Shown here in pieces: positions 1-42,282 of a stretch of 42,282 nucleotides of DNA. Both the position numbers and the translations under genes were made by a program. Numbering within the stretch: position 1 is the first letter of the stretch; every line of letters starts with the position of its first letter. Source of the stretch: Nitrosomonas sp. (GTDB lineage Bacteria > Pseudomonadota > Gammaproteobacteria > Burkholderiales > Nitrosomonadaceae); assembly GCA_021774195.1 (NCBI GenBank), contig JAJFJJ010000048.1, positions 1-42,282 on the forward strand, given 5' to 3'. The notes below the pieces were generated by a model. The model saw nothing but the letters and a program-made list of their open reading frames with translations, did no database searches and had not been told where the DNA came from.

Positions 1-114
1 TTGATCGCTCCAGAAATGTCTAGTTTTATGAAATAAAACAAATATTCTGTCAAATGCCACACACCCTTCAGGTGAGCTACGCTATGATGCTTATAGCACA
101 CTGTTCTTTATCTT

Positions 115-209
115 TTGCTGCGTTGCAATTCGTTGTAATAACTCGTTATTACGCCTTGCCAGAAATAAACAACAATGTACTCTTAGCACCATTCAACTGA
201 GGATTTTAG
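115..209. repeat. degenerate repeat copy A with an 18-bp palindrome
   Basis: The stretch holds the near-perfect palindrome GTAATAAC-TC-GTTATTAC (135-152). It is followed by a 58-base block (152-209) that begins CGCCTTGCC and ends TTCAACTGAGGATTTTAG. The same two end motifs occur with identical 40-base spacing at 13658-13715, and an ungapped comparison by eye gives about 38 of 58 identical bases. No protein is visible in bases 1-280. I read this as a decayed copy of a dispersed non-coding repeat, perhaps a MITE remnant. Its exact ends are unknown. Confidence 0.4.
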
Positions 210-282
210 TATAAACAAATTAACAACGACCAAGATGGTTTTGATGTGAAATTTAACGGGACAGTGGTGGATTCTTTTAACA

Positions 283-311
283 AAAAAACGCCCCATTTAT
301 GGGGCGTTTTT
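283..311 (-). terminator. Rho-independent terminator downstream of pilin gene
   Basis: ACGCCCCAT and ATGGGGCGT form a GC-rich stem flanked by A and T runs on both sides, so it can work in either direction. On the minus strand it lies about 75 bases after the pilin stop codon and is followed by seven T residues. It therefore most likely ends the pilin transcript. Confidence 0.85.
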
Positions 312-383
312 GTTGTTGTTTGCTAATTAGAAATATTGTGTTGCTTTTTATTATCTTTTCTGTGTAACTATTGGTTATCCAGG

Positions 384-830
384 TTAATTTGTTACAAACC
401 CTTTGGTTAAGCATGCGCCAGAATACGCCCATGTTAATCGTTGAGTACCGGCGGCACCTTCAGCAGTGGGTGTGAGTACGCAAGTGTCTGCTGCCAAAAT
501 ACCCTTAAAGGCATTTGGTGTTGCCGTAATTACTCCATCAACTACGGCCAAGCTGTTAAATGCTTTTGCTGTAGTGGTTGTAGGTGTTACCGGCATATTG
601 GTCGCTGTACCGCCGTTAGTAGCAGCATCCAAATCGGCTAGCGCTATTCCAGATTGGAATCCAACATCAACCGCTGTTTTGTAAGGTGTCATGGCGTTAG
701 TCACTTCGGTATACGCAGCTTTTTTTATGTAGTCTTGATAAGCAGGAACCGCAACTGCAGCCAAAATACCAATAATAGCCACAACAATCATCAATTCAAT
801 GAGTGTAAAACCTTTTTGTACTTGTTTCAT
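384..830 (-). CDS. pilA: type IV pilin major subunit (PilA/PilE-like)
   Basis: This 148-residue prepilin has a short 7-residue basic leader (MKQVQKG) followed by the prepilin peptidase site and helix [20 protein letters not shown]. Cleavage falls after the Gly, and Glu5 of the mature protein is present. Two cysteines near the C terminus (DTC...GAC) fit the disulfide loop of type IVa major pilins. The protein would be assembled into surface pili for adhesion, twitching or DNA uptake. The start is backed by AAAGGAG about 9 bases upstream. A sigma-54-type promoter and a strong terminator frame it as a single-gene unit, which is common for major pilins. The hydrophobic helix identifies the family firmly, but a minor pilin cannot be fully excluded. 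Confidence 0.9.
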
Positions 831-884
831 GAGAGCTCTCCTTTAAGGTAAAAAATGTTCCGTATAGTGCATGGTTCTATATCA

Positions 885-900
885 GCATTATTCGTGCCAA
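885..900 (-). promoter_or_regulatory. sigma-54 (RpoN) promoter for pilin gene
   Basis: On the minus strand the sequence reads TTGGCACGAATAATGC. This matches the -24/-12 consensus TGGCAC-N5-TTGC in all but one base. The GG and GC dinucleotides are separated by exactly ten bases, as RpoN requires. Transcription would start near 873, leaving a leader of roughly 40 bases before the pilin ATG. Major pilin genes in Pseudomonas and relatives are transcribed by RpoN with PilR, so the match fits known biology. Confidence 0.8.
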
Positions 901-1029
901 CTTTCAGAGTGAAGATTTTGATATCAGGCTTAGTTTATTTGTATGGGTAAATCGGTATTTTTTAATAGAGTAAATTTTTTGCAAATCGGTTTTCAACTGG
1001 TTCTATAGTAACGATTAGTGGCAGATGAT

Positions 1030-3831
1030 TCAACCGTTGAAGACTTCTTCCCATAATGCAATCACGGCATTGCGTTCATCGTTTAGTTGGTTGGCTTCAA
1101 CACGGATAAACTCCTGTAGGTGTTTTTCTGATGGTGCGATACCGGCTAGATCTGGGTCGCTGTTTAGTCTCTCTCGATGTTGTATGCGTCTAAATTTTCG
1201 GTAAGTGGTACGTACGTTCTCGGCACGCTGGGTGGAAATTAAACCAAGCTCCCCTGCAAGTTTCAATAATGCAATGTTACCAATATTCCCTGTTAATTCA
1301 GGATGTTTGTTGGCATATCCCAGTACTAAATATTGTACGATAAATTCTACGTCAATAATTCCACCGCGATCATGCTTTATATCAAAAAAAGGCGATAAGT
1401 TTGGGTGCGCGTCAAACATTTTTTCACGCATTCTAAGGATGTCCTGTTTGAGTGTTACTAGATTTCGTGGTTGGCACAGGATCTCTTTTCTTGTGCTTTC
1501 AAAGGCTTTCGATACATGTTTGTCACCTGCTACAGCACGTGCTCGCGTTAAAGCTTGATGCTCCCACGCCCATGCTTGTGACTTTTGATATTGTGTGAAA
1601 GCTTCCAGAGAATGAACCAGCAACCCACTGGCGCCATTGGGGCGTAGGCGAAAGTCTGTTTGGTATAGCAAACCGGCAGAAGTATGTTGTGTTAACCAAG
1701 TGTTGATACTTTGCCCAAGTTTAGTGTAAGTTTCTGTTGCGTCAGGATTACTGTCGTTAAAAAGGAAGATTAGGTCAAGGTCGGATGCGTAACCTAATTC
1801 CTTGCCCCCCAGCTTGCCATAACCAATGATTGCAAAGGCAGGTTTTTCACAATGGCGTTTCTTTAAACTACTCCAGGCTTGATTCAGTACGGTTTTTAAC
1901 ACTAAATCAGCAAGCTCGGTTAAATGGTCGCTGAGTGTTTCCAAAAATAGTGAGCCTTCTAGGTCGCTGACGAGTAGTTGGAAGACTAGTGCATGTTGAA
2001 AGTGACGCAAATGGTCCATTTGCCACTCAATTACGTCACTTTTTGGATTGTCGGCGTGATTTAATTGATAGAGCAGTTCTTTTTCGATGTTTTTCCAGTC
2101 TGGTAAGGTGTGGGGAGTCTCATATTGTAGTAGTTCATCCAAAAGAATCGGGTGTCTACCCAGATAATCACTTGCCCATTGACTGATGCTGACCAATTTT
2201 GCTACACGTGGCAATGTGTCTGGATGTTCCAGTAACAGCGCTAGATAGGATTGATGTGGACTGATGGTTTCCAGCAATTTCAACATACGTTCAAGCGTGA
2301 TATCAATCGGTGGGAATGGTGCAACGGCTTCAATCAGACTGGGGATAAGTGTCTTAATTTGTTGTTGGCTGAACTCGGATAGTTGGTGATAAAAAGTGCT
2401 GTGATAAAATTTCTGTAAGCGTTCAGAGGTTTTTTCCGGGTCGGTAAAACCCATCGTGCTGAGTTGGGTTGTGGCGGCTTCTGACTTAGTTGTGTCTTTC
2501 CTGTCTTCGGATTTTGCTGGCCACAAATAGGCTAGAATGTCGTGTCTCGGTGATTTCTTGGGTTCAGCAAAGATTAGTTCAAAATGGCGGGTGACATGCC
2601 TGCGATGCAAGTCAAGTTGTTGCATGAATTGATGGTGCGAGGGAAAACCCATGGCTGTAGCGATCAATATTTGTTCCGGAGATTGATCCGGCAAAGTTTG
2701 TGTTTGTTGGTCGTCTAGATACTGTAAGCGGTGTTCTAACTTGCGTAAAAAGTGATAGGCGTCAATTAGTTCGGCGACCGTTTCTGTAGGGAGTTGTTGT
2801 TTTTGTTTCAGGCGTCGTAAAACCTCTAGTGTTGGTCGGATACACAAATCAATGTCACGGCCGCCACGGATTAATTGAAAAACCTGTGTGATAAATTCGA
2901 TTTCTCTAATGCCGCCAGGCCCAAGTTTGATATTATTGTGCATTTCACGGCGTTCAACTTCTTTGCGCATTTGGGCATGTAAACGCCGCATGGACTCGTA
3001 GGCGCCAAAGTCCAGGTACTTACGAAACACAAACGGTCTAATGATTCGTTCCATTAGTTTCGATTTTGTTTCGATACTGGTTTGATCGGAAATCACCCGT
3101 CCTTTAATCCAGGCATATCGCTCCCATTCTCGCCCTTGCGTGGCAAAGTATTCATTCAACATAGCGAAGCTAATTGCCAGCGGGCTGTTTTCGCCGTGGG
3201 GACGTAAACGGGTGTCAACACGAAACACATAGCCATCCACAGTGTAGTCATTTAAGCTTGAAATTAATTTGCGCCCAAGACGGGCGAAATATTCGTGATT
3301 TGAGATTGGTTTTCTGCCATCGGTTTCACCATCCTCAGGGTAAATAAAAATCAAATCCACATCGGATGAAACATTCAGTTCACCACCCCCTAGTTTTCCC
3401 ATTGCGACAACCAACATTCGTTGTATGGTATTGCTTTGTTGGCCTTTAGGTAGCCCAAAACGTGTAGGTTGTGCCAGCCAGTTTTCATGGTATTTAAGTG
3501 TAAAGTTGATGGTAACTTCCGCTAAATGGGTCATGCTAGTCATGACTTCTGTTAAATCGGCTTGGCCACTGAGATCACGCGTAGCAAGGCGTAGAATGAC
3601 TTGTTTTCGCAAGTGGCGTAATACGCGATTTAAATCGTTTTCATCCTGAATATTAATTGCAGTTGAATCCAGATAAGCCTGCATTGCTTCCCGGGTGAAT
3701 GGATGCTGCAAGTTATTTAATAGGATTTCTTTTTGTGCTTGTTCGTTGTTCAATATACGTTGCACGTATTGACTAAACGGCAGTATGGCGGTGACGTATT
3801 CTTGTGTTTTTTTGCGGGTTGTATTCATCAT
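1030..3831 (-). CDS. glnE: glutamine synthetase adenylyltransferase/adenylyl-removing enzyme
   Basis: This large bifunctional enzyme switches glutamine synthetase activity by adding or removing AMP, under control of the PII protein. Two nucleotidyltransferase cores are visible: an N-terminal one with MGKLGGGELNVSSDVDLIF (adenylyl-removing half) and a C-terminal one with GYGKLGGKELGYASDLDLIF (adenylylating half). Each is followed by its GlnE/PII-uridylyl helical region. The length (about 933-948 residues) is normal for the family. The ORF track starts at a TTG (3876) without a convincing ribosome site. I prefer the ATG pair at 3831/3828, though neither has a strong Shine-Dalgarno sequence. It is transcribed divergently from the nitrilase-family gene, with about 120 bases between them. 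Confidence 0.95.
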   Translation of the reverse strand: MMNTTRKKTQEYVTAILPFSQYVQRILNNEQAQKEILLNNLQHPFTREAMQAYLDSTAINIQDENDLNRVLRHLRKQVILRLATRDLSGQADLTEVMTSMTHLAEVTINFTLKYHENWLAQPTRFGLPKGQQSNTIQRMLVVAMGKLGGGELNVSSDVDLIFIYPEDGETDGRKPISNHEYFARLGRKLISSLNDYTVDGYVFRVDTRLRPHGENSPLAISFAMLNEYFATQGREWERYAWIKGRVISDQTSIETKSKLMERIIRPFVFRKYLDFGAYESMRRLHAQMRKEVERREMHNNIKLGPGGIREIEFITQVFQLIRGGRDIDLCIRPTLEVLRRLKQKQQLPTETVAELIDAYHFLRKLEHRLQYLDDQQTQTLPDQSPEQILIATAMGFPSHHQFMQQLDLHRRHVTRHFELIFAEPKKSPRHDILAYLWPAKSEDRKDTTKSEAATTQLSTMGFTDPEKTSERLQKFYHSTFYHQLSEFSQQQIKTLIPSLIEAVAPFPPIDITLERMLKLLETISPHQSYLALLLEHPDTLPRVAKLVSISQWASDYLGRHPILLDELLQYETPHTLPDWKNIEKELLYQLNHADNPKSDVIEWQMDHLRHFQHALVFQLLVSDLEGSLFLETLSDHLTELADLVLKTVLNQAWSSLKKRHCEKPAFAIIGYGKLGGKELGYASDLDLIFLFNDSNPDATETYTKLGQSINTWLTQHTSAGLLYQTDFRLRPNGASGLLVHSLEAFTQYQKSQAWAWEHQALTRARAVAGDKHVSKAFESTRKEILCQPRNLVTLKQDILRMREKMFDAHPNLSPFFDIKHDRGGIIDVEFIVQYLVLGYANKHPELTGNIGNIALLKLAGELGLISTQRAENVRTTYRKFRRIQHRERLNSDPDLAGIAPSEKHLQEFIRVEANQLNDERNAVIALWEEVFNG

Positions 3832-3951
3832 TGCAATTTGTTTGCCTGAATATCTGTTGATTTCTTTGGAAATCAAAATAGAACCGAGTAAGAGTAGGTG
3901 TTAAAATCTGCTGCAGTTTATAATTTGTGAGAACAGGATATCTCTGAGATT

Positions 3952-4815
3952 ATGTCGAATGATACAACTATTCGTGCTGAAGTGGCAGTAGAAAAGAAGC
4001 TGAAAAATAAATTTCGAGCGGCGGCGATTCAAATGGCCTCGGGGTCCAGTGTGTCGGCCAATCTCGAACAGGCTTTGCGTTTGATTGAAGATGCGGCTGC
4101 GCAAGGCGCCAAGCTTGTTGTATTGCCGGAATATTTTTGTATCATGGGAATGAAGGATGCAGATAAACTGACCGTGATGGAAAAAGCGGGTGATGGGCCG
4201 ATACAGTTGTTCTTGAGTGAGACAGCAAAACATTTAGGTATTTGGTTAGTGGGTGGGTCGGTACCGTTACAATCACCTGATCCCGGTAAAGTTTACAATA
4301 GCTGCTTAGTTTATGCGGATGATGGTCAGCTGGTTGCACGTTATGACAAGATTCATTTGTTTGGTATGAAGCTTCGTCATGAGTGCTATGCGGAGGAAAA
4401 AACGATCAAAGCAGGTGGCGAAGTCGTGACTGTGGATTCACCGTTTGGTCGCATTGGTTTGTCAATATGTTACGATCTACGCTTCCCGGAACTCTACCGT
4501 ATGATGGGGAATGTCGATATTATTCTGGCGCCTGCTGCGTTTACGGCACTAACAGGAAAAGCACATTGGGAAGTTTTGGTGCGTGCACGGGCGATTGAGA
4601 ATCTGGCTTATGTCATTGCGCCAGCGCAAGGCGGTTACCATGTTAATGGACGTGAAACCAATGGTGATAGCATGATTGTTGATCCTTGGGGGACTGTGAT
4701 GGAACGTATGCCCCGCGGCTCGGGTGCTGTGGTGGCAACAATTGATCCAGGCTATCAGGAAAGTTTACGTGTGAGTTTACCCGCATTGGATCACCGTAGT
4801 TTACAAAAATATTAA
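3952..4815 (+). CDS. carbon-nitrogen hydrolase (Nit/deaminated-glutathione-amidase type)
   Basis: This is a member of the nitrilase superfamily with all three catalytic residues: Glu in VVLPEYF (about 60), Lys in YDKIHLF (about 133) and Cys in SICYDLRFPELYR (about 173). The LSICYDLRFPELYR signature is characteristic of the Nit1 branch, whose studied members hydrolyse deaminated glutathione as a metabolite-repair step. The substrate here is inferred. The N terminus carries about 20 residues before the usual start of the fold (FRAAAIQMASG). No better ATG lies downstream, so I keep this start. It lies next to tldD, an order common in betaproteobacteria. Confidence 0.88.
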   Translation: MSNDTTIRAEVAVEKKLKNKFRAAAIQMASGSSVSANLEQALRLIEDAAAQGAKLVVLPEYFCIMGMKDADKLTVMEKAGDGPIQLFLSETAKHLGIWLVGGSVPLQSPDPGKVYNSCLVYADDGQLVARYDKIHLFGMKLRHECYAEEKTIKAGGEVVTVDSPFGRIGLSICYDLRFPELYRMMGNVDIILAPAAFTALTGKAHWEVLVRARAIENLAYVIAPAQGGYHVNGRETNGDSMIVDPWGTVMERMPRGSGAVVATIDPGYQESLRVSLPALDHRSLQKY

Positions 4816-4884
4816 TTGATCGTGATGTGGTCTTGATAGATTACATTGAAATATATAAATGACTTTTAGAATAAGACAAATACT

Positions 4885-6354
4885 ATGACAACAGAAAGTA
4901 TTGCCGGAGTAAATGATTATTATGCGATAGCTGACCGTTGTTTATTGTCTCCATATCATATTGATCATACCAATTTACAGCAGGTGTTTGGTCAAATTCT
5001 GACGCATGAGATTGACTATGCGGATTTATATTTCCAATATAGTCGTTCAGAGGGCTGGATGTTGGAAGAAGGAATTGTTAAATCCGGGAGCTTTAACATT
5101 GAACAAGGGGTTGGGGTTCGTGCCATTAGCGGCGACAAAACCGGGTTCGCTTATTCCGATGATATTAGTTTGTCTGCATTGGAATCTGCGGCAAAAGCCA
5201 CGCGTGCGATTGCAAGCCAGGGGGGGGCTCAGACCGTTCAAATTAGTAGGAATAGTATCAGTGAGAAGCCTCAGTTGTACTTGCCTGAGGACCCTATAGC
5301 GAGTCTTCGTGATGGCGATAAAGTTGCGTTATTGGAGAAACTTGAGCGCTATGCTCGACAGCTTGATTCGCGTGTTATTCAGGTTGTTGCATCGCTGGCT
5401 GGAGAGTATGAAGTCATATTGGTGACACGCAGTGACGGCTTGTTGGCTGCTGATGTGCGTCCATTGGTGCGTTTGTCCTTACAGGTGATTGCTGAGGAAA
5501 ACGGGCGACGTGAGCAAGGTGCTGCTGGTGGAGGTGGACGCTTTAGTTATGCTTATTTCAGCGATGATATCTTGCAAGACTATGCGCAAAAAGCAGTGCA
5601 TCAAGCGACTGTGAATTTAGATGCGCGTCCGGCACCGGCTGGTACCATGACGGTGGTTTTAGGTAATGGTTGGCCGGGGATATTATTGCACGAAGCGATT
5701 GGGCATGGTTTGGAAGGAGATTTTAACCGGAAAGGCAGTTCTGCTTTTTCTGGTCGTGTCGGTGAGCGCGTGGCCGCGCCGGGTGTAACCGTAGTCGATG
5801 ACGGGACCATTCCGCAACGACGAGGTTCATTAAATGTAGATGATGAAGGAAACCCGACTCAATGCACTACATTGATTGAAGACGGCATATTAAAAGGGTA
5901 TTTGCAAGATAGCCTGAATGCACGTTTAATGAATTTGCCGTTGACAGGAAATGGCCGACGCGAATCGTTCGCGCATATTCCAATGCCACGCATGACGAAT
6001 ACTTATATGTTGAATGGTGATAAGGATCCAGAAGAAATCGTGGCTTCGGTAAAAAACGGGTTGTATGCTGCTAATTTCGGTGGTGGGCAAGTTGATATTA
6101 CCAGCGGAAAATTTGTTTTTTCTGCTGCTGAAGCGTATATGATTGAAGACGGTAAAATTACTTATCCAGTTAAAGGCGCGACCTTAATTGGGAATGGGCC
6201 TGATGTATTGACACGTGTCTCGATGATCGGTAATGACATGTCTCTTGACCCTGGTGTTGGCACTTGCGGGAAGGATGGGCAGAGTGTTCCTGTTGGTGTC
6301 GGTCAACCAACGCTGCGGGTGGACGGGTTAACGGTAGGAGGAACAGGAGGTTGA
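4885..6354 (+). CDS. tldD: metalloprotease TldD
   Basis: This 489-residue protein is of normal TldD size. The zinc motif HEAIGH (HExxxH, about residue 269) lies in the typical context [14 protein letters not shown]. The C-terminal region [21 protein letters not shown] resembles the metal-binding and substrate segment of TldD. In Escherichia coli TldD pairs with TldE (PmbA) in a cytoplasmic heterodimeric protease that trims unfolded peptides such as modified-peptide precursors and the CcdA antitoxin. The partner gene is not in this window. It lies 69 bases after the nitrilase-family gene and is probably co-transcribed with it. Confidence 0.95.
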
Positions 6355-6392
6355 CGGCCTGGTCTAGAGAATTTAAAGTCATTGATTTGTCC

Positions 6393-6476
6393 ATGATTAA
6401 ATCGAAGATGGCTTGGGAATTTATTTATAATTTTTTTAAACTTGTTGGAATTGATATTGGGATGCAGAAAGCATGA
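6393..6476 (+). CDS. candidate small ORF overlapping the ilvB start codon
   Basis: This 27-codon ORF, or 22 codons from the ATG at 6408, fills the gap between tldD and ilvB. Its stop overlaps the ilvB start as ATGA, the classic layout for translational coupling. The predicted peptide contains MAWEFIYNFFKLVGIDIG, a hydrophobic or amphipathic stretch with three Ile and one Val in the last 12 residues. Neither start has a clear ribosome site. It may be a coupling peptide or a branched-chain amino acid leader, or it may be chance. No known family was recognised. Confidence 0.3.
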   Translation: MIKSKMAWEFIYNFFKLVGIDIGMQKA

Positions 6477-8176
6477 GTGTGGAATTAACCGGTGCTGAAA
6501 TTACAGTGCGCTGTTTGCAGGAAGAGGGAATTGATTGTATTTTTGGTTATCCTGGTGGAGCGGTGCTGTTTCTTTATGATGAGCTATTTAAACAGGATAA
6601 AGTTCGGCATATTTTGGTGCGACATGAACAAGCGGCTGTACATGCGGCTGATGGTTATGCGCGCTCTAGCAATAAGGTTGGCGTGGCATTGGTTACTTCT
6701 GGTCCTGGTTTGACAAATGCGGTAACTGGTATTGCCACCGCTTATATGGATTCCATTCCAATGGTCATTATTAGCGGACAAGTGCCGACTGGTGCGATTG
6801 GCCTAGATGCGTTCCAGGAAGTTGATACGGTGGGAATCACTCGCCCATGTGTTAAACATAATTTCCTGGTGAAGGATGTAGCCGATTTGGCAGAGACCAT
6901 AAAAAAGGCGTTTTACATCGCGTCAACGGGTCGTCCAGGCCCGGTTTTGGTGGATATCCCGAAAGATATTACCCAACATAAAGCGTCGTTTTCTTATCCC
7001 AGTAAAGTGACAATGCGTTCTTATAACCCGGTTGTGAAAGGTCATTCTGGACAAATTAAGAGAGCAGTGGATTTGATCCTTAGTGCCAAACGGCCTGTTG
7101 TTTATGCTGGTGGCGGTATTATTTTAAGCGATGCTGCAAAGCAACTGACAGAAATGGTGCAATTGCTAGATTACCCTTGCACTAATACTTTGATGGGGCT
7201 GGGCGGATACCCTGCTACGGATAAACAGTTTGTGGGAATGTTGGGAATGCACGGCACATATGAAGCTAATATGGCGATGCAGTATTGTGATGTGCTGATT
7301 GCTGTCGGTACGCGCTTTGATGATCGAGTGATCGGGAATCCTAAACATTTTTCTAATGAAAACAGGAAAATCATACATATTGATATTGATCCCTCGTCTA
7401 TTTCTAAGCGTGTCAAGGTTGATGTGCCGATTGTCGGTAATGTTCCAGATGTATTGAAGGAATTGATTAAGTTACTAAAAGCAAGTGAAGGAAAATTTGA
7501 TCAGGCAGCTTTGAAAGATTGGTGGAAACAAATTGACTTGTGGCGTGACCGAGACTGTTTGAAGTATGACCGCGAAAGCAAAATCATAAAACCGCAGCAA
7601 GTGATAGAGCAGCTTTATAATATTACCAAAGGCGATGCCTTTGTGACATCAGATGTCGGGCAGCACCAAATGTGGGCAGCTCAATTTTATAAATTTGATA
7701 AGCCTCGACGTTGGATTAACTCCGGTGGACTGGGAACGATGGGGTTTGGAATGCCTGCGGCAATGGGGGTTCAATTGGCGAACCCAAAGGGTAAGGTGGC
7801 GTGTATAACCGGAGAAGCCAGTATACAAATGTGCATCCAGGAACTCTCTACCTGTAAACAATATAAATTGCCGTTGAAGATCATTACTTTAAATAATCGT
7901 TATATGGGAATGGTTAGACAATGGCAGGAATTCTTTCATGGTAATCGTTATGCTGAGTCTTATATGAATGCTTTGCCTGATTTTGTGAAGCTTGCGGAAA
8001 GTTATGGTCATGTGGGTATGCGAATTGAACAACCAGAAGATGTTGAAGCTGCGTTAAAAGAAGCATTTAAACTCAAGGATCAGTTAGTATTTATGGACTT
8101 TATTACTGACCAAACTGAAAATGTTTTCCCAATGGTGCCTGGTGGTAAAGGTCTTTCTGAAATGATTCTGGTGTAA
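6473..8176 (+). CDS. ilvB: acetolactate synthase large (catalytic) subunit
   Basis: This is the thiamine-diphosphate enzyme for the first common step of valine, leucine and isoleucine synthesis (two pyruvate to acetolactate, or pyruvate plus 2-oxobutyrate). The N-terminal domain has the catalytic Glu in RHEQAAVHAADGYAR. The FAD/central domain follows, and the C-terminal cofactor motif is TGEASIQMCIQELS...LNNRYMGM. The 567 residues fit the biosynthetic family. The start ATG sits in an ATGA overlap with a small upstream ORF and has only a weak ribosome site (GGGA, 10 bases away). The regulatory subunit gene begins 5 bases after its stop. Confidence 0.96.
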   Translation: MSVELTGAEITVRCLQEEGIDCIFGYPGGAVLFLYDELFKQDKVRHILVRHEQAAVHAADGYARSSNKVGVALVTSGPGLTNAVTGIATAYMDSIPMVIISGQVPTGAIGLDAFQEVDTVGITRPCVKHNFLVKDVADLAETIKKAFYIASTGRPGPVLVDIPKDITQHKASFSYPSKVTMRSYNPVVKGHSGQIKRAVDLILSAKRPVVYAGGGIILSDAAKQLTEMVQLLDYPCTNTLMGLGGYPATDKQFVGMLGMHGTYEANMAMQYCDVLIAVGTRFDDRVIGNPKHFSNENRKIIHIDIDPSSISKRVKVDVPIVGNVPDVLKELIKLLKASEGKFDQAALKDWWKQIDLWRDRDCLKYDRESKIIKPQQVIEQLYNITKGDAFVTSDVGQHQMWAAQFYKFDKPRRWINSGGLGTMGFGMPAAMGVQLANPKGKVACITGEASIQMCIQELSTCKQYKLPLKIITLNNRYMGMVRQWQEFFHGNRYAESYMNALPDFVKLAESYGHVGMRIEQPEDVEAALKEAFKLKDQLVFMDFITDQTENVFPMVPGGKGLSEMILV

Positions 8177-8181
8177 AAGAA

Positions 8182-8673
8182 ATGCGACATATTATTTCTC
8201 TATTAATGGAAAATGAAGCGGGTGCTTTGTCTCGGGTGGCGGGTCTATTTTCGGCGCGTGGTTACAATATTGAATCACTTTCGGTAGCACCAACGGAAGA
8301 TCCAACCTTATCACGTATGACGTTGGTAACCATTGGTTCCGATGAAGTGATTGAACAAGTAACCAAACAGTTGAATAAGCTGATTGAAGTGGTCAAAGTA
8401 GTCGACTTAAACGATGGCTGTCATATTGAACGTGAATTGATGCTAGTGAAGGTACGTGCTGTGGGTCAAGATCGTGAGGAAATAAAACGCCTGGTGGAGA
8501 TATTCCGTGGTTGTATTATTGATGTAACGGATAAATCCTATACTATCGAGTTAACTGGAACCAGTTCAAAGCTTGATGCGTTTCTTGAAGCCATAGAAAA
8601 TAGCTGTATTTTGGAAACAGTGCGTACGGGCGCTTCAGGGATTGGGCGCGGAGAATGGATTTTAAAGGTATAA
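8182..8673 (+). CDS. ilvH: acetolactate synthase small (regulatory) subunit
   Basis: This 163-residue protein has an N-terminal ACT domain (MRHIISLLMENEAGALSRVAGLFSARGYNIESL) and the usual C-terminal ALS small-subunit domain. It binds valine and confers feedback inhibition on the catalytic subunit. It starts five bases after ilvB and is certainly in the same operon. The letters ilvH and ilvN are used interchangeably for this length class. Downstream the operon is interrupted by an inverted-repeat element before ilvC. Confidence 0.95.
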   Translation: MRHIISLLMENEAGALSRVAGLFSARGYNIESLSVAPTEDPTLSRMTLVTIGSDEVIEQVTKQLNKLIEVVKVVDLNDGCHIERELMLVKVRAVGQDREEIKRLVEIFRGCIIDVTDKSYTIELTGTSSKLDAFLEAIENSCILETVRTGASGIGRGEWILKV

Positions 8674-8731
8674 TCAACGGCTCTGAATTAACGTAAGTTT
8701 GAGTTGGTTGGCGGTGAATACGGAAAATATC

Positions 8732-8880
8732 TTATGGACGCCTCTAAAAATTCAGATTTTTAAACAAGACAAGGCAAGAGCAAAAAATATTGGCGCAGCA
8801 TATAACAGATATGTAAGGTAATATTTTTTGTGAGTAACGCAGTATTGTGATGAGATATGAATTTTTAGAGGTGTCCTTAT
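8732..8880. mobile_element. MITE-like element between ilvH and ilvC
   Basis: The terminal inverted repeats are GGACGCCTCTAAAAATTCA (8736-8754) and, on the opposite strand at 8858-8876, GGACACCTCTAAAAATTCA. That is 18 of 19 identical bases. Both ends are flanked by TTAT (8732-8735 and 8877-8880), a plausible 4-bp target duplication. The 141-bp element has no ORF. Inside it, GCAAAAAATATT and AATATTTTTTG form a further dyad, so the transcript could fold into a long hairpin. It resembles a non-autonomous derivative of an insertion sequence. The parent transposon is not in the window. Confidence 0.75.
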
Positions 8881-8916
8881 GATTGTATTGGGGTATTGTG
8901 TCTGTGCCACTTGTGA

Positions 8917-9954
<1,038 letters not shown>

Positions 9955-9966
9955 GTTTTATCAATT

Positions 9967-10020
9967 AAATGTTGGTGCAATATGTCCTATTGGACAAGCG
10001 TTGGGCCAACATTTTCTTTA
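9967..10020 (+). terminator. probable Rho-independent terminator after ilvC
   Basis: AAATGTTGG (9967-9975) pairs with CCAACATTT (10006-10014), enclosing a small inner hairpin GTCC-TATT-GGAC. It is followed by a T-rich tail (TTTCTTTATTTT). It lies 12 bases after the ilvC stop and should separate ilvC from psd. Confidence 0.65.
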
Positions 10021-10077
10021 TTTTCCGAGGTTATTATAATAAGTTGTAGTAGTTATTAGATCTTAAGAATTCTATTT

Positions 10078-10758
10078 ATGTCTGAATATCCTCATCCTAT
10101 CATCGCTCGTGAAGGTTGGCCTTTTATTGCAATTGCGTTTGTGATGGCAATACTGGTTAATTATTTTGCAGGTTTTGTATGGGCAATATTTTTTTGGGTA
10201 ATTGCCGCTTTTGTGCTGCAATTTTTTCGTGATCCTGCACGTGAAATACCATCCGTTAAGAATGCCGTGCTATCACCGGCAGATGGTCGGATTGTTGCTG
10301 TCGAACAGATAGAAGATCCGTATTTAAAGCGGGACGCTATTAAGGTAAGCGTGTTTATGAATGTGTTCAATGTCCATTCAAACCGTAGTCCGATTGATGG
10401 AGATATTCGTGACAAATGGTATTTCCCAGGTAAGTTTATCAATGCGGATTTGCCTAAAGCATCATTAGAGAATGAGCGTAATGCGTTGTGGATCAGAGCG
10501 GATAATGGTGCTGATGTCACTTGTGTTCAAGTTGCTGGATTAATCGCCAAACGTATTCTTTGTCATGTCACTCCCGGTGAGCATCTTGCTCGTGGCCAAC
10601 GCTTTGGATTCATTCGTTTTGGTTCAAGAGTCGATGTTTATTTGCCTCTAGGTACTCAAGTTAATGTCAATATCGGTGATAAAGTGTCTGCGACATCGAC
10701 CGTTTTAGCTGAACTTAAAGAGCAAGAGCCGGTTAGTCCTGAATCAAATGATCAATGA
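10078..10758 (+). CDS. psd: phosphatidylserine decarboxylase (short pyruvoyl form)
   Basis: This enzyme makes phosphatidylethanolamine from phosphatidylserine at the membrane. The protein has one or two N-terminal membrane segments (about 15-50). It also has the conserved [13 protein letters not shown] and [16 protein letters not shown] blocks and the self-cleavage motif FGSR (in [15 protein letters not shown]), where the Ser becomes the pyruvoyl group. At 226 residues it is the short PSD-A type, sometimes annotated as archaetidylserine decarboxylase-like. It stands directly before pssA, which supplies its substrate. Confidence 0.93.
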
Positions 10759-10856
10759 TCGAGCGCTTAAGCATAAATGCCTTTTTGTTGGTACTTTAGA
10801 TAGCAAAAAGCCAATCGCTATGCATGAATCAATGGGGTGTGAACCACTGTTAAAAT

Positions 10857-11630
10857 ATGTCTGACTCACAAACTGATCCTGTTCTAAAAACCCGTTTAAG
10901 AAGACGTGGCATTTATTTGTTGCCTAATCTGTTTACAACGGCAGCCTTGTTCTCTGGATTTTATGCCATTGTTCAAGCAATGAACGGTAATTTTGAGCAT
11001 GCAGCAATTGCGATTTTTATTGCTTTAGTGCTTGATGGATTGGATGGGCGTGTGGCACGGCTGACCCAGACTCAAAGTGAGTTTGGTGCTGAATATGACA
11101 GTATGTCTGATATGGTTTCTTTCGGTGTAGCACCTGCATTGATCGTGTATGAATGGGCATTGAAAGATATGAACCAGTGGGGTTGGATCGCCGCGTTTAT
11201 CTATTGTGCTTGTGCGGCATTACGGTTGGCGCGTTTTAATACTAATGTAGAGGTTATAGATAAACGGTATTTTCAGGGCCTACCCAGCCCTGCGGCGGCT
11301 GCGTTGATTGCTGGACTGGTCTGGGTAACAATAGATTTCCAGATTGATGGCACAGATATTAAGTGGCTGGTTTTGATCGTGACGTTATTTGCTGGACTCA
11401 CTATGGTGAGTAATATCCCATATTATAGTGGCAAAGAAATTAATTTGCGTCGTAGAGTACCGTTTGTGACAGTCTTGCTGTTAGTTTTATTCTTTTTTGT
11501 TTTAATACCCATTCATCCACCATTAATTTTATTTTGCCTATTTGCTTTATATGCTTTCTCGGGTTATTTCATCAAGTTATGGCGGTTTGGTAAGGGTAAG
11601 AAAAATATAGTTACGCCACCGAGTTCATAG
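10857..11630 (+). CDS. pssA: CDP-diacylglycerol--serine O-phosphatidyltransferase
   Basis: This integral membrane enzyme of the CDP-alcohol phosphatidyltransferase family makes phosphatidylserine. The active-site signature DGxxARx8Gx3Dx3D is complete in DGRVARLTQTQSEFGAEYDSMSD. Around it are several hydrophobic helices, ending in a very hydrophobic pair (FVTVLLLVLFFFVLI and LILFCLFALYAFSGYF). The 257-residue length fits the Bacillus-like PssA class rather than the phospholipase-D-like E. coli enzyme. It follows psd by 98 bases, and together they form the phosphatidylethanolamine branch. Confidence 0.94.
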   Translation: MSDSQTDPVLKTRLRRRGIYLLPNLFTTAALFSGFYAIVQAMNGNFEHAAIAIFIALVLDGLDGRVARLTQTQSEFGAEYDSMSDMVSFGVAPALIVYEWALKDMNQWGWIAAFIYCACAALRLARFNTNVEVIDKRYFQGLPSPAAAALIAGLVWVTIDFQIDGTDIKWLVLIVTLFAGLTMVSNIPYYSGKEINLRRRVPFVTVLLLVLFFFVLIPIHPPLILFCLFALYAFSGYFIKLWRFGKGKKNIVTPPSS

Positions 11631-11735
11631 TTTTTTTAATTAATGACTAGGCGGTTAATAGAAGTTCTCATTCATTGTAGAGAAGGTTTTCCTGGGAGAT
11701 AATCTATTTTTCTGCAGAAAAATGATTTAATCCTA

Positions 11736-11764
11736 TTGCACAAAAACGAAAAACTATTTATATT
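11736..11764 (+). promoter_or_regulatory. sigma-70 promoter for leuA leader
   Basis: TTGCAC (-35, 11736-11741) is followed by a 17-base spacer and TATATT (-10, 11759-11764). This is the best sigma-70 match in the 318-base pssA-leuA gap. Transcription would begin at about 11771-11773, at the first base of the ATG of the leader ORF. Confidence 0.6.
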
Positions 11765-11772
11765 TCACTCTT

Positions 11773-11859
11773 ATGTTAGTTACAAATCCAATCATTTTTT
11801 CATTCTATTCGTCGACTCCATTTAATCTGATGGCGTTTCTGCTGCGCCTTGCGCGCTGA
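11773..11859 (+). CDS. candidate leucine leader peptide upstream of leuA (leaderless)
   Basis: This 28-codon ORF lies 89 bases before leuA. It ends in FNLMAFLLRLAR-stop, with four Leu codons (CTG, CTG, CTG, CTT) among the last ten sense codons and another (TTA) at codon 2. A sigma-70-like promoter places the transcript start at or within two bases of its ATG. That would explain the absence of a ribosome binding site, making it a leaderless mRNA. A shorter version could start at 11830 (MAFLLRLAR). Leucine-rich leader peptides ahead of leuA are known attenuation devices in enterobacteria. A clear downstream terminator is not seen here. There is only an AU-rich 8-bp hairpin (TAAAATTC/GAATTTTA, 11889-11911) after a pyrimidine-rich stretch. 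Confidence 0.5.
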   Translation: MLVTNPIIFSFYSSTPFNLMAFLLRLAR

Positions 11860-11948
11860 TAAATTCCCCTCTTTTCTTTTCTTCGCACTAAAATTCTAAT
11901 TCTGAATTTTAATATCCATATAAATTTCTTCCTGAAGTGGAGAACAAA

Positions 11949-13481
11949 ATGCAAGATCACTTGATTATTTTTGATACCACCCTGCGTGATGGTGAACAAA
12001 GTCCGGGCGCATCCATGACAAAAGAGGAGAAAATCCGTATTGCATGGCAATTGGAGCGCATGGGGGTGGATGTAATAGAGGCAGGCTTTCCGGCGGCATC
12101 TAATGGGGACTTTGAAGCAGTTAAAGCGGTGGCTGATATCGTCAAGGGAAGTACTGTGTGTGGCCTCGCTCGTGCAATAGAATCTGATATTCATCGGACT
12201 GGAGAAGCACTGCGAGGTGCGGAATCGGCACGTATTCATACATTTATTGCGACATCGCCAATTCACATGAAAAAGAAATTGCGTATGTCGCCAGAACAGG
12301 TTATTACGCAAGCGGTAAAAGCGATAAAGTGGGCCTCGCAATATACGGATAATATTGAATTTTCTCCTGAAGATGCCGGTCGCTCTGAAATTGATTTCTT
12401 ATGTAAAATTCTAGAGGCAGTTGTTGAAGCCGGAGCTAAGACGCTAAATATTCCAGATACTGTTGGTTATACGATGCCTGAGCAATTTGGTAAGCTGATT
12501 GCTACGTTACGTGAGCGGATACCAAACTCCGATAAAGCAGTTTTTTCTGTCCACTGTCATAATGATTTGGGCTTGGCAGTCGCGAATTCTTTGAGTGCCG
12601 TCATGAATGGTGCGCGTCAAGTGGAATGTACCATTAATGGTCTGGGAGAGCGAGCCGGTAATGCATCGTTGGAAGAAATTGTTATGGCGGTTCGCACACG
12701 TCAGGATTTTTTCCCTTGTGATACAAGAATTGATGCCACGCATATCGTGCCGGCGAGTAAATTAGTTTCCGGAATCACGGGGTTCCCTGTGCAACCGAAT
12801 AAAGCGGTTGTGGGCGCTAATGCTTTTGCGCATGAATCCGGTATTCATCAAGATGGCGTGTTGAAGCACCGTGAGACTTATGAAATTATGCGTGCCGAGG
12901 ATGTGGGTTGGGGAGCAAACAAATTACTGTTAGGTAAGCATTCCGGGCGTAATGCGTTTAGGAGTCGTTTGCTGGAATTGGGCATTGAATTTGAATCAGA
13001 AGAGATGTTGAACAATACTTTTATGCGTTTTAAGGAGCTGGCGGATAAAAAACATGAGATTTTTGATGAAGATTTACATGCGTTGGTTTCAGATGAAGCT
13101 TTGGTATTGCAGGAACGTTACCGTTTGTTGTCACTTACCATACATTGCGAGACCGGAGAGATACCGTATGCACGCTTAATCATCTCGGATGATGGTAAGG
13201 AGTTGCAGGCGGAATCCGATGGCAGTGGGCCGGTGGATGCGACTTTTCGTGCGATTGAAAAGTTATTAAGTAGTGGTGCTGAGTTGCAACTGTTTTCGGT
13301 TAATAACATTACCAGCGGTACCGATTCGCAAGGTGAAGTAACTGTTCGTTTGCAGAATCGCGAACGTATTGTTAATGGGCATGGTGCAGATACTGACATC
13401 GTTGTGGCTTCAGCGAAAGCTTATTTGAGTGCATTGAATAAACTCAATTCCAAATTGGAGCGTGCACATCCGCAAGTATAA
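11949..13481 (+). CDS. leuA: 2-isopropylmalate synthase
   Basis: This is the first enzyme of the leucine branch, condensing acetyl-CoA with 2-oxoisovalerate. It has the HMGL-like TIM barrel with the N-terminal [16 protein letters not shown] signature, the metal-binding [13 protein letters not shown] region, and [19 protein letters not shown]. The C-terminal LeuA allosteric domain (roughly residues 390-510) binds leucine. I choose the ATG at 11949 (510 residues) over the track's GTG at 11937, because GTGGAG stands six bases before it. The long leader upstream, with a leucine-rich ORF, suggests regulation by leucine supply. Confidence 0.96.
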
Positions 13482-13583
13482 TTCTGAACTCCTCAGTTGG
13501 TCGCTTTATTATCTTTGAAAAATTGCATGGCTATTGACGTTAATTGCTTTGAATTTGCTCATCTAATGGGTGATGCCGCTACG

Positions 13584-13715
13584 TGCCAGATTACACGGTT
13601 TTCTGGCAGCTTGACCGTGTTATTTCTCGTTGCAGGGAGCGGCCATACGCCTTTTCGCGCCTTGCCAAACGGCCAGAAAACTACACACTCTGGTTCGTTC
13701 AACTAAGGAGTTTAG
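13584..13715. repeat. structured repeat copy B ahead of tlpA-like gene
   Basis: The 58-base block 13658-13715 (CGCCTTGCC...TTCAACTAAGGAGTTTAG) matches copy A at 152-209 with the same spacing of its two end motifs. Upstream lie three mutually exclusive pairings: TGCCAGA/TCTGGCA (13584-13590 with 13602-13608), ACACGG/CCGTGT (13593-13598 with 13615-13620) and TTTTCTGGC/GCCAGAAAA (13599-13607 with 13672-13680). No credible gene occurs in 13482-13730. Confidence 0.4.
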
Positions 13716-13730
13716 GGAAATTATATTTTG

Positions 13731-14204
13731 ATGATTCGACGGCAATTAAAATTTGTACTCCTACTGGTTATGCTTCTATTGTGTGTCGAGGTAAAAGCAT
13801 TCCAGTTTCAAGATTCAACTGGAAAAATTCATACCTTGTCCGAGTACAAAGGACAGTGGGTTATCGTGAATTTCTGGGCGACCTGGTGTGCGCCTTGTTT
13901 GAAGGAGATTCCGGACTTAATTGCACTCCACGAGAGCCGTCAGGATGTGATGGTTATCGGTATAGCGATGGAGTTTACTGATTCTAAAGTAGTGATGGAG
14001 TTTGTTGAGGCAATGTCGATTACCTATCCGACGGTATTAGGGAATAGACAGATTGCTTCACAGTTGGATGAAATATCCATGTTGCCTAGTACCTATTTTT
14101 TTGACCCGGAGGGAAACCCTGCCGCTCGACAGTTGGGACTAGTGACACGTGAAGAGATTGAATCGTTTATTGCGTCAAGGTCTCAAGTTAAGAGGCTTGA
14201 TTAG
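13731..14204 (+). CDS. TlpA-like thioredoxin-fold protein, periplasmic
   Basis: This protein has an N-terminal signal peptide (MIRRQLKFVLLLVMLLLCVEVKA) followed by a thioredoxin-like fold with the active site WATWCAPC (Cys53, Cys56) and the cis-proline loop MLPSTYFF. Such ResA/TlpA proteins reduce disulfides outside the cytoplasmic membrane, often of apocytochrome c or copper-site proteins. The specific partner is unknown. I chose the ATG at 13731 rather than the TTG at 13728. The nearest purine-rich site is AGGG about 13 bases upstream. It stands alone, followed by the convergent transglycosylase gene. Confidence 0.88.
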   Translation: MIRRQLKFVLLLVMLLLCVEVKAFQFQDSTGKIHTLSEYKGQWVIVNFWATWCAPCLKEIPDLIALHESRQDVMVIGIAMEFTDSKVVMEFVEAMSITYPTVLGNRQIASQLDEISMLPSTYFFDPEGNPAARQLGLVTREEIESFIASRSQVKRLD

Positions 14205-14286
14205 CCTTAACTAAAAATACTTAGTTGGATTGTAATGTTGTTTCATGGACTGGGCTTATTATTGCAGTAGACTTAGGAATCTAGGT

Positions 14287-14883
14287 TTAAGTATTATTTT
14301 CCGGATAATACCAAGTACTACGCCATTTATTTAATACCAATTGCGGGTATCGTGCTTGTCCAAGGCTACCATTATATCGTCCAAGCGCACGAAAATAATT
14401 GCCCTTTTCTTTGTTAAGATAGTGTCGTAGGATCATGCAACCGTAACGTAAATTTACGCGCAAGTGAAATAGGTTATGGTCATTTTGGCCAATGGTATCG
14501 ACCCAGAAGGGCATGACTTGCATATAACCGCGTGCACCGGCACTGGATACTGCATATTTATTGAAGTTACTTTCTACTTGAATGATACTTAGAACCAATT
14601 GTGGGTCTAAACCGGCGCGGGTGGCTTCATAATAAACCGTACGTAAAAATTTTTCTCTTTCTTCTTGTTTAGGAACAAACTTTTCCAGTCGTCGACTCAT
14701 AGTTGAAAGCCAAAGATTATTGGTCGCTACCTTGGTAAACTCATGATCAGAGATTGCCGCATCACTGATGTTATGGTGAATAACGGTTTGTGTACTGGCA
14801 GCTAGTAATTCGTAACGCGGATTATTTGCTTGCGCGATTGATGAGCATGCCAGAAATAGTATTAGGCCGATTAGCTTGTACAT
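14287..14883 (-). CDS. lytic transglycosylase, SLT domain
   Basis: This 198-residue exported protein has a signal peptide ([19 protein letters not shown]) and a C-terminal SLT/goose-lysozyme-like domain from about residue 90. The catalytic Glu104 lies in [14 protein letters not shown], followed by [12 protein letters not shown] and the [14 protein letters not shown] block. It would cleave peptidoglycan glycan strands in the periplasm. Its start overlaps the end of proS by 13 bases, so the two are co-transcribed and probably translationally coupled. Confidence 0.9.
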
Positions 14884-16592
14884 ATCTTATTGGTTACAAA
14901 TGAAATGATTTCGTCTACAGGTATCGCCTGTGATGTTTCATCCGTACGAGCTCGGTATTCAACATTTGATTCTTTCAGTCCGCGTTCGCCGACTACAATT
15001 CGATGGGGTATGCCGATGAGTTCCATATCGGCAAACATAACGCCTGGACGCTCATTACGGTCGTCCAGAAGGACTTCAATGCCAGCTTCTGAGAATTGCT
15101 GGTATAGTTTCTCCGCAATAGTTTTTACCAGTTCACTTTTATGCATACCGATGGGTACGATGACTAATTGAAACGGTGCGATGGCTAATGGAAAAATAAT
15201 ACCATGCTGATCATGATTCTGCTCGATGGCGGCCGCGACGATGCGAGAAATGCCGATACCGTAGCAACCCATTTCCATGTTTTGTGTTTTGCCGGATTCG
15301 TCCAGATAGGTTGCTTTCATGGTTTCAGAGTATTTGGTACGTAACTGAAAAATATGCCCAACTTCAATGCCCCGACAGATTTCAAGCTCACCTTGACCGT
15401 CAGGTGATAAGTCGCCAGCAATAACATTGCGCATATCAAAGACATGATCGGGAAGCTTAAAATCACGCCCAAAATTAACATTCGTGAGATGAAAACCTTC
15501 TTCATTTGCGCCACAAGTAAAATCACTCATTCCCATAACCGCTTGATCGACAACAACACAGGTATTCAAACCAACAGGGCCAATATAGCCAGGTAAGGTT
15601 CCAGTTTCTTGTAGGATAATTGCTTCATTCGCTAATTGAAATTCAGATAAGAAAGGTATTTTCCTGACTTTTAATTCATTAAGCTGATGATCGCCACGTA
15701 TTAATAGTAAATAAAACTGGTCATTAGCGGTGACGGCTAGTGTTTTGATTGTTTGTTGGAGCGGAATATTAAGAAATTCCGCGACATCAGCACAAGTTTT
15801 TTTGTCCGGCGTGGCAATTTTTTGCATTTCTGTCGTTGGCTCATCAGGCCCTTTTTGTGGTACTTGTGCGGTGGCGAGTTCTATATTGGCAGCGTAATCG
15901 GAGTTTGGACAAAATACAATGGCATCTTCACCGGAGTCCGCAAGAACATGAAATTCATGTGAGCCACTGCCGCCGATTGCACCTGGGTCAGCCGAGACGG
16001 CACGAAATTCTAAGCCAATTCGGGTAAAAATCTGGTGATAGGTTTTGTGCATCAACTGGTATGTTTCTTGCAAGCTCGATTCGTTGGTATGAAATGAATA
16101 GGCGTCCTTCATCATAAATTCGCGTGCACGCATGACACCAAAACGGGGTCTTATTTCATCGCGGAATTTAGTTTGAATTTGATAAAAATTGAGTGGTAAT
16201 TGACGGTAACTGTTAATTTCGCGTCGTGCGATATCAGTGATGATTTCTTCATGGGTTGGCCCAAAACAAAAATCATTTTCATGTCGATCTTTTATTTTTA
16301 ACATTTGTGGACCAAAGACATCCCATCGCCCCGTTTCCTGCCAAAGCTCGGCGGGATGAATTGCTGGCATCAGTAATTCGATTGCACCGCTATTGTTCAT
16401 TTCTTCACGTACGATGTTTTCTATTTTTCGTAACACGCGCAATCCCAAAGGCATCCAGGTATACAAACCGCTGCCAAGACGCTTAATTAAGCCAGCACGA
16501 ATCATTAGTTGATGGCTGATTAGTTCTGCTTCGGCAGGCGCTTCTTTTTGTGTCGAAATAAAAAATTGCGAGACGTGCATGTTTGAATCCAT
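14871..16592 (-). CDS. proS: prolyl-tRNA synthetase
   Basis: This class II aminoacyl-tRNA synthetase charges tRNA-Pro. Motif 2 and 3 regions are clear ([26 protein letters not shown] and [17 protein letters not shown]). A YbaK-like editing insertion occupies roughly residues 225-400 ([18 protein letters not shown]...), as in bacterial-type ProRS, which clears mischarged alanyl-tRNA-Pro. The C-terminal anticodon-binding domain follows ([14 protein letters not shown]...). The 573 residues are normal for the family. It shares a transcript with the downstream lytic transglycosylase. Confidence 0.97.
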
Positions 16593-16794
16593 TATGATAA
16601 AAGTTGAAGTTGTCGCAATTCTACCTTGAAATACTAGGCTGAGTATGGTTAAGTCGGGTTTTCATACGCGCTCAAGTTGGCTAGAATAACTGAAAATTAA
16701 GTGACAAAATGATCTTTTGTTTTATGATCACTTTCAATATAAAGTAAAGTATGAAAAAATCCACACTATTTGATGGGTCATATGGGTAATTCAC

Positions 16795-17328
16795 ATGATT
16801 GACCGAAATGGATATCGTCCCAACGTTGGCATTATCTTGTTGAACGCAAAGAATGAGGTTTTTTGGGGGAAACGGATAAGACAAAATTCTTGGCAATTTC
16901 CCCAAGGCGGCATAAAAGCGGGCGAAAGCCCTGAGCAAGCGATGTATCGGGAATTGACTGAAGAGGTTGGTTTGCGTCCGAATCATGTTGAAATTGTTGG
17001 ACGTACCCGAGATTGGTTAAGATATGAAGTGCCAGATCGTTGGATAAGACGAGAGTGGCGTGGTAATTACAAAGGACAAAAACAAATCTGGTATTTGTTG
17101 CGTTTAGTAGGGCGGGATAGTGATGTGTCACTTCGGACCAGTGAACATCCGGAATTTGATGCTTGGCGTTGGAATCAATACTGGATTGAATTGGATTCTG
17201 TGGTTGAGTTTAAACGTAAAGTTTATAAGCAGGCACTCACGGAGTTGTCCCGTCTAATTAAAACGAAGCCAAGGCAACAGCAGGCTATGAGAGAAGAAGA
17301 AAAGCCCCGGAAGTTTGGCGTTAAATAG
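16795..17328 (+). CDS. rppH: RNA pyrophosphohydrolase (Nudix)
   Basis: RppH removes pyrophosphate from the 5' end of mRNAs to start decay by RNase E. The Nudix box is complete in [23 protein letters not shown], preceded by [17 protein letters not shown] and WQFPQGG, both typical of RppH orthologues. At 177 residues it matches the family, with a basic C-terminal tail. It is divergent from proS. The 200-base gap between them holds a nested dyad (AAGTGA...TCACTT around ACAAAA-TGATC-TTTTGT, 16699-16733). Confidence 0.95.
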
Positions 17329-17458
17329 AATAGTTGATTTATTTTGTCGCTGAGTGTTGCAAGGTTACTTAAACGGACTCAGTAGAACGATGAGGACATC
17401 GATGATGTTCCTTTGATTTATTAGATTCCCATTTTATGGGTGTTTCATCAGGCGTAAT

Positions 17459-17484
17459 CGGCTGCGCCATCACAGCCGTTTTTT
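17459..17484 (+). terminator. terminator-like hairpin just ahead of the peroxidase ribosome site
   Basis: CGGCTG and CAGCCG form a stem with an 8-base loop, followed directly by six T residues. The ribosome site AGGGAG of the peroxidase gene begins one base later. The hairpin may simply end rppH, or it may act as an attenuator in the peroxidase leader. A competing pairing, GGCG (17451-17454) with CGCC (17465-17468), would break it. Confidence 0.65.
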
Positions 17485-17497
17485 AGGGAGAATACCA

Positions 17498-18490
17498 ATG
17501 ATGATACGTACACTGGTTGCGTCATTGCTATCGATTGGCGTGCTTGTCACTTCGATCAATGTATCAGCCAATGAGCCTATCCAGCCAATTAAAGCTGTAA
17601 AGCCAAAAAATCCTGATATGGTTGAGTTAGGTAAAATGCTGTTTTTTGACCCACGTCTGTCAAAATCAGGTTTTATCTCATGTAATTCCTGTCATAACCT
17701 TAGTATGGGTGGTACAGACAATATCCCAACTTCTATTGGCCATGCATGGCAACAAGGCCCAATTAATGCGCCAACTGTATTGAATGCAGGCATGAATTTG
17801 GCGCAATTTTGGGATGGTCGAGCCAAAGATTTAAAAGAACAAGCGGGTGGCCCTATTGCTAACCCTGGAGAAATGGCTTCAACCCATAAAGTAGCTGTCG
17901 ATGTTTTGAATTCTATGCCTCAATATCGCGCTCATTTTGAGAAAGCATTTGGATCAGAAGGGGTTAATATTGATCGTGTGACGACTGCAATTGCTGCTTT
18001 TGAAGAAACATTAGTAACACCTGGTTCTCGTTTTGATAAATGGCTTGAAGGTGATAAAAAAGCATTGAATAAGCAAGAGTTGGATGGCTATAATTTATTC
18101 AAGAGTTCAGGTTGCGCCGGGTGTCATAATGGACCGGCTGTTGGTGGTGCGCTTTATCAGAAATTTGGTGTTCATCATCCGTATGAGACCGAAAGTACAG
18201 CAGAAGGCCGCAAGGGGGTCACTGGTAAAGATACTGATCTTCATGTATTTAAAGTGCCAACTTTGCGTAACATTGAGTTGACCTATCCGTATTTCCATGA
18301 TGGTGCGGTTGATACCTTGGAAGAGGCTGTTAAAGTAATGGGTAAGGTGCAGTTAGATCGTGATTTCAATAAAAATGAAATTGATAGTCTTGTCGCATTC
18401 TTGAAAACACTGACTGGTGATCAACCGGACATTAAAATGCCGATCATGCCGCCATCCAATAATGATACGCCAAGACCTCAACCATTCTAA
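17498..18490 (+). CDS. di-heme cytochrome c peroxidase
   Basis: This exported enzyme reduces hydrogen peroxide to water with electrons from cytochrome c. It has a signal peptide (through about residue 24, INVSANEP), two c-type heme sites CNSCH (62-66) and CAGCH (207-211), and the conserved FFDPRLSKSG, NAPTVLNAG and VPTLRNIELTYPYFHDG blocks of the CcpA/MauG family. The start ATG at 17498 has AGGGAG seven bases upstream. A proline-rich C-terminal tail follows the fold. A characterised Nitrosomonas europaea homologue is active without prior reduction. Whether this one shares that property is not visible from sequence. Confidence 0.93.
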   Translation: MMIRTLVASLLSIGVLVTSINVSANEPIQPIKAVKPKNPDMVELGKMLFFDPRLSKSGFISCNSCHNLSMGGTDNIPTSIGHAWQQGPINAPTVLNAGMNLAQFWDGRAKDLKEQAGGPIANPGEMASTHKVAVDVLNSMPQYRAHFEKAFGSEGVNIDRVTTAIAAFEETLVTPGSRFDKWLEGDKKALNKQELDGYNLFKSSGCAGCHNGPAVGGALYQKFGVHHPYETESTAEGRKGVTGKDTDLHVFKVPTLRNIELTYPYFHDGAVDTLEEAVKVMGKVQLDRDFNKNEIDSLVAFLKTLTGDQPDIKMPIMPPSNNDTPRPQPF

Positions 18491-18550
18491 ATTTGATTTT
18501 GGTTAGTGGTTGATAATGAACATGTGTTTTTTATAAGAAAATACATTCTT

Positions 18551-18590
18551 TTCACCCAAGCCATTCAAATGGCTTGGGTGAATTTGTTTT
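18551..18590 (+). terminator. Rho-independent terminator after peroxidase gene
   Basis: TTCACCCAAGCCATT pairs with AATGGCTTGGGTGAA in a long perfect stem with a tiny loop, followed by TTTGTTTT. It separates the peroxidase gene from hfq. Confidence 0.9.
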
Positions 18591-18758
18591 AAGATGAACG
18601 CTTGCTTTTAATGATTGTCAGAGCATGATTACCATTAAGGTAATTGAAAGACCTTTTATTAGCTGAATTTTAATTTATTACCAGCAAAAGTAGATTTGCA
18701 TTGGAAAATAAAGTACAGTCACCATTCCTATAACCAATAATTAGAATAGGGAGATACC

Positions 18759-19004
18759 ATGGGCACCAAGGGGCAGTTACTGCAAGATCCATTCCTAAAT
18801 ATACTGCGTAAGGAACATATACCGGTCTCTATCTATTTAGTTAATGGTATTAAGTTGCAAGGACAAATAGATTCTTTTGATCAATATGTTGTACTACTGA
18901 AGAATTCTGTTACACAAATGGTCTATAAACATGCAATTTCAACGGTTGTGCCAGCAAGAGCAGTGAGTATTCCTATTGAAACGACAGAGGTGCGTGAAAC
19001 TTAA
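18759..19004 (+). CDS. hfq: RNA-binding protein Hfq
   Basis: Hfq is a hexameric Sm-like ring protein that helps small RNAs pair with mRNAs. The 81-residue protein shows the Sm1 motif ([33 protein letters not shown]) and the Sm2 motif with YKHAIST. The start is set by AGGGAG seven bases upstream. The C-terminal tail is short. Its TAA overlaps the hflX start (TAATG), so translation is coupled. The promoter was not identified with confidence in the 170 bases after the upstream terminator. Confidence 0.98.
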
Positions 19005-20227
19005 TGCCGGATTATTATTCGCACGTAACTAAGAAGTCAAGCTCAGCTGTTTTGGTGAGTATTGATTTTGGTAGTGGCATGCATGCCGAACGTTTGCAAG
19101 AATTGGTGCAATTAGCGGTAAGCGACCAGCTTAAAGTCGGAGCAATTGTAGAAGGGAAACGTTCTCGCCCGGATCCAAGGATGTTTGTTGGTAGTGGTAA
19201 GGTTGCAGAAATAGAACAAGTACTGATACAGAATGATGCATCGTTAGTGATTTTTAATCATGAGCTTTCGCCCGCCCAACAGCGTAATTTGTCATTGCAT
19301 TTGAATTGTAATGTTATCGATAGAACCAATTTAATCCTTGATATTTTTGCGCAACGCGCCAAAAGTCATGAAGGTAAGCTGCAAGTGGAATTGGCTCAGC
19401 TTGAGCATTTGGCAACGCGTTTAATTCGAGGTTGGACTCATTTGGAGCGTCAGAAGGGTGGTATTGGTTTACGTGGTCCAGGTGAAACGCAATTGGAAAC
19501 TGACCGACGTTTAATCCGTAAACGGGTTAAGCTACTAAAAGAGAAATTAGCAAGTGTACAACGTCAGCGGAAAGTTCAAAGGCGTTCAAGACAGCGGTCG
19601 CACGTATTATCAGTATCAATCGTAGGCTATACCAATGCGGGTAAATCAACATTGTTTAATCGATTGACTCGTGCAGATACTTACGCGGCCGATCAATTGT
19701 TTGCGACACTAGATACAACCACAAGGAAATTGTTTATCCAAGAGTGTGGTTCTGTCGTGATTTCTGATACAGTCGGGTTCATTCGTGAATTACCGCACAC
19801 TCTGGTAGCGGCATTTCGGGCAACACTTGAAGAAACTGTGCAGGCCGATATACTACTGCATGTCGTCGATGCTTGTAGTCCGAATCGTGATGAGCAAGTT
19901 GAAGAAGTTAATAAATTATTAAAAGAAATTGGAGCAGATGCTATTCCTCAGATTTTGGTGTTAAATAAAATAGATCTTAGTGAGTTATCAACTCGTGGTG
20001 TGGGTTGTGTACGTGATGAGTATGATAGAATATCGCGCATTCGTTTAAGTGCGAAGACAGGAGAGGGTTTGGAATTGGTGAGGCAGGCATTGGCTGAGTC
20101 CATGACAAAAAACCCCGAAATAATGCACAATGAATCTGCAAATATTGACAAAATTACGGATGACTGTGCGACGAGTACAATTACATTTTTGAACGAACAA
20201 AACGGGAATTATTATGGGATTAAATGA
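19004..20227 (+). CDS. hflX: ribosome-associated GTPase HflX
   Basis: HflX splits stalled or heat-stressed 70S ribosomes. The N-terminal HflX domain ends in the conserved GGIGLRGPGETQLETDRRLI segment. It is followed by a coiled linker and a GTPase domain with G1 GYTNAGKST (about 208-216), G3 DTVGF and G4 NKID. At 407 residues it is a normal family member. It overlaps hfq by one base and hflK by 14 bases, all in one operon, as in many proteobacteria. Confidence 0.96.
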   Translation: MPDYYSHVTKKSSSAVLVSIDFGSGMHAERLQELVQLAVSDQLKVGAIVEGKRSRPDPRMFVGSGKVAEIEQVLIQNDASLVIFNHELSPAQQRNLSLHLNCNVIDRTNLILDIFAQRAKSHEGKLQVELAQLEHLATRLIRGWTHLERQKGGIGLRGPGETQLETDRRLIRKRVKLLKEKLASVQRQRKVQRRSRQRSHVLSVSIVGYTNAGKSTLFNRLTRADTYAADQLFATLDTTTRKLFIQECGSVVISDTVGFIRELPHTLVAAFRATLEETVQADILLHVVDACSPNRDEQVEEVNKLLKEIGADAIPQILVLNKIDLSELSTRGVGCVRDEYDRISRIRLSAKTGEGLELVRQALAESMTKNPEIMHNESANIDKITDDCATSTITFLNEQNGNYYGIK

Positions 20228-21407
20228 TCCTCAGTGGGGAAAGAACAAAGGCGATTCCGGGCCACCAGACTTGGATGATGTGCTGCGTAATGTGAATAAA
20301 AAAATAAATAATATTTTTGGCTCAAAAGACGGTGGAGATGGTGGTAAGGGCGGTTCGCGCGGCGGTAAAGACGCCAAGCAACCAGGTAGTGGAAGTATTA
20401 TAGTGATTCTGGCTTTGTTATTAGTGGTGTGGGGAGCCAGCGGTTTCTACATCGTTGATGAGGGTCATCGAGGTGTAGTACTGCGTTTTGGTGAATATTC
20501 AGATACGACGCCGGCAGGTTTACGTTGGCATATGCCTTATCCAGTTGAACAAGTGGAAATCGTTAATATCAGTCAAGTTCGTACGGTTGAGATTGGTTAT
20601 CGTAATAACGTGCGTAGCAAGGTGCTTAGAGAATCGTTGATCCTAACAGACGATGAAAATATCGTTGATATTCAATTTGCGGTGCAATATATCTTGAATA
20701 ATCCTGAGGACTTTCTATTTAATAATCGGGATCCTGACGATGCAGTGCTTCAGGCAGCAGAATCTTCAATTCGTGAAATGATTGGTAAAAGTAAAATGGA
20801 TTCTGTCTTGTATGAAGGCCGTGAACAAATTGCAGCAGATGCAACAATATTGATGCAGAAAATCCTAGATCGATATGAAATTGGTATTTCTATCAGCAGA
20901 GTAACTATGCAGAATGCACAGCCGCCAGAGCAGGTACAGGCTGCATTCGATGATGCTGTGAAGGCTGGTCAAGATAAAGAACGACAGAGAAACGAAGGTG
21001 AAGCGTACGCGAATGATGTGATTCCAAGAGCAGTTGGTAATGCGGCGCGATTGATCGAGCAATCAGAGGGTTATAAAGAACGTGTGATAGCCCGAGCGGA
21101 AGGTGATGCCAGTCGTTTTGAACAGCTTTTGTCGGAATATAGTAAAGCGCCTCAAGTGACACGTGAGCGTTTATATCTGGACATGATGCAAGATGTATTG
21201 TCCAGCACCAGCAAGATTGTAATTGATCAGACAAATGGCAATAATTTGTTGTATTTACCATTGGATCAGTTAATCCATAGGAGTGGTGGGTCAGCACATA
21301 TGCAGCCAGCACCTGTGATGCAGCAACCAGTTTACCAGGAAGCTGCGCCAGACAGCAGCATACGTACACGTGAAGCCTTTCGTGGCCGTGAGCGGGAGAT
21401 AAGATAA
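20214..21407 (+). CDS. hflK: FtsH protease modulator HflK
   Basis: This is an SPFH/prohibitin-family membrane protein. It has a glycine-rich cytoplasmic N-terminal tail (DGGDGGKGGSRGGKDAK), one membrane segment (IIVILALLLVVWGASGFYIV, about 62-82), and then the band-7 domain with long charged helices in the periplasm. HflK and HflC form a cage around FtsH and modulate degradation of membrane proteins. The next gene, hflC, starts on the base following its stop. Confidence 0.95.
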   Translation: MGLNDPQWGKNKGDSGPPDLDDVLRNVNKKINNIFGSKDGGDGGKGGSRGGKDAKQPGSGSIIVILALLLVVWGASGFYIVDEGHRGVVLRFGEYSDTTPAGLRWHMPYPVEQVEIVNISQVRTVEIGYRNNVRSKVLRESLILTDDENIVDIQFAVQYILNNPEDFLFNNRDPDDAVLQAAESSIREMIGKSKMDSVLYEGREQIAADATILMQKILDRYEIGISISRVTMQNAQPPEQVQAAFDDAVKAGQDKERQRNEGEAYANDVIPRAVGNAARLIEQSEGYKERVIARAEGDASRFEQLLSEYSKAPQVTRERLYLDMMQDVLSSTSKIVIDQTNGNNLLYLPLDQLIHRSGGSAHMQPAPVMQQPVYQEAAPDSSIRTREAFRGREREIR

Positions 21408-22280
21408 ATGAAAAATTTTACATCAGTATTAGCAGGTATTATTGTTGCTGTTTTCTTTTTGGGTAGTTCAGCGATTTATATTGTGGATGAGCGCCAACAA
21501 GCCCTCTTGTTTCAATTGGGTGAGGTAATTGACGTAAAAACCGAGCCAGGTTTATACTTCAAAATTCCAATTGCTCAAAATGTTCGTTACTTTGAAAAAC
21601 GAATTTTGACGATGGATGCGGAAGAACCGGAACGCTTCATTACTTCAGAGAAAAAGAACGTTTTAGTTGATCTGTTTGTGAAATGGCGAATCATTGATGT
21701 GACGCAATACTATGTTGCTGTGCGTGGTGATGAAGCATTAGCGCAAACACGTTTGGCCCAAACCATTAATGCAAGTCTGCGTAACGAGTTTGGTAATCGT
21801 ACGGTGCATGATGTGGTTTCTGGTGAAAGGGACCAAATTATGGAAATCATGCGCCAGCGGGCAGATGCCGACGCACGTGGAATTGGTGCGGAAGTGATTG
21901 ACGTTCGTTTAAAACGTGTGGATTTGCCGCAAGAAGTTAGTGAATCGGTTTATCGACGAATGGAAGCTGAGCGTAAACGTGTGGCGAATGAATTGCGATC
22001 AACGGGTGCTGCTGAATCTGAAAAGATACGTGCGGATGCCGATCGTCAACGTGAAGTGATTATGGCTGAAGCTTATCGTGATGCTCAAAAAACAATGGGT
22101 GAAGGTGATAGTGAAGCCGCTGGAATTTATGCCTCTGCTTTCCAACAGGATGCTGAATTTTATTCATTCTGGCGTAGCATGGACACTTACAAAGAAACCT
22201 TTAAAGATAAAGGAGATATGATGGTTTTAGAACCGTCCTCTGATTTCTTTAAATATATGAAAGATCCAGCAGATAGATAA
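21408..22280 (+). CDS. hflC: FtsH protease modulator HflC
   Basis: This SPFH-family partner of HflK has an N-terminal membrane anchor (VLAGIIVAVFFLGSSAIYIV) and the conserved VDERQQALLFQLGEV start of the band-7 domain. It also has the usual VKWRI and Glu/Arg-rich helix (EAERKRVANELRSTGAAESEKI). At 290 residues it matches the family. It abuts hflK and is followed by a terminator-like hairpin. Confidence 0.95.
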   Translation: MKNFTSVLAGIIVAVFFLGSSAIYIVDERQQALLFQLGEVIDVKTEPGLYFKIPIAQNVRYFEKRILTMDAEEPERFITSEKKNVLVDLFVKWRIIDVTQYYVAVRGDEALAQTRLAQTINASLRNEFGNRTVHDVVSGERDQIMEIMRQRADADARGIGAEVIDVRLKRVDLPQEVSESVYRRMEAERKRVANELRSTGAAESEKIRADADRQREVIMAEAYRDAQKTMGEGDSEAAGIYASAFQQDAEFYSFWRSMDTYKETFKDKGDMMVLEPSSDFFKYMKDPADR

Positions 22281-22341
22281 TGTAGTTGTTGCATAAATAC
22301 ATTGTCCGTGTGAGACGTCTTAATTTCTTGCATTGACATAT

Positions 22342-22397
22342 AGAGGTTCTGGCTATTGCAGTTTACTTGCTATATACAGAGCCTCTTTGTTTTGTTC
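22342..22397 (+). terminator. probable terminator after hflC
   Basis: AGAGGTTCTG (22342-22351) pairs with CAGAGCCTCT (22377-22386) over ten positions with one G-U pair. A T-rich tail (TTGTTTTGTT) follows. The rest of the 330-base gap before the DUF2065 gene contains only one further dyad, TTGTTGCC/GGCAACAA (22508-22532), which has no T run. Confidence 0.65.
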
Positions 22398-22610
22398 TAA
22401 TAGTAAAAAAATTCTTTTTCTCTAGGAAAGTGCTGATTAATTCTGAGTCAAATGGATGATGGGATAAAATCTTTCAAATTGAAGTGCAAACTGCTGGTAG
22501 TAGTTGGTTGTTGCCAGGATTTGCGGCAACAAGATGGACAATTTTAGCCATCAGACATTGGTTTTAGAATTGATCAACACTTCCTAAGAAAAACGAGGAG
22601 AAATTACTAA

Positions 22611-22796
22611 ATGTGGGAAGTATTTTTTATGGCGATTGCATTGATGCTGATTATGGAAGGGTTTTTACCTTTCTTGTCGCCTAGAGCATGGCGCGAAACA
22701 TTCAAAAGAATGATTGAATGTAACGATGGCCAGATTCGTTTCATTGGCTTGAGCTCAATGATTATTGGTTTAATTCTGTTGCTTATCATGAGTTAG
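22611..22796 (+). CDS. DUF2065 (YjeT-like) small membrane protein
   Basis: This 61-residue protein has two hydrophobic helices (VFFMAIALMLIMEGFLPFL and FIGLSSMIIGLILLLIMS) joined by a basic loop with SPRAWRETFKRM. This is the typical DUF2065/YjeT pattern, and the gene normally lies between hflC and purA or hisZ, as here. A GAGGAG ribosome site is found about 10 bases before the ATG. The function is unknown. The minus-strand ORF in the same place is a shadow. Confidence 0.88.
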   Translation: MWEVFFMAIALMLIMEGFLPFLSPRAWRETFKRMIECNDGQIRFIGLSSMIIGLILLLIMS

Positions 22797-22840
22797 ATAA
22801 GTATTTCATTTCCCTTCTATCAGTATTTGAAAATATAACC

Positions 22841-23992
22841 ATGCGTAACTGGTTACTTCCTGAATATATCGAAGATATATTACCTGCCGAAGCATTGCAT
22901 ATTGAAACGATGCGACGGCGAATTATCGATTTATTGTTTGTCCATGGTTATCAGCAGGTGACACCACCGATGTTGGAATATGTTGAGTCTTTATTGACCG
23001 GCAGTGGTAGTGACATGGATCTGCAAATGATTAAAGTCATTGATCAGATTAGTGGGCGGATGATGGGTTTGCGTGCTGACATGACACCGCAAGTCGCGCG
23101 TATTGATGCACATCTGTTAAATTGTGAAGGAATTACCCGCTTGTGTTATGCGCATAGTGTATTGCATAGCGTTCCTTCAAGCATTACGCAAACACGTGAA
23201 CCGTTTCAAATTGGTGCTGAATTATATGGTCATATTGGCCTGGAAAGTGATTTAGAAATTCAGAAGCTGATGCTGCAATGTCTGTCAATCGCTGGTGTTG
23301 ATGGTGTGCATCTTGATCTGGGTCATGTCGCTGTCTTTAACGCGATCGTAAAAGAAGCGTCTCTAGTGCCTGACGTTGAGACGCGGTTGTTTAATGCGTT
23401 GCAAGCAAAAGATGTGTCGACTCTACAAGAGCTTTGTAAAGGCCTGAACAAAGAAACGCGAGAAGCGTTGCTGTTATTGCCGGAGCTTTATGGTGATAAA
23501 AAAGTATTGGTTGAGGCACGTGATCGATTGCCCGATTCCCCTAAAATTAAAGTGGCATTGGACGAGCTTGACACAATCGGAGAAGAACTAAGCGAAACGG
23601 TGAATACAATTGCTTTTGATTTAGCCGACTTGCGTGGTTATCATTATCACACTGGTATAGTGTTTGCCGCCTATTCTCGTGGTTGTTCTAACGCGATTGC
23701 ATTCGGAGGGCGCTATGATGAGATTGGTAAAGCTTTTGGTCGCGCACGTCCGGCAACTGGTTTTAGTATGGATTTACGCGAGTTATCTAGGTTAGTTAAA
23801 ACTGCCAGCTATCCGAAAGGAATTACTGCACCTTATCAAGTCAATAATGAGGCATTGAACAAAAAGATTGCCGCGCTTCGAGAACATGGGGAAATCGTTA
23901 TTGTTGAGTTTCCTGGGCATGAAACGGTCACGTTGAGTTGTGATAGGAGACTGGTACAGTATGAAGAAAAATGGGTTGTTGAGGAAATTTAA
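22841..23992 (+). CDS. hisZ: ATP phosphoribosyltransferase regulatory subunit HisZ
   Basis: HisZ is a histidyl-tRNA-synthetase-like paralogue that lacks aminoacylation activity and complexes with short-form HisG in the first step of histidine synthesis. Class II synthetase-like segments are present (LRADMTPQVARIDAH, the RGYHYHTGIVFAAY region and GGRYDEIGKAFGRARPATGFS). The anticodon-binding domain of a true HisRS is missing and the length (383) fits HisZ. Its position immediately before purA is the usual betaproteobacterial arrangement. Confidence 0.93.
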   Translation: MRNWLLPEYIEDILPAEALHIETMRRRIIDLLFVHGYQQVTPPMLEYVESLLTGSGSDMDLQMIKVIDQISGRMMGLRADMTPQVARIDAHLLNCEGITRLCYAHSVLHSVPSSITQTREPFQIGAELYGHIGLESDLEIQKLMLQCLSIAGVDGVHLDLGHVAVFNAIVKEASLVPDVETRLFNALQAKDVSTLQELCKGLNKETREALLLLPELYGDKKVLVEARDRLPDSPKIKVALDELDTIGEELSETVNTIAFDLADLRGYHYHTGIVFAAYSRGCSNAIAFGGRYDEIGKAFGRARPATGFSMDLRELSRLVKTASYPKGITAPYQVNNEALNKKIAALREHGEIVIVEFPGHETVTLSCDRRLVQYEEKWVVEEI

Positions 23993-24000
23993 CGGGTTGA

Positions 24001-25329
<1,329 letters not shown>

Positions 25330-25342
25330 TTTTTGACGGGTT

Positions 25343-25768
25343 GTGAGCACTCCTCGGGTTCTGGTTGTTAAGTGGAATGATTATTTAGAAACTTTGCGTG
25401 CCATTCGTGAAACGGTTTTTATCCAAGAGCAAAATGTTCCGGTAGAACTAGAATGGGATGAATATGATGAAACCAGTTGGCATGCGTTAGTATACAATGC
25501 TGTGGATGAGCCCGTAGGTACAGCACGCTTATTACTTGATGGCCATATAGGGCGTATGGCGGTGCTGAAAGAATGGCGTAGAAAAGGGTTTGGTAGCGTG
25601 CTATTGAGTAGGCTGCTCGAAGAAGCTCGGAAACATGGGTTAAGTTCCGTAAAACTTAACGCACAGGTATCAGCAGCACAGTTTTACCAGAAATTTGGTT
25701 TTGTGAAAATAGGTGAAACGTTTATTGAGGCAGGAATTCCACATATCGCAATGGTTATGAAATTGTAA
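25343..25768 (+). CDS. GNAT-family N-acetyltransferase
   Basis: This 141-residue protein has the GNAT fold. The acetyl-CoA motif is in RMAVLKEWRRKGFGSVLLSRLLEEA, and the later motif is LNAQVSAAQFYQKFGFVKIGETFIEAGIPH. It resembles the ElaA/YjcF-type group of small acetyltransferases, and its substrate is unknown. The GTG start has only a weak GACGGG ribosome site, but lies in the right place for the fold and just after purA. The convergent coiled-coil gene begins 15 bases beyond its stop. Confidence 0.85.
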   Translation: MSTPRVLVVKWNDYLETLRAIRETVFIQEQNVPVELEWDEYDETSWHALVYNAVDEPVGTARLLLDGHIGRMAVLKEWRRKGFGSVLLSRLLEEARKHGLSSVKLNAQVSAAQFYQKFGFVKIGETFIEAGIPHIAMVMKL

Positions 25769-25782
25769 TTTGCTTTTTTTAG

Positions 25783-26178
25783 CTATCTTTTTCCTTTTTC
25801 ATGCTGCCATTCTTGTGCGAGCAGGCCTGAAGTATCCTCCCAGCTTTGGGTGGCTTGCTTCATCGCAGTATTAGCTTCTTCTGATGCTTTTCTTGCGTCA
25901 GCTACGCTTTGTTCAGCTTTGATTAATTTTTGTTTAATTGATTCAGCTGATTTCTCCAATGCGGCTAGTTTTTTTGCTGCAATCTCAGCCTTTAACTGAG
26001 CTTGCATCATTTTGTCATAAGCAAAACTGGCTCGTTGTTGCAGATACTGAATTTTTTCTTCCGTCTCTGCTATGACAATTGGAGAAAGCAAACTTCCAAA
26101 TACAAATAACATAAGAAGCGTTGCAGCGAGAAGTTTTTTTTGGTTATTCAATACCTTGATTGTGAAGATAGTCTTCAT
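25783..26178 (-). CDS. hypothetical exported coiled-coil protein
   Basis: No family was recognised. From the ATG at 26178 (AAAGG five bases upstream) the product is 131 residues. It has an N-terminal hydrophobic segment ([22 protein letters not shown]) that may be a signal peptide or anchor, followed by about 90 residues of Ala/Lys/Glu/Gln-rich heptad-like sequence ([20 protein letters not shown]), suggesting a coiled coil outside the membrane. It overlaps the 3' end of the ABC-F gene by 35 bases in another frame, so it is probably expressed with it. The ORF-track start at 26205 would place nine more residues inside the ABC-F gene. Confidence 0.7.
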
Positions 26179-27748
26179 AATAACCTTTGAAGTCGTTAAT
26201 GCCATCCGGTGTCATTTCAATGATTCGTGTTGCCAAAGACGAGACGAATTCTCTGTCATGAGAAATAAATATTAATGTGCCAGAATATTTTTCTAGCGCG
26301 CTGTTCAGTGACTCAATTGATTCCATATCCAGGTGGTTAGTGGGCTCGTCCATCAGCAAAACATTGGGTTTTGTTAGCAGCAGTTTGCCAAATAACATGC
26401 GGCCTTGTTCGCCACCGGATATCACTTTAACAGATTTTTTGACCTCATCGCCAGAAAATAGCAGCCGCCCGAGTGTGCTACGTATGGTTTGATCATCGTC
26501 ACCAGCCTGGCGCCACTGAGACATCCATTCTGTTAATGATATTTCATCGCTAAAGTCGGCAGCATGATCTTGTGGGTAATGGTCTGGTTGTGCTTTTTCC
26601 GCCCATTTTATTTCGCCGCTGTCGGGTATTAAGTTTCCGGCAATACAACGTAGCAGTGTTGTTTTACCAATGCCATTTGGGCCAATAATGGCAACTTTTT
26701 CACCGGCTTCTATGTCCAGACTGAAGTTCTCAAATAATGGTTTGTCTAATCCATCAAAAGTTTTGCTAACACGTTTAATTGATACGGCTAGGCGGTGTAG
26801 TTTCTTTTTGTCATCAAACTCAAAACGAATAAAAGGATACTGTCGACTGGAAGGTTTTACATCTTCCAGTTTGATTTTTTCAATCTGACGGGCACGGCTA
26901 GTCGCTTGTCTGGCTTTTGATGCGTTGGCGGAGAAGCGGCTAACAAAAGATTGCAAATCAGCAATTTGTGCTTTCTTTTTGGCATTATTTGCTAGCATGC
27001 GTTCACGTACTTGGGTGGATGCGGTCATATACTCATCATAATTTCCTGGATAAATGCGCAACTCACCATAATCCAGATCAGCCATATGAGTGCAGACACT
27101 ATTCAAGAAATGTCGATCATGAGAAATGATGATGATTGTATTTTTGCTGGCATTAATGATCCCTTCAAGCCACCTAATGGTATTAATGTCAAGGTTATTA
27201 GTTGGCTCGTCTAGTAACAAAATGTCTGGGTTGGAGAAAAGTGCTTGGGCAAGCAGGACCCTTAACTTGAAACCAGGTGCAATAGCATTCATTAGGCCGT
27301 TATGTTGATCGATTTGAATACCGACGCCGAGTAATAGTTGACTGGCACGTGCCTCAGCAGAGTAACCATCCAGTTCTGCAAATTCCGTTTCCAGTTCTGC
27401 CGCGTGTAGGTAATCTTCTTCAGTTGCTTCCGGGTTGGCATAAATGGCATCACGTTCTTCCTTGATGCGCCATAACTCATCATGACCCATCATCACGGTA
27501 TCAATGACCAGATAATCCTCAAATGCAAATTGATCCTGGCGTAACTTGCCGACGCGTTCTCCACTGTCAACACTGATATTGCCGGATGTGGGCTCAATGT
27601 CGTTCCCAAGAATTTTCATGAAGGTAGACTTGCCACATCCATTTGCGCCAATTAAGCCATAACGATTACCGTCGCCAAATTTTACTGAAACATTCTCGAA
27701 CAAGGGCTTAGCCCCAAATTGCATGGTGATATTGGCAGTTGTAATCAA
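26144..27748 (-). CDS. ABC-F family ATPase, YbiT type
   Basis: This soluble tandem ATPase has Walker A motifs GANGCGKST (about 37) and GPNGIGKTT, Walker B motifs [11 protein letters not shown] and [11 protein letters not shown], and the signature [13 protein letters not shown] in the second domain. The region between the domains, [41 protein letters not shown], is nearly the E. coli YbiT linker. ABC-F proteins bind the ribosomal E site and adjust translation or confer antibiotic protection. YbiT's exact job is unsettled. At 534 residues it matches YbiT. No membrane segments are present, so it is not a transporter. Confidence 0.92.
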
Positions 27749-27902
27749 AGCTTTACCTAGTTGTGGGTGAGTAAAAAGGGGGGGTATTTTAAAGGTTTTT
27801 TACTTTAGATGCGAGTCGCAAAGTTGTGATGGAATCGGTTTCTAAGAAAAATTGTGTAAAATAACTCAATTAGCAAAATTGTAATGAACAAAGGGACAGA
27901 GG

Positions 27903-28313
27903 ATGCGTTTAGATTATTCGATCATTAGTTTTTTGAGATTGCTTGTAATTTGTTTTTTTGGCGCTTGGCTCGCTGTGTTTGCTGGGCAAAGCGTAGCACA
28001 AAAACAGAATAGTTGTAGTGGTTGTTTGTGTCCAGATGATCCGTGTAACTTGTGTCCGTTACCGCCAATGACAGATGTGCCACCGAGCCCTAATGAATCA
28101 GAGATGTGTGCAAGAATCCGTGAGAGAGTACCGCCAACTTCAGCTCAGCCTGGTTCAAATGAATATTTCCCTAGTTTAGATCGGTCAACAGCGGTTTGTA
28201 TCAGTGAAGGTGGGGATGTCATCAGAAATAGGCGACGGAGTGATGAGTTTCCGGCTCGTGTTTATTGTAAGCCACCTGCTGCAATGGTTAATCGATCAGG
28301 TAGTTCTAAATAG
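27903..28313 (+). CDS. hypothetical secreted cysteine-rich protein
   Basis: No family was recognised. The 136-residue product has an N-terminal hydrophobic export signal (FLRLLVICFFGAWLAVFAGQSVAQ) and a short mature part. A tight cysteine cluster, CSGCLCPDDPCNLCPLPP, lies near its start, and three further cysteines are more widely spaced downstream. The mature part is proline-rich and ends in a basic/Ser tail. Such spacing suggests several disulfides or metal binding in the periplasm or outside the cell. AAGGGA lies six bases before the ATG, supporting the start. It is flanked by genes facing other ways and appears to be a single-gene unit. Confidence 0.65.
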   Translation: MRLDYSIISFLRLLVICFFGAWLAVFAGQSVAQKQNSCSGCLCPDDPCNLCPLPPMTDVPPSPNESEMCARIRERVPPTSAQPGSNEYFPSLDRSTAVCISEGGDVIRNRRRSDEFPARVYCKPPAAMVNRSGSSK

Positions 28314-28350
28314 CGGATCAGTGAATAGAGAGAGGGTATGAATATATCCC

Positions 28351-29340
28351 TTATTTGCAATTGTGACAGAAAAAACTAATTATTCTTTGTGGCAACCAAT
28401 TTAATTTGCCTGGAAAGGGGGGCAGCATGAACCCGGCATGGCCGCCTTCCTGAGGAAATTCTAATGTTACGGTCGACGAGACGTCTTGTGGTTCTGGTAG
28501 CGCAGATTCTGGCATGAATGGATCATTACGTGCGTTAATAACGAGTGTGGGCACATTGATATGTGCGAGCCATGGTTTGCTGCTTGATTTTTTCCAGTAG
28601 TCATTGGTGTTACGGAACCCATGTAATGGTGCAGTGACTAAATTATCAAATTGATAAATTGAAGTGCAGGTGGCAAGTGCTTGGGCATCAAATAGACCCG
28701 GGAATTGGCCTAATTTCTCTTGTGCTTTTACTTTCAATGAAGCTAAGAAATGGCGTGTATAAATACGATTAAACCCCGAGTCGAGTGCTGCACCAGCTGC
28801 CGCTAGATCTAATGGAACGGAAATTGCTGCGGCTCCTGCTAATATTTCGCTGGCTTTCTCACCTTGTTCGCCGAGCCATTTTAATAGTGCATTCCCACCC
28901 AGCGACACACCAATGGCATAAATTGGTTGATTGAACTTTTCCAGTGTTATGACACGGCCTAGCATCCAGTTGATTTCACTTGAGTCGCCTGCATGGTAAG
29001 CGCGTGGTAATCGATTGGGAACACCAGAGCAACCACGAAAATGGATAACAACACAACGCCAGCCTAATTTGTTGAGATTGTTGGCCATGCTGAGAACATA
29101 GTGGCTATCTGAACCACCTTCGAGTCCGTGAAAGAAAACGACTAACGGCGATTCATTAGACCCATCTATCCAATCGACGTCGACAAAGTCGCCATCGTCA
29201 AGTTCCCATCGTTCACGCCGGTAAACAGTGTGTAATTTTGGTTTAATCAAATAGGGGAAAATTGTTTGAGCGTTTCCTCCGGGTAACCATGCGGGTGCTG
29301 AATAAGGTGTTTGATGCGGAGGGATAAGATCTGTTTTCAT
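28351..29340 (-). CDS. YheT-family alpha/beta hydrolase
   Basis: This 329-residue hydrolase belongs to the YheT/ABHD1-3 (UPF0017) group. It has the characteristic N-terminal GGNAQTIFPYL, the oxyanion region FFHGLEGGSDSHYV, the nucleophile elbow GVSLGGNALLKWLGE, an Asp in INARNDPFMP and the C-terminal His in GGHAGFML. Members are esterases or lipases of uncertain substrate. It stands alone on the minus strand, convergent with the Cys-rich gene. Confidence 0.9.
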   Translation of the reverse strand: MKTDLIPPHQTPYSAPAWLPGGNAQTIFPYLIKPKLHTVYRRERWELDDGDFVDVDWIDGSNESPLVVFFHGLEGGSDSHYVLSMANNLNKLGWRCVVIHFRGCSGVPNRLPRAYHAGDSSEINWMLGRVITLEKFNQPIYAIGVSLGGNALLKWLGEQGEKASEILAGAAAISVPLDLAAAGAALDSGFNRIYTRHFLASLKVKAQEKLGQFPGLFDAQALATCTSIYQFDNLVTAPLHGFRNTNDYWKKSSSKPWLAHINVPTLVINARNDPFMPESALPEPQDVSSTVTLEFPQEGGHAGFMLPPFPGKLNWLPQRIISFFCHNCK

Positions 29341-29562
29341 ATTATTTTTATCTATTTGTGCTGAAAATTAACTTAATAAACCATGATTTATAGAGGGATT
29401 TCTAGATGGTAAATTTAAAATAGTTTCATGTTAAGATGCCTGAGGGCGAATAATGATTTTCTTAAAGAATGCGATGTTATCGTATCTTTTGATGTTTTGT
29501 TAAATTTGATATTTAGGGTTAGGCGTTTTGGAGAGTAGACAGCTTAAAATTAGGAGTATATT

Positions 29563-31203
29563 TTGCTGGAAATAGCCTTGATTTCATTGATATTGATTAG
29601 TGTTGGACTATTAATTATATCTTTAAGATCTGTTTGGAGTATTTGTAGGGAACAAGGGACATTTGGGCCTGATTACGCATGGAAATGTTTAGGGTTTTTG
29701 ATAGCCCTATTTATCTTGGGTTACCTGGTTTATTTATCTTCATTGCTGGAATCAGAGATGCAAGTGATTGACTTTGTTGTTGTTTTCACTTTGTTTGCTG
29801 GAAGCTGCTTTGTTGTTGCAGTGATGCGTTTAAGTTTAATCAGTATCAAAGAAGTTAAGAAGAGTGATTTGCAAGTACAGCACCATGCATTACATGATGC
29901 GCTGACTAATTTGCCGAATAGAGTATTGCTGAATGAAGCTATGTCAAGGGCGATTGCGATTGCTAAAAGAAAGAATGGCTCGTTGGCCGTGATGTTAATG
30001 GATCTTAATAACTTTAAAGAAGTTAATGATACTTTGGGGCATTTTTCTGGCGACAAGCTGCTTCAGTGTGTCGCCCCAGTGCTAAAAAAATCGGTTCGAG
30101 AGATTGATACAGTCGCTCGTCTTGGCGGTGATGAATTTGCAGTCATTCTACCTGATGCAAATATTGATGATGCGAAGACAATTGCCTCCAGGATTATTTG
30201 TGCGATGGAACAGCCCTTTTTAGTCGACCAACATGAACTTAATGTCGGCATTAGTATTGGTATCTCCCAGTACCCCGATGATGGTGTAGATGGTGATTCA
30301 TTGTTGCAAAAGGCTGATGTTGCAATGTATATCGCAAAACACAATGATTCAGGTTTCTCAGTTTATGATATAAGTCGTGGTGAAAATTCATTGGCTAAGC
30401 GGGTCGTGCTTGAGAAGCTTCGTAGTGCAATTGCAGAAAATAAGTTGACGCTCCATTATCAACCGATTATTAATCTGCATACTGGTGGTCTTTATGCGCT
30501 CGAGGTATTGACCCGGTGGCATGATGATGAGCTTGGTGATATTCGCCCAGATGAGTTTATTCCTGTTGCCGAACAGTCGGGAAGTATTAAACAATTGTCT
30601 TTATGGGTGTTAGAAACAGCAATTAGGCAATTTATGAAATGGAAAGAATTTAATTTGAATTTTATCTTATCGATAAATCTTTCGGCTAAAGATATTCAAG
30701 ATGAAGGAATGTTTAATACGCTACGGCATTTATTATCTAAATATGAAATGAATCCCAGTCAATTGAATATTGAAATAATCGAAAGCAGTATGATGCTCGA
30801 TTCTAAACAGCCCAATCATTTAATTTCGGAATTAAATCAACTCGGTGTTTCGTTGTCAATAGATGATTTTGGCACGGGTTTTTCGCCGCTATCTTATTTA
30901 AAGAAACTGTCCACTCAAGCAATAAAAATAGATAAATCATTTGTTGTTGATATGTTGGATGACCATAGCGATGATGTGATTGTACGTTCAATTATTAATA
31001 TTGCACATAATTTGAACCAGGCTGTGGTGGCAGAAGGGATTGAAACTAGTGAGTGCTTGGAGAGATTAAAGGAGCTCAATTGTCGCTATGGGCAAGGCTA
31101 TTTTATTTGTCGGCCGTTACCAGTCAATCAGATTAATACTTGGCTAGAAGAGAATGGTATAAAAGACATGGCGATAGATGAGGAAGCAATCGTTGCTTCG
31201 TGA
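29563..31203 (+). CDS. membrane-bound GGDEF-EAL cyclic-di-GMP protein
   Basis: Three hydrophobic segments (about 3-20, 40-62 and 68-90) anchor the protein. A diguanylate cyclase domain follows with an intact GGDEF (about 188) and an inhibitory I-site RxxD five residues before it (REIDTVARLGGDEF). The phosphodiesterase domain has EVL in place of EAL (about 314). It keeps the metal and catalytic residues in NLSAKDI, ESSMML, IDDFGTGFSPLSYL, KIDKSFV, EGIET and QGYFICRPLP. Both activities are thus possible. The TTG start is supported by AGGAG six bases upstream. No separate sensory domain is visible beyond the membrane part. Confidence 0.93.
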   Translation: MLEIALISLILISVGLLIISLRSVWSICREQGTFGPDYAWKCLGFLIALFILGYLVYLSSLLESEMQVIDFVVVFTLFAGSCFVVAVMRLSLISIKEVKKSDLQVQHHALHDALTNLPNRVLLNEAMSRAIAIAKRKNGSLAVMLMDLNNFKEVNDTLGHFSGDKLLQCVAPVLKKSVREIDTVARLGGDEFAVILPDANIDDAKTIASRIICAMEQPFLVDQHELNVGISIGISQYPDDGVDGDSLLQKADVAMYIAKHNDSGFSVYDISRGENSLAKRVVLEKLRSAIAENKLTLHYQPIINLHTGGLYALEVLTRWHDDELGDIRPDEFIPVAEQSGSIKQLSLWVLETAIRQFMKWKEFNLNFILSINLSAKDIQDEGMFNTLRHLLSKYEMNPSQLNIEIIESSMMLDSKQPNHLISELNQLGVSLSIDDFGTGFSPLSYLKKLSTQAIKIDKSFVVDMLDDHSDDVIVRSIINIAHNLNQAVVAEGIETSECLERLKELNCRYGQGYFICRPLPVNQINTWLEENGIKDMAIDEEAIVAS

Positions 31204-31239
31204 AATACTTTAACAATACAACGATGGCAATAACCGAAT

Positions 31240-32103
31240 ATGTTACAAATATTTGTTAAGTTAGTTGTTACATTTTTTGTCGTTTATCTTGCGATTGTTT
31301 TATTGGTGTTCCTCACGCAGGCAAAGTTGATTTATTTTCCGCAGGTCTCTCGTGAGCTAGCCGTTACACCAGGGCAGATTGGTTTGGGTTTTGAGTCGGT
31401 TGAATTGACTACCGCTGATGAAGAAACCATACATGGCTGGTTTGTTCCTGTACCTGACGCGAGGGGGACAATATTATTTTTTCATGGCAACGCCGGAAAT
31501 ATTTCGCATCGAATGGATTATCTGCCGATGTTTCAACAATTGGGCTATCACCTGTTGATCATTGATTATCGGGGTTATGGCCAAAGTAGTGGCTCACCTT
31601 CAGAATTAGGTACTTACTTGGATGCGGAGGCTGCCTGGAACTATCTTGTCGAGGTAAAAGGGATTGCGCCATCAAGAGTGGTTGTTTATGGTGAGTCACT
31701 CGGCGGCCCTATTGCCGCATGGCTCTCTGCACGTGTAAACCCAGCTGGTTTAATATTGGCGTCAAGTTTCACATCGGTGCCTGATTTAGCTGAAACAATC
31801 TATCCTTTTCTGCCAGTGCGGTTAATGTCTCGTTTTAATTACGACACACGTGAATCGTTAGCATCTATTACTTCTCCGGTGTTGGTGATGCATAGTCCAC
31901 AGGATGAGATCGTACCTTTTGATCATGGGCAAGTTTTGTTTCAAGCAGCGTCTGAACCAAAGCAGTTTCTGACTTTGGAAGGAGGGCATAATTCAGGTTT
32001 TGTTTTTATGCGTGAAGAATGGGTTTTAGCATTAGATGAATTTCTAACTGCTTTGGAACATGAAAATGAAGTGTCCGTTAAGGAAATAGCTTTCCCGGGT
32101 TAA
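31240..32103 (+). CDS. membrane-anchored alpha/beta hydrolase (Bem46/YfhR-like)
   Basis: The 287-residue protein has an N-terminal membrane helix (LVVTFFVVYLAIVLLVFLTQ). An alpha/beta hydrolase fold follows, with FFHGNAGNISHRMDYLP, DYRGYGQSSGSPSE, the nucleophile elbow VVYGESLGGPIAAW, Asp in HSPQDEIVPF and His in GGHNSGFVF. This matches the Bem46/ABHD13/YfhR group, whose substrates are mostly unknown. It is 37 bases after the GGDEF-EAL gene and may be co-transcribed. Its 3' end overlaps the convergent FAD oxidase gene by 26 bases. Confidence 0.87.
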   Translation: MLQIFVKLVVTFFVVYLAIVLLVFLTQAKLIYFPQVSRELAVTPGQIGLGFESVELTTADEETIHGWFVPVPDARGTILFFHGNAGNISHRMDYLPMFQQLGYHLLIIDYRGYGQSSGSPSELGTYLDAEAAWNYLVEVKGIAPSRVVVYGESLGGPIAAWLSARVNPAGLILASSFTSVPDLAETIYPFLPVRLMSRFNYDTRESLASITSPVLVMHSPQDEIVPFDHGQVLFQAASEPKQFLTLEGGHNSGFVFMREEWVLALDEFLTALEHENEVSVKEIAFPG

Positions 32104-33445
32104 GAATATTATTGGGGTCAAAGAGTTTTTTAATATCTTTCATTAGCTGCATGGTTGTTGGGTCAATCTCTTTGCTGACAAAGGCACGTTTTTCACTTCC
32201 GATACCATGTTCGCCAGACAGTGTTCCGTTAAGCTGGATAACCAAATCGAATATTTCATCTAAACATTTCTCTGCGCGTTTTACTTCTTCTGGGTTATCC
32301 GGGTTAATCAATAGATTGACATGGATATTGCCATTTCCCACATGACCAAAATTGACATTGGCAATTTGATAGCGCTGACTTAATTGTGTCAGTTTTGTTA
32401 AAAATTCAGGTAATGTGCTGACTGGAACGACGATATCCTCGTTGATTTTTTTTGGCGCTACTTCGCGTAATAACGGAGAAAGTGTTTTTCGCGCTTTCCA
32501 TAATGAGGCCGTGTCCTGCACTTGTTTCGCTTCAATGAGATCATTGTGTTGACAGGCTTTAAGGATAGTTGCAACAGCGTCCGGTATTTCCTTGGCCGTA
32601 CCATCAACTTCAATCATTAACATGGCTTTTGAGTCGGTGGGCAATAAGCCCGCATTATGACCACGGATCAGATTCAAAGCGCCAGAATCGAGAAATTCCA
32701 GTGCACTTGGCAGTTGAGGCTGTGACATAATCCGTACAATGGCTGAAGTACAGCTGGTTAAGTCTTTAAAGTGTGCGGTAATACCGGCTACAGTTTGTGG
32801 TAAAGCGGTTAGTTTTAAGGTGGCTTCTGTCACAATTGCTAATGTTCCTTCTGATCCAATAAGTAGACGCGTCAGATCATAGCCAACAACGCCTTTGGTC
32901 GTGTAACAGCCCGTTTTAATGATGTCCCCGGTGCCGGTGATCGCTTTTATTCCTAAAACGTGATCGCGTGTTGTGCCATATTTCACGGCGTGTGGGCCAC
33001 CAGCACTGGTGGCAATATTTCCTCCGATGGTACAGTAAGCGGCACTGGAAGGATCTGGTGGCCAGAAGAAACGATGTTGCTTGGCTGTGTCTTGTATCGT
33101 TTGGTTTAGCACACCAGGTTCGGTAACAATGACCCGATTGGCTGGGTCGACGGTAATGATTTTGGTCATGCGTTCGAGTGATAGAGCAATGCCGCCCTGT
33201 TCCGGTAGGCTGCCGCCTGCTGTGCCGGTTCCCCGGCCACGTGGTATTAATGGGATGTTATATTGATTGCATAGCTTGATGATGGATTGGATTTCTTCAA
33301 CAGTTAGTGGGAAAAGTACCGCATCAGGTGGGAAGATCTTGCGGCTGTTGTCATACGCATAGCTATAACAATCCACCGGATCGGTATAAAAGCGATCCGC
33401 TGGAAATTGTGTACATAGATCAGTAACGAGACTAGGTGGCAGCAC
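32078..33445 (-). CDS. FAD-linked oxidase, GlcD/D-lactate dehydrogenase type
   Basis: This flavoprotein oxidises a 2-hydroxy acid such as glycolate or D-lactate. The N-terminal PCMH FAD-binding domain shows IPRGRGTGTAGGSLPEQGG and CTIGGNIATSAGGPHAVKYG. The C-terminal FAD-oxidase domain includes NFGHVGNGNIHVNLLI and the diagnostic LSGEHGIGSEKRAF. At 455 residues it matches GlcD-like dehydrogenases. No glcE or glcF partner is present, so it probably acts alone or with a distant partner. It lies 23 bases downstream of the BON lipoprotein gene, on the same strand. Confidence 0.9.
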   Translation of the reverse strand: MLPPSLVTDLCTQFPADRFYTDPVDCYSYAYDNSRKIFPPDAVLFPLTVEEIQSIIKLCNQYNIPLIPRGRGTGTAGGSLPEQGGIALSLERMTKIITVDPANRVIVTEPGVLNQTIQDTAKQHRFFWPPDPSSAAYCTIGGNIATSAGGPHAVKYGTTRDHVLGIKAITGTGDIIKTGCYTTKGVVGYDLTRLLIGSEGTLAIVTEATLKLTALPQTVAGITAHFKDLTSCTSAIVRIMSQPQLPSALEFLDSGALNLIRGHNAGLLPTDSKAMLMIEVDGTAKEIPDAVATILKACQHNDLIEAKQVQDTASLWKARKTLSPLLREVAPKKINEDIVVPVSTLPEFLTKLTQLSQRYQIANVNFGHVGNGNIHVNLLINPDNPEEVKRAEKCLDEIFDLVIQLNGTLSGEHGIGSEKRAFVSKEIDPTTMQLMKDIKKLFDPNNILNPGKLFP

Positions 33446-33468
33446 GGGTTTCTCTGTGTTCAGAACGC

Positions 33469-34053
33469 TTAATTTAAATACTCGAATACCCGTACGACCT
33501 TGGCGACTCCGGGTGTTGATCTGGCAAGTTCTGCCGCATCATCCGCTTCTGCGCGCTTAACCATACCGAGTAAATAAACAATTTTGTTTTCCGTGACTAT
33601 TTTGATATGGTTGATCTGGAAACCACGCGCCCCGATGAAGCGCGTTTTAACTTTAGATGTAATTAATGTGTCGTTGCTGCGAGACGCCAATGAGCTTTTT
33701 TCGGAGACTTTAACTTCATTGATAATGTTGCGTACATTATCGACACTCATGACTAATTTTTCGGCTTCCTTAATGACGGCTTCATCAGGTGCTTCCCCAG
33801 TTAACAGCACATTTCGATTGAAGCTGGTGACGTTAATATGAACATGATCACCTAATTGTTGATTGATACGCCTAGCACTTCTCAGTTCGATGGATTCATC
33901 TTCTATAAATATGCCGCTGGTTCGTCTGTCTTCGGATATTACTGCGCCGGTACTTGCGCCTGCGCCAACACCAACTGCAACTAACGGAACACAACCGGTA
34001 ATCAATGGGAAAAGTAAAAAAAATGGCAGCCAGTTTTTAGTGTTAATTTGCAT
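33469..34053 (-). CDS. outer-membrane BON-domain lipoprotein, DolP (YraP)-like
   Basis: This 194-residue lipoprotein has the lipobox LITGC (Cys about 21) and two BON domains (INVTSFNRNVLLTGEAPD... and IKIVTENKIVYLLGMVKR...), each near 60 residues. Between them is the SNDTLITSKVKTRF segment shared with E. coli DolP/YraP. DolP binds anionic phospholipids at division sites and helps outer-membrane integrity. Orthology is inferred from the motif order and similar length. It is probably co-transcribed with the FAD oxidase gene. Confidence 0.88.
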   Translation of the reverse strand: MQINTKNWLPFFLLFPLITGCVPLVAVGVGAGASTGAVISEDRRTSGIFIEDESIELRSARRINQQLGDHVHINVTSFNRNVLLTGEAPDEAVIKEAEKLVMSVDNVRNIINEVKVSEKSSLASRSNDTLITSKVKTRFIGARGFQINHIKIVTENKIVYLLGMVKRAEADDAAELARSTPGVAKVVRVFEYLN

Positions 34054-34288
34054 TTAATTTGCTCTCTAGAATTGGACAATCTTATTGCTGATAATACAGT
34101 AAAATAGCCCTATGACGAATATTGAATGATGACAAGAATGTGTTTTGGTCGATGGTTCGTATTTCAATGTAAAAGTTTACCCTTTATCGTTCATCTGGTA
34201 TGAATTTATTAATGATTGGCGCCTTAATATGGCATCAATTAATTTTGAATGAAAATTGATACGTATTGCCGAACGATTACAAAAGTAA

Positions 34289-35203
<915 letters not shown>

Positions 35204-35325
35204 ATATACTCAGCATTGGTTTTTAGAGGGGTAATGATCGTATGAACTTAATTAACCTCAAATAAATATAAAGCTAAAAAGTTTCTGTTAATTGAGTCGA
35301 CTGGGTGTAAGGCAAATTAAAGCGA

Positions 35326-35399
35326 TGGAGGCGGGGGTCGGAATCGAACCGGCGTAGACGGCTTTGCAGGCCGCTGCATAACCACTCTGCCACCCCGCC
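35326..35399 (-). tRNA. tRNA-Cys (GCA anticodon)
   Basis: The minus strand folds as a cloverleaf. The acceptor GGCGGGG pairs with CCCCGCC, followed by U and an encoded CCA. The anticodon loop reads CTGCAAA (anticodon GCA) and the T arm contains GGTTCGATTCC. It is 74 bases with CCA. It lies 115 bases downstream of tRNA-Gly on the same strand, so they are probably one transcript. Confidence 0.96.
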
Positions 35400-35514
35400 A
35401 TTATCACATAAGACGCTAGTGAGTGAATCACGAGTTTGTGACGGGATTAAATATAAACACGTCCATTACCAGTGAAAGCTTTAAGTTTCAGATGAGTTGT
35501 TCAGTTAGGAAAAT

Positions 35515-35589
35515 TGGAGCGGGAAACGAGGCTCGAACTCGCGACCCCAACCTTGGCAAGGTTGTGCTCTACCACTGAGCTATTCCCGC
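35515..35589 (-). tRNA. tRNA-Gly (GCC anticodon)
   Basis: The acceptor GCGGGAA pairs with TTCCCGC, followed by U and CCA. The D arm is AGCTCAGTGGTAGAGC, the anticodon loop is TTGCCAA (GCC) and the T arm has GAGTTCGAGCCTC. The sequence is close to E. coli tRNA-Gly(GCC). It is 75 bases including the encoded CCA, and is upstream of tRNA-Cys. Confidence 0.97.
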
Positions 35590-35801
35590 AGTAAGAAGTC
35601 CCTATGCTACTCAAGACACTTCAGAAACAAAAGGGGGATTATAGTGATGCTGCCAGTTTTGTCAAGAATAGCGACGATTTTATTGGCATAAATCAAAAAT
35701 TTTTGTGTTATGAGGTAATGGAGCATGAGGCCATCATGCTAAATGGCATTGAAGTTCCAAGGTAATGTTACAGCAAATGCCTGCTAAATAAGTTCATTGG
35801 A

Positions 35802-35968
35802 CTAGGAGGCTGTCCGAGAATAGAATAATCTACTGCAGGAAAGTCATTATGGTCATATTTTCCGGTCATTTTCATTAAATAGAACAACTATTCGCCTCAA
35901 ATGACCAAAGAATCTGTCTCAAAATGGCTTCCCTTTACTACGATTACTATTCTCGGACAGCCTCCTAG
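35802..35968. mobile_element. MITE-like element upstream of the ATP synthase operon
   Basis: A perfect 22-base inverted repeat bounds this 167-base segment (CTAGGAGGCTGTCCGAGAAT... on the left and its complement on the right). The outer CTAG is itself palindromic and could be a 4-bp target duplication of YTAR type, as made by IS5-group transposases. That would leave a 159-bp element with 18-bp ends beginning GAGGCTGTCC. There is no believable ORF inside. An inner TGGTCAT.../ATGACCA dyad is present. It ends about 67 bases before the atpD start, so it may carry or displace the operon's promoter. Confidence 0.75.
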
Positions 35969-35984
35969 CTGCTGTCTTGTGTGA

Positions 35985-37837
<1,853 letters not shown>

Positions 37838-37855
37838 TTGATAGCGGAGGCGAAT

Positions 37856-38128
37856 GTGAACGACAAGCAGTTACGCAAATCGGTCGAGCAGCAAATTAAG
37901 CGTATGCAGCGTGCCGAGAAAGATCGTCCGACATTATTGGCCCAATCTGTTTTTATGGGAACGCTTTCCTTGTTATTGGTGTTGCCGGTTATTGCCGGTG
38001 CATATCTGGGTAATTGGTTGGATGATAAGGCGGATGGTTATTCTATTCACTGGACCATCGGATTGATTGTTGCGGGTCTCATTATTGGCATGGCGAATGT
38101 TTATTTATATATGCGGGAGCATCACTAA
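37856..38128 (+). CDS. atpQ: AtpQ/AtpI-AtpZ-like small membrane protein of N-ATPase
   Basis: This 90-residue protein has a basic, helical N-terminal part (KQLRKSVEQQIKRMQRAEKDR) and two membrane segments (LSLLLVLPVIAGAYLGNWL and IHWTIGLIVAGLIIGMANVYLYM). The pattern fits the AtpI/AtpZ family, found as atpQ in N-ATPase operons and thought to aid assembly of the c ring or carry Mg2+. The GTG at 37856, five bases after GGAGG, is preferred to the track's TTG at 37838. Its TAA overlaps the atpB ATG (TAATG). Confidence 0.8.
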   Translation: MNDKQLRKSVEQQIKRMQRAEKDRPTLLAQSVFMGTLSLLLVLPVIAGAYLGNWLDDKADGYSIHWTIGLIVAGLIIGMANVYLYMREHH

Positions 38129-38802
38129 TGAATGCGCCGGCTGTTGTATTTTATATTGGTCCATTTGGTATCACCTCGGTGGTTGTAACGACCTGGGGAA
38201 TCATGCTGGTGCTGGGAGTTTCTTGCTGGTTAGTGACGCGAAACTTGTCGTTACTGAAGCCTGGACGATTACAAACCATGTTAGAAGGTTTGGTTGCTGC
38301 AATGGAAGCAAGTATTGAAGCGGTCTTGCCTGGCCAAGCCAAACAACTGCTGCCATTTATCGCCACTTTGTGGATTTACATTGTGATCGCAAATCTGACT
38401 GGTTTGATTCCGCAATTGCATTCACCGACTGGTCATTTGTCAGTTACAACCGGGCTGGCGGTACTGGTGTTTCTATCGGTCCATTGGTTTGGCATTCGCA
38501 GTTATGGCATTCGCCAGTATTGCAAACATTATCTGAGTCCCACACCATTACTGTTGCCATTTCATTTAATTAGCGAAGTGACGCGCACCATTGCATTAGC
38601 GGTGCGTTTGTTTGGCAATATTATGAGCCTGGAATTGGTGGCGTTGCTGGTGTTGCTGGTGGCAGGATTGCTGGTGCCGGTACCGTTGTTAATGTTGCAC
38701 ATTGTCGAAGCATTGGTACAGGCCTATATTTTTGGGATGTTGGCGTTGATTTATGTGGCAGGTGCGCTGCAATCAAAACAATCGAAAGGAAATGATCTAT
38801 GA
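38128..38802 (+). CDS. atpB: N-ATPase Fo subunit a
   Basis: The stator membrane subunit forms the ion half-channels. It is 224 residues with about five hydrophobic segments. The essential Arg lies in ALAVRLFGNIMSLELV, and the last-helix region is EALVQAYIFGMLALIYVAGAL. It is shorter than E. coli AtpB, as is usual for N-type a subunits. It starts in a one-base overlap with atpQ, leaving no room for atpR, which normally sits between them. Its stop overlaps the atpE ATG (ATGA). Confidence 0.93.
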   Translation: MNAPAVVFYIGPFGITSVVVTTWGIMLVLGVSCWLVTRNLSLLKPGRLQTMLEGLVAAMEASIEAVLPGQAKQLLPFIATLWIYIVIANLTGLIPQLHSPTGHLSVTTGLAVLVFLSVHWFGIRSYGIRQYCKHYLSPTPLLLPFHLISEVTRTIALAVRLFGNIMSLELVALLVLLVAGLLVPVPLLMLHIVEALVQAYIFGMLALIYVAGALQSKQSKGNDL

Positions 38803-39065
38803 GTGACATGACTTGGTTTACCATTCTTTCCACTGTCGGGGCAGCACTTGCAGTGGCCATTGGTATGATGTTTCCGGCATTGGCGATGGGGCGTGCCATT
38901 AGTCAAGCTTTGGATGCGCTGGCGCGTCAACCGGAAGCTGAAAAGTCCATCATGCGTACGTTGTTTATTGGTCTCGCGATGATCGAGTCGTTGGCCATTT
39001 ATGTGTTGGTGATTGTGCTGATTATCCTGTTCCGCAATCCGTTGCTGGAATATTTAGTTAACTAA
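38799..39065 (+). CDS. atpE: N-ATPase Fo subunit c (rotor ring)
   Basis: The 88-residue two-helix proteolipid has the polar loop ARQPEA (42-47) and the ion-carrying Glu63 in GLAMIESLAIY. In sodium-binding c subunits (for example Ilyobacter) a Gln in helix 1, plus Ser and Thr after the Glu, coordinate Na+. N-ATPase rotors usually carry Glu at the helix-1 position. Aligning on RQPEA, that position here is Met30 (FPALAMGRA). Ser64 and Tyr68 are kept, but Thr is Leu65. I infer that this ring more likely carries protons. Confidence 0.93.
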   Translation: MSDMTWFTILSTVGAALAVAIGMMFPALAMGRAISQALDALARQPEAEKSIMRTLFIGLAMIESLAIYVLVIVLIILFRNPLLEYLVN

Positions 39066-39080
39066 AATTGGATTAAAACT

Positions 39081-39830
39081 GTGGATTTTGACTGGACAAC
39101 ATTTGTTCTAGAAATAATCAATTTTCTGATCTTGGTCTGGATCTTGAAGCGGTTTTTGTATCAGCCTGTACTGGGCATCATTACTAGACGCCGGGCGGGC
39201 ATTGAAAAAACATTGGCGGATGCAAAACGCATTGAAACAGAGGCTAGTGAACTCAAACGTAAGAATGAGCGATATCTTGCTGAATGGGAGGCTGAGAAGG
39301 AAGTTGCGCAAGCAAAATTGAGCGCGGAGCTGGCCACGTTACGTGAAAATAAATTGGTTGAATTGGAAGCTCATCTCAATGAAGAAGCGGCACGACGTCG
39401 TGTGTTGGATGAACGTAACCGCAAAGATTTTGAACGTTTATGTGAGGAAAAAGGGATTGCGCAGGGGGTTACTTTTACCAGCAAATTACTGACCCGGCTA
39501 GCATCAAAGGAATTGGAGCAACAGTTATTCTCGGTGCTAATTGAGGACTTGCAAAATATCCGTGAACAAGATCGGCATGCAGTGATAGAAGCGGCGGCTG
39601 AGCCAGAGTTGTATGTAAAAGTGCAAAGTGCATTTGTATTGGAAAATGAACAGCAAGAAGTATTGTCTCGTTTATTAAATGAAATAACTGATAGAACATT
39701 ACCGATTGAGTTTTTGGTTCATTCAGAATTGATTTCTGGTTTGCAAATTGATATTGGGCCGTGGATTTTACATGCCAATTTGCGCGATGAGTTGAAAGTT
39801 TTCAGTGGAGTTTTACGACATGCCAAATAA
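39081..39830 (+). CDS. atpF: N-ATPase fused b-delta subunit
   Basis: This 249-residue stator protein starts with a membrane segment ([24 protein letters not shown]) and a long charged coiled coil typical of subunit b. It then continues into a C-terminal domain ending in [23 protein letters not shown], which resembles the end of subunit delta (OSCP). The fusion replaces a separate atpH gene, as in N-ATPases. The GTG start at 39081 lies 15 bases after atpE. It overlaps atpA by 11 bases. Confidence 0.9.
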
Positions 39831-41307
39831 TGCTGTTGCGGCGACTGAAGCGCAGACAGACTCATTATTAACCAACCAAGCTAATTGGTTATTATCCTAT
39901 CGGTACGGTTTGCGCTTGTCGGAGCAAGGCACGGTTATTTCAGTCGGTGATGGTATTGCCTGGATTGATGGTTTACCTTCTGCCTGTATGGATGAAGTGG
40001 TGCGGTTGGAGGATGGTAGCAGTGCACTGGTGTTTCATTTGACGCATGATCGACTGGGCGCTATTTTGTTGTACCAAACAGCGCGTTTGACCGCCGGTAC
40101 GCAAGTTTATCTGACCGGCAAGCGGCTCAGTATTGGTGTCGGTGATGCTTTACTAGGGCGGGTGATTGACCCATTGGGTTCTGCGCTTGATGACGCTGGT
40201 GCCATTTTATTCAGTGGCTCTCGTTTACTGGACGTGCGTTCACCCCCTATTATTGCACGTGAATTTGTGGCGCAGCCGTTATATACCGGTAACAAGATTA
40301 TCGATACTATGATTCCCATCGGCAAAGGTCAGCGACAACTGATTATTGGCGATAATGGCAACGGTAAAAGTACATTGGCGCTTGATACGGTGATTAATCA
40401 GCAAGATAAAGCAGTGTATTGTGTTTATGTACTAATCGGACAAAAGCGTTCCACTGTGGTGAATGTTATAGAAACGCTACGCCGTGCCGGGGCATTAGCG
40501 TATACAGTAGTCGTGGTGGCAGAGGCGACGGCCATGCCAGGCCTGAAATACTTGGCACCTTTCGCGGGTTGTACGGTGGCAGAAGACTGGATGGCTGCCG
40601 GGCGTGATACGCTGATTGTATATGATGATTTGAGTACGCATGCACGTAGTTATCGTGAATTGTCCTTGTTGTTACGTAGACCACCGGGACGGGAGGCTTA
40701 TCCTGGAGATATTTTTTACCTGCATTCACGTTTGCTGGAACGTTCCACACGCCTATCTGCAAAACAGGGTGGTGGTAGTATGACGGCGTTACCGATTGTC
40801 GAAACAGAACAAGGTGAAATTGCTTCGTATATCCCGACCAATTTAATTTCAATTACCGACGGACAGATTTATTTTGATCGGCAGTTATTTGCTCGGGGTT
40901 TTTTGCCGGCGATTGATGTGACGCGTTCGGTGTCACGTATTGGTGGTAACGCGCAACATGCGACAATCAAGAAGGAAGCTGGACGCATGAAACTGGATTA
41001 TTTACAATTTCTAGAACTGGAGGTTTTTACCCGCTTTGGTTCGCGGTTGGAAGCCAGTATGGAAGCGCGTATCAAGCGTGGTCAGATATTGCGGGAGATA
41101 CTCAAGCAGGACTCGCTCGTGCCGCTCACCATTGAATTTCAAATGGCTTGGCTGGTGGCCTATAACGAAGGGCTGTTTGATAACCTAGAACTAGAGCAAG
41201 TTGCGCCGCAATTGGCACATTTGCGAGAACAGGTAGAAAAGGCCAGTTTGAATATTGATGAAGGTCGTGAACAATGGAAAATACTGATATATGCTTGGTT
41301 AAAATGA
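39820..41307 (+). CDS. atpA: N-ATPase F1 alpha subunit
   Basis: The non-catalytic nucleotide-binding subunit has P-loop [18 protein letters not shown], which differs from the usual GDRQTGKT but still fits Walker A. It also has [23 protein letters not shown] and the arginine-finger region [11 protein letters not shown]. The start at 39820 ([10 protein letters not shown]) is chosen because GTGGAG lies nine bases upstream. The track's 39805 GTG is that ribosome site itself. The product is 495 residues. Confidence 0.94.
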
Positions 41308-41329
41308 CCGTTGTGTGCTTTGCGTTTTT

Positions 41330-42184
41330 ATGAGTAAACGACGTGAATTAAAAGAACATCTAGTAACATTGGAAGAGATTAAAGGCATTATGAGTGCCAT
41401 GAAAAATTTGGCGTTGCTGGAAATTCGCAAGCTGGATGTTTTTCTGGCGACACAACGCCGTGTTATTGCCAGTATTGATGTGGCGGCACAAGATTTTCTT
41501 TCTTTTTATCCGCACTTACAGTCGCCCCCAGATGATTTGCAACAACTTTGGGTTGTGATCGGTTCGGAACGTGGTTTCTGTGGTGATTTTAATGAATCTC
41601 TGGTGCAATTTCTGCATGATCATGTGCAGCAGTCCGACACGCTATTACTTGCGGTGGGACGTAGATTAGCAGTTAAATTGCATGAGGATCAGCGTGTGGT
41701 GGCGTTTATCGATGGTCATAGCGTGGCTGAGGAAATACAGGGAACGCTATTGCATTTGACAGAAGTGCTTAATCAATTGCAGGAGCAATTAGCATTGACG
41801 GAAATCGGACGTATTAGCGTCGTTTATTACAATGACGAAACTGATTCTGTTCAGTTACGCCAATTGTTGCCGTTGGCGGAGCCTAAAGCAAAATCAAACT
41901 ATACACATGCACCTTTACTCAATTTAGAGCCAGATCAATTCTTGGTTCAACTAACAGACCAATATCTTTACGCCGCATTGCATGAAGTTTTTTACACTTC
42001 CCTAATGGTTGAGAATCGTAAGCGACTGGAGCATATGAACAGTGCCATTAATCGTTTGGAAAAAGACATGACGCGGTTACAGTTGGGCTACAACAGACTC
42101 CGTCAGGAGGAAATTACCGAGGAAATAGAAATCATCTTGCTCAGTGCTGAGGCGTTGATTGAGGAAGGTAAGACTGGGAGATGA
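41330..42184 (+). CDS. atpG: N-ATPase F1 gamma subunit
   Basis: The rotor shaft protein has the N-terminal helix MSKRRELKEHLVTLEEIKGIMSAMKNLALLE, the Rossmann-like middle with GSERGFCGDFNESL, and a C-terminal helix (YTSLMVENRKRLEHMNSAINRLEKDMTRL). I start at the ATG at 41330 (284 residues), since the track's GTG at 41315 adds five residues not seen in the family. No strong ribosome site is visible. It closes the operon 22 bases after atpA. Confidence 0.92.
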   Translation: MSKRRELKEHLVTLEEIKGIMSAMKNLALLEIRKLDVFLATQRRVIASIDVAAQDFLSFYPHLQSPPDDLQQLWVVIGSERGFCGDFNESLVQFLHDHVQQSDTLLLAVGRRLAVKLHEDQRVVAFIDGHSVAEEIQGTLLHLTEVLNQLQEQLALTEIGRISVVYYNDETDSVQLRQLLPLAEPKAKSNYTHAPLLNLEPDQFLVQLTDQYLYAALHEVFYTSLMVENRKRLEHMNSAINRLEKDMTRLQLGYNRLRQEEITEEIEIILLSAEALIEEGKTGR

Positions 42185-42194
42185 CTTTTATTGC

Positions 42195-42282
42195 ATGACG
42201 CTATTAACTGTCCGTTTAAAACCTTCACGTCAACTTACTTTGATACTCATCCTGGTACACCTTGTTGCAGCGGGTCTATTGT
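42195..42282 (+). CDS. partial ORF, possible YgfX-like membrane protein (cut by window end)
   Basis: An ATG 11 bases after the atpG stop opens an ORF that runs off the window without a stop. Its visible 29 residues (including RLKPSRQLTLILILVHLVAA) are hydrophobic after a short basic start. The KPSRQL...HLVA pattern resembles the N terminus of betaproteobacterial YgfX/CptA-like proteins, but so little is visible that this is only a suggestion. Confidence 0.45.
   Translation, partial: MTLLTVRLKPSRQLTLILILVHLVAAGLL

Follow-up and report, generated by a model that had tools for sequence, protein, structure and literature searches.

The leuA gene of Nitrosomonas sp. is preceded by a short leader open reading frame (ORF) with four leucine codons among its last ten sense codons, and comparison with related genomes makes it very probable that leucine codons control leuA through this leader. 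A more specific reading, which we regard as probable, is that a leucine-specific leader peptide would control leuA by ribosome-mediated attenuation, with Rho termination as its most likely form. The locus was studied in a window of 42,282 nucleotides (contig JAJFJJ010000048.1), and its parts are listed in Table 1. The first-pass annotation of this DNA had proposed a possible leaderless leucine leader peptide in front of leuA. That interpretation is largely supported by the sequence comparison, which also identifies a second conserved part of the leader, absent from the first-pass annotation: a GC hairpin at the end of the ORF, here called P2.

Table 1. Features of the leader locus before leuA in the Nitrosomonas sp. 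window
Feature	Position	Strand	Remarks
Predicted sigma-70-type promoter of the leuA leader transcript, TTGCAC-17-TATATT	11736..11764	+	TTGCAC 11736-11741, TATATT 11759-11764
Leader peptide ORF, MLVTNPIIFSFYSSTPFNLMAFLLRLAR followed by the stop codon, 28 codons	11773..11859	+	ATG 8 nt 3' of the -10 box
Putative regulatory Leu codons CTG CTG	11839..11844	+	Positions -6/-5 counted from the stop
Additional Leu codons of the leader ORF	11827-11829 (CTG), 11848-11850 (CTT)	+
P2 hairpin, GCGC-CTTGC-GCGC	11844..11856	+	RNA-level selection, compensatory variants
Pyrimidine/C-rich, G-poor single-stranded tract 3' of the leader stop; candidate Rho loading region	11860..11888	+
P3 hairpin, TAAAATTC-TAATTCT-GAATTTTA, AU-rich, without a proper U-run	11889..11911	+
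GGAG, Shine-Dalgarno sequence of leuA	11939..11942	+	Sequence
leuA, 2-isopropylmalate synthase, 510 aa; predicted regulated gene	11949..13481	+	Homology and context

The genes of the region follow the order ilvB-ilvN-ilvC-psd-pssA-leuA, and the name leuA rests on homology and on this context; matches 82-90% identical were present in all 61 Nitrosomonadaceae genomes searched. The leader ORF ends in FNLMAFLLRLAR and is separated from the leuA ATG by 89 nt (11860-11948). P2 starts at the third base of the last CTG, and its last base adjoins the stop codon on the 5' side. The first-pass annotation had placed the promoter, the ORF with its leucine codons, the gap to leuA and, behind the ORF, an AU-rich hairpin (P3) and a pyrimidine-rich tract where we find them, and both of the latter are conserved parts of the leader. 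It had also noticed rightly that the ORF lacks a ribosome site, as there is no Shine-Dalgarno sequence upstream of 11773. Taken alone, the window gives little reason to single out this locus. A promoter scan of the single sequence found 2 sites against 2.4 expected in shuffles, which is chance level, and 28-codon ORFs are common in the window, so that the length of the leader ORF is by itself unremarkable and the significance of the leader rests on its conservation in relatives. No terminator-like site was found in the leader region in a scan of the window sequence (0 sites), no covariance model of Rfam release 15 matched the leader at gathering score, and the core pattern occurs once in its own genome, with no further copies. 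An overlapping TTG ORF (11736-11825) was set aside because the conserved frame is that of the leader ORF. Upstream of ilvB, a 22-codon frame (6408-6476) was checked and is not conserved. The stretch TTGGGATGCAGAAAGCATGAG (6455-6476) is conserved in several Nitrosomonas-like genomes and holds a four-codon ORF (ATG CAG AAA GCA TGA) that overlaps the ilvB start.

Sixty leuA upstream regions of Nitrosomonadaceae were read, and 59 of them carry an in-frame leader ORF of 27-32 codons whose length changes by whole codons; a frame not kept in relatives, which the first-pass annotation had named as grounds for its refutation, is the opposite of what was seen. The start codon is ATG, but GTG in two, and the ORF closes with CTG CGC NNN GNG CGC and the stop, giving the peptide end LLR-x-(A/V/G)-R; a shifted stop makes two of the 59 leaders two codons longer. 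Among the 59, L054 and L059 were assigned by eye and not by script. Nitrosomonas europaea carries the leader as MQFTEITPAFHPFRLTAWLYLTGRLLRLAR (L245). Counted from the stop, leucine stands at -6 in 55 and at -5 in all of the 58 sequences scored, encoded by CTG, CTA, TTA or TTG. The sole exception in the family (L043, genome G004) has a recognisable region in which the ORF is broken to two codons (ATGAAGTAA), and this genome is reduced, at 1.3 Mb.

The promoter recurs together with the ORF. The -10 box is TATATT in 57 of the 58 scored family sequences, TTGC is found at -35 in 55/58 family sequences and in 44/50 sequences of the wider order (described below), and the spacer is 17 nt in 56/58 and 40/50, respectively. 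The gap between the -10 box and the ATG is 6-10 nt in every family sequence (58/58) and 5-10 nt in all 50 order sequences, the latter figure not being independent because the start codon in the order set was partly picked by this gap. Promoter geometry of the leaderless type is seen in 108 sequences altogether (58 family and 50 order), and in 58/58 family sequences the -10 box occupies the position of a ribosome site, leaving no room for one before the leader ATG. From the distance between the -10 box and the ATG we infer that transcription starts at the leader ATG or a few bases upstream of it, giving a leaderless mRNA. Such mRNAs initiate weakly, without a ribosome site.

By the same kind of comparison, the leader is an order-wide element and is not confined to Nitrosomonadaceae. 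In 120 Burkholderiales genomes (order as defined by GTDB), 98 leuA upstream regions were examined, and about half of these have the leader before leuA. At least 46 of the 98 matched a promoter-plus-ORF rule, a few of them plainly not being the element; the rule matches together with additions read by eye gave a set of 50 regions for further analysis, which represent more than 20 families. Typical leader peptides in this set are MSNFIRIHTEFLLTAASGLALLLRFAR and MSHAGQPLPSLLTSLLLAGLLLRVRAH. A strict pattern matched 73 of 399 order genomes, against 2 for a reversed-pattern control. In a class-wide search, which sampled few relatives with a strict pattern, the genome of origin was the only match. 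A DNA pattern consisting of the -10 box, the ATG and the end TGCTGCGC-N5-GCGCTRA, with free lengths and no reading frame imposed, was run on about 85,000 species genomes. At least 119 stretches matched, nearly all of them Betaproteobacteria by title, including Nitrosomonas, Nitrosospira, Nitrotoga, Gallionella, Sulfuricella, Denitromonas and Methylophilaceae. Among the 80 loci listed, 79 are in frame, although the pattern is frame-free. The sequence further downstream could be read for 78 of them, and in 77 of these what follows is leuA. The one misfit, titled Synergistes (L233), is out of frame and inside another gene, and is a chance match.

About half of the order regions have no recognisable leader, some of them because leuA adjoins pssA almost without a gap, and some genomes without the element have a different kind of leader before leuA. 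In many of the order genomes free of the leaderless element, a small gene stands directly before leuA, whose product, resembling MQLDIERLIRDFGGPSALAEAF..., looks like a small DNA-binding protein; regions in which the leader is absent and the small gene adjoins the 5' side of leuA are L160, L161, L165, L166, L172, L174, L175, L179, L183 and L191. Judging from its sequence, this protein is a candidate alternative regulator.

Behind the leader ORF, the first 12 nt after the stop are C- or pyrimidine-rich and contain 2.2% G in the family and 4.5% in the order, and the tract 3' of the stop is predicted by folding to be about 72% unpaired. Over the whole leader C exceeds G, with a median percentile of 2.7% in the family and 0.9% in the order against the same loci; the leader of the Nitrosomonas sp. 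window alone stands at about the 8th percentile. This excess of C over G is no more than suggestive of Rho, and the tract together with the G-poor leader ORF is the candidate loading region. P3 follows about 30-55 nt 3' of the leader stop in 58/58 family and about 90% of order sequences. It is more stable than shuffles, which preserve base counts but not dinucleotides, and its stems differ widely among genera. Five or more U among the 8 nt after P3 occur in just 11/58 family and 4/48 order sequences, which bears out the earlier remark that a T-run terminator is absent. Pseudoknot-free folding of 106 leaders, in which the bases under a ribosome placed at the Leu codons or the stop were masked, revealed no consistent change in the pairing of the leuA Shine-Dalgarno sequence, the tract or P3, and no mutually exclusive antiterminator or Shine-Dalgarno switch was found in these folds.

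These results bear on two other ways in which the same leader could act. An unlikely one is that the switch operates on leuA translation or mRNA stability, so that a stalled ribosome refolds the leuA ribosome site, as has been proposed for the LEU element of Actinobacteria, or a cut site is controlled as in speF. The absence of an intrinsic terminator would fit such a switch, as would a possible pairing of GGAG with the pyrimidine-rich tract, and the Shine-Dalgarno sequence is mostly paired in the predicted folds. Its pairing partners vary among members, however, and placing a ribosome on the Leu codons shifts its accessibility by 0.01 on average, up in 12 and down in 9 of 106 leaders. Pairing of the Leu codons themselves with the Shine-Dalgarno sequence found no support in the 106 leaders, in which masking these codons does not make it accessible. 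Still harder to accept is that P3 forms an unusual intrinsic terminator, with a weak or absent U-run, whose formation is governed by the ribosome. The position and stability of P3 are kept in almost all members, its 3' arm is itself U-rich in the Nitrosomonas-like group, and two leaders of the order (L189 and L190, described below) bear a real terminator 3' of the leader ORF. Against this stand the rarity of U-runs already given, the lack of a competing antiterminator, the unchanged pairing of P3 with a ribosome on the Leu codons, and a distance of about 48 nt from the stall site, which is beyond ribosome contact. As an ordinary intrinsic terminator, P3 was rejected for most members because there are no U-runs.

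The end of the ORF carries a second signal besides its leucine codons. In the family, CGC is used for both C-terminal Arg codons without exception (116 of 116), against a share of 34% among the Arg codons of leuA, and the amino acid between them varies freely. The P2 hairpin (GCGC-N5-GCGC), and not the peptide, accounts for this invariance and for the conservation of CGC NNY GNG CGC. Compared with synonymous recodings, the natural stem of the family ranks among the most stable 4% (median), and the GC-rich order set shows a weaker effect, at 10%. The stem also survives base changes, as GCGT/ACGC in L150 and GCCC/GGGC in L075. In L149 a stem UUGCGC/GCGCAA is formed although the peptide ends in ALPAQK, several order sequences have UGCGCG/CGCGCA, and L133 has the stop inside the loop. 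Comparison at this level indicates that P2 is kept as RNA and that the leader end is under both coding and RNA constraint. The expectation of a C terminus conserved with synonymous changes therefore holds for the Leu codons, which do vary synonymously, and fails for the Arg codons, which are fixed as CGC by an RNA hairpin. A further hairpin within the ORF, 5' of the Leu codons (P1), is common but little more stable than synonymous recodings, a median of 20% of which are as stable in the family and 39% in the order; this weak advantage is why P1 was omitted from the parts of the leader.

Conservation of the leader ORF as coding sequence is supported by the comparative data. The ORF body gives pN/pS values of 0.18 for the Gallionella-like group, 0.56 for Nitrosospira and 0.75 for Nitrosomonas. 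The low value in the Gallionella-like group and the C-terminal LLR motif could also be taken to mean that the nascent peptide senses free leucine instead of charged tRNA-Leu, as an arrest peptide comparable to TnaC and SpeFL, which respond to tryptophan and ornithine. We consider this improbable: the residue after LLR is variable (L, P, F, C, H, R, A, S, G, D, I), amino-acid constraint on the ORF body is weak in Nitrosomonas, and P2, which persists in L149 with its different peptide end, accounts for the invariant Arg codons. Finally, a functionless chance ORF behind an ordinary promoter, which the chance-level promoter and the many 28-codon ORFs of the window might suggest, is refuted by the comparative data, as frame, position, C terminus and neighbouring gene are conserved order-wide.

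For ribosome-mediated attenuation at the leucine codons, the observations can be combined into the following scheme. From its promoter, transcription would begin at the ATG of the 27-32 codon leader ORF or no more than a few bases away from it. The ORF ends with at least two Leu codons followed at once by P2 over the stop, the C-rich tract, P3 and leuA. With abundant charged tRNA-Leu, translation of the leaderless ORF would run to the stop and the ribosome would depart, allowing P2 to re-form. With P2 re-formed and the C-rich leader exposed, transcription would end before leuA, most likely through Rho and with P3 as the pause site. If charged tRNA-Leu ran short, the ribosome would stall on the Leu codons and keep P2 open; covering the 3' part of the leader, it would break up the Rho loading region, and leuA would be transcribed. 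Another possible role of P2, for which it has the position and the conservation, is that of a transcription pause or protector hairpin; by pausing there, RNA polymerase may be kept in step with the first ribosome, as has been proposed for leuL. Some points temper this scheme. CTG, which is a common codon, makes up most of the Leu codons, and this counts against leucine-codon attenuation. The weak step is that a ribosome stalled on the Leu codons would reach only to about the stop codon and not to the C-rich tract, so that simple masking would be insufficient and the ribosome would have to split the Rho loading region rather than cover the tract. Rho is the best candidate because there is neither an intrinsic terminator nor an alternative structure, but as the termination step it is a tentative assignment, somewhat short of an even bet. 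More doubtful still, though worth stating, is the generalisation that these leaders form an order-wide and previously undescribed class of leucine attenuator in Betaproteobacteria, in which the stop lies in a GC hairpin, a nearly G-free tract follows and a leucine-dependent ribosome gates Rho; as part of this reading, and held just as loosely, the class would work without an antiterminator or intrinsic terminator.

Other arrangements were seen before leuA in the same order. In one Burkholderiales genus (L189 and L190), about 200 nt upstream of leuA, a Leu-rich ORF (MLMNFSPLTGLLLLALSLKLGAGKA in L189) begins about 6 nt after a -10 box and is followed by a true U-run terminator, with a possible competing pairing GCTTGGGGC/GCCCCAGC. 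Unlike the main leader, these two lack the LLRxAR end and possess a true terminator, and their sequences suggest an attenuator of the classical type that has a leaderless leader. With their real terminator, these two come nearer to the classical form and provide a precedent for leuA attenuation within Burkholderiales. Similarly about 200 nt upstream of leuA, L157 has a short ORF, MSNFSISLLLDVRHGQVW, with a strong intrinsic terminator (AACGGCCCG...CGGGCCGTTTTTG) close behind its end, possibly another leucine attenuator by its sequence. In other Burkholderiales families (L158, L159, L171, L177), terminator-like hairpins with U-runs stand shortly before leuA, and no obvious leucine leader was seen upstream of leuA in these four.

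We found no description of a leuA leader for Burkholderia, Nitrosomonas or Betaproteobacteria among the open-access papers that were searched. Leaderless leuA leaders have so far been documented chiefly in Actinobacteria; with the present leader they would extend to a large Gram-negative order, among whose members are ammonia oxidisers, iron oxidisers and methylotrophs. Its more than 100 natural variants allow the coding constraint on the Leu codons to be told from the RNA constraint on the stop-codon hairpin. Two questions also become testable with this leader: how a weakly initiating leaderless mRNA can sense charged tRNA, and what attenuates leuA in the absence of a visible terminator.

Among known systems, the leaders of Actinobacteria (Streptomyces lividans LeuL1, Corynebacterium; the LEU element) are leaderless leucine leaders before leuA without a typical Rho-independent terminator (PMC8079986, PMC1262725). 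Here as there, a row of Leu codons stands in a small ORF before leuA, a typical terminator is lacking, and the transcript is leaderless, which for the present leader is predicted from promoter geometry. The LEU element, however, has short peptides whose Leu codons are predicted to pair with the leuA ribosome site in a pseudoknot, whereas the ORF described here has 22-48 codons and a GC hairpin over the stop, with no ribosome-site switch predicted, and no sequence relation to the actinobacterial leaders is evident. Enterobacterial leuL (Salmonella, E. coli), for which a pause hairpin has been described near the peptide end (PMC9291695), likewise encodes a leader peptide before leuA, with Leu codons towards its C terminus and a hairpin at the same place. 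It differs in that here there is no Shine-Dalgarno sequence, no antiterminator/terminator pair and no U-run. In E. coli tnaC, as in Salmonella orf34-speF, Rho-dependent control acts through a leader ORF, and the position of the ribosome decides on premature termination. Rho control through a leader ORF has been demonstrated for Salmonella orf34-speF (PMC6386406). With both of these the leader shares a leader ORF, the absence of an intrinsic terminator and C-rich unstructured RNA at or after the stop; unlike them, it has no leader ribosome site, its stall would be on Leu codons 5' of the stop and not at the stop itself, and the part of Rho is deduced from sequence features. Although their defining features do not support membership in either the leuL or the LEU group, the leader is best read as working like both of them.
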